Of a DNA stretch of 64,000 nucleotides, positions 1 through 64,000 are shown piece after piece. The stretch's first letter is position 1; every line of letters begins with the position of its first letter. The notes below the pieces were generated by a model. It was not told where the DNA came from and did not search any database. It was given only the letters and a program-made list of their open reading frames with translations. The DNA is taken from assembly GCA_015665455.1 (NCBI GenBank), contig JADFAD010000003.1, forward strand, positions 186,001-250,000, read 5' to 3'. The translations under genes were made by a program, and so were the position numbers. This DNA comes from Oceanospirillaceae bacterium (lineage in GTDB: Bacteria > Pseudomonadota > Gammaproteobacteria > Pseudomonadales > Litoribrevibacteraceae).

Positions 1-1022
1 ATGGCATCTACATGTTGAGCCAGCTCCGACACTTGATCACCTGATTCAGTAGAACGGAGTTCATTAACGAGCACCTCAGGCGTTCTTGTTAATAACGGCA
101 TTATGGCATGCTTTCCAACCAATACTTTAAGTAGACCTGCTCCAGCCCTCAGGCAAGCCTCGCTGGCTATAATCGCGGCACCTCCCATCCCGTTACTTCC
201 ACCAATTAATAAACATCTACCAGAATCGCCTTTGTGATCCGTTGGTAGTCTGGAATATATAGATGTATTAATCCGGTTAAGGCCTATCAGCTCAATATCA
301 CTCTCTATATCCCTATAGCACTCCTGAGAAATACCAAGATCATCAAAATACAATTGCTTAAAATAATTAAAGGAATTTCCCGTCATCATTCCCTTTTTCA
401 AACAAATAAAGGTTACACAATAATCAGAAGAGACAACGCAACCTAACTTATTGCCGGTATCAGCACACAAGCCTGAGGGCACATCAATAGATACAATAGG
501 GAAACCCAAACCATTAATCTCAGAAATCAATTGTTCATAGGAAGGTTTAACATTCCCCTTCAAGCCAGAACCTATAAGAGCATCAATAACCACTGTATTT
601 GCAGAATGGTCATGAAGATTAGTTTGTTTCAACTTAGAAAGTGATGTTACGGGTATATTTTGATCTGAAAGTAATTTATAGGCGCTTTGCATTTCTTTGC
701 TTCGCCCACTTCGAGAACCATGAACTCCATCAACTTGAATTACTTCAACCTCTATTCCTTTGTTTGCTGCCAGAGCGGCAACTACAAAGCCGTCCCCCGC
801 GTTATTACCATTACCACAAAATACAATCAGTCGATCTACGCCTTTATAGCGCGACAAAACCAACTCAAATACGGAGGATCCGGCTCTGTACATCAACTCA
901 AACGTATTTGGGGAGAAGGAATTATTAACCTGAGCATCTATTCGTTTTGATTGCTCAGCACTGTAAAGATATCGAGGTAGGAAAGGGATATTTTGACTTG
1001 TTACTTCAATCACGAAAGACAT
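1..1022 (-). CDS. nnr: Bifunctional NAD(P)H-hydrate epimerase / ADP-dependent NAD(P)HX dehydratase, 3' end outside window
   Basis: Repairs hydrated NADH and NADPH: the N-terminal epimerase interconverts the R and S hydrates and the C-terminal kinase-like domain dehydrates the S form using ADP. The frame starts at an ATG at 1022 preceded by a purine-rich CCAGAGG site and stays open for 340 codons to the window edge. The epimerase signature FCGNGNNAGDGFVVA lies near residues 68-82. The second domain begins around residue 250 with KGDSGRCLLIGGSNGMGGAA followed by RAGAGLLKV, typical of the YjeF C-terminal (carbohydrate-kinase fold) domain. It lies 22 bp downstream of the tandem thioredoxin-fold gene and is probably cotranscribed with it. 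The rest of the dehydratase domain cannot be judged here. Confidence 0.93.
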   Translation of the reverse strand, partial: MSFVIEVTSQNIPFLPRYLYSAEQSKRIDAQVNNSFSPNTFELMYRAGSSVFELVLSRYKGVDRLIVFCGNGNNAGDGFVVAALAANKGIEVEVIQVDGVHGSRSGRSKEMQSAYKLLSDQNIPVTSLSKLKQTNLHDHSANTVVIDALIGSGLKGNVKPSYEQLISEINGLGFPIVSIDVPSGLCADTGNKLGCVVSSDYCVTFICLKKGMMTGNSFNYFKQLYFDDLGISQECYRDIESDIELIGLNRINTSIYSRLPTDHKGDSGRCLLIGGSNGMGGAAIIASEACLRAGAGLLKVLVGKHAIMPLLTRTPEVLVNELRSTESGDQVSELAQHVDA

Positions 1023-1044
1023 TGCCTCTGGAATTAATTACCAA

Positions 1045-2331
1045 CTAATGAAACGCGCGCTCAAAAATCAAAGGCATTCTATCCTGCCCCCAAGCGGTCA
1101 ATTTCCCCTTGGAAAACGAGGGCACCCCCCACAAACCAAGACGTGTCATCTCCTTGAGATTCTTATCGATATTAGTTACATAATCCTTTGATTTTATGGA
1201 ATTTAAAACCTTAGTTTTATCTATCTTAAAGTTTGAACAGATTGAGGTGATGTAACTCTCTGAGCTAACATCTTGCCCGTTAGACCAAATATCTGTCATA
1301 AGCTGAAATACGACATCCAGATAATCTTTCTTATCCGAGTGGTAAAAAATAGCCATGCACGCACTCACTCCATCGCCAATGGGATCGTAAACTCGTCCAA
1401 AAGGTATTTCTTCAAAGTGAGCTATTCTTGCTGCGTCTTTCAGAATGTTTAATTTTTTGACGCGAGGAACAGCTAACCCTCGAGTAACCATCGGCAAAAT
1501 CGGTTTAAAAGTAATCCTATCCACACCGTATCTTGATTTATGTTCCACCATGCGAGCAATGGCAATGTAGGAATATGGACTCCTGAAAGAAAAGTACATA
1601 TCGACTGGGTCTTTTGGTCTGCAGGGCACACGAACCAATCCCCAATCAGGATAAAATCCTGCCTTTTTTGTTTGAGCTGATAATTTATGAAGTCTATCTC
1701 GAAGTAAATACAATCGATCTAACGACCAATACCACTCCCCTCTGTAATGAATTGAGCTTCCTTGAAAGTATCCAGCCTTATAAAGTTGCTCTGTGTTTTC
1801 TCTAAGCTTACTGGCTACATCGAATGGATCTAAAGCCTCACCGCGTGTGATCAACTTATGCAATACAGGGAATTCTCCATGCCAGTAGGCATCGGAGACT
1901 TTTACAGCCATCTGAAGCCATTCTGCAGTAGTGCTTCGATCCATAAGCAAGAGCCTTAAAGCTTCAGGCTTCAATCTTTTTTGATTAGGAATCAAATTCG
2001 GGAATTCAAGCCCCCAAGCCTGGGCTAGATAATTTGCATCAATTAATGAGTATCGCTCACGCGATTCTATCTCAGGAAAAAACTCGGGGTTTCTTGGTTC
2101 GACAACCACAACCTGAAAACTAACCTTAAACACTTGCTCCATTTCTATAACAACGGGAAGCATTAATGTTGAATAAGGATCATCCAAGTCAAAATAAAAT
2201 GTCGCCTGATGATTCTTTCGTGAAGACACCCGAATAAACTCACTGAGCTTATGCCTAACTAACCTCAGTGTGTTAGAACATATAATTTGAGCAAAATAAC
2301 TCTCAAGTGTTTTATTAATAAGTTTCACCAA
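1045..2331 (-). CDS. Tandem DsbA-like / 2-hydroxychromene-2-carboxylate isomerase family protein
   Basis: A 428-residue protein with two thioredoxin-fold modules of the DsbA / HCCA-isomerase / GST-kappa type. Each module opens with the family signature: FYFDLDDPYSTLMLP near residue 45 and MYFSFRSPYSYIAIARM near residue 245. The end of the second copy has the diagnostic GLWGVPSF...WGQDRM. No CXXC is present, so it is more likely a glutathione-dependent isomerase/transferase than a disulfide oxidase. There is no signal peptide, so it is probably cytoplasmic. Single-domain family members are about 200 residues, so this is an internal duplication whose copies have diverged strongly. The substrate is not inferable. 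Confidence 0.8.
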   Translation of the reverse strand: MVKLINKTLESYFAQIICSNTLRLVRHKLSEFIRVSSRKNHQATFYFDLDDPYSTLMLPVVIEMEQVFKVSFQVVVVEPRNPEFFPEIESRERYSLIDANYLAQAWGLEFPNLIPNQKRLKPEALRLLLMDRSTTAEWLQMAVKVSDAYWHGEFPVLHKLITRGEALDPFDVASKLRENTEQLYKAGYFQGSSIHYRGEWYWSLDRLYLLRDRLHKLSAQTKKAGFYPDWGLVRVPCRPKDPVDMYFSFRSPYSYIAIARMVEHKSRYGVDRITFKPILPMVTRGLAVPRVKKLNILKDAARIAHFEEIPFGRVYDPIGDGVSACMAIFYHSDKKDYLDVVFQLMTDIWSNGQDVSSESYITSICSNFKIDKTKVLNSIKSKDYVTNIDKNLKEMTRLGLWGVPSFSKGKLTAWGQDRMPLIFERAFH

Positions 2332-2770
2332 TACTCTGATTTAAATAAATAAAATATACAATTTAACAACCAATTAAGACCACAATAACTAAAAGTCTTG
2401 CTTAGCCAATTGAATACAGAACTTTTGCATTAAATTCAAACCATTACATAACTTAAGTTCAATTATCTTAATAACACCAGCTACAAGTTAGAATTTTCAT
2501 TCAGGACTCTGAAAACTCTTCACATAAATAACCACCGAGCACATTGGACTTCAAGCCGAAAAAGCCATCCATTATTCTTAGATACGTCAAAAATCACATA
2601 TTTTATTAATTAATAACATAAATTGGTGGTAATTTTGAAAATAACATTTGACAGATGGAACTTTTGAGCGCTTATTTATTCTAAGACTGTTCAGGAAATG
2701 AACGATAATATAAATGAAACATTGTTATTGTATTTTTTAAGATCAAGTATAGAAATGTAGGAGTCTCAAT

Positions 2771-2848
2771 ATGAGAAACGGTATAATCTGCTATGGGCCA
2801 GTCACAAAGCCTAAAAGACAAATAGCAGTGACAACAAGTGAAAAGTAG
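2771..2848 (+). CDS. Possible 25-residue small protein
   Basis: ATG at 2771 follows a good ribosome-binding site (GTAGGAG, seven bases upstream) and runs 25 codons to TAG. The predicted peptide has one Cys and a basic middle (KPKRQ). The A+T-rich stretch upstream could hold a promoter, with TTGTTA at 2722 and TATAGA at 2748, but the spacing of 20 is too long. I do not recognise it. It may be a real small protein or a leader peptide, or chance; only the RBS and its place in an otherwise empty gap support it. Confidence 0.25.
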   Translation: MRNGIICYGPVTKPKRQIAVTTSEK

Positions 2849-2880
2849 TACAAAAATAAATTAGTAAAGCAGTACGGTCA

Positions 2881-2918
2881 GGCAAGTAAATTCTAGCAAA
2901 AAGCTAGAGTTACCTGCC
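2881..2918. repeat. Long imperfect hairpin downstream of the LysR gene
   Basis: The arms GGCAAGTAAATTCTAGC and GCTAGAGTTACCTGCC flank an AAAAA loop. On the minus strand the hairpin lies 12 bases past the LysR stop codon. There is no T-tract on either side, so it is not a clean intrinsic terminator; it may protect the transcript 3' end or need Rho. Confidence 0.5.
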
Positions 2919-2930
2919 GAAACGCCCATC

Positions 2931-3872
2931 TTATTCCTTCACCCTTTCAGCCACTCTGGTAATTAAATTTCTAAGCCAAATATGCGCTGGGTTACTATGC
3001 AATAACGGACTCCATGCCATCTTAAGTTCAAAAGACGGTATTTCAAACGGAGGCTCTTTAATCAGTAACTTACTTGATTGACTATTCAGCCCTACGGCCC
3101 TAGTTGGTAACGTCGCAATTAAGTCATTGTCTTGCGCAAGTAAAATAGAGATTTGATAATGCCGAGTAAAAACACTGATATTTCTCTTTTTATCAATTTT
3201 AGCTAAGGCCTCATCCACCCACCCAAGCTTCTGCACTTGCCTTGGATTAACACCAACGCCAACGCCAACGCCAGTTTTACTTACCCAGATATGCTTCGCA
3301 GACAGGTAGTTATCCAGATTAAAATCATTAATGATTGGATTTTTGGGGCTCATGACACACGAAAAACTGTCTGTCCACACTGTCTTTTGATGAAAAGACT
3401 GCGGCAAGTGATCGAAGCGGTTAATCGCCATATCTACCCTGCCTTGTTCTACATCCGCAAAACTTACATCGCTAGGTGTTAAAACATCCAATGTGATGTT
3501 TGGCGCCTTCTGACGTACCTCTTTGAGCATTTCAGGCATCAAGGTAGACTCCGCATAATCAGATGCCATAATTCGGAACACACGACTGCTCTGAGCCTCT
3601 TCGAAATCAACTGTAGGCTGAACTGCTTGATCAACCCTGGATAGAATCTCACGTATCTGGGGCTGCAGTTCCTTTGCTCGCTCTGTCGCAGTCATACCCT
3701 CAGAAGTACGAATAAGAAGAGGATCTTGGAATAAATCCCTTAGCCTTTTAAGGCCATTACTCATGGCGGGCTGGGTAATCCCCAGCTGTTCAGCAGCCTT
3801 CGTTACGTTCTTTTCTCTTAATAACACATCGAGATGAACTAGAAGATTTAAGTCAACACGCCCTGTATTCAC
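2931..3872 (-). CDS. LysR-family transcriptional regulator
   Basis: 313 residues. The N-terminal winged helix-turn-helix (NVTKAAEQLGITQPAMSNGL, about residues 23-42) is typical of LysR, and the rest is a periplasmic-binding-fold effector domain. The start is GTG at 3872, because DLNLLVHLDVLL directly after it is the usual family N-terminus; the ribosome-binding site is poor. The gene is divergent from tag, and a symmetrical AGTCA-N9-TGACT sequence lies between them. Odd feature: residues about 205-211 are (VG)3 encoded by a perfect hexanucleotide repeat. Target genes and ligand are unknown. LysR regulators often act on the divergent neighbour, but control of tag is only a guess. Confidence 0.88.
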   Translation of the reverse strand: MNTGRVDLNLLVHLDVLLREKNVTKAAEQLGITQPAMSNGLKRLRDLFQDPLLIRTSEGMTATERAKELQPQIREILSRVDQAVQPTVDFEEAQSSRVFRIMASDYAESTLMPEMLKEVRQKAPNITLDVLTPSDVSFADVEQGRVDMAINRFDHLPQSFHQKTVWTDSFSCVMSPKNPIINDFNLDNYLSAKHIWVSKTGVGVGVGVNPRQVQKLGWVDEALAKIDKKRNISVFTRHYQISILLAQDNDLIATLPTRAVGLNSQSSKLLIKEPPFEIPSFELKMAWSPLLHSNPAHIWLRNLITRVAERVKE

Positions 3873-3925
3873 TGAATAAATACCACTTTTAAAAGCTATA
3901 ATTTAAAGCTATTTTACACGTATTT

Positions 3926-3944
3926 AGTCAATGTCTCGATGACT
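3926..3944. promoter_or_regulatory. Candidate LysR operator between lysR and tag
   Basis: Inverted repeat AGTCA-N9-TGACT in the 155-bp divergent intergenic region. A TATAGT hexamer at 3967-3972 on the plus strand could be the tag -10, which would put the repeat in the -35 to -60 zone. The spacing is not the classic T-N11-A, so support is modest. Confidence 0.35.
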
Positions 3945-4027
3945 TTATTTACCCTTCTACGCGAACTATAGTGGTAGAGTAGAACATTAAGTGATTACTA
4001 TAAGCTCATGTTAAATGGAGAAAAATA

Positions 4028-4618
4028 ATGAAACGGTGTGCTTGGTGTGGTTCAGACCCCATCTATGTGAAGTATCATGATGAGGTTTGGGGTCGCCCCG
4101 TATCAGACAGTCGAGATCTTTTTGCAAAACTCTGCTTAGACGGCCAACAAGCGGGTTTAAGCTGGATTACAATTTTAAAGAAACAAGACAATTACTACGA
4201 AGCTTACGATAACTTTAATCCAGAGATCATTCAGCATTATGACCAAAAAAAAATTGAAGCCCTACTTCAAAACAAAGGCATTGTTCGTAATAAGCTAAAA
4301 GTACAATCGATCATCAAAAACGCTAAAGGGTATTTAGCCATTGAATCGAAGGGTCAGTCATTTTCTGATTACCTGTGGTCTTTTATTGGAGATAAACCCA
4401 TTCAAAATAACTGGAAAACCTTCGAGGAAATCCCCGTTACGTCTACTGAATCCGAAGCAATGGCTAAAGATCTTAAAAAGAAAGGGTTCTCCTTTGTTGG
4501 CAGTACAATTTGCTATGCCTTCATGCAAGCTGTGGGGATGGTTCAAGACCATACAACCGACTGTCATTGCTACATATCTTGCCAGGAAGAAGCCGCTAAA
4601 TTTGATCTCAAACAATAA
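4028..4618 (+). CDS. tag: DNA-3-methyladenine glycosylase I
   Basis: Excises 3-methyladenine from alkylated DNA, the first step of base-excision repair. At 196 residues it is slightly longer than the E. coli enzyme (187) and colinear with it. The structural zinc ligands are Cys4, His17, His175 and Cys179. The core GQQAGLSWITILKK and the late motif FVGSTICYAFMQAVGMVQDH are conserved. The base-recognition residue Glu38 of E. coli Tag is Asp here (LDGQQAG). The ATG at 4028 follows a GGAG site. It is a single gene, divergent from the LysR regulator. No terminator is visible directly after it. Confidence 0.95.
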   Translation: MKRCAWCGSDPIYVKYHDEVWGRPVSDSRDLFAKLCLDGQQAGLSWITILKKQDNYYEAYDNFNPEIIQHYDQKKIEALLQNKGIVRNKLKVQSIIKNAKGYLAIESKGQSFSDYLWSFIGDKPIQNNWKTFEEIPVTSTESEAMAKDLKKKGFSFVGSTICYAFMQAVGMVQDHTTDCHCYISCQEEAAKFDLKQ

Positions 4619-4712
4619 AACCTAATGTTCTATCCCCAAGTTACAACCATTCATCGGGAGTGTATTTCGATGAATCAAAGGGGAATGACTGGAAAAAAAC
4701 ACATTGAAAGCC

Positions 4713-4724
4713 ACTGGTACCAGT
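4713..4724. promoter_or_regulatory. 12-bp perfect palindrome upstream of rmf
   Basis: ACTGGTACCAGT, a perfect dyad about 190 bp upstream of the rmf start. Its GGTACC core recurs in both arms of the leader hairpin at 4843-4866. It could be an operator; no protein can be assigned. Confidence 0.3.
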
Positions 4725-4842
4725 AAATTCAAGTTAGAGCAAAGAAGTTCAAAAATACTAAATATTAAATATTCATTACAAATGCATTTTTAAGATCAAA
4801 ATATTTCTAGCCACCTCGACTCACTACAGGTATTAATATTTA

Positions 4843-4866
4843 GGTACCGACATCGAAGTCGGTACC
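4843..4866 (+). promoter_or_regulatory. Perfect hairpin in the rmf leader
   Basis: Nine-base arms GGTACCGAC and GTCGGTACC around an ATCGAA loop, ending 43 bases before the rmf start codon. There is no T-tract, so it is not a terminator. If it lies in the mRNA leader it could stabilise the transcript, as fits the long-lived stationary-phase rmf message known in E. coli, or act as a protein site in DNA. Confidence 0.5.
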
Positions 4867-4909
4867 GAGACCAACTTTTCATCAGTTGACACCAAAGGGG
4901 AAAGTATAG

Positions 4910-5107
4910 ATGAGAAGACAGAAACGCGATCAAGCTAGTCGTGCATTCAACAAGGGTTATAACGCAGGAGTTTTAGGTAAATCTAAAGAAATGGCTCCAC
5001 AGAATCCAACCGTTAGACACAGTTGGCTCTGCGGATGGCGCGAAGGCCGAGCTGATCAATGGGATGGCATGACTGGTGTTTCTGGTGTCCACAAGATTCC
5101 TCTCTAA
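4910..5107 (+). CDS. rmf: Ribosome modulation factor
   Basis: Binds 70S ribosomes in stationary phase and promotes formation of 100S hibernating dimers. The 65-residue basic protein matches E. coli RMF (55 residues) along RRQKRD, GYNAG, SKEM and the C-terminal WLCGWREGRADQ. It carries an extra C-terminal tail of about 12 residues (GMTGVSGVHKIPL region) absent from the E. coli protein. The AGGGGA ribosome-binding site is strong and well placed. It is monocistronic, with a leader hairpin upstream and a clear terminator downstream. Confidence 0.95.
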   Translation: MRRQKRDQASRAFNKGYNAGVLGKSKEMAPQNPTVRHSWLCGWREGRADQWDGMTGVSGVHKIPL

Positions 5108-5140
5108 ATTAAGAGTTCCGGAATCTAAAGATTGAGGGAA

Positions 5141-5164
5141 AGAGGGCTAAACAAGCCCTTTTTT
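5141..5164 (+). terminator. Intrinsic terminator of rmf
   Basis: AGAGGGC, loop TAAACAA, GCCCTTTTTT. A G+C stem followed by six T residues on the plus strand, 34 bp after the rmf stop. Confidence 0.85.
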
Positions 5165-5288
5165 ATTGCCTGCTTCTTATACCCTCATTCACTCTTCTCC
5201 CCTTTCCTTATGTACAACCTTATTGACCCATAGTAGGAGATTTGACAGGATATTACTGTATACACTTGTTCACTTAACTTTAGATAAT

Positions 5289-5765
5289 ATGAAACACCAC
5301 GGCTCATATAAGATAAAAGTCTCCAACGATGTCTTAGTCATTCGATGCTCAGGAAGCTGGAATAAAGAAACAACACTGAGATACGCAGAAGACTACAAAG
5401 CAACAGCTTCCGTGCTTATCAATACAAATTGGGCCGTTATTTGCGACTTGAGAGACTGGACCCTAGCCACGCCAGAGAGCATGCCGATATTCCAATCTTT
5501 AATGAATTGGTGCTTTGATCAAGGACTTAAGTCTTGCGCCTACGTTTATAATGATTCGTTCATCAAAAAACGACACCTAGAAGAAATGACTCTTAGCCTC
5601 CAAAGCCTACCAGAGAACTATAAATTCATTAGACAAAACACTACTGAAGGAATTTACTGCTGGCTTAAAAATTCTGGATACACCCCTCAAGAACAAGACA
5701 TCATCAGCCTAAATGAGCAAACCCAAACAACAGGTAAGCCTGAAATAGACCTAATAATGATTTAA
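5289..5765 (+). CDS. STAS / SpoIIAA-like protein of unknown function
   Basis: 158 residues from the ATG at 5289. The frame can be extended upstream to 5166, but that extension overlaps the rmf terminator tail and looks non-coding. The pattern YKIKVSNDVLVIRCSGSWN...WAVICDLRDW and the alternating strand/helix content resemble STAS-like proteins of marine gammaproteobacteria, which use this fold for protein-protein signalling. No signal peptide or membrane segment. The ribosome-binding site is weak. The last codons overlap the convergent methyltransferase gene by 4 bp. Assignment is by pattern only. Confidence 0.6.
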   Translation: MKHHGSYKIKVSNDVLVIRCSGSWNKETTLRYAEDYKATASVLINTNWAVICDLRDWTLATPESMPIFQSLMNWCFDQGLKSCAYVYNDSFIKKRHLEEMTLSLQSLPENYKFIRQNTTEGIYCWLKNSGYTPQEQDIISLNEQTQTTGKPEIDLIMI

Positions 5766-6211
5766 ATCCAAGGCCTAGTTTGTTTTTTATAACTCGTAAA
5801 TTCTTCACCAAAATTATCAAACAGCGCATCTTCTTCTGGCTTAATCTGATATTTATTAATGTATAAGACAAAGAAGATAACAGCAAAAAAGCAAGAAACA
5901 TCACCCAAGTAGATTCCTGTTCCAATCAGAAAAAAAGTCATTCCTAAATACATTGGGTTTCTGCTGTACTTGTAGACACCACTACATATTAAACTTGTTG
6001 ATTTACTTGGATCTCGAGGATCAATTGTTGTAGCCTGCCGCTTAACCTCCACCACACCAAGAACACAAATAGCTAAACCAAAAGCACCCCACATTAAAGA
6101 TACCCAAATAGGCGCACCCTTGATCTGAAATAGAGGCAACCAATTAAGCAACTCTATTTGGCCAAGAATCATTAACACAACGAGCAAGATGGGAGGTATT
6201 TTTAGACTCAT
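5762..6211 (-). CDS. Isoprenylcysteine carboxyl methyltransferase (ICMT/PEMT)-family membrane protein
   Basis: 149 residues with about four membrane segments. The C-terminal half carries the ICMT/PEMT signature YKYSRNPMYLGM, then EEDALFDNFGEEF and a terminal RPWI, which form the S-adenosylmethionine site in this family. Bacterial members of this small-size group have mostly unassigned substrates (lipids or small molecules). It is convergent with the STAS-like gene and separated from the prp operon by a bidirectional terminator. Confidence 0.85.
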   Translation of the reverse strand: MSLKIPPILLVVLMILGQIELLNWLPLFQIKGAPIWVSLMWGAFGLAICVLGVVEVKRQATTIDPRDPSKSTSLICSGVYKYSRNPMYLGMTFFLIGTGIYLGDVSCFFAVIFFVLYINKYQIKPEEDALFDNFGEEFTSYKKQTRPWI

Positions 6212-6263
6212 GCTTATCCCTAAGTTTCATATTTATTGTTAACTCATCCTATTCTTTTAGCAC

Positions 6264-6295
6264 AAAAAAGCCCAGCTATCGAACTGGGCTTTTTT
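6264..6295. terminator. Terminator of the prp operon
   Basis: AAAAAAGCCCAG, eight-base loop, CTGGGCTTTTTT: a perfect 12-bp stem with A/T tracts on both sides. On the minus strand it follows the prpF stop by about 25 bases. It is symmetrical enough to work in both directions. Confidence 0.9.
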
Positions 6296-6320
6296 AGTCT
6301 AAACAAAAACAATAGATTAA

Positions 6321-7499
6321 CTAGAATGAATCGCCGGGAATACGAACCCAACCTTCCATCAAAATACGAGCACTTCTACTCATGATGGCTTTTGTGACTT
6401 TCCATTCACCATTACTTAGATTCGCTTCAGCTCCAACTTTTAACGTGCCTGAAGGGTGACCAAATGTTACTGCGTTTCTTTGCCCTCCGCCTGCTGCTAA
6501 ATTAACCAAGGTCCCTGGTACAGCCGCAGCTGCGCCAATAGCAACCGCAGCAGTGCCCATCATCGCATGGTGTAGCTTACCCATGGATAAGGCACGCACA
6601 AGAAGATCTATATCACTTTCCTTGACTTCTTTACCGCTCGAGGCGCTGTAAGCCTTTGAAGGAGATACAAACGCGACTTTTGGAGTATGCTGACGATTAA
6701 CCGCTTCAGAAACATCATCAACTAGCCCCATCTTCACTGCACCGTGGGCACGAATTGCTTCAAACATTACTAAAGCATCATCATTGCTATTAATAATATC
6801 TTGCAACTCTGTACCGGTGTAATTTATCTCACCTGCGTTTAAGAAAATGGTAGGTATGCCTGCATTAATCATTGTCGCCTTAAGTGTCCCGACTCCAGGC
6901 ACCTCAAGATCATCAACCAAATTACCCGTTGGAAACATTGATCCTTCGCCATCCGAGGGATCTATGAACTCAACTTCAACTTCAGCAGCAGGAAAAGTTA
7001 CTCCATCCAGCTCAAATTCGCCCGTTTCCTGAACTTGTCCATCAGTCATTGGAACGTGAGTAATAATGGTCTTTTTAATATTTGCCTGCCATATACGAAC
7101 AACCGCCACGCCGTTATCAGGCACCCGACTTTTATCAACTAGGCCACTGTTGATAGCAAAAGCTCCTACGGCTGCGGATAAGTTACCGCAATTACCACTC
7201 CAATCAACAAAAGGCTTATCAATGGCAACTTGACCAAATAAATAATCCACGTCATGGTCTGGTTCACTGCTCCTTGAAACAATCACAGTCTTGCTGGTGC
7301 TTGACGTAGCACCTCCCATTCCGTCAGTTTGCTTGCCGTATGGATCAGGACTACCGATGACCCTCATCAGCATCCGATCTCTTGACTCACCCGCTACGTG
7401 AGCAGACTTAGGAAGATCCTCTAAATTAAAGAAGACCCCTTTGCTTGTTCCCCCGCGAATATAAGTCGCAGGGATTTTTACCTGTGGTACAAAGGTCAT
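6321..7499 (-). CDS. prpF: 2-methylaconitate cis-trans isomerase
   Basis: Converts trans-2-methylaconitate made by AcnD to the cis isomer, completing the PrpD-independent route of the methylcitrate cycle. 392 residues from the ATG at 7499, one base after the acnD stop codon; a longer upstream start would overlap acnD. Family features are IRGGTSKGVFF near residue 12, GGATSSTSKT near residue 60 and SGNCGNLSAAVGAF near residue 100, and a glycine-rich C-terminal half. Last gene of gntR-prpBC-acnD-prpF and translationally coupled to acnD. Confidence 0.95.
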   Translation of the reverse strand: MTFVPQVKIPATYIRGGTSKGVFFNLEDLPKSAHVAGESRDRMLMRVIGSPDPYGKQTDGMGGATSSTSKTVIVSRSSEPDHDVDYLFGQVAIDKPFVDWSGNCGNLSAAVGAFAINSGLVDKSRVPDNGVAVVRIWQANIKKTIITHVPMTDGQVQETGEFELDGVTFPAAEVEVEFIDPSDGEGSMFPTGNLVDDLEVPGVGTLKATMINAGIPTIFLNAGEINYTGTELQDIINSNDDALVMFEAIRAHGAVKMGLVDDVSEAVNRQHTPKVAFVSPSKAYSASSGKEVKESDIDLLVRALSMGKLHHAMMGTAAVAIGAAAAVPGTLVNLAAGGGQRNAVTFGHPSGTLKVGAEANLSNGEWKVTKAIMSRSARILMEGWVRIPGDSF

Positions 7500-7500
7500 A

Positions 7501-10080
7501 TTAGTTACCCAAAAAATCCTTAGCAAAACGCTGAAGTACACCGCCTGCTGAATACACAGATACTTCCTCTGCAGTATCTAAGCGACAAGTAACCGGTACA
7601 GATACATCGTCACCATTGGCTTTATGGATAATCAGAGTCAAATCCGCAAGAGGCTCAACTGTACCTTCCACATCAAACGTCTCGGTACCATCAATGCCAT
7701 AAGTCTCACGAGTCTCGCCGGACTTAAACTGCAGCGGTAGCACACCCATACCGACCAAGTTGGTACGATGGATACGCTCAAAACCTTCAGCAACAATTGC
7801 TTCAACACCCGCTAGACGCACACCCTTGGCAGCCCAATCACGAGAAGAGCCTTGACCATAATCAGCACCAGCAACAATAATTAAAGGCTGCTTCCGTTCC
7901 ATGTAAGTTTCAATCGCTTCCCACATGCGAGTTACTTTGCCTTCCGGTTCAATTCGAGCGAGAGAACCTTGTTTGATTTCCCCGTCTTCCTTAACCATTT
8001 CATTTAATAGCTTCGGATTCGCAAAAGTAGCACGCTGAGTGGTTAAATGATCACCACGGTGAGTAGCGTAAGAATTGAAATCTTCTTCAGGTAATTTCAT
8101 CTTCGCCAAGTATTCACCAGCAGCACTGCTTGGTAAAATTGCATTTGAAGGCGACAAGTGATCTGTTGTGATGTTATCGCCAAGCACCGCTAGAGGTCGC
8201 ATGTCTTTAAGCGTTCTTTCTCCTGCTAAGGCACCTTCCCAATAAGGAGGACGGCGGATATAGGTACTCATCTCACGCCAGTCATACAAAGGACTTTCTG
8301 CTTTTTCAAAAGCATCCAGATTGAACATTGGGATGTAGATCTGATTAAACTGCTCTGGTTTTACGCTCGATGCAACAATTGAATCAATCTCTTCATCTGA
8401 AGGCCAAATGTCTTTTAATGTAATTGGATTACCTTGCTGATCTGTGCCAAGTACATCTTTCTCAATATCAAAACGCATCGTACCTGCAATTGCGTATGCA
8501 ACAACTAACGGCGGAGATGCTAAGAAGGCCTGCTTCGCATAAGGGTGGATACGACCGTCAAAGTTTCTGTTACCAGACAATACTGCGGTTGAATAAAGAT
8601 CACGATCAATAATTTCTTGCTGTATTTTAGGATCAAGTGCACCACTCATACCGTTACACGTTGTACAAGCATAAGCCACGATGCCAAAACCAAGCTTTTC
8701 AAGCTCAGGTAATAAACCTGCCTCTTCAAGGTAAAGTTTTGCAACCTTAGAACCTGGCGCAAAAGAAGATTTAACCCAAGGTTTACGAATAAGGCCAAGC
8801 TCATTCGCTTTCTTTGCTAACAAACCAGCAGCAACCACGTTGCGAGGGTTACTTGTATTAGTACAGGATGTAATTGCAGCAATAATTACTGCTCCGTCAG
8901 GCATCTCACCTTCTTTTTCTTCCCATTCACCCGCAATACCTCGTGCTGATAAATCGGATGTAGGTAAACGGCGATGAGGGTTAGACGGTCCCGCCATGTT
9001 GCGAACGACACTTGAAAGATCGAAGTCCAACACACGTTCGTATTCTGCAGTTTCAAGGCTATCAGCCCACAACCCTGTTTCTTTAGCGTATTGCTCAACT
9101 AAAGCAACTTGTTCAGGCTCACGACCTGTCAACTTCAAATAATCAATGGTTTGTTCATCGATGTAGAACATAGCCGCCGTAGCACCATACTCTGGCGTCA
9201 TATTTGATATCGTTGCGCGGTCACCAATGGTTAAATCCTTTGAGCCTTCGCCAAAGAATTCAAGATAAGAAGAAACAACGCGTTCTTTACGTAAAAATTC
9301 GGTAATCGCTAGAACAACATCCGTTGCAGTAATTCCTGGTTGACGTTTACCTGTTAATTTAACGCCAATAATGTCAGGAAGACGCATCATTGAAGGACGA
9401 CCTAACATAACTGTTTCAGCCTCAAGACCACCAACACCGATTGCAATCACACCTAAAGCGTCGACATGAGGCGTATGACTGTCTGTACCCACGCACGTGT
9501 CAGGAAAAGCGACACCGTCTCGCGCCTGAACCACAGGAGACATCTTTTCAAGATTTATCTGATGCATGATGCCGTTGCCCGCAGGAATCACATCAATATT
9601 TTCAAACGCAGTTTTTGTCCATTCGATGAAATGAAATCTATCTTCGTTTCGTCGATCTTCAATTGCTCGGTTTTTATCAAACGCATCAGGCTCAAAACCA
9701 CCGTGTTCAACGGCCAAAGAGTGATCAACAATCAACTGAGTAGGTACGACTGGGTTAACTTTTGACGGATCGCCCCCCTGCTCTGCGATCGCATCACGGA
9801 GACCAGCAAGATCAACCAATGCTGTTTGGCCCAGGATGTCATGACAAACTACACGGGCAGGATACCAAGGGAAATCCAAGTCCTGTTTTCGCTCGATCAG
9901 TTGCTTTAAAGAGTCGGTTAATGCAGAAGGTTCGCAACGACGTACAAGTTGTTCAGCCAAGACTCGAGACGTATAAGGAAGTGTTTCAAATGCGCCAGCC
10001 TGAATGCTATTTACTGCTTCACGAGTGTCGAAATAATCTAAGCCTGTACCAGAAAGTGACTTACGGTATTGAGAGTTCAT
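7501..10080 (-). CDS. acnD: Fe/S-dependent 2-methylisocitrate dehydratase
   Basis: Dehydrates 2-methylcitrate to trans-2-methylaconitate. 859 residues, the size of Shewanella AcnD, and aconitase-superfamily throughout. The [4Fe-4S] ligands are visible in ITSCTNTSNPRN and in YACTTCNGMSG (C-x2-C). The swivelling C-terminal domain has GADYGQGSSRDWAAKG. The partner prpF directly downstream identifies it as AcnD rather than AcnA. The gap to prpC contains two hairpins. No second aconitase is in the window, so the TCA-cycle aconitase must lie elsewhere. Confidence 0.95.
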   Translation of the reverse strand: MNSQYRKSLSGTGLDYFDTREAVNSIQAGAFETLPYTSRVLAEQLVRRCEPSALTDSLKQLIERKQDLDFPWYPARVVCHDILGQTALVDLAGLRDAIAEQGGDPSKVNPVVPTQLIVDHSLAVEHGGFEPDAFDKNRAIEDRRNEDRFHFIEWTKTAFENIDVIPAGNGIMHQINLEKMSPVVQARDGVAFPDTCVGTDSHTPHVDALGVIAIGVGGLEAETVMLGRPSMMRLPDIIGVKLTGKRQPGITATDVVLAITEFLRKERVVSSYLEFFGEGSKDLTIGDRATISNMTPEYGATAAMFYIDEQTIDYLKLTGREPEQVALVEQYAKETGLWADSLETAEYERVLDFDLSSVVRNMAGPSNPHRRLPTSDLSARGIAGEWEEKEGEMPDGAVIIAAITSCTNTSNPRNVVAAGLLAKKANELGLIRKPWVKSSFAPGSKVAKLYLEEAGLLPELEKLGFGIVAYACTTCNGMSGALDPKIQQEIIDRDLYSTAVLSGNRNFDGRIHPYAKQAFLASPPLVVAYAIAGTMRFDIEKDVLGTDQQGNPITLKDIWPSDEEIDSIVASSVKPEQFNQIYIPMFNLDAFEKAESPLYDWREMSTYIRRPPYWEGALAGERTLKDMRPLAVLGDNITTDHLSPSNAILPSSAAGEYLAKMKLPEEDFNSYATHRGDHLTTQRATFANPKLLNEMVKEDGEIKQGSLARIEPEGKVTRMWEAIETYMERKQPLIIVAGADYGQGSSRDWAAKGVRLAGVEAIVAEGFERIHRTNLVGMGVLPLQFKSGETRETYGIDGTETFDVEGTVEPLADLTLIIHKANGDDVSVPVTCRLDTAEEVSVYSAGGVLQRFAKDFLGN

Positions 10081-10175
10081 AGTAATGGAAATCCATCAAG
10101 TATTTGTTATAGCAGTGACTCGTCATCGAAGTGTATCTAACGAAAGAGCACTGTTTCATCACGGTTTTCTTAAAC

Positions 10176-10225
10176 AACCCCATCGTGGCCGATGAGGTTA
10201 TTAATGCGTACCTAATTAAGTACGC
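10176..10225 (-). repeat. Two hairpins in the prpC-acnD gap
   Basis: On the minus strand, GCGTAC-TTAATTAG-GTACGC (10206-10225) is built on the prpC stop codon. It is followed by AACCTCATCG-GCCA-CGATGGGGTT (10176-10199), a 10-bp stem with one mismatch. Neither has a T-tract, so they suit RNA stabilisation or partial attenuation between prpC and acnD rather than full termination. Confidence 0.5.
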
Positions 10226-11346
10226 TCTTCAAGGGCAACCCACTCAGACGATTCAGGGCCTGTGTACTCGGCGCTCGGGCGAATAATTCGGTTATTTGAA
10301 CGCTGCTCCTTAACGTGTGCAGTCCAACCTGTGACTCGAGACATAACGAAAATTGGTGTAAATAGTTTCGTAGGTATTCCCATAAAATGGTAAGCAGACG
10401 CATGGAAGAAATCAGCATTACAGAATAATTTCTTTTCACGCCACATAACTTCTTCACAACGCACAGAAACAGGATAAAGAACCGTATCCTCAGCTTCCTT
10501 AGCCAACTTTTCAGACCATTGTTTAATGATGACGTTACGAGGATCAGATTCACGATAAATAGCATGACCAAAGCCCATGATTTTATCTTTGCGTGCGAGC
10601 ATCGCCATTAGGCCTTCTTCGGCGTTGTCGGCAGAGCTGAAAGATTCAATCAATTCCATAGCCGCTTCGTTAGCACCACCGTGCAACGGCCCTCTAAGGG
10701 TTCCGATAGCACCTGTAACACAACTGTGAATATCCGATAGAGTAGACGCACATACACGCGCAGTGAACGTAGATGCATTAAATTCATGCTCTGCATATAA
10801 AATCAAAGAGACATGCATAACTTGCTCATGCAGAGCAGATGGTTTCTTACCGTGAAGCATATGTAAGAAATGACCGCCAATTGAGTCATCATCGGTATCT
10901 GTCTCAATACGAACACCGTCATGACTGAATCGATACCAGTAACAAATGATTGATGGGAAAAGTGCTAGTAGCCTATCAATTTTATCATCCTGCTCTGAGA
11001 AATCTTTCTCTTCATCCAAATTACCAAGTACAGATGCACCTGTTCGCATAACATCCATCGGGTGTGCATCAGCAGGGATTAACTCAAGAGCACTTTTTAA
11101 AGCTTCGGGTAAAGCTCGCATTGATTTAAGTTTTGTTTTGTATTCAGAAAGTTCACTGACCGTTGGTAAATGGCCTCTTAATAAAAGATGCGCCACTTCT
11201 TCAAACTGAGCGTTATTAGCCAAATCCGTAATTTCATATCCACGATATGTCAAACCAGCACCTGATTTTCCAACAGTGCATAATGCTGTTTCACCTGCAA
11301 CTTGGCCACGTAGACCTGCACCACTTAATACCTTTTTATCAGTCAT
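10216..11346 (-). CDS. prpC: 2-methylcitrate synthase
   Basis: Condenses propionyl-CoA with oxaloacetate to 2-methylcitrate. 376 residues, typical of the short PrpC type, against 421 for the citrate synthase also in this window. Citrate-synthase-family active-site blocks are HGGANEAAMELI (His) and MGFGHAIYRESDPRN (His and substrate contacts). The N-terminal GLRGQVAGETALCTVG is characteristic of PrpC. It sits between prpB and acnD, 77 bp after prpB. Confidence 0.95.
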   Translation of the reverse strand: MTDKKVLSGAGLRGQVAGETALCTVGKSGAGLTYRGYEITDLANNAQFEEVAHLLLRGHLPTVSELSEYKTKLKSMRALPEALKSALELIPADAHPMDVMRTGASVLGNLDEEKDFSEQDDKIDRLLALFPSIICYWYRFSHDGVRIETDTDDDSIGGHFLHMLHGKKPSALHEQVMHVSLILYAEHEFNASTFTARVCASTLSDIHSCVTGAIGTLRGPLHGGANEAAMELIESFSSADNAEEGLMAMLARKDKIMGFGHAIYRESDPRNVIIKQWSEKLAKEAEDTVLYPVSVRCEEVMWREKKLFCNADFFHASAYHFMGIPTKLFTPIFVMSRVTGWTAHVKEQRSNNRIIRPSAEYTGPESSEWVALEERT

Positions 11347-11423
11347 AAATCTCTACCTAAAAAATTGATCAATTATAGAAATAAGTTATATATAGCTTTA
11401 ATTATACTCAATAACCTACTGAT

Positions 11424-12314
11424 TTATTTATTTTTACCTTCTGCAAACAAGGCATCAAGTTTCTGTTCGTAGTCGTGATAATTCAAGAAGTCATAAAGAT
11501 CCATACGCGTTTGCATAGTATCAACAACATCTTTTTGATCGCCCTTATCTAGAATATTTTCATAGACCGCTAATGCCGCTTTGTTCATTGCACGGAAGGC
11601 ACTCAAAGGATACAAAACCATATCAGCGCCGGCTTCCGCCAACTCTGCCTTGTTATAAAGAGGGGTTTGTCCAAATTCTGTGATGTTTGCAAGAATAGGA
11701 ACATTCAGCGCATCTTTAAAAGCACGGTAGTGTTCCAGTTCAGTGACAGCTTCAGCAAAAATTGCATCTGCGCCTGCTTCAACACATGCTTGTGCACGTT
11801 CAATTGCCGCCTCTAAACCTTCTTGAGCAAAAGCATCAGTACGAGCCATTACAAAGAAGTTATCGTCGACTCTTGCGTCTACACAGGCTTTAATTCGGTC
11901 AACCATTTCTTGTTTAGACACAATTTCTTTATTCGGTCGGTGACCACAGCGCTTCTGTGCAACCTGATCTTCAATATGTACAGCCGCTGCGCCAGCTCTT
12001 TCCATTTCTTTAATCGTTCGAGTGATATTAAACGCGCCACCCCAACCTGTATCAATATCAACCAACAGAGGTAATTCTGTTGCTGCAGTAATCCTGCTTA
12101 CATCCACAAGGACGTCATTCAAGCTTGTCATGCCTAAATCTGGTAAGCCATAAGAAGCATTTGCAACTCCGCCACCAGATAAGTATAGAGCCTGATGACC
12201 AACTTTCTCAGCCATTAATGCGCAGTATGGGTTTACAGTACCAACGACTTGAAGCGGATTATTATCTGAAATAGCCTTACGGAATTTAGCTCCGGGTGAC
12301 ATCTTTGTAGTCAT
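11424..12314 (-). CDS. prpB: 2-methylisocitrate lyase
   Basis: Cleaves 2-methylisocitrate to pyruvate and succinate, the last step of the cycle. 296 residues from the ATG at 12314, which follows the gntR stop codon by one base and has an AGGA site; a longer start would overlap gntR. The isocitrate-lyase-superfamily KRCGH motif ([10 protein letters not shown]) with its catalytic Cys is present, as are DIDTGWGG and AEAVTE. Its place as the first enzyme gene after the regulator is typical. Confidence 0.95.
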
Positions 12315-12315
12315 T

Positions 12316-12993
12316 TTAAGATTCCTGTGCATTTTGGTTTTCGAAATAAGTTTCAACCACAGTTCGTGATTTCTGAATATGTCTTCGCATTAAGATCTCT
12401 GCGAGTTCACCATCGCGCTCTTCAATTGCTTCAACGATGCGCTGATGATGAGTAAAAGCTTTTTGGGGGTGCTTAGAAATGTTACTGAATTGATGTCGAT
12501 ACATCAGTATCAAGTGGTAAAGCTCTTCACATAGAAGGTGTATTAATTTCTTATTTTTACTGCCATAGATAATGCAATAATGAAAATCTAAATCACCCTG
12601 CTGTTTGTAATAGGCCGTACCGTCTTTGAAATTTTGATCTTGCTTATGTTCGTGTAAAAGTGCTTTTAGATGTTTGATGTCTTCATCTGTCATATTTTCA
12701 GCCGCCAAACGACAGGCTAAGCTCTCGAGTGACTCTCGAATCTGATAAAGCTCGATCAGCTCTTGATAAGATAACGAAACAACGCGCGCACCTACGTTAG
12801 GGGCCCTTTCAATCAGTCCTCGAGACTCCAACCTAGAGATCGCTTCTCGGAGTGGCCCACGACTAACTCCGTACTTGGTCGCCAGTGCAGACTCAGAAAT
12901 TTTCGATCCAGGTGCCACATCACCTCTCACAATGTCTTCCTGAAACTTCATTAACACTTGATCTGCAAGGGTAAGATTGTCGACAGATTTCAT
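12316..12993 (-). CDS. GntR-family (FCD domain) regulator of the methylcitrate operon
   Basis: 225 residues from the ATG at 12993; an upstream in-frame start would lie across the promoter. The N-terminal winged helix is [20 protein letters not shown], and the C-terminal all-helical FCD effector domain carries Asp/His metal-ligand-type residues ([15 protein letters not shown]). It is the first gene of its own operon, so it is very probably autoregulated. A TTGTCAACAA site covers the -35 of the only promoter I can read, with one copy upstream and one inside its codons 3-6. The effector is inferred to be a methylcitrate-cycle intermediate. Confidence 0.9.
12977..12986. promoter_or_regulatory. 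Operator-like site 3, inside gntR
   Basis: TTGTCGACAG, one mismatch from TTGTCGACAA, in codons 3-6 of gntR. Its centre is 73 bp from site 2, close to seven helical turns. Confidence 0.45.
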
Positions 12994-13028
12994 ACAAAAT
13001 ACATCTATTAAGAGATTTGATGCACCAA

Positions 13029-13056
13029 ATTGTATTCTAAATACAGTATTTGTCAA
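13029..13056 (-). promoter_or_regulatory. Sigma-70 promoter of gntR-prpBC-acnD-prpF
   Basis: Read on the minus strand: TTGACA (13056-13051), 16-bp spacer, TACAAT (13034-13029). The spacer holds the dyad AAATACAGTATTT. The predicted start lies about 30 bases upstream of the gntR ATG. The -35 is embedded in an operator-like TTGTCAACAA. Confidence 0.75.
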
Positions 13057-13059
13057 CAA
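13050..13059. promoter_or_regulatory. Operator-like site 2, overlapping the -35
   Basis: TTGTCAACAA, one mismatch from TTGTCGACAA, exactly covering the -35 hexamer of the prp promoter. Occupancy should block RNA polymerase. Confidence 0.6.
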
Positions 13060-13094
13060 TACCAATTAAAATGAAGAAATACATCTGAATTTAC

Positions 13095-13143
13095 TTGGTG
13101 TAATACGTGTTTTGTCGACAAAATAGCGTTTAAATTACACCAA
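13095..13143. promoter_or_regulatory. Operator-like site 1 nested in a larger inverted repeat
   Basis: A perfect 14-bp palindrome TTTTGTCGACAAAA (13110-13123) is flanked by a second inverted repeat, TTGGTGTAAT (13095-13104) and ATTACACCAA (13134-13143). The palindrome centre is 62 bp upstream of site 2, close to six helical turns. The outer arms may be a site for a second regulator or extend the GntR site. Confidence 0.6.
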
Positions 13144-13160
13144 CAACAAATATTCAATGC

Positions 13161-13192
13161 AAAAAAAAGCCGAGGCATTGGCCTCGGCTTTT
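13161..13192 (-). terminator. Terminator of htpG
   Basis: On the minus strand GCCGAGGC, loop CAAT, GCCTCGGC, then eight T residues. It lies 18 bp after the htpG stop and separates it from the prp promoter. The plus side has TTTT as well. Confidence 0.92.
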
Positions 13193-13210
13193 AGCACTGC
13201 TAGTTTAGAA

Positions 13211-15121
13211 CTACTTCATAAGGTCTAATACAAGCTTATTCATACGGGCTACGTAGCTAGCAGGGTCAGCCAATTGACCACCTTCCGCTAGGGTTGCCTG
13301 ATCGAATAATATGTTCGCCATATCAGAGAAACGAGTATCATCACTTTCATTGTTCAATTGCTGAATCAAAGGATGTTCAGTATTCACCTCTAGAGAAGGC
13401 TTTGATTCAGGAAGCTTTTGACCCGCTGCTTCCATCATTCTACGCATTTGAAGACCCATGTCGTACTGCCCTACGACCAAACAAACAGGAGAATCCGTCA
13501 AACGATTAGTCACTCTAACATCACTTACTTGATCTTTTAGGACCTCTTTCAGCTGCGTAGTTAAACTTTCAAACGTTTTCTCAGCTTCTTCTTTTGCTTT
13601 TTTGTCTTCTTCAGAATCTAGACTATCTAAGTCAAGTTCACCTTTAGCAACGTCTACAAGTTGCTTACCATCAAACTCATTTAAATGACTCATTAGCCAT
13701 TCATCAACACGATCAGATAACAATAGGACCTCAATTCCTTTCTTGCGGAATACTTCTAAATGAGGGCTGTTCTTTGCCGTATCATGATTCTCTGCAACAA
13801 CGTAATAAATCTTATCTTGAGATTCCTGCATACGCTCAATGTATTGCTCTAATGAATTAACCTGCTCAGCAGAATCATCATTAGTAGTAGCAAAACGAAG
13901 CAGCTTCGCTATCTTTTCTTTATTTGCGAAATCTTCGCCAGGACCTTCTTTTAGTACTTGTCCAAACGCCTTCCAGAAAGTTGCGTATTTATCAGGGTCG
14001 TTATTAGCAAGCTTCCCTAATACATCCAAGATTCGTTTAGTTAAAGCGGTTTTCATTGTTGTGACCGCACGATCTTCCTGAAGAATTTCGCGAGATACGT
14101 TTAATGAAAGATCATTCGAATCAAGGACACCCTTAATGAAACGAAGATACATCGGCAAGAATTGCTCTGCTTTATCCATGATAAATACACGCTGAACATA
14201 GAGCTTCAAGCCTCTAGGCGTATCTCTTTCATACAAATCGAAAGGTGCATTTGTCGGGATATAAAGTAAACTGGTGTAATCTAACTTACCTTCAACGCGG
14301 TTATGAGTCCAAGACAAAGCGTTTTCGAAATCGTGAGAAACATGCTTATAAAATTCTTGGTACTCATCTTCTGTAATTTCACTCTTACTACGAGTCCAAA
14401 GCGCTGTCGCAGTATTAATAGTCTCGTCTTGAAGTTCAGCCGGCGTCTCTTCGTCTTCAGACACTGGTTTTGGCTCTTCTTTCATGATGATCGGCAGAGC
14501 AATATGATCAGAATATTTCTTGATCAGACTACGGATTCGAAGACCTTCAGCAAACTCTTTCTCTTCTTCGCGTAAAAACAACGTAATTTCAGTACCACGA
14601 GTCTCTTTAGTGATGCTCTCTACAGTAAACTCGCCCTCGCCTTCAGAACTCCAGAAAACCCCCTGATCTTGAGCGTCACCTGCTTTACGAGTACGAACCT
14701 CTACTTTTCCTGCAACGATAAATGCAGAGTAAAAGCCAACACCAAATTGACCGATAAGCTGGGAGTCTTTCTGTTGATCACCGGATAACTGCTGTAAAAA
14801 TGAAGAAGTACCTGATTTAGCAATAGTACCAAGGTGCTCAACAACATCGGTACGGTTCATACCAATACCATTATCAGCAATGGTTAACGTTCCCGCTTCA
14901 GCATCGACATCAATGCGAATATTTAACTCGCCGTCACCTTCATAAAGAGCGTTGTCTTCAAGTGCGAGAAAACGTAACTTGTCTGCGGCGTCTGAAGCGT
15001 TTGAAACTAGCTCACGGAGAAAAATCTCTTTGTTGCTGTACAATGAATGAATCATCAAATGTAACAGCTGCTTTACTTCCGTTTGAAAGCCCAGAGTTTC
15101 TGATTTTGCTTCTACTGACAT
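13211..15121 (-). CDS. htpG: Chaperone HtpG (bacterial Hsp90)
   Basis: Dimeric ATP-dependent chaperone of the cytoplasm. 636 residues (E. coli 624). The GHKL ATPase motifs are intact: [14 protein letters not shown] (Glu, Asn and Asp), DNGIGM, and [11 protein letters not shown] of the lid. The middle domain ([18 protein letters not shown]) and C-terminal dimerisation domain follow, without the eukaryotic MEEVD tail, as expected. A heat-shock promoter lies 77-104 bp upstream, a strong terminator follows, and AGGGGA plus AGG precede the ATG. Monocistronic. Confidence 0.97.
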
Positions 15122-15197
15122 TCCTATCCCCTTTAATTCTGTGTCGAAAAGTCTGTGATTAAGAAAACTGCTTAATCAAATTCATGTATGAAACTTA

Positions 15198-15225
15198 AAA
15201 TGGGGATAAGATTTTAAATTTCAAG
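15198..15225 (-). promoter_or_regulatory. Sigma-32 heat-shock promoter of htpG
   Basis: On the minus strand CTTGAAA (15225-15219), 13-bp spacer, CCCCATTT (15205-15198). This matches the RpoH consensus (CTTGAA, 13-17, CCCCATNT) almost perfectly. The predicted transcript leader is about 70 bases. Confidence 0.85.
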
Positions 15226-15239
15226 CACTCACATAGAAA

Positions 15240-16700
15240 TTACTTCGGTTTTTTTGGATAAGAGATGGATTTAACTTCTGCTTGAGGTATATGGTACACA
15301 ACACCTCCGTTCGTAGACTGAACAGTGATTGACTTATGAGGAATAACCTCAATGAGTGTTCCTACTCGAGTCTGGTCAAGATTCGTTGTAACCAAGACAT
15401 ATTTACCAATCTCATTCAGCAATTCATCTTCTTTAGACTCAGTATTAATAACATCCTGATTTGCAGCTGTATCTATTGAAATGTCGCTTTTATCTTCATT
15501 GGCCTCCGTAGTTTTAGGCGCCTCTTCCGTAGTAACAGACTCTTCCTCTTCAATAGGAACACCCTTTTCATCAACATAAATAATGTTCACTGAATCATCA
15601 TCAATTTGGATAGCTTCAACTATTACCGTCAGTGATCTGAATTCAAGCGTCTTAATTATTTCGAGCGGTGTGATCACATTTACAACGCCTGAACCAACGC
15701 GCTGAACAACATTGACGACTTTATTATTTTCGATACCTTGAAATTCGCCAAGCACATTCAAACCATCCCGCTTAATAACCTCTACCTGTTTTCCAGTATA
15801 TTGAGGAGATACGGGTATAAATTCGTCAACTTCTAACGACTTCTGTTTAGTCTCTTCAAGTCTGGTAGGCTGCCTATACGATGCTAGAACTTTACGAAGG
15901 GAAAGTAAGCTTCTATGGTTAATGCTTACTTTATCCATTCTCTTATCAATCGTAATCGTTACTTCTTTATCCAGCTTAAATTTATTAAAAACACGCACAC
16001 CGACAATGCTCTGCTTATTTGAAAGAGCCTTAATCGTCCCCAGCTTGTAAGTAACGCCAGCAGGTGCCTTTCGCCACACATGTTGGACGACCCTTTTGAT
16101 TTCATCAGCGGTGATATCTTCACGAACAACCGAATCAGATTCCTTAAGTGTTGTAATTAACTCAGCTGGCTCTACATTGCTTTCAATATATACGTGAAGA
16201 AGTCCATCAGTGTATACCGTACGTACAGCTTCAGTATCAACCTGGTGGTGTTCTACAAGTTTGGTTTCGGAGTCTTTTGTGGTACGGAACACAGTTGGTT
16301 TGGTAAGAATGACCTCGGCCGTTTTGAAGTTTTTATTTTGTAAATCTGGGTGGTGAATAGACCACTCTTCCTGAGGAATAAGCTGATTACCAACGATGAC
16401 AACTAACTTTTCTCCATCAAAAGAAGATGTGTGATGCTTAGATGTGAGAACCCCTCCTGCTTCAATAAAACCAGACGCAAATCTTACAGCCAGAGCAATC
16501 AGGACAAGAAATAAAACACCAAATAAACACCATAATACACAACGATTTAGTGTTTTATTTGGGTATTCAATTCCGTAGCAAAACGGAGGTAGCCACCTGT
16601 AAAGCCAACTATCACCGTGATTTCGAGACAAATAAGCAAGAAGACACAATAAAGTGGCAATGAAAATTACAAAAGAAGCTAAGAATACAAGTCCCATCAT
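15240..16700 (-). CDS. Membrane-anchored protein of unknown function with two Sm/SH3-like segments
   Basis: 486 residues that I do not recognise as a named family. Two membrane segments lie at about residues 3-24 and 54-77; the rest is a long soluble part. Two stretches look like small beta-barrels of the LSm/SH3 kind: about residues 305-355 (GKQVEVIKRDGLNVLGEFQG...) and the C-terminal 55 residues (GKYVLVTTNLDQTRVGTLIE...). An acidic Glu/Thr-rich linker of about 60 residues joins them. The first soluble part contains VVIVGNQLIP. It is the last gene of the DUF599-thioesterase-thioesterase run, 31 bp after the preceding gene, and ends just before the htpG promoter. Confidence 0.7.
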   Translation of the reverse strand: MMGLVFLASFVIFIATLLCLLAYLSRNHGDSWLYRWLPPFCYGIEYPNKTLNRCVLWCLFGVLFLVLIALAVRFASGFIEAGGVLTSKHHTSSFDGEKLVVIVGNQLIPQEEWSIHHPDLQNKNFKTAEVILTKPTVFRTTKDSETKLVEHHQVDTEAVRTVYTDGLLHVYIESNVEPAELITTLKESDSVVREDITADEIKRVVQHVWRKAPAGVTYKLGTIKALSNKQSIVGVRVFNKFKLDKEVTITIDKRMDKVSINHRSLLSLRKVLASYRQPTRLEETKQKSLEVDEFIPVSPQYTGKQVEVIKRDGLNVLGEFQGIENNKVVNVVQRVGSGVVNVITPLEIIKTLEFRSLTVIVEAIQIDDDSVNIIYVDEKGVPIEEEESVTTEEAPKTTEANEDKSDISIDTAANQDVINTESKEDELLNEIGKYVLVTTNLDQTRVGTLIEVIPHKSITVQSTNGGVVYHIPQAEVKSISYPKKPK

Positions 16701-16731
16701 TAAACGTCACATTCCATGTGCTGTATCTATT

Positions 16732-17169
16732 TTAGTTTTCAGGAATAAGAAAGTGAGCTCGAGCAGTAGTAATAGGCTCGCCACGTGTTTTTTGCCAAGC
16801 GTAAATTGAAACATTTGCAACTCTTTTTCCTTGACGCGTTAATTCACATTCGACAAATGTATCTTGATAATAGCCTGCCCTCAAATAATCTATAGAAAAA
16901 TCTACTATTTTTGGAAGCTTCGGCACATCTTGGAACATCATTAAATATAAAGCAGCTGACAATTCCATAAATCCACCAATGACACCGCCATGAATCGCAG
17001 GTAATAAAGGGTTGCCAATATTACTTTTATTCGCCGGCAACTTAAAAATCACATCATCGCCAAACCGCTCACATGTCACCCCAATTTTTTTAGCGTATGG
17101 AATCTCAGCAATCAAGTCGGAATAATCTCCCGTCTCATGAGCCTTCTTTACAAGCTCTCTAACATTCAT
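16732..17169 (-). CDS. PaaI-family hotdog thioesterase, copy 2
   Basis: 145 residues with the hotdog-fold core of the PaaI/YigI group (IHGGVIGGFMELSAAL, then VDFSIDYLRAGY, and C-terminal ARAHFLIPE). Family members hydrolyse acyl- or aryl-CoA thioesters. The usual catalytic Asp/Glu of the long helix is the Glu of GFMEL. It overlaps the upstream hotdog gene by 4 bp (ATGA) and is likely a hetero-oligomer partner or a paralogue of it. The substrate is unknown. Confidence 0.85.
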   Translation of the reverse strand: MNVRELVKKAHETGDYSDLIAEIPYAKKIGVTCERFGDDVIFKLPANKSNIGNPLLPAIHGGVIGGFMELSAALYLMMFQDVPKLPKIVDFSIDYLRAGYYQDTFVECELTRQGKRVANVSIYAWQKTRGEPITTARAHFLIPEN

Positions 17170-17642
17170 GATCTATTTCCTTCTAAAACACGGGTACGGA
17201 AATAGTCCGGCGTGAATTCTGTTCCAAGTCTCATAAAAGTACCAACGCAGTATGCGATAGGATCATTAATATCCTCTTGGTAAGCCGAGCCGCGAGTAAA
17301 CACGACATTACGAGAAATTCTGTAGCACTCAGCAAAACCATAAACAGGTTTGTCCGGTTCTGCAGATTTAAGATAATCAATTCTTAAATCCAATGTAGGA
17401 CAAATCTCAAAGTCATCAAGAGAACAGATCACAGAAGTGCCTGATGCAGTATCCATTAAAGTAGTTATGGCCCCTCCATGCATTATCCGAGTATCTTTAT
17501 TACCAATAAGCTCTTCATTGTAAGGAAGCAATAAGGTTGTTTTCCCGTCGTTTGTAACATTAGATACAGATAGACCTATATCCATACAATGAGCTAACTC
17601 GTCTAAAAAGCGCTGGGCTCTTCCTGTCAATTCTTTATCCAT
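17166..17642 (-). CDS. PaaI-family hotdog thioesterase, copy 1
   Basis: 158 residues with the hotdog signature MHGGAITTLMDTASGTSV (HGG-x9-D, with the catalytic Asp in the helix) and LDLRIDYLKSA. Probably an acyl-CoA thioesterase. Translationally coupled to the following copy through a 4-bp overlap and 37 bp downstream of the DUF599 gene. The two copies are clearly diverged, so this is an old tandem duplication or a heteromeric pair. Confidence 0.87.
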   Translation of the reverse strand: MDKELTGRAQRFLDELAHCMDIGLSVSNVTNDGKTTLLLPYNEELIGNKDTRIMHGGAITTLMDTASGTSVICSLDDFEICPTLDLRIDYLKSAEPDKPVYGFAECYRISRNVVFTRGSAYQEDINDPIAYCVGTFMRLGTEFTPDYFRTRVLEGNRS

Positions 17643-17679
17643 ATAGGTACCACATTAAAAATGACTGTAAAAACAATGA

Positions 17680-18369
17680 CTAATCAGAACGTCCTCTAAT
17701 AAGTGCTTGCAATGTACTTGAGTGAAATTCGCGATAATATAAAACGGCAACAACCAATAAAGTAACAGCAATAAATACTGGGGTATTTATAAACCAAGTT
17801 AAGAATGCCATTCCAAAATAATACCCTCTCAACCCTAGATTAAAGTGCTTACCTGCATTATCAATAACCTTCGCGGCAGAGCTTGCAAACGCTTCTTTCC
17901 GTCCTGCTGAAATATTAGGATCATCCACAATTGGGGCAGCACCGATCATCACAGAACAAAACCCGTACTGCCTTAAACACCAAGAAAACTTGAAGAATGA
18001 ATAGGCAAAGATTGAAATCAGAACTAACAGTTTGAGATGCCAATGCCCCGTTTTTTCGAAGTATATAAAATCAACATCAGTTAGAAAAACTTCAACTTTA
18101 TCTATGGACCCCAAAGCGGTAATTAAACCGGCAAGAATAATAATTGAAGTAGACGCAAAGAAAGCCGCATTTCTTTCAAGATTTGAGACAATTGCAGCAT
18201 CAGCCACTCGATTATCCCGTGTTATAACCTTTAGCATCCAATCATAGCGATAGTTATGTAAAGCACTTGAAAGCGCATCTTTACTCTTTGCTAATATACG
18301 AGACAGATGAACGTAACCAATCCACATAACAAAGAAAAACAGCAAAGGCACTAAATCAAATAAATTCAT
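17680..18369 (-). CDS. DUF599 integral membrane protein
   Basis: 229 residues with four membrane segments (about 4-22, 70-90, 110-130 and 185-210). The N-terminal YDWM and RDNRVADAAIVSNLERNAAF match the DUF599 family. Function unknown. The AGGAGATGTTCA site gives a clear start. It leads a leftward operon with the two thioesterases and the Sm-like membrane protein. Confidence 0.85.
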   Translation of the reverse strand: MNLFDLVPLLFFFVMWIGYVHLSRILAKSKDALSSALHNYRYDWMLKVITRDNRVADAAIVSNLERNAAFFASTSIIILAGLITALGSIDKVEVFLTDVDFIYFEKTGHWHLKLLVLISIFAYSFFKFSWCLRQYGFCSVMIGAAPIVDDPNISAGRKEAFASSAAKVIDNAGKHFNLGLRGYYFGMAFLTWFINTPVFIAVTLLVVAVLYYREFHSSTLQALIRGRSD

Positions 18370-18433
18370 TGAACATCTCCTGAGTGCTGAATTCTATATC
18401 AAAATTAGATTCGTACAACATTTTACGGTTCAA

Positions 18434-19546
18434 CTAGTCAAAAAATCGTCGAAATAGCTGAACAACGTTATACGTCAACCGCTCTAAAACTTTTGACAAA
18501 ATGTGTCTCTTAGTCCAATTGGCAGGATCAATTAATGTGGAGGATCTTGTTTTTGAAAGATAGAACGATTCAAGCTCTGAAATAAATGAGGGCTCCGAAC
18601 TCGAGAAATTAAGCTCTTGATTAAAACGTATGCTTAGAATGTCTAAATTAAAAGATCCAATGGTTGCCCAATCATCAATAATAATAATTTTGCTATGCAA
18701 AAAACGATCATCAATTTCATGAATACAAACACCAGACTGCAACAGCCGTTTATAACGACCTCTGGCTAAGTATTTCATAAAGAGCACATCGGTTAGACCT
18801 GGCAATAAAAGCCGAACATCAACGCCAGCATTGGCTTTCGCTTCTAAATACTTAATTATCTTTTTAGTTGGGTAAAAATAAGCACTGTTAATCCAAATCC
18901 GTTGTCTTGCTGCATTAAGCTTCAAGTACACCGCGCGTTTGATCCAGTGAGTCGAAAATCGATGTGCGTATAGCCAGCCTTCAAGGTTATATTGATAAGG
19001 CGAGAAAGAAGACGCAATGTTTCTACGTTTACTTTTAAGCTTCCTATACTTCCATTCGTAGAGTTGGCAGACATTTTTGACACTCGAATCAGATATGCGA
19101 ACCATAAGTTCTGACCAAAGTGACTGATTCGTTCTTGGATTAAAAAAAGCATCGGTTATACCGGCACCACCCGTATATGCAACCGTCCCGTCTATAATAA
19201 AGAGTTTAATATGAGTGCGTCTCAAATTAGCAGCTGTGAACCTAAACCGGACAGGGTTATAAATGAGAAGGTCTATATTCTTATGTAAATTTAAAGCCGC
19301 AATGTCTCCTGTAACAGACCAACTACCAAATCCATCGAAAACACCTTTAACAATCACATTATTGTCAGCAATGGCTAATAACAATGCTTGAAATTCATTC
19401 CAAAGAAGACCGGGTTCGACCAAATAGTTCTCTATATATATGGAGTGTTTTGCTTGCTTAAGGTCATTAAAGATGGAAGGGAAAAAATTACAGCCATCAA
19501 TGAGTATTTCGGGAGAAGAATCGAGGGGGGGGGGCTCATTGATCAT
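18434..19546 (-). CDS. Phospholipase D / cardiolipin synthase-like protein, possibly phase-variable
   Basis: 370 residues with two HKD motifs: HIKLFIIDG near residue 112 and HSKIIIIDD near residue 287, followed by GSFNLD. This fits the ClsB-like cardiolipin synthase group (transphosphatidylation of phosphatidylglycerol), although other PLD reactions are possible. No N-terminal membrane anchor is evident. The ATG at 19546 is followed at codons 5-8 by ten consecutive C residues. A second, out-of-frame ATG lies 7 bp downstream, before the tract, and would be in frame if the tract had 11 or 8 C. The ribosome-binding site is poor, and the gene may be read through from the suc operon. Confidence 0.88.
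   Translation of the reverse strand: MINEPPPLDSSPEILIDGCNFFPSIFNDLKQAKHSIYIENYLVEPGLLWNEFQALLLAIADNNVIVKGVFDGFGSWSVTGDIAALNLHKNIDLLIYNPVRFRFTAANLRRTHIKLFIIDGTVAYTGGAGITDAFFNPRTNQSLWSELMVRISDSSVKNVCQLYEWKYRKLKSKRRNIASSFSPYQYNLEGWLYAHRFSTHWIKRAVYLKLNAARQRIWINSAYFYPTKKIIKYLEAKANAGVDVRLLLPGLTDVLFMKYLARGRYKRLLQSGVCIHEIDDRFLHSKIIIIDDWATIGSFNLDILSIRFNQELNFSSSEPSFISELESFYLSKTRSSTLIDPANWTKRHILSKVLERLTYNVVQLFRRFFD
19525..19534 (-). repeat. C10 homopolymer in the first codons of the PLD gene
   Basis: Ten consecutive G on the plus strand (C on the coding strand), the longest G/C run I see in this A+T-rich window. Tracts of this kind at a gene start slip during replication and switch reading frame. Confidence 0.95.
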
Positions 19547-19560
19547 AAAGAAGATTCAGG

Positions 19561-19583
19561 CGCGGTAGAATTAATCTACCGCG
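19561..19583 (-). terminator. Hairpin after sucD, weak terminator or attenuator
   Basis: Perfect 9-bp arms CGCGGTAGA and TCTACCGCG around a 5-base loop, 10 bases past the sucD stop. On the minus strand it is followed by a poor U-tract (CCTGAATCTTCTTT), so termination may be partial and feed the PLD gene, whose start is 14 bp further on. Confidence 0.6.
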
Positions 19584-19593
19584 TCCAACGAAA

Positions 19594-20466
19594 TTACCAA
19601 CCAGTAACTTCTTTTAATGCATCACCAATTTGTGCCAAAGATCGCACTGTTTTAACGCCAGCATCTTCAAGTGCTGCAAATTTTTCATCCGCAGTACCCT
19701 TTCCGCCAGAAATAATTGCACCTGCATGGCCCATTCTTTTGCCTTTTGGCGCTGTAACACCGGCAATGTATGAGACAACTGGCTTAGTAACATTGGCTTT
19801 AATAAACGCAGCAGCTTCTTCTTCAGCACTACCACCAATTTCACCAATCATTACAATTGCTTCAGTTTTTGGGTCATTTTGGAACATTTCCAAAATATCA
19901 ATAAAGTTAGACCCAGGAATAGGATCACCACCAATACCTACGCAAGTCGATTGGCCAAACCCATAATCGGTAGTTTGCTTAACTGCTTCGTACGTCAAAG
20001 TTCCAGAACGAGAAACTATACCAACCTTACCAGGTAGATGGATATGACCAGGCATGATGCCTATTTTACACTCACCAGGAGTGATAACTCCCGGACAGTT
20101 AGGACCAATTAAACGAACACCCAGTTCGTCGCAACGAACTTTGGCATCCAGCATATCTAATGTTGGGATACCTTCAGTAATACATACAATGAGTTTAATG
20201 CCCGAATTTGCTGCTTCAAGGATTGAATCCTTACAGAACGGCGCAGGTACATATATTACCGATGCTTCTGCACCCGTTTGCTCAACCGCTTCTGCAACAG
20301 TATTAAAAACAGGTAACCCTAAATGAATCTGACCGCCTTTGCCTGGTGTAACACCACCAACCATCTGAGTTCCGTATTCAATTGCTTGCTCAGAATGAAA
20401 CGTACCCTGACCACCAGTAAATCCCTGGCAAATTACCTTAGTATTTTTATCGATTAAGATAGACAT
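19594..20466 (-). CDS. sucD: Succinyl-CoA synthetase, alpha subunit
   Basis: 290 residues. Forms the alpha-beta enzyme with SucC that makes ATP/GTP from succinyl-CoA. The CoA-binding Rossmann part has [14 protein letters not shown] and the ligase part has the phosphohistidine segment [17 protein letters not shown]. It starts one base after the sucC stop codon. It ends the suc operon and is followed by a hairpin. Confidence 0.97.
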
Positions 20467-20467
20467 G

Positions 20468-21634
20468 TTATTTTCCCTCCGCAGCTTTTACAGCTTGTTG
20501 AGCTGCATCCGTTAGACTTGTTGCAGCAATAATGTTTAAACCGCTCTCAGCAAGTTTCTGAGAACCCAGTTCAGCATTATTACCTTCCAATCTAACAACA
20601 ACAGGGACTTTAACACCCACCTCTTCAACCGCACCAATGATGCCTTCAGCAATCATGTCACAACGAACAATGCCACCAAAGATATTTACTAGAACAGCCT
20701 TTACGTTGTCATCCGACAAAATAATTTTAAAGGCTTCGGCCACACGTTCTTTTGTTGCACCGCCACCTACATCTAAGAAGTTCGCAGGGAACCCCCCATG
20801 CAGTGCAACGATATCCATGGTGCCCATAGCTAAGCCAGCGCCATTGACCATACAACCAATAGAACCATCTAAAGCGACATAATTAAGTTCAAACTTTGCG
20901 GCATGTGCTTCACGCTCATCTTCTTGAGATGGATCATGCATCTCTTGAAGGTCTTTATGGCGATAAACAGCATTACTATCGATACCTAACTTTGCATCTA
21001 AGCAATGCAAGTCTCCGTCTTTTTTGATAACAAGCGGATTAATTTCAATTAACGCAAGATCTTTGTCTGCAAAAAGCTGTGCTAAACCAACAAAGATTTT
21101 AGTAAATTGCTTTATCTGATCGCCTTGCAAGCCAAGCTTAAAGGCAAGCTCGCGCCCTTGATAAGGCTGAGGACCAGCTAGAGGATCGATCGTAGCCTTA
21201 AGAATTTTCTCAGGTGTTTCTTCTGCAACTTTTTCAATTTCGACACCACCTTCTGTAGAAGCCATAAATACGATTCTACGGGTAGCGCGATCAACTACAG
21301 CACCAAGATATAGCTCTTGTTCAATGTCAGTACAGCTTTCAACAAGAATCTTGCTTACAGGCTGCCCATTTTCGTCTGTTTGGTAGGTGACTAGATTTTT
21401 TCCAAGCCATTGACTAGCAAAAGCACTCGCTTCATCAGCTGATTTAATCAACTTGACTCCACCTGCTTTACCACGACCGCCAGCATGAACTTGAGCTTTA
21501 ACAACCCATTCAGTACCGCCAATCTTATTCGTAGCTTCTGCTGCTGCTTCTGGAGTGTCTACTGCGTATCCTTCAGAAACAGGTAATCCATATTGCTTAA
21601 AAAGCTGTTTACCTTGATATTCGTGCAGATTCAT
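20468..21634 (-). CDS. sucC: Succinyl-CoA synthetase, beta subunit
   Basis: 388 residues, the length of the E. coli subunit. It opens with the family start [12 protein letters not shown], then an ATP-grasp domain ([15 protein letters not shown]) and a C-terminal ligase domain ([15 protein letters not shown]). An AAGGAAGGT site precedes the ATG. It lies 55 bp after lpdA. Confidence 0.97.
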
Positions 21635-21689
21635 AAACTAGTCACCTTCCTTATAATCAATTTCGTAATTTTACTTTCGAAAAACGATT

Positions 21690-23168
<1,479 letters not shown>

Positions 23169-24398
23169 TTATAGATTGAGAAGGATTTTAGCTGGTTCTT
23201 CAAGTAGTTCCTTAACAGAAACCAAGAATTGAACGGCTTCTTTACCATCAATTAATCGATGATCATAAGAAAGGGCTAGATACATCATAGGCTGGATAAC
23301 AACTTCACCATCAACAGCCATTGGACGCTCTTGGATCTTATGCATGCCAAGAATTGCAGTTTGAGGTGGGTTCAAAATAGGAGTAGACATAAGAGAACCA
23401 AATACACCACCATTTGTAATAGTGAACGTTCCTCCGATCATCTCTTCAAGAGCTAACTTACCTTCTTTAGCTTTTGACCCGTAACCTTTAATCGTGCTTT
23501 CGACGTCAGCTAAAGTCATCCCATCAGCATCTCGAAGTACAGGAACTACGAGGCCTCGATCACTCGATACAGCAACACCAACGTCATAATAGCCATGATA
23601 GACAATATCATTGCCATCAATAGAAGCATTAACCTCTGGGAATTTCTTAAGAGATTCTACAGCCGCTTTTACAAAAAAGGACATAAACCCAAGTTTTGTC
23701 TCATGTGTTTTTTCAAACTGATCTTTGTACTTCGTACGAAGATCCATGATTGGCTGCATATTAACTTCATTAAACGTGGTCAACATCGCTGCGTTGTGCT
23801 GAGCATCAAGAAGTCTTTTCGCGATGCTTGCTCTCAAACGAGTCATTGGAACGCGTTTTTCAAGTCGTCCTTCTTGATTCATAGGAACCAATACTGGAGC
23901 AGGTGCTTCAACGACAGGCGTTGGAGCAACTGGCGTTTGGGCTACCGCAGACGAGCCAGATAGATCAGACTGCTTGATAAAGTTAACAACGTCTTCTTTA
24001 GTGATAAGACCGTTTTTACCTGTACCAGCAATTTGATTGGACTGAACCGCATTTTCTTCCATCAATTTGCGCGCAGCAGGACTTGCAACTGCATTTTCAG
24101 ATGGTTGAGGTGCATCCTCTGTCGCTTCAGTAGAAGGTTCAGATGTTGTTGCACCTGTTGCTCCTGCTTCAAAAACAGCAATCACTTCATTACTTAGAAC
24201 GACATCGCCTTCGCTCTTTAAAACTTCAGAAATGACTCCATCAGCAGGAGCAGCAACTTCTAAAACAACTTTGTCTGTCTCGATATCAACAATTAATTCA
24301 TCACGTGAAACAGCCTCGCCCGGCTGTTTATGCCACGTTGCAATATTTCCCTCAGCAACTGATTCTGGGAAAGTGGGCGCTTTGATTTCAATGGCCAT
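23169..24398 (-). CDS. sucB: 2-oxoglutarate dehydrogenase E2, dihydrolipoyl succinyltransferase
   Basis: 409 residues. One lipoyl domain (lipoyl Lys in [11 protein letters not shown]), an Ala/Pro/Glu-rich linker, a peripheral subunit-binding domain ([10 protein letters not shown]...[11 protein letters not shown]), a second linker rich in Ala/Pro/Val, and the catalytic CoA-transferase domain with the His-Asp pair in [12 protein letters not shown]. Forms the core of the complex with SucA and LpdA. An AAGGA site precedes the ATG. Confidence 0.97.
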
Positions 24399-24440
24399 GC
24401 TTATTCCTTATTTCCGTTATCTGTTTACTGCACTTCAGCC

Positions 24441-27278
24441 TTAACCAATCAAGGCATCGTCCATCATTTTATTTAGCTGCTCAATATGAAGAGCCATATA
24501 ACCAGCTGCTGGTGAAGCGGATGCCTCACGACCCGTATAATCGACTTCGTATTCCAATTTAGAGAAATCTAAAGCTCTAACTACGCGACGCATGTGATGT
24601 TGACTGCTGTACCAAGCACCCTGATTCATAGGTTCTTCCTGACACCATACAACTTTTTCAACATTTTTATATTGCTTAATAACAGCTTTTAAGTCTTCTT
24701 CGGGGAATGGATACAACTGTTCAATTCTTACAATTGCAACATTTTCCAACTCACGAGTTCGACGCTGCTCAAGAAGATCAAAATAAACCTTACCTGAACA
24801 TAAGACGATTCTAGTGACATCTTTTGCTTTCAGTGAATCAATCTCACCAATAACCGTCTGGAAAGAACCATCAGACAGCTCTTCTAGAGTTGAAATTGCT
24901 TCTTTGTGACGCAATAAGCTCTTAGGTGTTAAAGCAATCAATGGCTTACGAACAGGACGAATCGCCTGACGACGTAGCATATGAAATACCTGAGCGGGTG
25001 TCGTAGGAACACAAACCTGAATATTATGCTCAGCACAAAGCTGCAGGTATCGTTCTAATCGCGCAGAAGAATGCTCTGGTCCCTGACCTTCATAACCATG
25101 AGGTAAAAGCATTGTCAAACCACATAAACGGCCCCACTTATGCTCACCACTTGTAATGAACTGATCTATAACAACTTGAGCGCCGTTTGCGAAATCACCA
25201 AACTGAGCCTCCCAAACAACCAACGTGTTTGGTTGTGTTGTTGCATAACCATACTCAAAAGCAAGTACCGCTTCTTCAGATAAGAAAGAATCAAAAATCT
25301 TAAAAGGCACTTCTTCAGTCGCAAGTGTTTCTAAAGGAATGTGTCTTGAGCCATCTTTTTGATTATGAAGAACAGCATGTCTGTGAGAGAAAGTTCCTCG
25401 ACCAACATCTTGGCCTGTAATTCGAATCGGATGACCTTCACTCAATAATGAAGCATAAGCCATTGTTTCAGCGTAGCCCCAGTTAATTGGTAAAGCACCC
25501 ACGGTCATTTTACGACGATCTTCAATGATCTTCTGAACCTGACGCTGAGTGACAAACCCCTCTGGCATCTCATTAAGCTGATTAGCTAGCCCCTGAAGTT
25601 GCTTGAGGTCAATGGAAGTATCATGCGCTGCAGTCCATTCATGACCTAAATATGGCGTCCAATCAACAAACATTGATGAGTTTGGTTCACGAACCAAACT
25701 TTTCACAACATGATGACCGTTATCTAGGGCATCACGATAATCGTTTGTTAAGGTTGTGTATTCATCCTTAGAGATTACGCCTTCTGAGATCAGTTTCTGA
25801 GCATAAATCTCACAAGTAGACTTTTGTGTACGAATTTTCTCGTACATCAAAGGCTGTGTTCCAGAAGGCTCATCCGCTTCGTTATGACCACGACGACGAT
25901 AACAAATAAGGTCAATAACAATGTCTTTCTTAAATTCGAAGCGATAATCTGCTGCTAACTGAGTTACAAAGAAAACAGCTTCAGGGTCATCTGCGTTCAC
26001 ATGAAAGATTGGAGCCTGAACCATCTTAGCAACATCAGTACAGTACTCAGTAGAACGCGCATCTTCGCGTAACGACGTTGTAAAACCGACTTGGTTGTTC
26101 ACGATAACATGAACAGTACCACCTGTTTTGTAAGCTCGGGTTTGTGATGCTTGGAACGTTTCCATAACAACACCTTGACCAGCAAAAGCAGCATCACCAT
26201 GAATACTGATTGGCATAACCGTAGTACCAACCGTATCTTTACGGCGGTCTTGGCGTGCACGTACAGAGCCTTCAACAACAGGAGAAACAATTTCAAGGTG
26301 CGACGGGTTAAACGCAAGCGCAAGATGCACTTCACCGCCAGGGGTCATTACATTTGAAGAGAAGCCTTGATGGTACTTAACATCACCAGAGCTATCAAAC
26401 TTAGCTCGACCTTCAAACTCATCAAACAAATCTGCTGGTGACTTACCCAACGTATTAATAAGAACGTTTAAGCGACCACGATGGGCCATACCAATAACAA
26501 CTTCTTGAACTTGGTAGGTACCTGCACGCTGAATCAATTCATCCATCAAAGGAATTAAGGACTCACCACCCTCAAGACCAAAACGCTTAGTGCCTGGATA
26601 TTTAGACTGAAGGTACTTCTCAAGCCCCTCAGAAGCGACCAATCGCTCTAAAATATGCTTTGAAACTTCACCGCTGTATTTAGGATGAGATTTAACACTC
26701 TCAATACGTTGTTGCAGCCATTCTTTTTCTGCTGTATCAACGATGTGCATGTACTCTGCACCCACAGAAGAGCAATAAGTCTTTTCAAGCGTATCAATAA
26801 TTTCTGCAAGAGAAGAATTATCTGAGCCAGTAGCTAGATTACCGGTTTGGAAAACCGTATCTAAATCTGCATTAGTCAGGCCATGGTAATGTAATTCTAA
26901 ATCTGGTACGTCTTCCCTCTCCATTAAATTAAGAGGGTCAAGATCTGCCTTTTGATGGCCACGAACTCGATAGGCATTAATAAGATCTAAAACTTTAACC
27001 TGTTTAATATCGAAATCAGAGCTAACTGCACTTGCAGCCTTCGGAAGGTTTGTTTCTTTATTCTTCGCGTGCAGAATAAAGGTCTCACGAATAGTAGAAT
27101 GAGGGATATCGTGAGGTGCGGTCTCAGATGACCGAGGTAATCTATCGAAATATGAACGCCATTGCTCTGGCACTTCATTTGGGTCTCGTAAATAGGATTC
27201 ATACATAGCCTCAATATAAGCCACGTTACCACCTAAGTGAGAATTTCCCCTTAACTGCTCCATAGAAGCTTCTTGCAT
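24441..27278 (-). CDS. sucA: 2-oxoglutarate dehydrogenase E1
   Basis: 945 residues. Thiamin-diphosphate-dependent decarboxylase of the complex. The N-terminal segment GGNVAYIEAMYESYLRDP anchors to E2/E3. Active-site and cofactor motifs include AHRGRLNVLIN, GDAAFAGQGVV and HNEADEPSGTQP. The ATG at 27278 gives the expected MQE- start; a second in-frame ATG five codons later is possible. First gene of sucAB-lpd-sucCD. The upstream gap holds an 8-bp inverted repeat and the sdhB terminator. Confidence 0.97.
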   Translation of the reverse strand: MQEASMEQLRGNSHLGGNVAYIEAMYESYLRDPNEVPEQWRSYFDRLPRSSETAPHDIPHSTIRETFILHAKNKETNLPKAASAVSSDFDIKQVKVLDLINAYRVRGHQKADLDPLNLMEREDVPDLELHYHGLTNADLDTVFQTGNLATGSDNSSLAEIIDTLEKTYCSSVGAEYMHIVDTAEKEWLQQRIESVKSHPKYSGEVSKHILERLVASEGLEKYLQSKYPGTKRFGLEGGESLIPLMDELIQRAGTYQVQEVVIGMAHRGRLNVLINTLGKSPADLFDEFEGRAKFDSSGDVKYHQGFSSNVMTPGGEVHLALAFNPSHLEIVSPVVEGSVRARQDRRKDTVGTTVMPISIHGDAAFAGQGVVMETFQASQTRAYKTGGTVHVIVNNQVGFTTSLREDARSTEYCTDVAKMVQAPIFHVNADDPEAVFFVTQLAADYRFEFKKDIVIDLICYRRRGHNEADEPSGTQPLMYEKIRTQKSTCEIYAQKLISEGVISKDEYTTLTNDYRDALDNGHHVVKSLVREPNSSMFVDWTPYLGHEWTAAHDTSIDLKQLQGLANQLNEMPEGFVTQRQVQKIIEDRRKMTVGALPINWGYAETMAYASLLSEGHPIRITGQDVGRGTFSHRHAVLHNQKDGSRHIPLETLATEEVPFKIFDSFLSEEAVLAFEYGYATTQPNTLVVWEAQFGDFANGAQVVIDQFITSGEHKWGRLCGLTMLLPHGYEGQGPEHSSARLERYLQLCAEHNIQVCVPTTPAQVFHMLRRQAIRPVRKPLIALTPKSLLRHKEAISTLEELSDGSFQTVIGEIDSLKAKDVTRIVLCSGKVYFDLLEQRRTRELENVAIVRIEQLYPFPEEDLKAVIKQYKNVEKVVWCQEEPMNQGAWYSSQHHMRRVVRALDFSKLEYEVDYTGREASASPAAGYMALHIEQLNKMMDDALIG

Positions 27279-27486
27279 TCGTTCCCGTCCTTAATGCCTT
27301 GGGGTTTGGCTGAAGTTCAATAGTGGATAAACTATCAACTAACAGACCAAGGATTGGTATCCACCCCTGGGTTAACTTTAGTCAATTAAGAAGATTTTAC
27401 TTTTTGAGCAAAAACTTCTGATTTTTCCGATATTTATCTAGTTTTAGAATAAAAATCGAAAGAATGCAAAACTTCCCCCTACTTTC

Positions 27487-27529
27487 TGCTCACAATGTTG
27501 TAATTAGTATATTTTATGTACTGTGAGCA
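27487..27529. promoter_or_regulatory. Inverted repeat TGCTCACA-N27-TGTGAGCA upstream of sucA
   Basis: Two perfect 8-bp inverted half-sites whose centres are 35 bp apart, between the sdhB terminator and sucA. It could be a two-site operator for control of sucA transcription; no protein can be named. I see no strong -10/-35 pair for sucA (TTGACT near 27385 has only a weak GATACC partner). Confidence 0.4.
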
Positions 27530-27533
27530 ATAA

Positions 27534-27557
27534 AAAAGGGGCTTGCCAGCCCCTTTT
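27534..27557 (-). terminator. Terminator of sdhCDAB
   Basis: On the minus strand AAGGGGCT-GGCA-AGCCCCTT followed by TTTT, just after the sdhB stop codon. Clear intrinsic terminator, so sucA needs its own promoter. Confidence 0.9.
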
Positions 27558-27562
27558 CTATT

Positions 27563-28267
27563 TTACGAACCGCGCTGTAGCAGCATGTTACGAATATGTC
27601 CGATTGCCTTTGTAGGATTTAGACCTTTAGGGCAAACGCTAACACAATTCATAATGCCACGGCAACGGAACACACTGAAGGGATCATCAAGATCAGCCAA
27701 GCGCTCTTCAGTTGCAGTATCGCGACTGTCGATCAAGAAGCGATACGCCTGAAGTAGACCGGATGGACCGATGAACTTATCAGGATTCCACCAAAATGAT
27801 GGGCAAGATGTTGAACAGCAAGCACACAGGATACACTCATAAAGCCCATCTAGGTGCTCACGCTCTTCAGGTGACTGAAGACGCTCAATTGCAGGTGCTG
27901 GTGTGTCATTAATCAAAAACGGCTTAATTTTTTCATATTGCTTATAGAACTGATCCATATCCACAACGATATCACGGATAACAGGCAGCCCAGGTAATGG
28001 ACGCAATACAAGCTTATCACCTTTCACACACTCAGAAAGAGGTGTGATACATGCCAAGCCATTCTTACCATTAATATTAACACCATCAGAACCACATACA
28101 CCCTCACGACAAGAGCGACGGAAAGACAAGCTTTCATCTTGTTCTTTAATTAGATGCAATACATCCAATACCATCAAATCCTTACCACCAGGAATTTCGA
28201 TATTGTAGTCTTGCATATACGGAGCTTCATCAGTCTCCGGATTATAACGATATACGCTTACTAACAT
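27563..28267 (-). CDS. sdhB: Succinate dehydrogenase iron-sulfur subunit
   Basis: 234 residues. All three cluster motifs are present: CREGVCGSDGVNING with the later Cys for [2Fe-2S], CILCACCSTSCPSFWWN for [4Fe-4S], and CRGIMNCVSVCPKGLNP for [3Fe-4S]. Passes electrons from the SdhA flavin to ubiquinone in the membrane. A GAGGAAG site precedes the ATG. Last gene of sdhCDAB. Confidence 0.97.
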   Translation of the reverse strand: MLVSVYRYNPETDEAPYMQDYNIEIPGGKDLMVLDVLHLIKEQDESLSFRRSCREGVCGSDGVNINGKNGLACITPLSECVKGDKLVLRPLPGLPVIRDIVVDMDQFYKQYEKIKPFLINDTPAPAIERLQSPEEREHLDGLYECILCACCSTSCPSFWWNPDKFIGPSGLLQAYRFLIDSRDTATEERLADLDDPFSVFRCRGIMNCVSVCPKGLNPTKAIGHIRNMLLQRGS

Positions 28268-28295
28268 TGTTCTATCTTCCTCATCGACCCTGAAA

Positions 28296-30071
28296 TTAGT
28301 ACGTTCTTACCTTAGGAGGGAACGCATCAACTGTTTTAGGGGCGAAGTTCACGTCACGCTTGCCAACACCTTGGGTCGTTGGATTATAAACAGAGTGCTT
28401 CAACCAGTTCTCATCATCTCGTTCTGTAAAGTCATTACGAGCATGAGCACCACGGCTTTCTTTACGAATCTCAGCAGATACAGCAGTTGCATATGCAACT
28501 TCATAAAGATTCCCAAGCTCTAGAGCTTCAATTCTAGCGGTATTAAACGCAGCACTCTTATCAGTGATGTGAAGGTTATCAACACGCTTACCAATTTCTT
28601 TAAGTAAGCCAAGGCCTTTCTGCATGCTTTCACCGTCACGGAATACACCGAAGTAAAGCTGCATAGTCTTTTGAAGGTCTGCACGAACAGTCGCAACATC
28701 TTCACCGGAAGTACTGTTGTTGATTTTATTCAGTCGAGCTAGAGACTTTTCAACATCTGTATCAGTTGCATCCATCATATCGAAGCCTTCACGAAGCTGC
28801 TTCTCAATCTGAATACCAGCCGCACGACCAAATACAACCAAGTCAAGCAGTGAGTTACCACCCAAACGGTTCGCACCGTGTACAGATACACATGCAACTT
28901 CACCACAAGCAAACAAGCCATCAATGATCGTTTCTGTACCATCTTCAGCGATCTGAATTGCTTGACCACCAATATTTGTAGGTACACCACCCATCATGTA
29001 GTGACATGTAGGTACAACTGGAACAGGTTCTTTAGCAGGATCAACATGAGCAAACGTTTTTGATAACTCACAAATACCAGGCAAGCGGCTATTAAGAACC
29101 TCTTCACCTAGGTGATCTAACTTCAAGAATACATGATCGCCATCTTCACCAGCGCCACGACCTTCAAGGATTTCCATAACCATAGAACGAGCAACAACAT
29201 CACGACCCGCAAGATCTTTTGCGTTAGGCGCATAACGTTCCATAAATCGCTCGCCGTCTTTGTTGATCAGGTAACCACCTTCACCACGACAACCTTCAGT
29301 AACAAGAACACCTGCACCAGCAATGCCGGTTGGGTGGAACTGCCACATTTCCATATCCTGGGCAACATAACCAGCACGTAAGCTCATGCCAACACCGTCA
29401 CCAGTGTTAATGTGTGCATTTGTAGTTGACTGATAAATACGACCTGCACCACCCGTTGCAAGAACTGTTGCTTTTGCCTTAATGTAAACTGTTTCACCAG
29501 TTTCCATGTCAATCGCAACACAACCAACAACCTGACCTTTACTGTTCTTTACAAGATCAACTGCATACCATTCATTTAAGAATGTAGTACCTGCAGCAAG
29601 GTTAGCTTGATACAAAGTATGTAGTAGAGCATGACCAGTACGGTCAGCAGCAGCACATGTACGAGCAGCCTGCCCACCCTTACCAAAATCTTTAGACTGA
29701 CCACCAAATGGACGCTGATAGATACGACCGTTCTCAAAACGAGAAAAAGGAAGACCCATGTGATCTAGTTCGAATACAGCCTGAGGACCAACACTACACA
29801 TATATTCAATAGCTTCCTGATCACCAATGTAATCAGAGCCTTTGACTGTGTCATACATATGCCAGCGCCAATCATCATTTGGATCATGGCTGGCGATAGC
29901 GCAAGTGATACCACCCTGCGCAGAAACAGTATGTGAACGAGTAGGAAAAACCTTTGTTACTACTGCTGTTTTAAGGCCTGATTCAGCCAATTGAAGACCG
30001 GCACGCATACCTGCGCCACCGCCACCAATAACGATTGAATCAAACGTCATGGTGCGAACTTGATTAGACAT
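28296..30071 (-). CDS. sdhA: Succinate dehydrogenase flavoprotein subunit
   Basis: 591 residues (E. coli 588). Rossmann motif [15 protein letters not shown]; the covalent-FAD His in [12 protein letters not shown]; catalytic region HPTGI and the substrate-site Arg/His in [18 protein letters not shown]. Oxidises succinate to fumarate on the cytoplasmic face. It starts 3 bp after sdhD. Confidence 0.97.
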
Positions 30072-30074
30072 AAA

Positions 30075-30422
30075 TTACAGCCCCCAAAGGATTTCAATAG
30101 ACCAAACAAGGTATACAAACAATGTAACAATTACCGCAGCATTAAAGAAAAAGCGAATAATAGCTGGTTTGATATAGTCCGTTGCAATAGTCCACAAACC
30201 TACCCACGCGTGAGCTACAAGTGAAAGCACCGCTAACAAGGTATAGATTCGTACAGATGTACAGCTAAACAATTCTTTCCACTGACCGAATGTCAATTCA
30301 GGCGTCAAAAGAATGTAACCCACAATAAAAATTGAATAGGTTGCTAATATAACAGCGCTTGCTCTCTGGAGTACCCAGTCAGACAAGCCACTACGGCTGA
30401 AATTTGTAACGCTAGTTACCAT
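30075..30422 (-). CDS. sdhD: Succinate dehydrogenase membrane anchor, cytochrome b556 subunit D
   Basis: 115 residues from the ATG at 30422, chosen because MVTSVTNFSRSGLSDW aligns with the E. coli start; an ATG two codons upstream (30428) is also possible. Three membrane helices. The region HAWVGLWTIATDYIKP contains the heme-ligand His and the Asp-Tyr pair near the quinone. It overlaps the end of sdhC. Confidence 0.93.
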   Translation of the reverse strand: MVTSVTNFSRSGLSDWVLQRASAVILATYSIFIVGYILLTPELTFGQWKELFSCTSVRIYTLLAVLSLVAHAWVGLWTIATDYIKPAIIRFFFNAAVIVTLFVYLVWSIEILWGL

Positions 30423-30790
30423 ACCCAAACTCCTGCTAGGACAATCGTTGTTCCGCCCAAAATAAGCGTAATTATTGAAGCTGCACGACCACCCTCAAGG
30501 GTTTCGCCGATACCTGCATCCATAAGCAAGTGTTTGATACCTGCTACAAAGTGGTAGCCAAGAGCAGATAAAATGCCCCAAGTAATAAGTTTTGCCACAG
30601 GGCTTTGCAAGCATTCTTTAAACTGGTTAAAACTTTCTTCTGAAGCTAAAGTCATATCTAAAGCAGCCAGAACAAATGCCATACCAAAGAACAATGCAAA
30701 ACCAGAGATTCTGTGAAGAATGGATGCTTTTGCCGTAAGCGGCAGCTGCATTGTTGTCAGATCTAGGTTTTTAGGTCTATTGCTATTCAC
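30416..30790 (-). CDS. sdhC: Succinate dehydrogenase cytochrome b556 subunit C
   Basis: 124 residues with three membrane helices. RPKNLDL and SILHRISGF (quinone-site Ser and Arg) and the heme-ligand region ALGYHFVAGIKHLLMD are all conserved. The start is GTG at 30790; no ATG is available before the conserved RPKNLDL. The ribosome-binding site is weak. First gene of the operon, with a leader of about 170 bases. Confidence 0.95.
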   Translation of the reverse strand: MNSNRPKNLDLTTMQLPLTAKASILHRISGFALFFGMAFVLAALDMTLASEESFNQFKECLQSPVAKLITWGILSALGYHFVAGIKHLLMDAGIGETLEGGRAASIITLILGGTTIVLAGVWVW

Positions 30791-30967
30791 GGTTTTTTAC
30801 ACTCTATCCGTTTGGGTCCGCGATGCAGACAATTACATCTACGAATACACGCAGTGTTAAGTCTATTTAGCACAGCTAAAAGCTGCACTTCACTAATAAG
30901 GATTTTAATCCTAACTTATCCGGGGTGTTCATAATTTCAGCTTGCGCCGAGATTTAAGAGCGCGGTG

Positions 30968-30996
30968 ATTATAATCAGCTACTTAGATAAATTCAA
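30968..30996 (-). promoter_or_regulatory. Sigma-70 promoter of sdhCDAB
   Basis: On the minus strand TTGAAT, 17-bp spacer, TATAAT (perfect -10). The predicted start is near 30961. Confidence 0.75.
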
Positions 30997-31146
30997 TCTA
31001 CATCAAACATAACTAAGATCGCACCAAAACCACACCACATTTAGTTTTATTTTTAATCTCTGCACCATTATGAAACCTAACTTTAGAACAGAAAATCACC
31101 AATGCCATAAAATTCATCCTTTATTGCACTGAAAAGCCCCCTTTCA

Positions 31147-31174
31147 TTGACAAAATTAAGGAACACCTTATAGT
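31147..31174 (+). promoter_or_regulatory. Sigma-70 promoter of gltA
   Basis: TTGACA, 16-bp spacer, TATAGT. The predicted start is near 31181, giving a leader of about 110 bases with a hairpin. Confidence 0.75.
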
Positions 31175-31229
31175 TACGCCACCAGTAAGGCACTTTGCGT
31201 CCATACTTCATCCGGGATTGAGCGCTAAA

Positions 31230-31245
31230 CGGGGGAAATACCCCG
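31230..31245 (+). promoter_or_regulatory. G+C hairpin in the gltA leader
   Basis: CGGGG, loop GAAATA, CCCCG: a 5-bp stem standing out in an A+T-rich leader, 34 bases before the AAGGAGG ribosome-binding site. Possible mRNA stability element. Confidence 0.4.
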
Positions 31246-31291
31246 GTCTTCCATTGGAAGTTTAAGAAAACGTATTACAAGGAGGCCTTGC

Positions 31292-32557
31292 ATGGCTGAT
31301 AAAAAAGCACAGTTAACGATAGACGGAAAGACTTTAGATTTTCCTGTTTATTCAGGCACTGTGGGTCCAGACGTTATTGATGTTCGCAGCTTAACAGCTG
31401 AGGGTTATTTCACTTATGACCCAGGTTTCGTATCAACAGCTGCCTGCGAATCCGCTATCACTTATATTGATGGTGCTAAAGGTGTACTTCTTCATAGAGG
31501 TTACCCAATTGAACAGCTAGCAGAGAAAACATCTTTTCTTGATACCTGCTATCTCCTACTTTTCGGTGAACTACCTAGTTCAGACGAAAAAGTTAAGTTC
31601 GAAGATACTATTCGCAACCACACAATGGTCCATGATCAGCTAAGTGATTTCTTCCATGGCTTCCGTCGTGACTCGCACCCAATGGCTATTATGTGCGGTG
31701 TAGTTGGTGCCCTTTCTGCTTTCTATCATGACTCATTGGATATCAACGATCCTCGTCATCGTGAAGTTTCGGCATTTCGCTTAATTGCTAAAATACCGAC
31801 GATTGCAGCAATGGTATACAAGTACAGCATTGGCCAGCCATTCATGTATCCTAAGAATGAATTGAGCTATTCTGAAAACTTCCTTCACATGATGTTTAAC
31901 ACACCATGCGAAGAAAAGCCGATCAATCCTGTTATTGCTAAAGCAATGGACAAGATTTTCCTATTGCATGCTGATCACGAACAAAACGCATCAACATCGA
32001 CAGTAAGATTAGCTGGCTCAACTGGTGCTAACCCGTTTGCTTGTATCGCTGCTGGTATTGCAGCTCTTTGGGGGCCTGCACATGGCGGCGCCAACGAAGC
32101 AGTACTTAAGATGCTTGACGAAATCGGTACAGCAGACAAGATTCCTGAGTTCATCGAAAAAGCAAAAGACAAGAATGATCCATTCCGCCTAATGGGCTTT
32201 GGTCACCGCGTCTACAAGAACTACGATCCTCGCGCTACAGTAATGAAGCAGACCTGTGATGAAGTTCTTGCTGAGCTTGGTCTTGAAAATGACCCTCAGT
32301 TAAAGATGGCTATGGAACTTGAGAAAATTGCTCTTGAAGATGAATACTTCGTTAAGCGTAACTTATACCCTAACGTTGATTTCTACTCAGGCATCATTCT
32401 TAAAGCTATCGGTATCCCATCTGAAATGTTCACAGTAATCTTTGCTACAGGTCGTACGCCTGGTTGGATTGCTCACTGGCATGAAATGATTGGTGGTAAT
32501 AACCGCATTGGTCGTCCTCGCCAGCTATATACTGGACCAGAGAAAAGAGATATCTAA
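31292..32557 (+). CDS. gltA: Citrate synthase (type II)
   Basis: 421 residues. Condenses acetyl-CoA and oxaloacetate, the entry to the TCA cycle. Active-site blocks are [33 protein letters not shown] and [15 protein letters not shown]. The N-terminal domain (about 45 residues with DVRSL) is that of the hexameric, NADH-inhibited proteobacterial type. A perfect AAGGAGG site lies six bases before the ATG. Divergent from sdhCDAB and followed by a bidirectional terminator. Confidence 0.97.
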
Positions 32558-32570
32558 TCTCTTCGATCTA

Positions 32571-32594
32571 AAAAGGCCGCACTAGCGGCCTTTT
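32571..32594. terminator. Bidirectional terminator between gltA and the MFS gene
   Basis: AAAAGGCCGC, loop ACTA, GCGGCCTTTT, with A and T tracts on both sides; convergent genes end on each flank. Confidence 0.92.
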
Positions 32595-32615
32595 TAATAT
32601 CTTCAATATATAAAA

Positions 32616-33800
32616 CTACAGAACCTTAAGCCTTAAAGAAAAATACAACCCAATAAACGCAGCTATGGCCGAAAAATAAAATATAGCTTCATGCCCCAAT
32701 GAACTGTCCCATAAAAAGCCACTCGCAACAGCACCCATTGCACCACCAAGTCCAAAACTAACGCCGCTATACAATGCCTGTCCCCTTCCAGAAAAACCAG
32801 AAGGAAAAAATCGCTGCACATAAACCATACTAACCACATGCAAGCAACCAAAAGAAAACGCATGTAAAAGCTGAGAAAAAAGAACAACTAATACATTACT
32901 AGGGAACGCAGCAATCAACACCCAACGGACAACCGTCAAAGCAATCGAGCACACCATCAAAAAGTACTCGCCCTGCCTCTTCAACATTCTCGGAAAGAAC
33001 ATAAACAGGATAATTTCAGCAACTACACCGACTGACCACAAAACACCTATCCAAAAACTTGTATATGAATACTCTTTTAAATAGAGACTGTAAAAGGAGT
33101 AATACGCACCATGAGACAATTGAATGAAAAAGCACACAAGCAAAAAACTAATAACGGATCTTTGTCTTAAAACAGGAATTATTGACTCTATCTTTCGTAC
33201 ACCACCATTCATCGACCCTAAATTAGTCTCAGGAAGCCTCCAACTAATAAAACAAGCCAGAAAAATCAGGGAAACCATAATTAAAGGCAACCAAGCCATA
33301 GTCACCCACTCAAAAACCAAACCAAGCACTAAAGAGAGAACAATAAAACCAACAGAGCCCCACACTCTAATTTGCGAATACCTATCCGATTTCTCAGCAA
33401 GCACAGTCAAAGTGTAAGCCTCGAACTGAGATAAGATGGCGTTCCAAAAGAAAGAATAAACTAGAGCAATCAAAACAAGAGAGGTAAAGTCGAAATCAAG
33501 CAAATACAATGAAAACGCAGTTCCTGCCGCAATCAAACTAAAGCGAATTACGTTTATATGATAATCGTACCGATCAGAAATGTAGCCCGCTATTGATGGG
33601 GCAAATATCTTTGTCGATAAAAAGACCGCGTACACAGTCGAAATTTGAAAACCATCAAAGCCCCTTTCAGACAGAAAAAGAGGCCAAAACGGTAATAAAC
33701 AACCAAGAAATGCAAAATAACAAAAGTAAAAAGAAGATAACTTAGCAGCCATAACTCCTGAACTATCACAGCCGCCAGCCATAAACTTCTTATTATTCAT
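32616..33800 (-). CDS. MFS transporter, HcaT-like (3-phenylpropionate transporter family)
   Basis: Up to 394 residues, twelve predicted membrane segments. The start region [21 protein letters not shown] and the loop [15 protein letters not shown] fit the MFS_1-like/HcaT group. The ATG at 33800 overlaps the aroC stop by 8 bp, which suggests translational coupling. A later ATG at 33752 gives the usual family N-terminus and is an alternative. Substrate unknown; carriage next to aroC is common in related genomes and does not imply an aromatic substrate. Confidence 0.85.
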
Positions 33801-34896
33801 CCACTACAGCAGGAATTACGGGTACCGAGCTTTGCACATCCGCATTTTGAGCTCGATTACGAAGAACATGGTCCATTAGTACCATTGCCATCATAGATTC
33901 AGCAATAGGTGTTGCCCGTATTCCAACACAAGGATCATGACGCCCCTTAGTGATAACCTCTATTGGATCGCCGCTTTTATTGATACTTTTACCAGGAATT
34001 AAAATACTTGATGTCGGCTTCAAGGCAATATGAGCAATTAAATCCTGCCCGGTAGAAATACCCCCAGCCACACCACCTGAGTGATTTGACAAAAAGCCTT
34101 CAGGCGTTAGTTCATCTCGGTGTTCAGACCCTGTTTGCTCAATCGCACCAAAGCCATCACCGATCTCAACACCCTTAACTGCATTAATGCTCATCAATGC
34201 GTGCGCTAAATCTGCATCTAAGCGATCAAACACCGGCTCTCCAAGACCAGGAAGCATACCAGTCGCTACTACCGAGATTTTTGCACCAATGGAATCCCCT
34301 GATTTACGAAGCTTCTTCATATAATCTTCTAATTCAGGCACTTTATCCACGTCAGGGCAAAAGAAAGGGTTTTGATGCACTTGATCCCAATCGAGTTTTT
34401 CAGTTTTGATTGGGCCTAGCTGAGACATATAGCCGCGAATTTCAATACCGTACCTTTGTTTTAAGTACTTTTTAGCTACAGTACCTGCAGCAACTCGCAT
34501 TGCAGTTTCTCGTGCAGATGAACGTCCGCCACCACGGTAATCTCTCTCACCATACTTATGCTCATAAGAATAATCAGCATGGTTCGGTCTAAACGTCTCT
34601 TTAATTTCAGAGTAATCTTTAGATCTCTGATCGGTGTTATGAATTATCATCCCGATCGATGTACCAGTCGTCTTTCCTTCAAACACGCCAGATAAAATTT
34701 CAACTTGATCCGGTTCTTTTCTTTGAGTTGTAAACTTCGAGGTGCCGGGCTTACGTCGATCTAGATCAATCTGAATTTCTTCTTCTGTGATCTCAATACC
34801 GGGAGGACAACCATCTATAATACAACCAAGCGCCTTGCCATGGCTTTCTCCGAAAGTAGTAACGGTAAATAACTTACCAAAACTATTACCTGACAT
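33793..34896 (-). CDS. aroC: Chorismate synthase
   Basis: 367 residues. Makes chorismate from EPSP using reduced FMN, the last common step to aromatic amino acids. Conserved [18 protein letters not shown] near residue 16, [13 protein letters not shown] near residue 123, and [13 protein letters not shown] near the C-terminus. An AAGGGGT site precedes the ATG. It lies 3 bp after prmB. Confidence 0.97.
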
Positions 34897-34899
34897 TGA

Positions 34900-35856
34900 T
34901 TACCCCTTAACCTTATTACAAGCATCAGCAAACAACTGCTGATAATTAATTAATTCTTTATAAGTCATGGCAAATACACCATCACCGCCATTTTCAAATT
35001 CAAGCCACTCAAAAACCACACCAGGGAATGCTGCTTCTATGTTATGCATTGAGTAGCCAACCTCCATAACAAACAAACCATTTTCAGATAAATATTTTGA
35101 GGCATTTAATAAAATTTGAGCTGGAACTTCCATTCCATCAAAACCGGAGATAAGCGCCATTTCAGGCTCGTGTACAAACTCATTTGGCATTGCATCAAAA
35201 TCCATTTGATCAACATATGGAGGATTCGCCAAAATCAAGTCGTACTTCATCCCATCAGGAATCGCGGAGAACATATCCGACTGAATCGGGAACACCCTAT
35301 CTGTCAGCTCATGATCTTCGATATTCTGTTGTGCGACTTCAAGCGCATCAAATGATAGATCGACTAGGTCCACCTCTGCATTCTTAAACTTATAAGCTGC
35401 TGCTATTCCGATACAGCCACTTCCGGTGCACATATCAAGTACTTTAGCAGGCTCTTCGTCCAACCACTTATCAAAACCTGATTTAATTAACTCAGCAATT
35501 GGCGACCTAGGAATCAGTACTCGCTCATCAACATAGAACGGTAAATCGCAATACCAAGCCTGATTAAATATATAGGGTAATGGAATTCGATCGACCAATC
35601 GCGCTTTAAGATTATTTACAATTTGGGTCCGTTCAGAAGAAATCAATCGCGCATCTTTAAAATCATCATAACTGTGCCAAGGAAGAGAAAGGGTAAATAA
35701 AACCAACTGGACACTTTCATCCCATGCGTTATCAGTACCATGACCAAAATATATATCACCTTGGTTCATCAAGGTATAACACCAACGGGCCATGTCCTTA
35801 ACCGTTCGCAACTCCGATACCGCAAGGTCAAAACCCCAATCTTCTAGCTGATTCAT
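34900..35856 (-). CDS. prmB: Ribosomal protein uL3 N5-glutamine methyltransferase
   Basis: 318 residues. Methylates a glutamine of ribosomal protein L3. The SAM motif is VLDMCTGSGCIGIAAA and the substrate-glutamine motif NPPY is in LILANPPYVDQMD. The N-terminal helical domain and the extended FVHEPEMAL region distinguish PrmB from PrmC. The operon with aroC is classical. Confidence 0.95.
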   Translation of the reverse strand: MNQLEDWGFDLAVSELRTVKDMARWCYTLMNQGDIYFGHGTDNAWDESVQLVLFTLSLPWHSYDDFKDARLISSERTQIVNNLKARLVDRIPLPYIFNQAWYCDLPFYVDERVLIPRSPIAELIKSGFDKWLDEEPAKVLDMCTGSGCIGIAAAYKFKNAEVDLVDLSFDALEVAQQNIEDHELTDRVFPIQSDMFSAIPDGMKYDLILANPPYVDQMDFDAMPNEFVHEPEMALISGFDGMEVPAQILLNASKYLSENGLFVMEVGYSMHNIEAAFPGVVFEWLEFENGGDGVFAMTYKELINYQQLFADACNKVKG

Positions 35857-35962
35857 AGTTAGCCCAAAAAAATAAAGCGCTATTGTAACGAAAGTTAAAA
35901 GATTAGGCTAAATATGTTGATTAATTTATGGATTTATCTGGATATTTCAAAGACAGAAAGAA

Positions 35963-37018
35963 CTAAAGAGCCCTTTCTGCACATTCTCTTCCTATTTGAA
36001 TTAAGTCCTCTGCCTTTTGGAAGTCTAAAGTGCCACAAGCGTTTGCCGGTATTTCAATCATAATATCAGGAGGATAACCCGCAACCTTATACTTAGCCAA
36101 CGAGCTCTGCATAGTATCAATGGCCTGATGAATCACATCAATTCGGCCCATTTTTATTATCGGGATTTGCGGGCCTTCATCCACCACAGACTGAAAAGAA
36201 CGATACCAGCGAGATGTCCGACTTTTGAAACTATCCCACCAATCAATATCTTCTGGTTTATTATGCTCAGCGATTAACGCTTCAATTTCCGGCGTAAACA
36301 AATCACTAAACGTATCCAAAGATAAAGAATTCGAATGACTAAAATCCAAAGATCCGTATTCAGAAATCAACTCTTTACCCGCATCCGTTGTCATTAGGGA
36401 TTCAGCAGAACTCATGTCTTGCTCATCCAACGGTACTGCATCATCTGCATTCATCATTGTCGGGCACGACTCTTTTCCTGCCAAATCCACAGCTATAATC
36501 ATGTCAGAGTGAGCCGAAACTGTAGGAATGATCGGAAGAGGATTAAGGACACCACCATCAACCAACAGCATGCCTTTCAGTGAAACGGGTGTAAATAAAC
36601 TAGGAATTGATATTGACGCCCTCATGGCTCGAGTGAGATTACCCTGCTGAAACCAGACCTCTTTCTGACTAATTAAATCTGTCGCAACTGCAGTAAATTC
36701 AATCGGTAAATTTTGAATTTTTACATCACCGATCATTTCTCGAATAACCTTGAAGAGTCTATCACCGCGTATTGCACCCGGCTCTCTCAATGAGAAATCC
36801 AGTAATTTTAAAAAACCTAAGACAGAGAAATCACACACCCACTTCTTAAATTCTGGTAACTTACCAGCAGCGTAAACACCACCCACCAACGCCCCCATGG
36901 ATGCACCTGAAATGGCTTTTATGTTATAGCCTCTTTCCTCAAGTACTTCGATCACACCAATATGGGCATAGCCTCTAGCGCCACCACTACCCAATACCAA
37001 AGATACTGTTTTAGCCAC
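35963..37018 (-). CDS. RssA-like patatin phospholipase
   Basis: 351 residues from a GTG at 37018, chosen because GAGGGAG lies eight bases upstream; a GTG seven codons earlier is the alternative. Patatin motifs: oxyanion hole GSGGARGYAHIGV, nucleophile elbow GASMG, and DGG (VDGGVLNPLP), giving a Ser-Asp dyad. Predicted lipid acyl hydrolase in the cytoplasm or at the inner membrane. About 150 residues follow the catalytic core, more than in minimal RssA proteins (about 300 residues). It is the end of a leftward group with the DUF4892 and hydrolase genes. Confidence 0.85.
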   Translation of the reverse strand: MAKTVSLVLGSGGARGYAHIGVIEVLEERGYNIKAISGASMGALVGGVYAAGKLPEFKKWVCDFSVLGFLKLLDFSLREPGAIRGDRLFKVIREMIGDVKIQNLPIEFTAVATDLISQKEVWFQQGNLTRAMRASISIPSLFTPVSLKGMLLVDGGVLNPLPIIPTVSAHSDMIIAVDLAGKESCPTMMNADDAVPLDEQDMSSAESLMTTDAGKELISEYGSLDFSHSNSLSLDTFSDLFTPEIEALIAEHNKPEDIDWWDSFKSRTSRWYRSFQSVVDEGPQIPIIKMGRIDVIHQAIDTMQSSLAKYKVAGYPPDIMIEIPANACGTLDFQKAEDLIQIGRECAERAL

Positions 37019-37045
37019 GCGTGATTCTCCCTCAGACACCCAAAC

Positions 37046-37951
37046 CTAATTTTCGATGAAGATCTCCACCCACTGAGACATATTACCTGAATCAGGATGC
37101 GTTGAAGATAAAGACCCAACACCATAAGAATCTAATCTTAACCCTGTCACTGTAGACATAATGTAATCTGAAAGCTGTTTAGCAAGAAGTTCACTCTTTT
37201 CGATTTCGTCATCGATCTCTTCCTCGCCATTGTAATGGCCCACGAAAAATACACGCTGAGGTCTCATTGCAAGTAGCTTTTTACTAATTGTAGCCACCAT
37301 TGATCTTGCTGAAGACGTCATAACCAACCGGTTTGAAGCATCTAAAGAAACAGGTACCAATATTGGCGTCTGTCGCTTTATTGGTAGATCTGAAGTTTTT
37401 GCAACGGGCCCCTTAACTACCTGATCCACCTTGGCAGTCAATTGATCCACATGCAAATAGACCCGCTTATTCGCTCGGACAATGCCATAAATCACTGCAA
37501 TGTGACTCCGTTCGGAGGAGCGCCAATGATACACACCGTAGTGCTGAGACCGTTCAAGACCACTTAATTTTGACTCTCCAAAGATGTCATTTGCCCATAA
37601 AGAACTGACACCACAATCACGACCATAACACTGATACCAAACTTCAGCATTCTCACGCTGAACTTGCTTTTGGTAATAATTCCAAACTTCGCTTAACTCA
37701 AAACCGTCATTTAAACGATAAAGAGATCGAACCATATTTGCGTTTAATCGACGGCTTTTACCTACATTTAATTTACCATTCGATTTAGCCACACTTCCCA
37801 ACACCAACCGGTAGTCTGGTACTTCTGATACAATTTGAGATTCCATGGATGAATATGGAAACGGCTGTAACTCTGCAATTGCCTCCATACTTAAAAAAGT
37901 CAGAATAAAAGTACAAAAAGACGTTAGAAAAAAATTATTATTGAGCATCAA
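37046..37951 (-). CDS. DUF4892 exported protein with OmpA-like tail
   Basis: 301 residues with a signal peptide (hydrophobic core FFLTSFCTFILTFLS, predicted cleavage after SMEAIA). The middle matches the DUF4892 type (YYQKQVQ...WYQCYGRDCG, with two Cys that could form a periplasmic disulfide). The last 80 residues (VFFVGHYNG...LAKQLSDYI...YGVGSL...QWVEIFI) resemble the peptidoglycan-binding OmpA C-terminal fold. Probably a periplasmic or outer-membrane protein. It starts 11 bp after the hydrolase stop. Confidence 0.7.
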   Translation of the reverse strand: MMLNNNFFLTSFCTFILTFLSMEAIAELQPFPYSSMESQIVSEVPDYRLVLGSVAKSNGKLNVGKSRRLNANMVRSLYRLNDGFELSEVWNYYQKQVQRENAEVWYQCYGRDCGVSSLWANDIFGESKLSGLERSQHYGVYHWRSSERSHIAVIYGIVRANKRVYLHVDQLTAKVDQVVKGPVAKTSDLPIKRQTPILVPVSLDASNRLVMTSSARSMVATISKKLLAMRPQRVFFVGHYNGEEEIDDEIEKSELLAKQLSDYIMSTVTGLRLDSYGVGSLSSTHPDSGNMSQWVEIFIEN

Positions 37952-37962
37952 ATCAAATCCTT

Positions 37963-38847
37963 TTAAAGCCCTATACCTGTTGAAGTCGAAGTGTCACTCT
38001 GAATGAAAGCATCGAGTTCTTCTGCAACCAGTGAAGACGACTCTTCCATATGCAAATGATGTCCCCCAGGCAGTTCTGAAATTTGAAAGTCACTAAAGTA
38101 CGTTAATCTCTTCTTAAGCATAGGTGAAGGAATGAGACTTTTTTCAGCAATGATAATTTTTAAAGGGCTAGTAATCTTCGTTAATAACCCCTCAATTTGT
38201 AATTCACTAAGCCTCATTGCAGAAGGCAAACGAAGCCTTGAATCAGAAGACCACTCAAAACCTTCATCTTTAGCTTTAGACGAACGCTCTACCAATGCCA
38301 TTGATGCAGAATAGCCTAAACCGCCAATGCCTTTCTGACGTGCCTTAGCCATGATCTCTAGGCTAGGATACAAAACCATATTATTCCCTGTGCCAATGAT
38401 TTGCTTGTCTACAGAGTCTTTTAATTGCCTTGCAAAATCCTTCTCTTCACTCGCAATAGGACCAACAGCCTCAATTAGAAATACTTTTTCGACTAATTCT
38501 GGGTACACAGCAGAAAATGCACTTAATAAAGCAGCCCCAAGTGAATGGCCCACAACAATCGCCCTTTCAAGACCTAAGACATTAAAAACACGTCTAATAT
38601 CCGCTACACCATCAAGAAAGTGATACAGCTGACCTTCAGGCCGATGATCTGACTGGCCATGCCCTGCTAAATCAAAAGCTAAATATTTACGATCGCGTTT
38701 TAGCTCGGGAATAATCAAATCGAAACTGTTGGCATTATCTAGCCAGCCATGAAAAAAAACTACAGGCAACTCATCACTTTCTTCACCCCACTCTTTATAT
38801 GCTAAAGAGATATAGCCCAAGTCTAAACGTTTCTCTTGTACAATCAT
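37963..38847 (-). CDS. Alpha/beta hydrolase
   Basis: 294 residues, cytoplasmic. The oxyanion region is FHGWLDNANSF, the nucleophile elbow GHSLGAALLSAF (Ser near residue 98), and the catalytic His is in GGHHLHMEE. The DHRPEGQLYHFLDGVADI segment is typical of the serine-hydrolase group found beside aroC/prmB in pseudomonads and relatives. The substrate is unknown (esterase-like). Confidence 0.9.
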   Translation of the reverse strand: MIVQEKRLDLGYISLAYKEWGEESDELPVVFFHGWLDNANSFDLIIPELKRDRKYLAFDLAGHGQSDHRPEGQLYHFLDGVADIRRVFNVLGLERAIVVGHSLGAALLSAFSAVYPELVEKVFLIEAVGPIASEEKDFARQLKDSVDKQIIGTGNNMVLYPSLEIMAKARQKGIGGLGYSASMALVERSSKAKDEGFEWSSDSRLRLPSAMRLSELQIEGLLTKITSPLKIIIAEKSLIPSPMLKKRLTYFSDFQISELPGGHHLHMEESSSLVAEELDAFIQSDTSTSTGIGL

Positions 38848-38902
38848 TTCAAATCCATTAATCCTTTAAATACCCATATAATTAAACTCATTGATTAAAA
38901 CA

Positions 38903-39373
38903 TCAAGGCTTAATCATTTTCACTAAATCAACACATCCATAAGCGGGATAATCACAACTCATACAACTCGCGTACCCTGTATCAAAAATAACGGAACCAG
39001 ACAATGATTGTCCCTGTAATCCATAGACCAGTGCATTCGTAAGCTGAGATACCATTGGATTATGAGATATCACAATTATATTGGTATCAGTGATCGCTTG
39101 TAGCCACTCAATTATTTTCCTGTAATCAGTCCCTGCTTGCAGAGACTTCTCAGGTTTCATTTCAAGCGACAAACAATCAGCGACTAGTCGTGCAGTCTGC
39201 TCTGTCCTCACAAACGGACTGTAATAAATAAGCGTATTTTCGCTCACCATGGGCTTTAACTGTTTGGCTGTTCTTAATGCTTGGGCGCGTCCATTAGGCG
39301 TTAATTCCCTTAACGCATCAGAATCTGCACCAAAAGACGCCTCACCATGACGCATAACGATCAAATCCATCAT
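38903..39373 (-). CDS. sixA: Phosphohistidine phosphatase SixA-like
   Basis: 156 residues from the ATG at 39373 (the next codon is also ATG); AAAGGAAA lies upstream. Histidine-phosphatase signature MRHGEASFGA at the N-terminus, SPFVRTEQTA, and the second His in VISHNPMVSQL. SixA removes phosphate from histidine-containing phosphotransfer proteins. It lies 55 bp before the hydrolase gene and may share its operon. Confidence 0.9.
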   Translation of the reverse strand: MMDLIVMRHGEASFGADSDALRELTPNGRAQALRTAKQLKPMVSENTLIYYSPFVRTEQTARLVADCLSLEMKPEKSLQAGTDYRKIIEWLQAITDTNIIVISHNPMVSQLTNALVYGLQGQSLSGSVIFDTGYASCMSCDYPAYGCVDLVKMIKP

Positions 39374-39532
39374 GAAAAAAATTTCCTTTAAAAACAAAAC
39401 ACGAGGTTCAAGTTAACGCACTAGCGCCCTAAGTAGATATGCACTATTCTAACTCAATGCTAAATAGTCTGAATCGTCATATTCATTCAACAGACTTCAT
39501 TAGTGATTTTAATATTATGGACAATCTACAAC

Positions 39533-40045
39533 ATGCAAAATAAAGAACAAATAGAATCCACCGTCCGCATGCTTGCACTGGCCGCAGCACAGATTGAAGC
39601 GACCATGCTGGAATCTGGAGATTCAGTTTCTGCCTTATCCGAGTCATTCGCCGCAATTGCAGAAAAATTCCATCACTTAGATGGTCATGAAGAAAGTACA
39701 GTCATTAGCCTTGATAAAGCCGATTTTCAATCCCTTAGAGCCAAAATAAACGAGGCCATTACTGCAATGCAGTTTTATGATCGAATGACACAACGTCTTC
39801 ATCATATCAATGAAGGGTTAACTGCAACATCCGAACTATTAGAAAGTCCCGACGAACACCCAAAGTCAAATTGGGAAGAACTTCAAAACGCCATAAAAAA
39901 TCGCTACACAATGGAATCCGAGCGAAAGATGTTTGAAGAGATCATCGCGGGGGCCTCCCTAAGCGAAGCCCTAACATCCTTTCGTGAAGCCTCTATAAAC
40001 CCAATCAATACTAATGATACAGAAGACGATATAGAGTTGTTTTAA
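39533..40045 (+). CDS. Small CheZ-like CheY phosphatase (predicted)
   Basis: 170 residues, mostly helical, with a long coiled-coil-like middle. The segment ITAMQFYDRMTQRLHHI has the Asp-x3-Gln spacing of the CheZ catalytic helix (E. coli Asp143/Gln147 in QDLTGQ). The acidic C-terminus ends in EDDIELF, resembling the CheZ tail DDLLDSLGF that docks on CheY. It lacks the long CheZ N-terminus (E. coli 214 residues). The start at 39533 is preferred over the GTG at 39503; the ribosome-binding site is poor either way. A cheV gene lies 0.9 kb downstream on the other strand. Confidence 0.6.
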   Translation: MQNKEQIESTVRMLALAAAQIEATMLESGDSVSALSESFAAIAEKFHHLDGHEESTVISLDKADFQSLRAKINEAITAMQFYDRMTQRLHHINEGLTATSELLESPDEHPKSNWEELQNAIKNRYTMESERKMFEEIIAGASLSEALTSFREASINPINTNDTEDDIELF

Positions 40046-40065
40046 ATAGTTCAATTCCTTTCTAT

Positions 40066-40081
40066 ACGACCGAAAGGTCGT
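40066..40081. terminator. GAAA-tetraloop hairpin between convergent genes
   Basis: ACGACC-GAAA-GGTCGT between the CheZ-like gene and the MOSC gene, overlapping the first base of the MOSC stop codon. No T-tract; a possible transcript-end stabiliser. Confidence 0.45.
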
Positions 40082-40908
40082 TAGAAAAACTCCACCAAAT
40101 CCCCTACGCTGACTACTCCCTCATCTACTGAATGAATGGCATTCTGCCCAAAATACGTTTTATTATCGACTTTCCTTGTTGCCACCAATGTATCTATTAC
40201 AGAACGCTCTTTATCTAATGACATGGGATTAATAGAAGGCATAACACACCGAGAACAAGGTTTAACAAACGTATACTCCACCCCATTGACCCGAATACCA
40301 TTCCATTTGTCTTCAGAGTAAGGCGCTAGACCATCACCAGATACAACGATGTTGGGCCTAAACCTTGATATATCAATGTCGTAACCTAAATCTTGATTAA
40401 ATTTTTCAATCGACGATGAAGTTGCAACCAAAAACGGAAAGCCATCAGCAAAACCAACTTTATTCGTCGTACTTACCGCAAATTCTTGATCGACTGTTCT
40501 CAACTGGTCGTTATCAATATAAGCCAATCGAACAGATACCCCTACAATTTCAGAAAACCAATTGGCTACTTGATCACCCTGATCCCAACACCTCTGAGAG
40601 TCTCCCCATACTTCAGTTTCGATCAGTGTTGATCTAGAAATATTGACCTCAATGGAACTTGGTTTTGAATTTGATAAGAAGCTAAGGTTCAAAACAGGTT
40701 CATTATTGTCTAGATACATTTGAACTTCGATTCTTGCCAAAACAGGGTGATTTCTCTGTGAAATAAACTTTCCAGTAGCAGACTCAACGACCATCCAACG
40801 CCGATCGTTAATAAATCCGGACGCAGTCAATAGGCCAGATGAAATAGAGACTGGTGCACAAGACTTAACGGGATAACAAAACAGAGACTGTATCGAAAGA
40901 TCAGGCAT
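40081..40908 (-). CDS. MOSC-domain protein, YcbX-like
   Basis: 275 residues. An N-terminal MOSC beta-barrel domain (YPVKSCAPVSI, FINDRRWMVVE) is followed by the MOSC domain with the conserved Cys in KPCSRCVMPSI. The E. coli YcbX relative reduces N-hydroxylated compounds with a molybdenum cofactor and has a C-terminal ferredoxin domain; that domain is absent here, so an external reductase would be needed. It sits between the CheZ-like gene and cheV without an obvious functional link. Confidence 0.85.
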   Translation of the reverse strand: MPDLSIQSLFCYPVKSCAPVSISSGLLTASGFINDRRWMVVESATGKFISQRNHPVLARIEVQMYLDNNEPVLNLSFLSNSKPSSIEVNISRSTLIETEVWGDSQRCWDQGDQVANWFSEIVGVSVRLAYIDNDQLRTVDQEFAVSTTNKVGFADGFPFLVATSSSIEKFNQDLGYDIDISRFRPNIVVSGDGLAPYSEDKWNGIRVNGVEYTFVKPCSRCVMPSINPMSLDKERSVIDTLVATRKVDNKTYFGQNAIHSVDEGVVSVGDLVEFF

Positions 40909-40979
40909 ACCAAATTCCTTTTAAGGTTTACCTAATACTATGAGAAAAGCTGTGACGAATAAAGAGAAAAACCGTTAGA

Positions 40980-41912
40980 TTACGAAAGCTTACAATCTTT
41001 AATTCTTTGTTGAACTGCATCCGCTAATAGATCAGGCTGGAACTTCGACAAGAAATCATCACACCCAACCTTTTGGACCATTGCCTTGTTGAATCCACCG
41101 CTTAACGAGGTATGAAGAATGATATACAAATCTTTCAATCGAGGGTCGTTACGAATTTCCGTCGTCAACCGGTATCCATCCATTGAGGGCATTTCAGCAT
41201 CCGTTATAAGCATCAAATACTTTTCCGGTGGACTTATACCCGCATCAGCAAGTTCTTGCAAATGCCTTAACGCCTGCAGTCCATCACTCCTAGAGGTTAC
41301 TTTAATACCAATTTTTTGAAGTGTTTCACTTGCCTGAGCAATCGCAACTGTTGAGTCATCAACAAGCAGGATCTCAAGGCCTTCTGCGTGACTCATAATA
41401 GTCGGATCTAAAACATCTTCAGAGACATCAGTGTTATAAGGCGTGATTTCCGCTAATACTTTTTCAACATCAATAATTTCTACAATTTTTTCTTCAATAC
41501 GAGTAATCGCTGTTAAGAAGTTTTGACGACCAGACCCTTGAGGTGGGGGTAATATGTCTTCCCAATTCAAATTAATAATCCGGCTTACCCCGCCAACAAG
41601 AAAAGCCTGAACGGAGCGATTATATTCTGTCACAATAATTGTGCATTTCTCATTAGGTTCTATAGAACGCATGCCGATCGCCGCACTTAAATCAATGACA
41701 GGCAGGGTCGCCCCACGCAGATGAATTACTCCACACACATGGGGATGTCGATGAGGGATCAGCGTCAAATTAGGTAGCGGTAGCACCTCTTGAATCTTAA
41801 AAACATTAATTGCGTATTGCTGATGACCGTGAAGCCGGAATGTTAATATTTCAAGACGGTTTTCACCAACCAATTGAGTTCTAGAATCAACCGATTCTAA
41901 TATTCCTGACAT
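40980..41912 (-). CDS. cheV: Chemotaxis protein CheV (CheW-receiver fusion)
   Basis: 310 residues. The CheW-like domain (about 20-160) has FKIQEVLPLPNLTLIPHRH and VIHLRGATLPVIDL. The receiver domain (about 180-305) has acidic pocket LLVDDS, phospho-acceptor Asp in ITDAEMPSMDG, Thr in LHTSLSG and Lys in SKFQPD. Couples receptors to CheA and probably serves in adaptation. Divergent from the EAL-HDOD gene. Confidence 0.95.
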   Translation of the reverse strand: MSGILESVDSRTQLVGENRLEILTFRLHGHQQYAINVFKIQEVLPLPNLTLIPHRHPHVCGVIHLRGATLPVIDLSAAIGMRSIEPNEKCTIIVTEYNRSVQAFLVGGVSRIINLNWEDILPPPQGSGRQNFLTAITRIEEKIVEIIDVEKVLAEITPYNTDVSEDVLDPTIMSHAEGLEILLVDDSTVAIAQASETLQKIGIKVTSRSDGLQALRHLQELADAGISPPEKYLMLITDAEMPSMDGYRLTTEIRNDPRLKDLYIILHTSLSGGFNKAMVQKVGCDDFLSKFQPDLLADAVQQRIKDCKLS

Positions 41913-42024
41913 TAATAAACCTCGAGCGACAAACTATAGTTGAGTTACATTTATCGTGTACTACACTAAAATCTTTAGTTAATTGTAGATCATTAAACAA
42001 CATTGACGTTAGTAAGATCGAAAT

Positions 42025-43257
42025 ATGGACAACGGATTACCCGAAAAAAAGCCTCTACTCGCACGTCAACCTATTTTTGATTCAAGCTTGGCTGTAGCAG
42101 CCTACGAGCTATTATTTCGTAACAGTGAGATGAATGCATCTAATGTTTTAGAGGATGATGATTCAGCCACAAGTCAGGTGTTACTGTCCGCGTATTCGGA
42201 AAACGATATATCCCAACTTACAGGAGTTGTCCCTGGGTTTGTAAATTTCACTAAGAACCTTCTACTGAGTGACGTGCCCTTCGATAAAAACCTACTTGTT
42301 ATTGAAGTCTTAGAGGATATTACAGACTCTAAAGATGTCATTGATTCTTTAACTGAACTCAAAAATCAAGGCTACACAATCGCCCTGGATGATTTCGTTT
42401 TCACTTCCGATAAAGCAGAGCTAATTAAGCTTTGCGACATAATAAAAGTTGACTTGATGGCTTACCCAAACCAACAAGCATTTCTAACCGACGTAAAAAA
42501 AATCAAGAGAACAAAAAAACGTTTACTCGCTGAGAAAATAGAAACCCACGAAGAATTCGAGTTATGTAAGTCATTAGGATTTGAACTTTTTCAAGGCTAT
42601 TTTTTCGCAAAACCTCAATTAATCAAAGGAAAACAACTCTCTTACAATCGACAAGTTGTTCTTACTTTAATTGCCCAACTACAGAAACCGGATGTGCAAT
42701 GGAAAGACCTTGAAGGCGCCTTCATTAAAGATCCTGAATTGACCTTTAAACTTCTTAAACTTGTCAATTCCGCTGCATATTCTAAAGGCAGAAAAGTTAC
42801 CTCTGTGAAGCAAGCGCTGACTTGGCTTGGGCTCAAGAAAATCAAATCATGGGTAATTCTATTATCATTATCCAATTTAGATGATAAACCTAAAGAACTT
42901 ACCGCCGTTGCGTTAGTCAGAGCAAAAACCTGTGAGCTTCTATCACAACAATTCAATACAGAAGACAGCGACTTATATTTTACAATCGGTATGCTCTCTT
43001 GTTTACCCGCGTTCATGGATCTGCCCATGAGAAAACTGCTAGAAAAGCTGCCTCTTTCGGATGAAGTAATCAACGCCCTGCTTTATTATAAGGGACATCT
43101 TGGCGTTGTTCTTGCCGCTGTCTTGGCTCACGAAAACGGTTTGTGGGACAAAATAAACTGGCAGCTACTTCAAAAAATGAAAATAAAAGACCAAGATTTA
43201 AACAATCACTACCGCACTGCGGTTAATTGGAGTAATGAATACATTCATGCCGTCTGA
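42025..43257 (+). CDS. EAL-HDOD signalling protein (YuxH/CdgJ type)
   Basis: 410 residues: N-terminal EAL-type domain (about 10-205) and C-terminal HDOD domain (about 210-400). The EAL triad is ELL (AYELLFR), but the other catalytic positions appear kept: Asn in VNFTKN, Glu in VIEVLED, Asp-Asp in IALDDF, Lys in IIKVDL, Glu in AEKIET and Gln in FQGYFFAKP. Weak c-di-GMP hydrolysis or binding is therefore possible. Relatives influence flagellar and chemotactic behaviour, which fits the cheV neighbour. It overlaps tatD by 23 bp. Confidence 0.9.
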   Translation: MDNGLPEKKPLLARQPIFDSSLAVAAYELLFRNSEMNASNVLEDDDSATSQVLLSAYSENDISQLTGVVPGFVNFTKNLLLSDVPFDKNLLVIEVLEDITDSKDVIDSLTELKNQGYTIALDDFVFTSDKAELIKLCDIIKVDLMAYPNQQAFLTDVKKIKRTKKRLLAEKIETHEEFELCKSLGFELFQGYFFAKPQLIKGKQLSYNRQVVLTLIAQLQKPDVQWKDLEGAFIKDPELTFKLLKLVNSAAYSKGRKVTSVKQALTWLGLKKIKSWVILLSLSNLDDKPKELTAVALVRAKTCELLSQQFNTEDSDLYFTIGMLSCLPAFMDLPMRKLLEKLPLSDEVINALLYYKGHLGVVLAAVLAHENGLWDKINWQLLQKMKIKDQDLNNHYRTAVNWSNEYIHAV

Positions 43258-44059
43258 ACAAATAACACCATCAGCAAGCCAATGGATCGACATTGGCGTT
43301 AACCTTTCGAACAAACAATTCAAAGATCATCAAAGAGACGTACTAAACGCGGCGCAGAACGTCGGTGTTAACAATGTCATCATTACAGGGACGAGTCTAA
43401 GCGAAAGCATTAAGGCAGTCGAAATGGCAGAACAATTTGGGCAGTATGCCACTGCTGGCATTCATCCACACGATGCAAAAGAATTCACGCCTGAGACGCT
43501 ATCATATATAAAAGAATTAGCACTTAACCCAAGAGTCCTAGCCGTTGGCGAAACTGGCTTAGACTTCAACCGTAACTTTTCAACGCCAGACGACCAAATT
43601 AATTCTTTTAATAAGCATATAGAGCTTGCTTCAGACATTGGGAAACCATTGTTCCTACATGAGCGCGACGCAGGTGAAACAATGATAGAAATGCTAACTG
43701 AGAATAGAAACCGAATACCCAATGCGGTCATCCATTGCTTTACTGGCTCAAAAGACGACCTTATTAGATATCTTGATTTGGATTTGTACATAGGAATCAC
43801 AGGCTGGATAAGTGATGAACGTCGAGGCCTCCACTTACATGAACTCATTAAACTTATACCAACCAATCGATTGATGATCGAGACTGACGCCCCCTATTTA
43901 CTGCCAAGGTCCTTAAAACCAAAGCCCAAAAACAGAAGAAATGAGCCTCAATACTTACCTCACATAGGTGAATACGTAGCAAACATCCTAAATAAATCAA
44001 CGGAGCAGTTTGCTAAAGAGACCTTTGAAAATACTCAACGCTTTTTCAATATATCATAG
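43235..44059 (+). CDS. tatD: TatD-family 3'-5' deoxyribonuclease
   Basis: 274 residues, a metal-dependent TIM-barrel nuclease. DIGVNLSNKQF at the start, GIHPHDA, GETGLDFNRN (metal Glu), FLHERDAGE, IHCFTG and ETDAPYLLPR match TatD proper rather than YcfH/YjjV (no HxH at the first strand). The start at 43235 lies inside the end of the EAL-HDOD gene; an ATG at 43247 is an alternative. Likely coupled to that gene. Confidence 0.93.
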   Translation: MNTFMPSEQITPSASQWIDIGVNLSNKQFKDHQRDVLNAAQNVGVNNVIITGTSLSESIKAVEMAEQFGQYATAGIHPHDAKEFTPETLSYIKELALNPRVLAVGETGLDFNRNFSTPDDQINSFNKHIELASDIGKPLFLHERDAGETMIEMLTENRNRIPNAVIHCFTGSKDDLIRYLDLDLYIGITGWISDERRGLHLHELIKLIPTNRLMIETDAPYLLPRSLKPKPKNRRNEPQYLPHIGEYVANILNKSTEQFAKETFENTQRFFNIS

Positions 44060-44085
44060 TCAATCGCTGCCCCGTAACGTCTTGA

Positions 44086-45696
44086 TTACTCCGGATAGCC
44101 AGTAATATCTCTAATGGATTTATAAAGAGGTTGAAGCTGTTTGTACATCTTCAAGTAAACCTCATTATATAAGCGCTCATACATATCCTGTGTGGGCTTA
44201 TGCGGGTGAAATACATCTCCCACATGAGTCATGGTCGCAATGGCTTGATCAAAGCTCTTGAAATACCCCATACCTACCGCCGCATCTATGGCAGCACCCA
44301 AACCAGAAGTTTCATAGGTATGTGGACGCTCAACAGGCACGCCAAAGATATCCGCTGTAATTTGCATTGCGGCATTACTTTGGGAGCCACCGCCAGCAAC
44401 ACGAACCTGCGAGATCTTTACCTTACTTCTCTTTTCAATACGCTCACGCCCTTCTTTGAGACCGTAAACAATGCCCTCAAGAATAGCTCGATAGATATGA
44501 GCGCGATTATGAACATCTCCGAACCCAATGATCGCCCCCTTAGCATCAGGGCCAGGGTTTTTTAACCCAGGTGTCCAGTACGGCTGGAGCATCAACCCCA
44601 TGGAACCCGGAGGAACTGAATTCACCAGTTCATCAAAAAGCTGTTCAGGCTCTATACCCCGTTCTTTAGCTACATTAATCTCACGTAGACCAAACTGTTT
44701 TTTAAACCAAGAAACCATCCAGAACCCTCGGTATATCATCACCTCGGTACTGTATGCATTAGGTATGGCTGCCGCGTACGGAGGAATCATAGGTATTGAC
44801 TCAACGTACTTATTATTAATGGTGTTTATGGTGGCTGTAGTTCCAAAACTTAAACAGCCAATATGAGGAGAAAGCCCCCCAGACCCAATGATTTCACAAG
44901 CCTTATCCGATGCGGCAGCGATAACGGGCAGCCCCTTCGGTATACCCGTATATTCGGCTGCGTCGGCGGTTACCGTCCCAATGTGATCACCTGGATTAAC
45001 CAACTCTGGTAACTGCTCTTTCTTAATGCCACATGCGTTCCACTTCCAATCCCAAGACGCAGCCCATTTAAGCCTTTTATAATCAAAAGGGATGTAACCA
45101 ACCTGTGACCCAACGGAATCTCGAAACGTCCCCGTTAACTTGTAATTCAAGTAACCGGATAGAAGCAAATACTTATCCGTTTTAGCCCAAATTTCAGGTT
45201 GCTGCTGTTGAATCCAGCGCGACTGAGTCTTCGCTCGAAATATATTTATAGTTTCTTTTAAGCCCAATAGCTTAAACGCAGCGCCCCAAATACCTTTTAC
45301 GGGCTCCGAAATATCTGCCTTGCGTTGATCCAGCCAAATAATAGCTGGCCTCAGTGGTTGCCCACTTTTGTCTAAATTAACCACTGTACCTCTTTGGGTA
45401 GTAACCGCCATGGCTTTAATTTTTTCACGTTCAACCGCTGGGTTTGCCCAAAGTTCATTACAGGCTTGAGATAAACTTTTCCAATAATACTCAGGGTATT
45501 GCTCTGCCCAACCGGGATGCTTAGAAAAATACGGTTCTAACGGCACCTTTGCTTTTGCAATCAACTGGCCTTTTAAATCAAAAACAAGAGCACGAATACT
45601 TTGAGTACCATTATCGATTGTTAAGATATGATGAGGCTGAGAGTCATCCGAAGAACGCTTATTAACTACTGCAGGCTCTGTACGGGTCACGCTCAT
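44086..45696 (-). CDS. FGGY-family carbohydrate/polyol kinase, not a typical glycerol kinase
   Basis: 536 residues. ATPase-fold phosphate-1 motif TIDNGTQSIRALVFD and the catalytic Asp in AAASDKACEIIG; adenosine region GGGSQSNAAMQITADIF. The glycerol-contact pair Arg83-Glu84 of E. coli GlpK (QRET) reads QRGT here, so the Glu that hydrogen-bonds glycerol is lost. An extended and hydrophobic substrate lid segment (YAAAIPNAYSTEVMIYRGFWMV) is present. The ATG overlaps the stop of the GlpD-like gene by 4 bp (ATGA). The context with an alkyl-DHAP-synthase-like gene suggests a substituted glycerol substrate; this is inference. Confidence 0.88.
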   Translation of the reverse strand: MSVTRTEPAVVNKRSSDDSQPHHILTIDNGTQSIRALVFDLKGQLIAKAKVPLEPYFSKHPGWAEQYPEYYWKSLSQACNELWANPAVEREKIKAMAVTTQRGTVVNLDKSGQPLRPAIIWLDQRKADISEPVKGIWGAAFKLLGLKETINIFRAKTQSRWIQQQQPEIWAKTDKYLLLSGYLNYKLTGTFRDSVGSQVGYIPFDYKRLKWAASWDWKWNACGIKKEQLPELVNPGDHIGTVTADAAEYTGIPKGLPVIAAASDKACEIIGSGGLSPHIGCLSFGTTATINTINNKYVESIPMIPPYAAAIPNAYSTEVMIYRGFWMVSWFKKQFGLREINVAKERGIEPEQLFDELVNSVPPGSMGLMLQPYWTPGLKNPGPDAKGAIIGFGDVHNRAHIYRAILEGIVYGLKEGRERIEKRSKVKISQVRVAGGGSQSNAAMQITADIFGVPVERPHTYETSGLGAAIDAAVGMGYFKSFDQAIATMTHVGDVFHPHKPTQDMYERLYNEVYLKMYKQLQPLYKSIRDITGYPE

Positions 45697-47363
45697 GAAC
45701 TTACCTCCTGCTCTGTGATTTTGAACTGAAGGTGCTGAACCTCTACATCTAAATCAGTAGAAGGGACACTGTAATGGCGTGACCATATTGATTGGTAACG
45801 CTTAAACTCTTGATCCCATGTGTCCTGATTCCAATTTTTGTGAGTTTCAAACAGGCGCCTAATCCTTTCCCAATACGTTGTGTTCAAATGTGGCATAACA
45901 TTACCAAGCCGTGTTCGTCTCAACATTAGGTCATCAAGATGATGAACCGACTCATTCGCGACAGCCCATTCCAGCTCAAGCCAAGAGACGTCTGAAAAAC
46001 CGATCGTCTCCTCGTAGCCTTCAGAGCAATGCTCATTAAACGTAAGTAAATTATTAGTTGAGCGTCCATATTTACCGGACAATCGCCGCTTAAGTCTTCC
46101 CGAGAGCGAACCTATAGAATTGGCAGCATGTTTTGTGGCGGTAAAAAATGGCTGTCCCGAATCCTGAACCTTTGCAATCGTGTTGCTTTTGGCCAATTTA
46201 GATAACACATCAAAAGCAATAAGACGAAAGGTCGTTAACTTACCGCCCGCTACGGTAATCAAACCCGGTTGCTCCCAAATACTGTGCTCTCTATTTTCTT
46301 TGGACGGATCGAGCCCCTTACCGCTGGAGATTACAGGTCTGACTCCAGCCCAAGTAGATACAATATCATCCTGTCGAATTTCACTGCCTTTGAGATAATA
46401 ATTAGCCCCTTCAAGCAGGTAATCAACTTCCTCTTGGGTAATAGAGGCTTCTTCATCCAGAGACTGAATATGATCAAGATCCGTGGTGCCTATAACCGCA
46501 GTTCCCTGCCAAGGAAACACAAACACAGGACGACCATCTTTCGGGTGCAACATCGATATACTGCAAGAGACAGGCAATTTCCAAAAAGGAAGAACGAGAT
46601 GACTTCCTCTTAAAGGTCGAACTTCCGGTGCATGCTCTTCTGAAAGCTGACCTGCCCAAGCACCCGTAGCATTGATCACAGCATCGGAATAGACCCTATA
46701 GCTCTGCCCAAGAACAGTGTCATTGACTTCTACACCAACGACACGACCACTTTTATCTTTAACGAGTTTTTGTACAGCAGCATAGTTTAATGCCGTACCA
46801 CCATCATCGGCAGCTTCCATTAAAGCTCTTAAAACCAATCGACTGTCGTCAGTCACTGCGTCAGCAAAAACAGAGCCGCCAGTTGCATCCCCAGGGCTGA
46901 TAGGTCCAAGCCAATTAGGTAAGTTCGTAGCAGACACCGATTGTCGGTATCGTTTTCCGGCAAAAAAATCGTACACCGCAAGTAATATCTGAAATAACCA
47001 GCGCGGCGGAAATTTTTTGGATTTATGCACCATTAAATAGCGCATCACATCAACCAAACCCGGTGTTTCAGATAAATAACGCTGACGTTCTCTCACCGAT
47101 TCCCGAGTGAGCCCAATCTTACCCTCACCAAGATAACGGAGACCACCATGAACCATCTTCGAAGATCTACTGGAAGTACCCCACGCAAAGTCATTTTGCT
47201 CCAAAAGTAAGACCTTTAGGCCTCGCCTCGAAGCTTCCCTTAGAATACCTGCACCTGTAATGCCGCCACCAACAACAACCAGATCGAATCTAACATCTTC
47301 GTTCTGTGATTTAATGGACGAACGAAACTCCTCAGCAGTCTGAGTCAAAGACGTATTTATCAT
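45693..47363 (-). CDS. GlpD-like FAD-dependent glycerol-3-phosphate dehydrogenase
   Basis: 556 residues. Oxidises the C2 hydroxyl of sn-glycerol-3-phosphate-type substrates with electrons to quinone. FAD Rossmann motif VVVGGGITGAGILREASRRG, then SSRSSKMVHGGLRYL and the C-terminal region AGGKLTTFR and the DLMLRRTRLG segment of the GlpD cap. Peripheral membrane protein by family. The GAGG site is strong. It sits between the AGPS-like and kinase genes with 22-bp and 4-bp junctions. Could be the ordinary aerobic GlpD, but glpF/glpK-type partners are not adjacent and the kinase is atypical. Confidence 0.9.
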   Translation of the reverse strand: MINTSLTQTAEEFRSSIKSQNEDVRFDLVVVGGGITGAGILREASRRGLKVLLLEQNDFAWGTSSRSSKMVHGGLRYLGEGKIGLTRESVRERQRYLSETPGLVDVMRYLMVHKSKKFPPRWLFQILLAVYDFFAGKRYRQSVSATNLPNWLGPISPGDATGGSVFADAVTDDSRLVLRALMEAADDGGTALNYAAVQKLVKDKSGRVVGVEVNDTVLGQSYRVYSDAVINATGAWAGQLSEEHAPEVRPLRGSHLVLPFWKLPVSCSISMLHPKDGRPVFVFPWQGTAVIGTTDLDHIQSLDEEASITQEEVDYLLEGANYYLKGSEIRQDDIVSTWAGVRPVISSGKGLDPSKENREHSIWEQPGLITVAGGKLTTFRLIAFDVLSKLAKSNTIAKVQDSGQPFFTATKHAANSIGSLSGRLKRRLSGKYGRSTNNLLTFNEHCSEGYEETIGFSDVSWLELEWAVANESVHHLDDLMLRRTRLGNVMPHLNTTYWERIRRLFETHKNWNQDTWDQEFKRYQSIWSRHYSVPSTDLDVEVQHLQFKITEQEVSS

Positions 47364-47385
47364 GGAATACCTCTATCAACCCTGA

Positions 47386-49032
47386 TTAAACAGCTTGTTT
47401 TTTTGCTGTTACTGCTTTGTCAGATTTAATCTCTGACCGACCAACCAGTAGTTTACCTGGGTTCATCTGACCGCTAGGGTCGAAAAAGTCCGTGGTATGA
47501 TGAAGTAAATCCGTTGCCACAGGTCCTTTTTCAATTTCCATATACGGCGCATGATCGACACCAACCCCATGTTGATGGCTGATGGTTCCTCTGTTGTTTA
47601 CAATTAAATCAGACGTTGAATACTTAAGTTTTTTCCAGCGATTCAGAGTTTGCTCATAATCATCACCCGTCCGATAAACATAGGTAGTATAAATACTGCA
47701 GCCTTGGCCATAGAAGTGTGATAGATGGGTGAAAACATGCACTTTTTCATTTTCATCAGACAGGGCCGTTCTTAGGTTTTTCTCTATTTCTGATAGTAGG
47801 AAATCAACATTATCCCAATCGGTCGCAGTTTCTAACGTATCTGAGGCATACCCTTTCTCCCAAAGTGTTTCTCTGAAATAAGGGAACATGAAACGTTTTT
47901 CTTTCCAGCGTTTACCTAATAGCGTGCCTGTATAAACACCATCAAACCTAGAAATAATCTTTTTAACTTGCGTCAAGGACAGTGCATTTTGAGCTTTGTT
48001 GCCCGTCAGACCAAACGTCAACATACACTTTTCGTCACCCGCACCTCGAAATTTCAGGAAACGTTCAAGCATATTGATCTGACTTTCGTGACCTGCCAAG
48101 GCTAACTGAGTTTCAGTCTCAACTGCGTTGCTCAATCGCATCATAGACATAGGTATACCGGCCTGAACCATTGCGCGCACACAATTCAATGCCATTAACC
48201 AACTCGGTAAGAACGCAACGCAAAACTTCTCTTGATCTGCTATCGGAGTAACTCGAACCTTTGCCTCAGTAATGATCCCAAAGCGTCCTTCAGAGCCCAT
48301 AAACCATTCACGCATATCCGGTCCAGCAGACGATGCAGGACACGTAGGAATGTCAAACGATCCATCCAAGGTTTCAATACGGCCACCGGCAAACAATTGC
48401 TCTATACGTCCATACTTTAATGATTGCTGACCACTTGATCGACTTGCAATCCATCCCCCTAACGTTGATAGCTCAAAGGATTGAGGAAAATGACCAAGGG
48501 TGTAACCCTTGGCTAAAAGTTGCGACTCAAGAAGCGGTCCAGGGACGCCCGCCCCAAAAGTCGCAATTCGGCTCTGCTCGTCTAAATCTAGTAAACGACA
48601 CATACGGCTCATATCAACCGTGATAATAGGTCTTTCGTCTTTTAACGGGTTTATATGGCCAACAACGCTGGTACCACCACCATAGGGGATAAGAACCCAG
48701 TTATTCTTCTTAGCGTCATCCATCAGAGCTCTAACATCATCACTGGACTCTGGAAAGCTTACTGCGTCAGGAAAAACACCAATATCCCCGCTCTTCATTG
48801 CCAGCCAATCCGGTAAACTCTGCCCTCTTGCATGAAGAATTCGATCTTTAGTTTCAATACTGTATAAAGAGGACGCTTCAAGTCGTGACTTAGGGACCGA
48901 GGATTCGACTTGGCTATACTCAGCATTTTCTAGAGGGGAAGCCTTCCCTACTTTTTCTTCTAAAAATGACTGCCCATTTTCAGGTAGCTCAAGATAGGTT
49001 TTTTCATCACCCCAACCATTCCAACGACGCAT
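47386..49032 (-). CDS. Alkyl-dihydroxyacetonephosphate-synthase-like FAD oxidase
   Basis: 548 residues from the ATG at 49032 (GAAGGAA site; MRRWNGWGD is the usual family start). FAD_binding_4 domain: IPYGGGTSVVGHINP, FPQSFELSTLGGW, MGSEGRFGIITEA. The C-terminal cap aligns with eukaryotic AGPS: an Arg in PYFRETLWEKGYA at the position of AGPS Arg419, CSIYTTYVY for the CIYFYF segment, and HQHGVG for the HHHGVG active-site motif. AGPS exchanges the acyl group of acyl-DHAP for a fatty alcohol to make the ether bond, without net redox. Most bacterial members of the wider family are 2-hydroxyacid (D-lactate-type) oxidases, but the HQHGVG/MRRWNGWGD signature points to the AGPS side. Confidence 0.85.
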   Translation of the reverse strand: MRRWNGWGDEKTYLELPENGQSFLEEKVGKASPLENAEYSQVESSVPKSRLEASSLYSIETKDRILHARGQSLPDWLAMKSGDIGVFPDAVSFPESSDDVRALMDDAKKNNWVLIPYGGGTSVVGHINPLKDERPIITVDMSRMCRLLDLDEQSRIATFGAGVPGPLLESQLLAKGYTLGHFPQSFELSTLGGWIASRSSGQQSLKYGRIEQLFAGGRIETLDGSFDIPTCPASSAGPDMREWFMGSEGRFGIITEAKVRVTPIADQEKFCVAFLPSWLMALNCVRAMVQAGIPMSMMRLSNAVETETQLALAGHESQINMLERFLKFRGAGDEKCMLTFGLTGNKAQNALSLTQVKKIISRFDGVYTGTLLGKRWKEKRFMFPYFRETLWEKGYASDTLETATDWDNVDFLLSEIEKNLRTALSDENEKVHVFTHLSHFYGQGCSIYTTYVYRTGDDYEQTLNRWKKLKYSTSDLIVNNRGTISHQHGVGVDHAPYMEIEKGPVATDLLHHTTDFFDPSGQMNPGKLLVGRSEIKSDKAVTAKKQAV

Positions 49033-49104
49033 AAAGACAGTTCCTTCAAATTGATTTAACAATAGATTTCGATTTAATTTTTTGTTTATGATTAATAATT
49101 AATG

Positions 49105-49121
49105 ACACAGTCTAACCGTGT
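49105..49121. promoter_or_regulatory. Interrupted palindrome in the divergent AGPS-like/araC region
   Basis: ACACAGTCTAACCGTGT, pattern ACACnGTnnnACnGTGT, symmetrical at 12 of 17 positions, between the two divergent starts. Candidate operator for the AraC-family regulator or another factor. Confidence 0.35.
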
Positions 49122-49153
49122 TAAACTATTTTTCACTGACCTATCGGGACAGG

Positions 49154-49190
49154 CAGGTATCAAATTGGGTCAAAGTACCCTTAATACCTG
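49154..49190 (+). promoter_or_regulatory. Nested inverted repeats upstream of the AraC-family gene
   Basis: Outer arms CAGGTAT and ATACCTG (49154-49160, 49184-49190) enclose inner arms GGGT and ACCC (49167-49170, 49177-49180). This could be an operator or a two-part hairpin in the leader, ending 32 bases before the preferred ATG at 49223. Confidence 0.4.
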
Positions 49191-49222
49191 AGACATCAAG
49201 TATACGCGTTGAATTGAGTATT

Positions 49223-50302
49223 ATGCCGACAGAAAAAACAACGAACATATTAGGTACCGCATCAATTCCACCGGTATTACAGTACCTTGACTGCTCCAAA
49301 TCCATGGGCATAGATATAGAGGTCGCATTAAAAAACTGTAACTTCCCTTCAGCGTTGCTTGAAGATGACTCGGCCCGTATACAAGGTTGCGATTTTCAGG
49401 CACTTTTACACGAGCTAATAATCTTAAGTAATAACCCATTATTTGGCCTTCTCTCAGCTCAATACGTTCAACCAGGCTCCTATGTCGTTCTTGGTTATAT
49501 AACAATGAACAGCCGCACTATTAAAGAAGCCTTAGAAAAAGCCATGCCCTTTGAAAAACTCGTTGGTGACATGGGAACGACAGATTTATCAACGGTAAAA
49601 AACGGCTTAATCATGACGTGGAAATGCAACTACACCAAGCCGGAAGTCATTCCTCACATGGTTGATAACGTCTTGGCGTCTTGGGTCACTTATACTCGCT
49701 GGCTTGCAGACAGACCAGAACAGGCACCTAAAGAAGTCTGGCTCACAAGAAGTGAACCAAATGCAGAACAGTTAACAGAGTACTTAGATGTATTTAGGTG
49801 TCCAATTAAGTTCAACCAGCCAACAAACAGTATCGTCCTCTCAGAAGAACACTTGGCTTTACCCCTGAGACGCCCTGATCCAATGCTCTTAAAAACGCTT
49901 GAGCAACATGCTCAAACGCAACTCTCCGAGTTAACTTCGGATAACGACATTGTTTTTGAAGTTACCAAGGCGATAAGAGACATAATGAGAACAGAGCCAC
50001 CAAGAAAAGAGCGTTTAGCCGAGGTCCTAGGAGTGTCTGCAAGGACGCTACAGAGAAAGTTACAAACCGCAAATAGTAGCTATCAAGAACTGCTCGATAA
50101 AGTCAGACAGGAAAGCGCTGAATATTATTTGGCCTACACCCAGCTTCCTATGAGCGAGATTGCCAATCACCTAGGTTTCTCAGATACTCGTTCATTTCAT
50201 CGTAGCTTTAAGCTGTGGTCAGACACTACCCCTGGCGACTTTCGCACACAACAACAAAATACAGATACGTCCACCTCAACGGATTACGATCAATCCAACT
50301 AG
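49223..50302 (+). CDS. AraC-family regulator, arabinose-binding-domain (OruR/MmsR) type
   Basis: 359 residues from the ATG at 49223; the frame extends to 49118, but those codons run through the inverted repeats and lack coding character. The N-terminal ligand domain (PVLQYLDCSKSMGIDIEVAL...) is of the Arabinose_bd type, and the C-terminal double helix-turn-helix has LAEVLGVSARTLQRKL and MSEIANHLGFSDTRSFHRSF. Divergent from the AGPS-like/GlpD-like/FGGY genes, so probably their activator, with a pathway substrate as ligand (inference). Confidence 0.9.
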   Translation: MPTEKTTNILGTASIPPVLQYLDCSKSMGIDIEVALKNCNFPSALLEDDSARIQGCDFQALLHELIILSNNPLFGLLSAQYVQPGSYVVLGYITMNSRTIKEALEKAMPFEKLVGDMGTTDLSTVKNGLIMTWKCNYTKPEVIPHMVDNVLASWVTYTRWLADRPEQAPKEVWLTRSEPNAEQLTEYLDVFRCPIKFNQPTNSIVLSEEHLALPLRRPDPMLLKTLEQHAQTQLSELTSDNDIVFEVTKAIRDIMRTEPPRKERLAEVLGVSARTLQRKLQTANSSYQELLDKVRQESAEYYLAYTQLPMSEIANHLGFSDTRSFHRSFKLWSDTTPGDFRTQQQNTDTSTSTDYDQSN

Positions 50303-50307
50303 GACAG

Positions 50308-50625
50308 TCAACAGCCCTTAAGCCAAGAAGTTAATTGCTCAGAATTAAACGGCCACCCAATTTCTTTTTCAGAGGCTCGATGCATTAATACGGGTATGCG
50401 CTCACCGTATCGATCGATCAATTGATCAGACTCATCACCAACGGCAATATCAACAAGCTCAATATAAACCTTAGAGAGATCTAAAACACAAGAAATCAGC
50501 TGAATCGCCACATCACATAAGTGACAACCCTCCGTCGTAAACAATAAAAAGTCAGGGCAATCTGAGTCAGTATCTAAACCATCGCCTCTAGGGCTATTCT
50601 CTATTCCAGTCATTATTGCACTCAA
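50308..50625 (-). CDS. Glutaredoxin-like protein (DUF836 family)
   Basis: 105 residues, thioredoxin fold with the active-site CHLC in FTTEGCHLCDVAI and the cis-Pro loop ERIPVLM. The first 20 residues are less conserved, and an ATG four codons in is an alternative start. Probably a cytoplasmic thiol-disulfide protein. Convergent with the AraC gene, with 5 bp between the two stop codons. Confidence 0.85.
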   Translation of the reverse strand: MSAIMTGIENSPRGDGLDTDSDCPDFLLFTTEGCHLCDVAIQLISCVLDLSKVYIELVDIAVGDESDQLIDRYGERIPVLMHRASEKEIGWPFNSEQLTSWLKGC

Positions 50626-50667
50626 AGGAAGTTAATTGGCGCATAGTAAACAGATGACCGCCATAAA

Positions 50668-50699
50668 AAAAGGGCATCCGCTTTCACAGATACCCTTTT
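50668..50699 (-). terminator. Terminator of the DUF5610-like gene
   Basis: On the minus strand AAAAGGGTATC, 10-base loop, GATGCCCTTTT plus further T residues (one G-U pair in the stem), 25 bases after the stop codon. Confidence 0.85.
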
Positions 50700-50723
50700 C
50701 ATTCGAACAATGATTATTATTTG

Positions 50724-51995
50724 TTAATCATCTTCACCTAACGCCTCTTCAACAGAAGCGCCATTTTCAGGCTTATCGAGATCAGCCAACTCATCATCCT
50801 GCCCAAAATTCTCAGGCACGAGCCTATCAAGCAGCGATCGAGCAAACTCTCGGATCTTTTCATTTGGCTGCACATCATCAGAACCAGAACGATCCAAAAT
50901 AAACTTATCAAGTAAATCCAACATGCCAACCGCTGATTCACTTAATAAACTTGCCTTTTCTACCATTTCACTCATTCGATTCGAAAATTCCTGAATGGGA
51001 TTAAAAATGTTAGGTAAGCTTGCAAGACTCGGGCTTTCATCACCCAAGTCTTGTACATTTTGGTAGGTCTGTGTTGAAGCACTTACTTCTGAATACGAGA
51101 AATCCAGTGCAAAGCTTGCAAGTTCTGAAGTGTCGTAAGACAAAGACAACGCCTGATCCAACGCACTCCCTAAATCACCATCAAAGAAAGATTGAGCAAC
51201 GCCATCAACTTGACCCAAGAAATCATACAGCGCATTAAGCTCTCCTTCGTCTAGATCACCATCGACAGAGACGCTGAACTGAGACCCGGAATAAGCAGTG
51301 TAGCCAAATTGTTCACTATCACTTGTTTGTTGATAAGAACTTGCTTCATAGTCGACACTGGCCAAACTGATGGTGACGGTATCACCATCGTTCGTCTTTA
51401 TTTCTACCACACCGGATTGTTCACGATAATTCAAAGAATTAGACGAAACCAAATTCTCAGGCCTTAATAAGCCCGAAGATGTATTGTCTGAATCGTCGTC
51501 TCTAGGCTCAGCTATTTGATCAATGCGATCATATATACGGCTTTCAGAAGTATCAATGTCTTGTGCTAACTCATCAGTAAGAGTACCTGAATCGCCAATA
51601 ATCTCTCTTGCTTCACCAAAGCCTTGCTCAACGCCTTGTCGCGCAGCATTAGCAAGCTCGGTAATTCGCTCTTCAGAAGCCCCTAAATCTCGCTCACGAG
51701 AAATAACCCCTTCAATATAGCCTGCGACCGTATCGACCACTTCGTCTATATCAAAGAAACCTGTAGCGGACTGTGTTTCTTGAGGTTTTTCGAATCCAAC
51801 ATTGGATAACTTGTTACCAACGATTCGACTTAGAAGATCCCCCGGGGAAGACAACGATGCCTTCTTAGGTTTATCAATGGATTCACCCGCCTGTTCAGAT
51901 GCAGTCTGGGGAAGTTTATCGACTTTAGACTGCCCACCGAATACAGACTGGTAGGAGTCTAAAGCGCCTGAGAAGTTCGTGCTGAAGCCAACCAT
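50724..51995 (-). CDS. DUF5610-like protein of unknown function
   Basis: 423 residues from the ATG at 51995 (AGGTGAT six bases upstream). Very acidic, low in Cys, with no signal peptide or membrane segment. Residues about 75-145 (FDIDEVVDTVAGYIEGVISRE...ITELANAARQGVEQGFGEAREII) match the helical DUF5610 type found in marine gammaproteobacteria. The middle has a beta-rich part (SGVVEIKTNDGDTVTISLAS), then Ser/Asp-rich helices and an acidic tail. Such composition is reminiscent of secreted or flagellum/adhesin-associated proteins, but no function is established. Monocistronic. Confidence 0.65.
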   Translation of the reverse strand: MVGFSTNFSGALDSYQSVFGGQSKVDKLPQTASEQAGESIDKPKKASLSSPGDLLSRIVGNKLSNVGFEKPQETQSATGFFDIDEVVDTVAGYIEGVISRERDLGASEERITELANAARQGVEQGFGEAREIIGDSGTLTDELAQDIDTSESRIYDRIDQIAEPRDDDSDNTSSGLLRPENLVSSNSLNYREQSGVVEIKTNDGDTVTISLASVDYEASSYQQTSDSEQFGYTAYSGSQFSVSVDGDLDEGELNALYDFLGQVDGVAQSFFDGDLGSALDQALSLSYDTSELASFALDFSYSEVSASTQTYQNVQDLGDESPSLASLPNIFNPIQEFSNRMSEMVEKASLLSESAVGMLDLLDKFILDRSGSDDVQPNEKIREFARSLLDRLVPENFGQDDELADLDKPENGASVEEALGEDD

Positions 51996-52063
51996 AGCGA
52001 TATCACCTGAATAAAAAAAGACCAACCTAGTTTGAATATCGGTCAGTCTTTAATTAGCTTTAG

Positions 52064-54232
52064 CTAAATTTTGAAATTTTTTAATGAGGCCGATGAATGG
52101 CACATCAACCAACATTTATGTATCTTTTGTCGTCGCTCAAAATCCTTTGGAATTGAACGCGCACTCACATCAGAAAACGCAAAGTCTGTTAAGCTTTCTT
52201 CATCCAATTTAAAGCTTCTTAAATTGTTAGAAAAAACAAGAACACCCTCTTCAGTAAGCAGTTTCATCGCGTTCTCAATCAAAGACACATGATCTCTTTG
52301 AATATCTAAAACGCCTTCCATTTTTTTAGAGTTTGAGAAGCTCGGGGGATCCATAAATATAAGATCGTACTTACCTTCCGCCTTGCCAAGCCAATCAACA
52401 CAGTCTGCCTTTACAAACCGATACTGCTCACTCTCAACGTCAAAGCCGTTTAACTCAAAATTATCACATGCCCAATTGAGATAGGTGGATGACATATCTA
52501 CGGTCGTGATTTCTTTAGCACCTGCAATAGCACACTGAACAGAAGCCACACCGGTGTAAGCAAATAAATTTAAGAAACGCTTACCTTCTATTTGCTTTGC
52601 CATCCACTGACGAATTGGACGGTGATCCAAAAACAATCCTGTATCAAGATAATCTGTAAGATTAACCTTAATTTTGGCATCGCCATCTTGAACATTAAAG
52701 AAGTTACCTTTTGAGTCCATTCGCTCGTATTGGCTTTTACCTGACTGGCGAGTACGCTGCTTTACATGTACGTCATGACGGTTCAATTCGAACACCTCAG
52801 CCACAGCATCGATCGCATCAGCTAAACGCTGTTGAGCTTTATGTAAAGGCACGGTCTTGGGTGGCGCGTACTCTTGAACATGAACTCGCCCTTCATATAA
52901 ATCTACAGCTACAGCATATTCTGGTAAATCCGCATCATAAACTCGGTAGCATGTCGTGTTCGTTTGTTTTACCCAAGACTTTAATTTCTTAAGATTCTTA
53001 CGAATTCGATTCGCAAGCATTCGAGAGCCTTCAGACAAGCTCCCCTCTTCCTTAATTAGCCCCTTAATTGCTTTTTCTTTTTCAAGCTTGAAAAGCAATA
53101 AACGAGTGTCAATGACACCATTCTTCAACTTATACTTCTTAAATGGAACCCAAGGTAAGCCTTTAGCTAACTCCCAGTTACCCGCGTAGATAGAAGCCGT
53201 GTACCCCTCATAATACTCAAGAAATGTTACGCCTAAAGCTTGATACAGTTTAGCTACATCATGTTTTTCTTCGAGGCGTTCACCATAAGGAGGGTTGGTA
53301 ACCAACAATCCATTTTTACACTCCGGAGGCTGAAAACTATTAAACCCAGAAAGCTTAAACTGAATGAACTCGGACACACCTGCTTTACGAGCACTGTCTT
53401 TTGCCCGATGGACAACTTTTGTATCTTGGTCTGAGCCGTAATAAATAGGGGTAAGTGCTTTTAAGCCTTCAACTTTCTTTTCTTTGGCTTCGGCTAAAAT
53501 ATTTTGCCAAACATCGTCATCGTGCCCTATCCAGTATTCAAAACCAAACCGTTGGCGAGTCAATCCCGGTGCAATGTTCGCTCGCATCAAAGCAGCTTCA
53601 ACCAGCAAAGTACCACTGCCGCACATAGGGTCTACAAGCTGATCCCAATCCGCTTCAGGTTTATTCCAACCAGAACGAATCAAGACTGCAGCAGCAAGGT
53701 TTTCTTTCATTGGCGCCAAGCCCGCAGCAGTTCGATAGCCTCTACGATGCAAGCTCTCTCCTGAAAGATTGATAAATAATTGGAAATGACCTCGCTTCAA
53801 AAAGCCATGTATTCGAATGTCAGGCGATTCTTTATCTACCGAAGGTCGTGTACCTTCTAACGCATTGAATGTATCTACAATCGCATCTTTAATTCTGAAT
53901 GAACCAAATTGAGAGTTTTTAATCGAGTGGTTAGTACCAACGAAATCAATTCTAAACGTATTACTCGATGTAAAGTGGTTTTGCCAAATAACAGAATTAG
54001 CGATCTCATAAACGTCGTCGGCGGTTTCAGCATCACCTTCTGCAATCTGGAGTAACACTCGGCTCCCTAAGCGAGACCACAAGCAAAGAGTGTACGCCTG
54101 CTCAAGTGTTGCATCCAACATGACAGCACGAGGAGCTTCTTTACCTTTAACTCCGATTAACTGGTTCACCTCCTCCAACAAGAGGCTTTCAACGCCAGGT
54201 GGACAGCTAATTACAAGTTTAAAAGTCTGCAT
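52064..54232 (-). CDS. rlmL: Bifunctional 23S rRNA methyltransferase RlmKL
   Basis: 722 residues: THUMP domain, then RlmL (m2G2445) with SAM motif VDPMCGSGTLLVEAAL and NPPYGERL, then RlmK (m7G2069) with FLNLFAYTGVASV and FMDPPSFSNSKKM. Both activities act on the 23S peptidyl-transferase region. Full-length fusion as in E. coli (702). A TATAAT -10 lies 62 bp upstream. Followed by the DUF5610-like gene on the same strand, whose start is 68 bp past this stop in the next transcription unit. Confidence 0.95.
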   Translation of the reverse strand: MQTFKLVISCPPGVESLLLEEVNQLIGVKGKEAPRAVMLDATLEQAYTLCLWSRLGSRVLLQIAEGDAETADDVYEIANSVIWQNHFTSSNTFRIDFVGTNHSIKNSQFGSFRIKDAIVDTFNALEGTRPSVDKESPDIRIHGFLKRGHFQLFINLSGESLHRRGYRTAAGLAPMKENLAAAVLIRSGWNKPEADWDQLVDPMCGSGTLLVEAALMRANIAPGLTRQRFGFEYWIGHDDDVWQNILAEAKEKKVEGLKALTPIYYGSDQDTKVVHRAKDSARKAGVSEFIQFKLSGFNSFQPPECKNGLLVTNPPYGERLEEKHDVAKLYQALGVTFLEYYEGYTASIYAGNWELAKGLPWVPFKKYKLKNGVIDTRLLLFKLEKEKAIKGLIKEEGSLSEGSRMLANRIRKNLKKLKSWVKQTNTTCYRVYDADLPEYAVAVDLYEGRVHVQEYAPPKTVPLHKAQQRLADAIDAVAEVFELNRHDVHVKQRTRQSGKSQYERMDSKGNFFNVQDGDAKIKVNLTDYLDTGLFLDHRPIRQWMAKQIEGKRFLNLFAYTGVASVQCAIAGAKEITTVDMSSTYLNWACDNFELNGFDVESEQYRFVKADCVDWLGKAEGKYDLIFMDPPSFSNSKKMEGVLDIQRDHVSLIENAMKLLTEEGVLVFSNNLRSFKLDEESLTDFAFSDVSARSIPKDFERRQKIHKCWLMCHSSASLKNFKI

Positions 54233-54293
54233 TATGAAAGCCTATATAGAGAAAGGTAAGAAATATGTGAATCAATGGTACAAAAGAGCGGCG

Positions 54294-54299
54294 ATTATA
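54294..54299 (-). promoter_or_regulatory. Probable -10 of rlmL
   Basis: On the minus strand TATAAT, with a weak CTGTTA 17 bp upstream. The leader would be about 55 bases. The remaining 130 bp to the Spy-like stop show no gene; an 8-codon ATG frame with a good RBS at 54337 is too short to call. Confidence 0.45.
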
Positions 54300-54441
54300 C
54301 ATTAAGGCTTGAAATTTAACAGCGAGAGGAAATCAAATGAACAGACAAAAACACACGGCATAACTACTAAAGACTCACCACCCAGACAAGCTATAACAAC
54401 AGCTTAGTACAAGGCGGCACATGAGACGAAGCTGTCGTTAT

Positions 54442-54858
54442 TTATTCACTAAAACGAAATTGACGAGATGATTCATTATCACGATTTTGATTATCATAGG
54501 ATTCATTTCGAGGTGCCTGTCTGTTCCGACGCTTCGATCCATACCGACTCATCATTTCCTCATACGCTTCAACTTGTTGCCCTGTTAAAATAGCAGAAAG
54601 TTCATCTCGCGTTTCAGCTTTATGATTCTCCATAAACGAATGAAACTTTTCACGCTGTATTTGCATAATGCGCTCAAATTTATAGCTTTGAGATTCATCA
54701 AGCCCTAATTGTCTAGCGATTTGATCCGGTCGAGGTGGATGCCCTCTCTCACCGCGCGAAGATCTTTCTCTTTCCTGCTCATAGGCTTGAGTTAGACTGC
54801 CCAAGCTAAGAACAAATGATGCAGTGAGTACCAGAGAAAAGACCTTAAAAACAGACAT
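54442..54858 (-). CDS. Spy/CpxP-like periplasmic protein
   Basis: 138 residues with a clear signal peptide (FKVFSLVLTASFVLSLGSLTQA). The mature protein is charged and helical, with one canonical LTxxQ (LTGQQ) and one degenerate copy (LDESQ), as in the Spy/CpxP chaperone family. A Pro/Arg motif (GHPPRPDQ) precedes the helices and the C-terminus is Asn/Arg-rich. It is 90 bp downstream of the response regulator gene on the same strand, so probably a target and feedback partner of that system. Confidence 0.8.
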   Translation of the reverse strand: MSVFKVFSLVLTASFVLSLGSLTQAYEQERERSSRGERGHPPRPDQIARQLGLDESQSYKFERIMQIQREKFHSFMENHKAETRDELSAILTGQQVEAYEEMMSRYGSKRRNRQAPRNESYDNQNRDNESSRQFRFSE

Positions 54859-54948
54859 GCTTAATACCTATATTAATTATTTGATTACCAGCAGCTTAAA
54901 AAAAAACCATGTAAATAATATGGATAATTTATGAAATGGTAATTGAAT

Positions 54949-55641
54949 TTATTCCGCTGGTTCATATTTATAACCAACACCGTAAACAGACTGAATTAAG
55001 TCATGGCTGTCGTATATGGAAGAAATTTTCTTTCTTAATTTCTTAATGTGACTATCAATGGTCCGATCGCTTACAACTCGGTGATCATTATATATAGTAT
55101 CCATCAATTGCTGTCGGCTGTAGATACGACCAGGTTCTTTAAACATCACTGCAAACATTTGAAACTCCAATGCAGTCAAATCCAAATTAACATTCTTGAG
55201 CACAACCTGCATTTTGGCATCATCGACCTTCACCAAACCGGTACTCTGAACAGCAGGCACACCAGAGGCGTTTCCGACACGTCTCAAAATGGCTTTAACT
55301 CGGGCAACAACCTCTTTTGGACTATAAGGTTTACATACGTAGTCGTCCGCACCGATTTCTAATCCAACCAAACGGTCAACCTCTTCCACTTTCGCTGTCA
55401 CCATAATGATTGGAACATTGGAAAAAGCTCGTGTGCTTTTAGCTATTTCAAGTCCATCCATACCGGGCAACATTAAATCCAACAGGACAAGGTCCGGCTG
55501 AGCTTGTTGAATTGCACTGAATGCCAATTTTCCATCGTAAAAGGCCTGAGTCTGATAACCTGCTGCTATCAGATAGTCCTCCATCAAACGCGCCAACTTA
55601 ATTTCATCTTCAACAATATAAATAAGCTTATCAGTACTCAT
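54949..55641 (-). CDS. OmpR-family response regulator (BaeR-like)
   Basis: 230 residues. Receiver: acidic YIVEDE, phospho-acceptor Asp in LVLLDLMLPGMDG, Thr in IMVTAK and Lys in YVCKPYSPKEV. The C-terminal winged helix ends SVYGVGYKYEPAE with RTIDSHIKKLRKKI as recognition region. An AAGGGT site precedes the ATG. It is downstream of the sensor kinase gene by 80 bp and next to a Spy-like gene, which supports an envelope-stress role. Confidence 0.93.
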   Translation of the reverse strand: MSTDKLIYIVEDEIKLARLMEDYLIAAGYQTQAFYDGKLAFSAIQQAQPDLVLLDLMLPGMDGLEIAKSTRAFSNVPIIMVTAKVEEVDRLVGLEIGADDYVCKPYSPKEVVARVKAILRRVGNASGVPAVQSTGLVKVDDAKMQVVLKNVNLDLTALEFQMFAVMFKEPGRIYSRQQLMDTIYNDHRVVSDRTIDSHIKKLRKKISSIYDSHDLIQSVYGVGYKYEPAE

Positions 55642-55721
55642 TCGTTACCCTTATGTCCGTCTGAATATCATTTTCATCCACAGAATTGAAAACAATCAAT
55701 TCGAATTAAACCCCATGCGCA

Positions 55722-57218
55722 TTAACATTTAAACGTAATCGTTACCTTTAAACCACCTAAGGTAGAATGCGAACACCCGATTGAACCACCATGCGCTTCA
55801 ACGATATTTTTACAGATAGCCATCCCCAAGCCTGAACCACCAGAGCTACGACTTCGGCTCTTATCTACACGGTATAGTCGATCGAACAGCAGAGATAAAG
55901 ACTCAGGAGGAACCCCCGGAGAACCGTCTTCAACAGTAATTTCCTGATACCCCTCTTTCACCTGCAACGCAACGCACACATCCGAAGGGGCATCCGTGTA
56001 CCTTAAACTGTTTGTTAAAAGGTTATTTATCAATTGTCTTAAACGCTCTTTGTCACCATGCAGGGCTTTTGGATAGCCAAATAAATTATATTTGAGCGTT
56101 AAATTACTCTTAGTAAATAACGGTTCCATCCCATTTATCGTAGACATCAAGATTTGATTTAAATCCACCGAATCCATTTGGTAATCCAGAGCACCTGAAT
56201 CCGATAAGGTAAGTACTCTAAGGTCAGCAATCATTTTTTCAAGCATCAACACTTCTTCTTGAAGACTCTGAACCGCATCAATGGATAAAGGTCTCACACC
56301 ATCAGTAATCGCTTCAATTTCACCCTTCAGGACAGCAACAGGCGTCCTCAACTCGTGAGCAATATCGGAACTCCATTGCAAGCGAGAGTTTTCATTTTTC
56401 TGAAGAACACGAGATAGATAATTAAAATCTGTTACCAGTTGCCCAATTTCATCACGTAACTTTGTTTCATCATTAACTAAGGCTACTTGGGCACCGTAAT
56501 TTCCTTTCGACAAGCTTCGAGCCCCTTTCGCAACGGACATAACAGGGTGTGATATACGGTTTGCAAGCCACCAAGCCACCAAAGCACACAAGATCAAGGA
56601 ACAAATTGAAATAACAACAAAACCGACTGTTTGCTGTTTTATAAAATTTTGTTCTTGCTTAGCAATTTGAGATTTTGAAGGCTTATAAGCCACATAAGCC
56701 GTTTTTTTATTCTTGTTAAAAACAGGAAAATACATAACGTCATCTGACGGCCAAATTCGACCATAGACAGGTACGTAATCAAGATCAACAAAGGAAATTC
56801 GGTCAGTAATTCCGCCATGAAGAGGCGCTCTTAAATCCCCACCTCTTGGTGGTGGCGGATGCCTATCAAAGTGACCATTAAAATTATCTCGTGGCCGAAT
56901 TGGCGGAGGCCTAGGGGGCTCTCTATTGAGTAAAGATTGCCTTTCTTCAGGGTCAGCACTGGAAATGAGAGCATCTCTAACTGTGTCATTCCACTCCCTA
57001 GAACGGATGTTTTGTAATTTGATTTCGGCTCGACTGACTCGGCTTGTCATCAACTCAGCAATTTTTTCAACCGTTGCTAGCTCACGTTGCTTAACGTATT
57101 CAATAAGTCCAAAATAAAAAGAAAATTGATTAAATGCAAAAAACACCGTGATTAGCATGACAGAGAAGCCCGCAAAAATCACAAACAGGCGAGATCGAAG
57201 TGTTTTAAACTGATACAT
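55722..57218 (-). CDS. Sensor histidine kinase (BaeS-like) with Pro-rich periplasmic loop
   Basis: 498 residues from the ATG at 57218 (a TTG precedes it). Membrane segments near 9-31 and 195-220 enclose a periplasmic domain. That domain contains a Pro/Arg-rich stretch at about 100-130 (REPPRPPPIRPRD..., RHPPPPRGGD). HAMP domain, then the phospho-acceptor His in SSDIAHELRTPVAVLKGE, and the ATP-binding domain (NNLLTNSLRYT, VEDGSPGVP, GSGLGMAICKNIVEAHGG). Partner of the downstream regulator. Confidence 0.93.
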   Translation of the reverse strand: MYQFKTLRSRLFVIFAGFSVMLITVFFAFNQFSFYFGLIEYVKQRELATVEKIAELMTSRVSRAEIKLQNIRSREWNDTVRDALISSADPEERQSLLNREPPRPPPIRPRDNFNGHFDRHPPPPRGGDLRAPLHGGITDRISFVDLDYVPVYGRIWPSDDVMYFPVFNKNKKTAYVAYKPSKSQIAKQEQNFIKQQTVGFVVISICSLILCALVAWWLANRISHPVMSVAKGARSLSKGNYGAQVALVNDETKLRDEIGQLVTDFNYLSRVLQKNENSRLQWSSDIAHELRTPVAVLKGEIEAITDGVRPLSIDAVQSLQEEVLMLEKMIADLRVLTLSDSGALDYQMDSVDLNQILMSTINGMEPLFTKSNLTLKYNLFGYPKALHGDKERLRQLINNLLTNSLRYTDAPSDVCVALQVKEGYQEITVEDGSPGVPPESLSLLFDRLYRVDKSRSRSSGGSGLGMAICKNIVEAHGGSIGCSHSTLGGLKVTITFKC

Positions 57219-57347
57219 CAAATAACCAACAACAATGAAATTCAGACAAGATAACTAATCCTTCAGTTTACCTTGGCAAAAACAACTTTAAAGGTAAGAA
57301 CCTATAAATCCTTATTTTTTCCACATATACAACATGAAAAAAATTAA

Positions 57348-58112
57348 TCAGGACTTAGCGTAAGTTTTATTAAGATACTTCAAGATATCCCGAGACTGAA
57401 ACAAGTGGGCATTGGTATTTGGGTCTTCTAGGTAAGGAACCATTACATCACCGTGATCAGCCAGAAATTGTTCACGCTTTGAACCTTTCACTGGTTTATA
57501 GGGACCGGTATGAAACCGGAAAGCCGCTGGCCCCATATCAGCCTTCTGCTGCTTGCCAAGATTAACAAGCTTATAGGGTAATTCAAGCTCACAAAGAAGC
57601 TCCCTAACCGGCCGAGAAAACGGACTTGATTCAAAACTGTATAAAGTTAAGGGCTTCTCCACTGACAGAGAAGACCGAGCATGCACCCCGCCGCCTCGTC
57701 TTAATAACTTGATTGCGGAATCGAACAGACCGTCGACCCGGCCAGTTTCGAATTTTTTAGGGATTTCTTTGTTACCGTAAGATTTGAATAAATACGCCAG
57801 AATAAGATCTTTACTGATAATCTTCTTGTCATTATTTTTATCATACAGAAATGGAATTTGATCACTTCCTGAAATGCGCCCCAACTCATCTTTAAAGCGC
57901 CGACCTTCCTCTGGGCAAGGGTAAATATCTACATCAAGATTGAGTTCTGTAATAGCTTCACGAACAGCCCTACAATCCGAACAACCTTCTCGATCAAATA
58001 AAACAAGATCCACATCAGGCAGTGACGTTTTTCGCGAGCCAGTCGTACCTTTCCAACCTGTAAGCATCGATACCAATGTAGAACTATAAATATTTAAGAA
58101 ATGACCAATCAT
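57348..58112 (-). CDS. Double thioredoxin-fold protein (glutaredoxin-like plus GST N-terminal-like)
   Basis: 254 residues from the ATG at 58112 (AAGGA eight bases upstream). First module: FDREGCSDCRAVREAI with a CSDC redox pair, cis-Pro in SDQIPFLYD. Second module: YSFESSPFSRPVRELLCELE, a GST N-terminal-like fold with SPFS instead of a Cys pair, then VPYLEDPN and QSRDILKYL. No GST helical domain, so probably a glutathione-binding or redox protein. It starts 26 bp after the K+ channel stop, suggesting an operon. Confidence 0.8.
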   Translation of the reverse strand: MIGHFLNIYSSTLVSMLTGWKGTTGSRKTSLPDVDLVLFDREGCSDCRAVREAITELNLDVDIYPCPEEGRRFKDELGRISGSDQIPFLYDKNNDKKIISKDLILAYLFKSYGNKEIPKKFETGRVDGLFDSAIKLLRRGGGVHARSSLSVEKPLTLYSFESSPFSRPVRELLCELELPYKLVNLGKQQKADMGPAAFRFHTGPYKPVKGSKREQFLADHGDVMVPYLEDPNTNAHLFQSRDILKYLNKTYAKS

Positions 58113-58138
58113 TTTTTCTATCCTTGAATTACATACAA

Positions 58139-58951
58139 CTATAATTTTGTGCCACAAGAGTGACAGTAATTTGCACCCACTAGGTGATCAGTTTTTTTAC
58201 AAGATAAACAAGAAACCGTAGTGATGCCTTCTCTTTGTATTTTACTGGCCAATTCGGCAGTAAAGATGCCTGTTGGCACCGCTATGATGCTGTAACCTAA
58301 AATCATGACAACAGAGGCAATGGCCTGCCCGATTGCAGTGTGGGGCGAAATATCACCATAACCAACCGTTGTCATTGTTACAATCGCCCAATAAATACTG
58401 CGTGGAATACTTGTAAATCCATTATCAGGACCTTCAATAACGTACATTACCGAACCAAAAATCGTGGCTAATGTCACCACAAAAAACAAAAACACCGTTA
58501 CCTTTTGACGGCTTGAGTTTAACGCGGACAAAAGAAAGTTAGCTTGATGAATGTAATGAGAAAGACGTAGTACTCTAAATATCCGTAATACACGCACAAT
58601 ACGAATCACTAGAAACTCATTAGTCCCCGGAATAAACAATGAAATGTACGTAGGTATAACAGACAACAAATCCACCAACCCATAAAAACTAAAAATGTAT
58701 TTTAAAGGCCTCGGGTTCACACAAACCCGAACAATGTATTCAATTGAAAATAGGATTGTGAAAAACCACTCGACAAGATACAACCACTCACCATGCCGAG
58801 CATTAATCCGCTCAACACTGTCTAGCATGACCGCAAAAACACTGAGCAAAATAGACAGAATCAAAAGAACATCGAAAGCCTTGCCCAATTTTGTATCTGT
58901 TTTATAAATAATATCAAAGACTTGATCACGCCAGTCATTAAACCGAGTCAT
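58139..58951 (-). CDS. Voltage-gated-type potassium channel with C-terminal zinc ribbon
   Basis: 270 residues with six membrane segments. S4 carries regularly spaced Arg (VIRIVRVLRIFRVLRLSHY), and the pore has the K+ filter in TMTTVGYGDISP. The cytoplasmic tail is short and ends in two C-x2-C pairs (CLSCKKTDHLVGANYCHSC), a small zinc ribbon in place of a larger regulatory domain. AAAGGA precedes the ATG. Inner membrane. Probably cotranscribed with the double thioredoxin-fold gene. Confidence 0.9.
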   Translation of the reverse strand: MTRFNDWRDQVFDIIYKTDTKLGKAFDVLLILSILLSVFAVMLDSVERINARHGEWLYLVEWFFTILFSIEYIVRVCVNPRPLKYIFSFYGLVDLLSVIPTYISLFIPGTNEFLVIRIVRVLRIFRVLRLSHYIHQANFLLSALNSSRQKVTVFLFFVVTLATIFGSVMYVIEGPDNGFTSIPRSIYWAIVTMTTVGYGDISPHTAIGQAIASVVMILGYSIIAVPTGIFTAELASKIQREGITTVSCLSCKKTDHLVGANYCHSCGTKL

Positions 58952-59024
58952 TGAAAAACCATTCCTTTCTGTTAGTCTTAATAATATACCCGCCTAAAAA
59001 GCAACTCAAAGAAGTAGCTCTATC

Positions 59025-59417
59025 ATGTCTAAAGGATCGGAGAAGCACAAGCAGCGAAATGAAGCCATTATCTACTTTGGTAAAGATCTTGTTCGTCGCT
59101 CTGGATCACATTGCGAACTCTGTGACGCACATGGTACAAAACTCACAATACATGAAGTTCCCCCCGTTCCTAAGGAACCGGATTTCGATCATTGCATATT
59201 TGTTTGTGAAGCGTGCTCAGAACAAATAAACACGCCAAAAAAAATTGATACTAACCACTGGAGATGTCTCAACACCTCTGCTTGGAGCCAAATACCTGCG
59301 GTTCAAGTAATGTCAGTCTTAATGTTAAACCATCTCTCAAGCCATGACTGGGCAGTCGAATTAAAAGAGCAGCTCTATCTAGCCCCTGAAATCCAAGAAT
59401 GGCTCGAAAGCATCTAG
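59025..59417 (+). CDS. PhnA-like zinc-ribbon/HNH-like protein
   Basis: 130 residues. Cys pairs in GSHCELCDAHG and FVCEACSEQI form a putative zinc site; the spaced EVPPVPKEPDFDHC and DTNHWRCLN segments are typical of a small family often annotated as PhnA-like in marine gammaproteobacteria. Despite the name, a role in phosphonate metabolism is not shown. The ribosome-binding site is weak. Divergent from the K+ channel gene. Confidence 0.7.
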   Translation: MSKGSEKHKQRNEAIIYFGKDLVRRSGSHCELCDAHGTKLTIHEVPPVPKEPDFDHCIFVCEACSEQINTPKKIDTNHWRCLNTSAWSQIPAVQVMSVLMLNHLSSHDWAVELKEQLYLAPEIQEWLESI

Positions 59418-59488
59418 TTGTTATACCCGCTCAGTTCATCAAAACATCACCAGCAATTTCTTAATATTAATCAACAAAAATCAAAACA

Positions 59489-59523
59489 AAAAAAAAGGCA
59501 ACACAATTAAGTGCTGCCTTTCA
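59489..59523 (-). terminator. Terminator of the cold-shock gene
   Basis: On the minus strand GGCAGCAC-TTAATT-GTGTTGCC followed by nine T residues. A second stem, CTTGATT/AATCAAG (59546-59573), lies between it and the stop codon. Confidence 0.88.
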
Positions 59524-59585
59524 CTTATAACCCTCGGGCTATAAGCTTGATTCGAATAACTTCAAATCAAGAAGCGATTTAAAAA

Positions 59586-59792
59586 TTAAAGCGCTGTAAT
59601 GTTCTCTGCTTGAGGACCTTTCTGGCCTTGAGTAACAGTGAACGAAACTTTTTGGCCTTCAGCCAAAGTTTTGAAACCTGAACCAGTGATAGCACTGAAG
59701 TGTGCGAAAACGTCTGGGCCAGACTCTTGCTCAATGAAACCAAAACCTTTAGATTCGTTGAACCATTTAACAGTACCAGTAGTAGTAGACAT
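59586..59792 (-). CDS. CspA-family cold-shock protein
   Basis: 68 residues from the ATG at 59792 (AGGA eight bases upstream). Single cold-shock domain with RNP1 KGFGFIEQ and RNP2 VFAHFSAI. Binds single-stranded RNA/DNA and melts RNA structure. A leader of about 150 bases, as in cold-induced csp genes, suggests post-transcriptional control, though other csp genes are constitutive. Own promoter and terminator. Confidence 0.95.
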
Positions 59793-59948
59793 AATGTATA
59801 TCCTAATATTCAAAAGTAATTTAAGTCTTTAATAAAGACAGATTGTGCTGAAAGTGTTGCTATTACTTATGAAGAACAGGACGAGGCACTCTTAAAAGAA
59901 CATCGAAATGGTGTTGCATAAATATATAAAACGTTTCAAGCTGTGTGC

Positions 59949-59976
59949 ATCATAACCAATCCAGAGTATTAGTCAA
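59949..59976 (-). promoter_or_regulatory. Promoter of the cold-shock gene
   Basis: On the minus strand TTGACT, 16-bp spacer, TATGAT. The predicted start near 59942 leaves a leader of about 150 bases. Confidence 0.7.
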
Positions 59977-60036
59977 CACCTTTCTAAAAAATAAATTCAG
60001 GCCTTTGAATATAGAATACAAAGTAATAAAAACGCC

Positions 60037-60951
60037 CTATTTTCGATCAAATTTACGTTTAGAAGGCTTGAATTTACTGGGCTCGTCACTGTTTCTATCA
60101 GATTTATTGGTTCTACTGTTTCTATTTTTTGTGTTATTAGGTTTCTTAGCCACCCGAGGATAAGCATCAAAATGAGTGTTTTTCGCTTTGGGTTTTACAG
60201 AAAACTCAGATCCACTAGACGCAGTCTTATTAGAATGCTTAACGGACTCATTAATTTCATCCATTTCTTCTTGAGTTAAATTTCTCCATTGGCCAGGTTT
60301 CAATCCCGACAAATGTACATTCATGATTCGAGATCGCTTAAGTTTCGTCACTTCGTAGCCCAAATATTCACACATTCTACGAATTTGACGATTAAGCCCC
60401 TGAGTCAGAATAATTTTAAAAACGAATCGACTTTGAATGGTGACTACGCAAGGTTTTGTTATCGTATCAAGGATAGGAACCCCACGAGCCATGCGTTCAG
60501 CAAATCGTTCATTTAACGGTTTATCAACCGTAACAATGTATTCTTTGTCGTGAGCGTTCTCAGCACGCAGTATTTTATTAACAATATCACCGTCAGTGGT
60601 TAAAAAGATAAGACCTTCCGAAGGTTTATCTAATCGACCGATAGGAAATATACGTTCTTTGTGACCGATCGCATCAACGATATTACCTCGTACATTACGT
60701 TCTGTAGTGCAAGTAATACCGATGGGTTTATTGTAAGCGATGTACACACGATCTGATTTATTTACCGCACTAGCCTTAATCTGTTTACTTCCAACGTAAA
60801 CTTCATCTCCAGGGGCAACCTTTGTACCTAATTCAGGCACCTTACCATTAATAGTTACTCTATTTTGTTCAATGAGCTTGTCAGCCTCTCTCCTTGAACA
60901 AAAACCAGAATCACTTATAAATTTATTAAGGCGAATTTCACCGTCACTCAC
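60037..60951 (-). CDS. rluF: 23S rRNA pseudouridine(2604) synthase RluF
   Basis: 304 residues. S4 RNA-binding domain (RLNKFISDSGFCSRREADKL), then the catalytic domain with the active Asp in IFPIGRLDKPSEGLIF and QGLNRQIRRMCEYLGYEV. The MNVHLSGLKPGQW segment matches RluF closely. A basic, low-complexity C-terminal tail of about 65 residues (Lys/Asn/Arg-rich) is like the tail of E. coli RluF. Divergent from the small monooxygenase gene. Confidence 0.94.
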   Translation of the reverse strand: MSDGEIRLNKFISDSGFCSRREADKLIEQNRVTINGKVPELGTKVAPGDEVYVGSKQIKASAVNKSDRVYIAYNKPIGITCTTERNVRGNIVDAIGHKERIFPIGRLDKPSEGLIFLTTDGDIVNKILRAENAHDKEYIVTVDKPLNERFAERMARGVPILDTITKPCVVTIQSRFVFKIILTQGLNRQIRRMCEYLGYEVTKLKRSRIMNVHLSGLKPGQWRNLTQEEMDEINESVKHSNKTASSGSEFSVKPKAKNTHFDAYPRVAKKPNNTKNRNSRTNKSDRNSDEPSKFKPSKRKFDRK

Positions 60952-61174
60952 AATACCGTCCTACGTAATAATGTCTTTGCTATCTGGAGGGCATTAAAGC
61001 ATATTCCTCTTAGAGAATCTTTAACTAGGAAGCGCTAGAACAGGCCGATACAAGTGCTGCACTGTCTAGAAGCCAAAGATCAGTCGGTTGATTTATCTTT
61101 TGCTCATGGACTTTAATTACAAACAGGTTTGAGTTACCCATTAAACACAACAAACAATCAAGGAAGCCGACTTT

Positions 61175-61474
61175 ATGTTTATTGTTGCAAACAGAATCCC
61201 CGTGGCGAGTGACTGGGCAAATGAATTTGAAGAGCGTTTTAGAAAAAGAGCAGGAGAAATAGAAAGTCAGCCGGGTTTTGTACAGATGCAGATTTTAAAA
61301 CCCTTGAGTGATGACGCCCCCTATATAGTACAAACGACTTGGGAAAATGACGCCGCATTCCAAAACTGGATCAAAAGTGAAGACTTCAAGGTTGCACATC
61401 AAAACCCCATGCCTAAAGAGGCATTTACCGGTAAACCATCAATGGAACGACATGAGGTAGTTATTTCGAGTTAA
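61175..61474 (+). CDS. Antibiotic-biosynthesis-monooxygenase-fold protein (heme-oxygenase-like HmoA/IsdG group)
   Basis: 99 residues, dimeric ferredoxin-like ABM fold. FEERFRKRAGEIESQPGFV, TWENDAAFQNWIKSEDFKVAH and the final GKPSMERHEV match the group that includes heme-degrading IsdG/HmoA proteins; the His in KVAH is at the heme-ligand position of that group. Actual heme activity is not shown by sequence. AAGGAAG precedes the ATG. The last 14 bases overlap the convergent RNA methyltransferase gene. Confidence 0.8.
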   Translation: MFIVANRIPVASDWANEFEERFRKRAGEIESQPGFVQMQILKPLSDDAPYIVQTTWENDAAFQNWIKSEDFKVAHQNPMPKEAFTGKPSMERHEVVISS

Positions 61475-61982
61475 CCTTTACCAAATTATTTTTATCTCGA
61501 CTCTTACGGATTAAGTCGTCACCAGTCACTGTTTGAGTCGATTTCGCAATTCTATCGTATAAGACCACGTTAACCGTAGCCGCTAAATTCAAACAACCTA
61601 CCGTCGGGATGTACACGACTTCATCCGCTCGATCAATAACAGCTTGGTCAATCGTGCCATCTTCTGGCCCAAAGATATAAAAGGCAATATCGGGATGCGT
61701 GAGCTCAGGAAGCGGTAGCGCCCCTTCCACCAGTTCAACGCACACAACTGAAGCCCCCTCAGGAATGGCATCAATCAAAGATTCAACACCTGTTAACGGT
61801 ATTTTACGGGTAATTTGTTTCGTATCAGTAGTGAACTTAGCTGCTCTATCGTATCGCCCACCGGTATAGATAACCGCATTGGCAGAAAAGCATCCTGCGG
61901 CTCTCATGACAGCCCCCACATTCGTAGGGCTTTTAGGGTTACTTAAACCAATGGTTATCTGAGGGCTATTCATTTTACTCAT
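61461..61982 (-). CDS. TrmH/SpoU-family RNA methyltransferase
   Basis: 173 residues, close to the size of TrmL/TrmH core enzymes, a knotted SPOUT fold. Motif 1 NPKSPTNVGAVMRAAGCF, motif 2 FYIFGPEDGTIDQAV, motif 3 YIPTVGCLNLAATVNVVLYD. Methylates ribose 2'-O of tRNA or rRNA by family; the target cannot be told. The start is ambiguous between two ATGs three codons apart. Confidence 0.88.
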   Translation of the reverse strand: MSKMNSPQITIGLSNPKSPTNVGAVMRAAGCFSANAVIYTGGRYDRAAKFTTDTKQITRKIPLTGVESLIDAIPEGASVVCVELVEGALPLPELTHPDIAFYIFGPEDGTIDQAVIDRADEVVYIPTVGCLNLAATVNVVLYDRIAKSTQTVTGDDLIRKSRDKNNLVKVNSK

Positions 61983-62009
61983 CGATGGATTTTCTGTTCT
62001 TAGAGTCTG

Positions 62010-62738
62010 TTAATCGAATGCTTTACGGGCTAGATATACCGAGTTTGTAGAAACACCTCCGGTATAAGGATTTGGGAAAGTGATTACATGCGCTTCCGAA
62101 GAGTCAAACACCAAATCTAACAGCTCAGTAAATTCTTTAGCAGGAGGCTCATCAGACCACAATCCAAAAACACCGCCTGGCAGTAATTTTTCAGACATTG
62201 CGGTTAACCCTTCGACGGTATAAAACGTGCTATTTTCAGGGTTCAACCAATAACTTGGCGAATGATCAATATCCAATAGAACCGCATGCACACGCTTATT
62301 ATTGGTTGTTCCATCAAAACCTATGTCTTTAGAGGTTGCAACTTCAAAGAAATCAGCATGGGTTAGAGAGCACCTAGGATCTGAAACCAATTCTTTTCCA
62401 AGAGGAACTAACCCTTTCTTGTGCCAGTCAATTACAGGCGCCATTACATCAACAACGTTCAACGATTTTACCGCAGGATTTTCTAACGCCGCGACAGCGG
62501 TATAGCCCAAGCCCAATCCGCCGACCACCACATCCAGTTCTTGCTCGTCTAGCAAGGCTAATCCCAGCTTTGAGAGCTGAATTTCTGCTTCGGTAAATAA
62601 GCTGGACATCAGGAACTCATCTCTGAGTTTCACTTCATACAGTATCTGACCGTTTAGCCTTGGCTCTGATCTTCTTCTTAGACTGATCGCACCGCGCGGT
62701 GTTTCTTGATAGTCCAACTCTTCAAATAACAGTGACAT
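62010..62738 (-). CDS. Spermidine-synthase-fold methyltransferase-like protein
   Basis: 242 residues with the Rossmann-like fold of spermidine synthases. VVVGGLGLGYTAVAAL is the dcSAM/SAM loop, VVDVMAPVIDWHKKGL the following acidic strand, and AVLLDIDHSPSYWL replaces the catalytic Asp-x-x-Asp region. The aminopropyl-acceptor residues do not look conserved, so true spermidine synthase activity is doubtful. It may be a methyltransferase. It lies 27 bp upstream of the RNA methyltransferase gene on the same strand. Confidence 0.75.
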   Translation of the reverse strand: MSLLFEELDYQETPRGAISLRRRSEPRLNGQILYEVKLRDEFLMSSLFTEAEIQLSKLGLALLDEQELDVVVGGLGLGYTAVAALENPAVKSLNVVDVMAPVIDWHKKGLVPLGKELVSDPRCSLTHADFFEVATSKDIGFDGTTNNKRVHAVLLDIDHSPSYWLNPENSTFYTVEGLTAMSEKLLPGGVFGLWSDEPPAKEFTELLDLVFDSSEAHVITFPNPYTGGVSTNSVYLARKAFD

Positions 62739-62835
62739 TCTATAGACCCATTAATTTTTTAAGCCATATTACCATTGATTCAAAAGTAATAGAGGTTTAA
62801 AGGTGCATCGAAAAGATTAAACCCTAATGTTTTTA

Positions 62836-64000
62836 CTAGACAGCAAAGCTCGACGCCATGTCCTTGAGCTTATAGGCCAAATTAGCCTGCATTTGGGCAG
62901 ATATTCGGATTTGTTCACCACCTGTCGCTGTCTGAGTCGTCTGTTCGTTAATTCTTTGTAATTTCTTAGACACTTCATCACTTACACAAGACTGCTCTTC
63001 CGTTGCGGTTGCAACCTGAGTAGAAATATCAACTAAGGAATCAACTGAGATAAGGATGTGGTTCAACGTTTCCTTAATGGATTCAGCAACATCACTAACT
63101 TCAGTCGACACCTGATGAATTGCTTTTGTTGTAGCATTCACGACGGTTTCACCGCTGCTGGCCGCGTTTTCAACTTTACGTACCGCATCAACCGTTGACT
63201 GAGTATTTTCGGCAACCTCAAAGATTGATAATGACATTTGTTCTACCGCCGCAGATACCTGAACAGTGTTCTCTAGCTGATGTTCAAGATGACTGGCATT
63301 ATCAGCAGAAACAGAACTCGCTTCCTCAGCGGTCGTACTTAATTCCAGGCTCGCATCATTTAAGTGATTCAGCGTTTCGCCAAACACTTCCAACATCTGA
63401 TTAAGCTGGTTTGAAATAAGCCCTAGCTCATCCTCAGCAATTACCGAAGCTCTTAACTTAAGGTTCTTATCTCTTGAGGCCGTTTGAATTACTGCAACGA
63501 TGGAAGCAACTTGTTTGTTCAAATCCAACAATATTTTAAGGGCGACCAACACCGCCGAAAGAATAATGACTAGAGACAAAATCAACCAAGAATAAAATTG
63601 TGAAGACGCTTCATCAGACTTATCTCGAGTCAAAGAAATCAATGAATTTGATATGGTATCCTCAACGTCTTTTAAATTATTAATTCGGGCCGTTGACGCT
63701 TTAAACCAATCTCCGGCATCGCCACTTAAATCATTAGAAAACGCAGCATTACGGTATCGTCCAACCAAGTCCTGTTTAATGGCTTGTTTGTATGATTGAA
63801 CAAGCTGATCCGATGCAAAAGTTTCAAACAAACCGAAATACGTGTTTTGTTCCGTTACTAGCGTTATGAACTTTTCATAAAGGCCTTCCGTAAACCCGTT
63901 CATAGAAAATGCGCTGCTCAAAACCGCCCGTTCGATGCCTGCTCGTTCCTTGCCTTGCAGAAAATTATAGAATGCAATTAATTGCTGAGCGATGACAGGG
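62836..64000 (-). CDS. NIT-domain methyl-accepting chemotaxis protein lacking the signalling tip, 5' end outside window
   Basis: The reading frame continues in frame to the right edge, so the gene start is missing. The segment FLQGKERAGIERAVLSSAFS is a hallmark of the nitrate/nitrite-sensing NIT domain. A membrane segment (WLILSLVIILSAVLVALKI) and HAMP-like region follow, then a methyl-accepting coiled coil (ETVVNATTKAIHQVSTEVSDVAESI). The universal tip that contacts CheA/CheW ([20 protein letters not shown] and neighbours) is absent: VAESI runs directly into KETLNHILISVDSL...TQVATATEEQS, which belongs to the returning helix. Roughly 100 residues are missing in frame. Confidence 0.88.
   Translation of the reverse strand, partial: PVIAQQLIAFYNFLQGKERAGIERAVLSSAFSMNGFTEGLYEKFITLVTEQNTYFGLFETFASDQLVQSYKQAIKQDLVGRYRNAAFSNDLSGDAGDWFKASTARINNLKDVEDTISNSLISLTRDKSDEASSQFYSWLILSLVIILSAVLVALKILLDLNKQVASIVAVIQTASRDKNLKLRASVIAEDELGLISNQLNQMLEVFGETLNHLNDASLELSTTAEEASSVSADNASHLEHQLENTVQVSAAVEQMSLSIFEVAENTQSTVDAVRKVENAASSGETVVNATTKAIHQVSTEVSDVAESIKETLNHILISVDSLVDISTQVATATEEQSCVSDEVSKKLQRINEQTTQTATGGEQIRISAQMQANLAYKLKDMASSFAV

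Follow-up and report, generated by a model that had tools for sequence, protein, structure and literature searches.

This locus raises the question of whether a run of ten C residues near the start of a PLD-family gene, with start codons in two different frames ahead of it, is a switch that selection has shaped or a mutable run that has been tolerated. The gene opens ATG ATC AAT GAG CCC CCC CCC CTC and lies in a 64,000-nucleotide stretch of an Oceanospirillaceae genome (the window, Table 1). The first-pass annotation had placed a C10 tract in codons 5-8, one ATG in frame at C10, a second in frame at C11 or C8, and a third class of tract lengths in the off state; all of this is borne out by the sequence and by a frame table that we computed for tract lengths C6-C14, considering ATG, GTG and TTG as starts. 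At C6, C9 and C12 none of these codons opens the PLD-family gene, because a TGA in that frame sits just before the tract, and the off-frame products are 12-38 aa long. The layout thus has two marks of a contingency gene, a long simple repeat inside the open reading frame and, from frame arithmetic alone, a product turned on or off by changes of repeat length; it also has starts in two frames ahead of the repeat, as in lic-type genes with multiple starts. By its mutability the tract is a candidate contingency locus in which selection for switching is possible, and by its nature it is expected to slip. The reading that we consider probable, if far from assured, is nonetheless that a slippage-prone C10 is tolerated in a disordered leader and is most likely not a switch that selection has shaped.

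Table 1. Features of the PLD-family gene and its surroundings (positions in the window)
Feature	Position	Strand	Remarks
DUF599 gene	17680..18369	-	downstream; same order in G001
PLD-superfamily ORF, ClsB-like (PLDc_2 + PLDc)	18434..19546	-	370 aa
C10 tract	19534-19525	- (G10 on plus)	codons 5-7 and first base of codon 8
TGA of the third frame	19536..19538	-	overlaps ATG2, directly 5' of the tract
ATG2	19537..19539	-	7 nt downstream of ATG1; in frame at C8, C11, C14 (frame table)
ATG1	19544..19546	-	in frame at C7, C10, C13 (frame table)
Stem-loop, 9 bp	19561..19583	-	between sucD stop and ATG1; z -4.5, no canonical T run
sucD-like gene (name presumed)	19594..20466	-	upstream, same strand

The proposed identity of the product as a PLD or cardiolipin-synthase-like enzyme stands, on Pfam and NCBIfam matches, on conserved residues and on predicted structure. 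Pfam PLDc_2 and PLDc are matched above cut-off. The NCBIfam models PRK11263 (ClsB; E 3.5e-47, 161 bits against a cut-off of 281) and bac_cardiolipin (171 bits against 290) are matched below their equivalog cut-offs despite strong E-values, and on these scores the product would not be classed as a ClsB equivalog; it resembles E. coli ClsB in its two HKD motifs, its similar length and the PRK11263 match, and differs in that it falls short of the equivalog score. Residues H112, K114 and D119, together with H284, K286 and D291, which make up the two HKD motifs, are invariant in all 12 aligned sequences. An AlphaFold model (pLDDT 85.6, pTM 0.86) has PLD-superfamily structures as its top Foldseek matches. 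The product has the two HKD catalytic motifs and the predicted PLD fold required of a PLD-type cardiolipin synthase, and is a probable cardiolipin-making enzyme. No other PLD-type Cls-like gene was found in the genome; PLDc_2 matches occur at two other places, in a 227-aa NucT-like protein and in a 703-aa ORF that is presumably a polyphosphate kinase. We rejected as unproven the view that the genome has no cardiolipin synthase of another kind, given a 183-aa CDP-alcohol phosphatidyltransferase (L090) that scores 107.5 with the pgsA model (cut-off 109.1) and 78 with the CDP-alcohol-type cardiolipin synthase model (cut-off 240). We infer that a change in tract length would affect lipids; with L090 present, however, cells in the off state would not necessarily lack cardiolipin.

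In the predicted model residues 1-10 have a mean pLDDT of 59 and the first strand begins at residue 13, and the tract accordingly appears, in that model, to encode a poorly ordered leader ahead of the folded domain. Most matches to homologues begin no earlier than residue 6-18 of the product, and the leaders differ in both length and sequence. Because the leader is disordered and the first strand starts only at residue 13, all in-frame variants should yield the same folded enzyme. A history can be proposed in which the homopolymer grew to ten C within the disordered leader at the N terminus of a ClsB-like PLD-type gene. Replication slippage there would add or remove a C at a raised rate, so that a minority of cells in the population would carry C9, with the gene off, or C11, with a full-length product started at ATG2. 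Selection against the tract would be weak, since residues in the leader can vary and only one of the three frames lacks a start, and reversible on/off variants would arise as a by-product of a tolerated mutable run.

The strongest competitor, which we regard as unlikely but deserving of serious weight, is a selected three-state switch in which C10 gives one level of enzyme via ATG1, C11 or C8 another via ATG2, and C9 or C12 none, with differences in cardiolipin from cell to cell. The frame table fits it, a frameshift at codon 5 would be fully disabling, and the position of the gene as the only PLD-type Cls-like one found in the genome speaks for it as well. So does the upper tail of C/G run lengths. 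In the window the C10 exceeds every other C/G run, the next longest being C6 and G5, and it is one of four C/G runs of at least 10 in the 4,846,406-base genome. Counted on both strands, there are 74 runs of exactly 7, 13 of exactly 8, and six of at least 9 (two C9, three C10 and one C12). Extrapolation of a constant 7-to-8 step predicts 0.5-1 runs of at least 10, against the four observed (Poisson P 0.0016, or 0.036 with the uncertainty of the step carried through), an excess that is modest and that was tested after the tract had already been seen. Even so, runs of at least 10 are somewhat commoner than extrapolated, which favours the selected switch and counts against a merely tolerated run.

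Two further observations count against the tolerated run. The genome contains a MutS match, so that the tract may be fairly stable; the same match led us to reject loss of mismatch repair as the cause of the tract. In addition, three of the other five tracts of at least 9 lie in or beside envelope-type genes, encoding a Wzy_C/PglL_A ligase, a Calx-beta lipoprotein-like protein and a DUF3034 protein, a setting that resembles that of contingency loci.

Against the selected switch, the two elements that make the layout look designed are each fairly likely by chance. Among 36 ATG-started ORFs (drawn from 57 non-overlapping ORFs chosen in the window, leaving out those with other starts or at the window edges), 8 have an out-of-frame second ATG no more than 15 nt from the start, and a second ATG near the start is therefore not beyond chance. 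For 4,000-4,800 genes, at least one of the four long tracts would fall within the first ten codons of a gene with a probability of ~0.10, or ~0.15 if all six tracts are counted. The genome's own C8 tracts all lie inside ORFs (13 of 13) and are scattered across gene positions; several of the genes concerned are presumably housekeeping genes, judging by their sequences.

The translation signals likewise argue against it. No Shine-Dalgarno sequence was found at ATG1 or ATG2 (+0.4 kcal/mol), compared with -2.8 to -10.0 kcal/mol for ten neighbouring genes, eight of them at -5.7 or lower, and it follows that which of the two starts would be the stronger, and by how much, is not predictable. The orthologue in genome G001, which belongs to another genus, has a similarly weak site (-1.5). 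In that genome, too, a stem-loop lies in the gap from the sucD stop to the start of the PLD gene (z -3.8). The stem-loop in the window does not form a canonical terminator, no promoter-like site was found on the strand of the gene between 19400 and 20500, and an Rfam scan of 17000-21000 returned no match.

G001 is the only other genome of the same family among 56 genomes and among the 50 listed of 390, and the source genome is the only one of its genus in the same two sets. Both genomes share the order sucA-sucB-lpd-sucC-sucD, PLD gene, DUF599, two thioesterases, a further gene and htpG, in which several gene names are our own reading of the sequences. The G001 orthologue is syntenic and 55% identical, and it has no tract, a further point against the selected switch. 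A C/G run of at least 8 is absent from all 36 homologue loci searched (L010-L038, L080-L086), and conservation of the tract in relatives, a supporting though not strictly defining mark of contingency genes, was thus not seen. The first-pass annotation had named, among its grounds for abandoning the switch, a tract replaced in relatives by synonymous non-repetitive codons; the lack of a tract in G001 agrees with part of this, as a comparison that is weak at 55% identity. We also considered whether long C tracts characterise the family and rejected this, with a C10 somewhere in 36 of the 56 genomes of the order and none in the nearest relative, G001.

Similar arrangements have been described elsewhere, and genes with simple sequence repeats (SSRs) and starts in two frames are an already known kind. 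Haemophilus influenzae lic1A has three starts across two frames (PMC4019658), and for Neisseria it is described that alternative starts at 5' SSRs can move translation from one active frame to another (PMC5084427); together these lend the selected switch a precedent. Like the gene studied here, lic1A and lic2A have a coding SSR, multiple starts in two frames and one repeat class that is off, but they are lipooligosaccharide (LOS) genes with tetranucleotide repeats that vary among isolates, whereas here we have a mononucleotide tract in one genome. The first-pass annotation had called phase variation unexpected for a phospholipid enzyme, which is too strong. Helicobacter pylori pldA (outer-membrane phospholipase A), also a phospholipid-active enzyme, is phase-variable via a G tract (section 12 of PMC2831843; PMC11756786), although it belongs to another enzyme family and its tract lies about two-thirds into the ORF. 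Closer in product, the cardiolipin synthetase gene HBZC1_01860 of Helicobacter bizzozeronii CIII-1 is tabulated as putatively phase-variable through a T9 homopolymer (Table 4 of PMC3234257); that tract has the localisation M, taken as mid-gene, unlike the C10 described here, which lies at codon 5 and is preceded by two starts. In a Staphylococcus epidermidis variant, cls2 is tabulated in a section on homopolymeric-tract frameshifts (PMC10620731). An experimentally proven phase-variable cardiolipin synthase was not found in a literature search of limited reach. More generally, PMC2831843 (abstract and section 12) reports poly(A) and poly(T) tracts as enriched at 5' ends, with poly(C) and poly(G) not overrepresented in most genomes.

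The most far-reaching version of the switch appears to us improbable: slippage would set three levels of the one PLD-type cardiolipin synthase of a non-model gammaproteobacterium, tract length would pick the start, and membrane cardiolipin would vary stochastically between cells. The evolved multi-state design implied by the first-pass annotation found no support, with a nearby second ATG and a 5' position each fairly likely by chance, no Shine-Dalgarno sequence at either start and a close relative that has no tract.

A real tract whose length was misread in the assembly, the true length being anywhere from C9 to C11 or a mixture, is a more doubtful explanation still. Homopolymers are error-prone in several sequencing methods, and since C10 and C11 both give a full-length product, an open frame does not fix the length; on the other side, the ORF is intact at C10, and the two other C/G tracts of at least 9 that lie well within ORFs leave those intact too. 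We consider it very unlikely that the tract acts in translation, with a proline tRNA slipping on the CCC run so that some full-length protein is made at every length and DNA slippage matters little: there are three prolines in a row near the start, and E. coli tRNA-Pro(UGG) shifts to the +1 and +2 frames on a CCC-CG slippery sequence (PMC4519876), but that was shown for a different sequence.

Were the switching true, the bet-hedged trait would be membrane lipid composition and not a surface antigen, and the two-start layout would make it simple to test whether a mononucleotide tract gives graded output. If instead the tract is not a switch, it is a caution that a long tract with a second ATG can seem designed and yet be fairly likely by chance.

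The remaining long tracts of the genome (G000) are of some interest in their own right. A C9 (L040:4550-4558; G000 C1:432549-432557) lies at about codon 209 of an intact gene for a 601-aa Wzy_C/Wzy_C_2/PglL_A ligase, and is a candidate for phase variation of a more classical kind than the C10 of the PLD gene. A G10 (L043:5053-5062; G000 C2:603052-603061) lies in an intact gene whose 827-aa lipoprotein-like product has DUF7151 and Calx-beta domains, and a G9 (L039:2704-2712; G000 C6:35703-35711) in the start region of the DUF3034 gene, where it could influence translation start; the gene just upstream we take to be of GGDEF/EAL type. The longest C/G run of the genome, a C12 (L041:4273-4284; G000 C1:450272-450283), falls between ORFs on the same strand with DCC1-like and DSBA-like genes nearby, and another C10 (L042:4658-4667; G000 C2:399657-399666) follows, by a few bases, what appears by eye to be a tRNA-Asp gene. 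Finally, two separate G8 tracts occur within one 643-aa gene (L059/L060; G000 C9:29802-30825) that, again by eye, resembles a nucleotide-sugar enzyme of polysaccharide biosynthesis.

Follow-up and report, generated by a model that had tools for sequence, protein, structure and literature searches.

We have traced in the window (the whole stretch of 64,000 nucleotides analysed here) an operon of three genes for an AGPS-like flavoprotein, a GlpD-like dehydrogenase and an atypical FGGY kinase, divergent from an AraC-type regulator. We give an even chance to the reading that this operon serves a GliR-controlled salvage of ether glycerolipids, in which an alkylglycerol would be converted to alkyl-glycerol-3-phosphate and alkyl-DHAP, and the fatty alcohol would then be released. 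This reading is built on the observed gene order, protein families, conserved residues and shared operator sequence. The cluster is the ortholog of PA3027/PA3026-PA3024 of P. aeruginosa, and the gene set is known, not new; a 2021 paper described the same families there, with PA3027 transcribed divergently from PA3026-PA3024 within the GliR regulon, and left the role open (PMC8151288). The earlier note on this DNA did not mention this published status.

Gene cluster, relatives and spread

The features of the locus are as follows.

44086..45696, minus strand: atypical FGGY kinase, 536 aa, with FGGY_N and FGGY_C domains
45693..47363, minus strand: GlpD-like FAD dehydrogenase, 556 aa, with DAO and DAO_C domains; distant GlpD homolog
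47386..49032, minus strand: AGPS-like flavoprotein (alkyl-DHAP synthase family), 548 aa from ATG 49032, with FAD_binding_4 and FAD-oxidase_C domains; possible extension to TTG 49062
49133..49152, minus strand: predicted GliR operator CTGTCCCGATAGGTCAGTGA; a weak -35-like hexamer (49124) follows closely downstream, and the AGPS ATG roughly 100 nt downstream
49223..50302, plus strand: AraC-type regulator, probable GliR (PA3027) ortholog, 359 aa from ATG 49223, with Arabinose_bd and HTH_18 domains; possible extension to GTG 49118

The earlier description of three tightly packed leftward genes and a divergent AraC gene was confirmed in terms of open reading frames, strands, families and junctions (a 22-bp gap between the AGPS-like and GlpD-like genes, and a 4-bp overlap between the GlpD-like and kinase genes). 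The gene ends and order stood, but two start codons had to be moved. The AGPS-like gene was started at ATG 49032 rather than TTG 49062, because 66 of 69 homologs share the start motif MRRWNGWGD; for the AraC gene, ATG 49223 is the most likely start, since the GliR model aligns from residue 44 of the long ORF. With both starts revised, the intergenic region is about 190 bp rather than 55 bp, and the predicted operator lies inside it. Neither a lipase nor a transporter was seen among the genes of the host cluster.

At least 493 relatives were found in GTDB species genomes, and the best 80 of these belonged to Pseudomonas, Marinobacter, Hahella, Halomonas/Vreelandella, Saccharospirillum, Oleiphilus, Cognaticolwellia and Thalassomonas. 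Conservation of the three-gene order across genomes, which the earlier note had proposed to check, was found in every locus that could be judged: the order AGPS-GlpD-kinase on one strand was kept in each of the 77 loci whose downstream sequence was long enough, from at least eight genera, the apparent departures being merely overlaps of a few bases. A divergent AraC gene was present at 58 of the 80 loci, most of the others being from Marinobacter or halomonads or cut off near the gene, and the window regulator showed a median identity of 43% to the AraC genes at related loci. When 369 genomes of the class were drawn evenly, 12 carried an AGPS relative; six genera showed the identical gene order, with one additional gene ahead of the kinase in G037, and two short contigs carried partial clusters. 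In each of the Hahella genomes G375 and G376, the cluster-type kinase occurs more than once and there are several GlpD-like genes, suggesting duplicated clusters. Viral contigs yielded one distant AGPS relative only (36%), on a contig filed as viral (L116:5001-8062), where a GlpD-like gene adjoins it in opposite orientation.

In the tree, the cluster AGPS proteins formed a separate clade (97/95) and the AGPS group was split from GlcD (100/100), with long branches that leave the deep order unsure. Acyltransferase, SDR or fatty-acyl reductase genes were neither beside nor fused to the AGPS genes of the cluster clade. In contrast, four of five other AGPS-like loci in the class (L029, L030, L031 and L033), which share the AGPS family and the bacterial class with the cluster, have such domains adjacent or fused, fall outside the cluster clade and keep the HHH motif. 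Fusions of acyltransferase with AGPS and of fatty-acyl reductase with acyltransferase (L033:283-2751 and L030:2106-4538) mark apparent bacterial loci of ether-lipid biosynthesis, and HMG-CoA reductase genes lie near the biosynthetic-type AGPS genes in two genomes (L029:5821-6975 and L033:3981-5270).

The three enzymes

The assignment of the flavoprotein to the AGPS family held. Its best PDB match was Dictyostelium AGPS (2uuu, E 3e-72), followed by guinea-pig AGPS (5e-59); a putative oxidoreductase and lactate, glycolate and hydroxyglutarate dehydrogenases matched only at 1e-18 or weaker. The match to the animal and Dictyostelium enzymes extends over about 470 residues and includes the RWNGWG start motif and the catalytic Arg, Arg, Tyr and His residues. 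Counted from TTG 49062, the residues R309, R397, Y458, H496 and H498 correspond to R419, R515, Y578, H615 and H617 of guinea-pig AGPS, and these equivalents were invariant in the alignment of all 69 cluster homologs. The HQHGVG motif and the Arg419 equivalent claimed earlier are thus both present, as ISHQHGVG and R309. Mutagenesis of Dictyostelium AGPS found R352, R447 and Y508 to be essential (PMC3509576), and these residues correspond to R309, R397 and Y458 of the window protein. On the other hand, the middle His of HHH (AGPS His616), kept in five of five other AGPS-like proteins and in the animal and Dictyostelium enzymes, is Gln in 68 of the 69 cluster members. Judging from the alignment, HQH in place of HHH is a clade-specific difference of the active site.

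We consider a reading of the flavoprotein as a 2-hydroxyacid dehydrogenase of the GlcD type very improbable. It scored 107.8 bits with the GlcD model against a cut-off of 568, the equivalents of R419, Y578 and H615 were missing from two GlcD controls, and Gln497 stands where both controls have the Glu of the EHG motif.

The GlpD-like protein, previously assigned as such, proved to be a distant homolog, scoring 288 bits with the GlpD model NF008899 against a curated cut-off of 360. Equivalents of H50, R54, Y55, H233, R317, R332 and K354, which we take to form the active site of GlpD, were present in 79 of 79 GlpD-like homologs. Accordingly, oxidation at C2 of a substrate resembling glycerol-3-phosphate is expected, and a quinone-type GlpD enzyme fits oxidation rather than reduction. 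No second GlpD-like gene was found in four carriers (G210, G148, G377 and G381), and therefore the cluster dehydrogenase may have a double duty there, serving plain glycerol-3-phosphate as well.

The description of the kinase as an atypical FGGY member also proved apt: it has both FGGY domains, yet its glycerol contacts are replaced. Its scores lie under every NCBIfam cut-off (183 bits versus 590 for the GlpK model). Assuming that glycerol is contacted in GlpK by R83, E84, Y135, D245 and Q246, the window kinase has Gly for E84, Lys for Q246 and Phe for Y135, and it retains R83, W103 and the catalytic D245. These replacements recur among the kinase homologs, with Gly or Ala at the E84 position in 74 of 74, Lys at the Q246 position in 73 of 74 and Phe at the Y135 position in 65 of 74. 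The host genome has canonical glpK and glpD genes at a separate locus (773.5 and 779.5 bits), this GlpK retaining all glycerol contacts, and an additional GlpK was present in 23 of 24 carriers. The cluster shares with GlpK/GlpD glycerol catabolism the logic of a kinase followed by an FAD dehydrogenase and the GlpD active site, but it differs in the replaced kinase contacts and in that both proteins fall under the family cut-offs.

GliR regulon and predicted operator

On the one hand, the locus resembles PA3027/PA3026-PA3025-PA3024 of P. aeruginosa in the four protein families, their order and the divergent AraC gene, and the nearest named family of the window regulator is GliR (best NCBIfam match NF050186, 399.6 bits, E 1e-119). 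On the other hand, this score is under the cut-off of the GliR model (570), no DAG kinase gene adjoins the window operon, and a PA3464-type phospholipase C, which belongs to the regulon in P. aeruginosa, was sought in the host genome and not found. In P. aeruginosa, excess GliR raised PA3024-26 by 135- to 173-fold, PA3464 by 130-fold and the lipid kinase PA3023 by 47-fold (PMC8151288). Deletion strains had no phenotype when grown on rich medium, on glycerol, on citrate or in Biolog plates, alkylglycerol not being among the reported substrates (PMC8151288).

A conserved predicted operator, CTGTCC-N6-GACAGTGA, scored above 10 bits in 79 of the upstream regions of 85 homologous loci, a set that did not include the promoter of P. 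aeruginosa; shuffled sequences reached this in 0.2% of cases. The window operator scored 22.3 bits, as the one site in the window versus 0.06 expected, and it is the only exact site in the host genome; the further matches in that genome were just weak and mostly intragenic, and we claim no extra regulon member from them. The -35-like hexamer beside the operator is weak, and promoter-like matches were not above chance. The published GliR motifs A and B of P. aeruginosa were also compared with the window promoter and rejected as a poor fit, with 5 and 3 mismatches.

In the P. fluorescens group, the kinase is directly followed by a gene without a Pfam or NCBIfam match, which we identified as the PA3464 phospholipase C because the two published PA3464 primers both fit it, with 0 to 4 mismatches. 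Six Pseudomonas genomes proved to have a PA3464-type gene, whether linked to the operon or not, and in all six this gene is preceded at 60-100 bp by an operator-like site of the same orientation. Through the shared predicted operator, the operon is linked across Pseudomonas with the cleavage of phospholipids. In one Pseudomonas genome, a strong operator-like site (25 bits) also lies within the phospholipase C coding region (L120:1892-1911); GliR ChIP peaks within genes are on record, too.

Other neighbours were seen after the kinase. In Colwelliaceae it is followed by a gene for a PhoD-like phosphatase (L061:15159-17528), a possible partner for headgroup cleavage, and in Hahella by a gene for an iron-containing alcohol dehydrogenase (L038:8560-9798), a possible partner for fatty-alcohol oxidation. 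Each of these two neighbours may represent one event only, and the phospholipase and phosphatase linkages are confined to one lineage each.

Proposed salvage route and alternative readings

During salvage, the headgroup and the ester chains would be removed by other enzymes, in Pseudomonas by the co-regulated PA3464-type phospholipase C, and the kinase would phosphorylate C3 of the leftover 1-O-alkylglycerol. The GlpD-like flavoenzyme would then oxidise C2 of the alkyl-glycerol-3-phosphate to give alkyl-DHAP, passing the electrons on. The AGPS-like enzyme would form the known flavin-N5 adduct of DHAP, expelling the fatty alcohol, and DHAP would be transferred either to a fatty acid, with acyl-DHAP as the product, or to water, with DHAP as the product. 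Since the ketone at C2 activates the C-O bond, the bond could be cleaved without an oxygenase. Read in this way, the three enzymes make up a full chain, with the AGPS-like enzyme running in reverse and having a kinase and a dehydrogenase as partners, where the AGPS of animals and Dictyostelium has an acyltransferase and a reductase. All substrates, the direction of the route and the final acceptor are inferred, the least secure point being what the kinase phosphorylates; in addition, no uptake system was identified.

Another C1-substituted glycerol or polyol is, in our view, an unlikely substrate of the kinase and the GlpD-like enzyme; in this case, the AGPS-like enzyme would cleave or exchange a polar group. 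A kinase and a dehydrogenase that act on erythritol, EryA/EryB, are known. The position of the kinase under the cut-offs of all named FGGY families and its different pocket would suit such a role, and the Gln at the AGPS His616 position may mean that the substrate differs, too. However, the flavoprotein resembles lipid-type AGPS, and the co-regulated phospholipase C acts on PC, PE and PS (PMC8151288), both of which point to lipids.

Slightly less probable is ether-lipid biosynthesis, in which glycerol would be converted through glycerol-3-phosphate to DHAP, an unlinked acyltransferase would provide acyl-DHAP, and the AGPS-like enzyme would make alkyl-DHAP. This is the direction of the AGPS family in animals and Dictyostelium and the only one in the literature searched (including PMC3509576), and a route from glycerol to alkyl-DHAP was the published guess for PA3026-24 (PMC8151288). 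However, the operon would then hold two redundant enzymes, considering that GlpK and usually GlpD are encoded elsewhere, and its kinase pocket is not glycerol-like. It also lacks the DHAP acyltransferase and the alkyl-DHAP reductase that do accompany other AGPS genes of the class, and the literature searched, with partial coverage, held no report of ether lipids in the carriers.

A route from monoacylglycerol, which we rate lower again, would employ all three enzymes in order, with the kinase giving lyso-phosphatidate, the GlpD-like enzyme acyl-DHAP, and the AGPS-like enzyme swapping the acyl for an alkyl group or removing it. The phospholipase C and the lipid kinase PA3023 in the P. aeruginosa regulon agree with this, but lipases break down monoacylglycerol without ATP, and if the route led to ether synthesis, the oxidation at C2 would have to be reversed by a reductase, which the cluster lacks. 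Finally, back-up glycerol catabolism with a 2-hydroxyacid dehydrogenase is very improbable and plain glycerol catabolism was rejected, considering the separate GlpK of nearly all carriers, the unaffected growth of deletion strains on glycerol (PMC8151288) and the AGPS residues, absent from GlcD, and Gln497 of the flavoprotein, even though the GlpD active site is fully conserved and some carriers have no other GlpD.

Accordingly, the salvage direction is better supported than the biosynthetic one, because of the separate GlpK and GlpD, the altered kinase pocket, the GlpD-like chemistry, the contrast with the biosynthetic-type loci and the phospholipase C in the regulon, and it is consistent with all tests run. 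The release of fatty alcohol proposed in the earlier note is therefore favoured over biosynthesis, at an even chance, and the substrates named there are candidates.

Ether lipids are abundant in animal membranes and in marine lipids, and the known breaker of the alkyl ether bond is alkylglycerol monooxygenase, an animal oxygenase. To our knowledge, AGPS chemistry has no catabolic use so far, and the literature searched, with partial coverage, mentioned neither a catabolic AGPS nor an operon with an alkylglycerol kinase. The operon is known, and the pathway would be new. With somewhat less confidence than for the pathway itself, just short of even, we propose that glyceryl ethers are cleaved without oxygenase by reverse AGPS, widely in Pseudomonas and marine Gammaproteobacteria, and that in Pseudomonas this is switched by GliR together with phospholipase C. 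If true, AGPS chemistry would here have its first known catabolic use, and an operon shared by hundreds of Gammaproteobacteria would gain a function; in P. aeruginosa, one of its carriers, the operon is strongly inducible yet unexplained.
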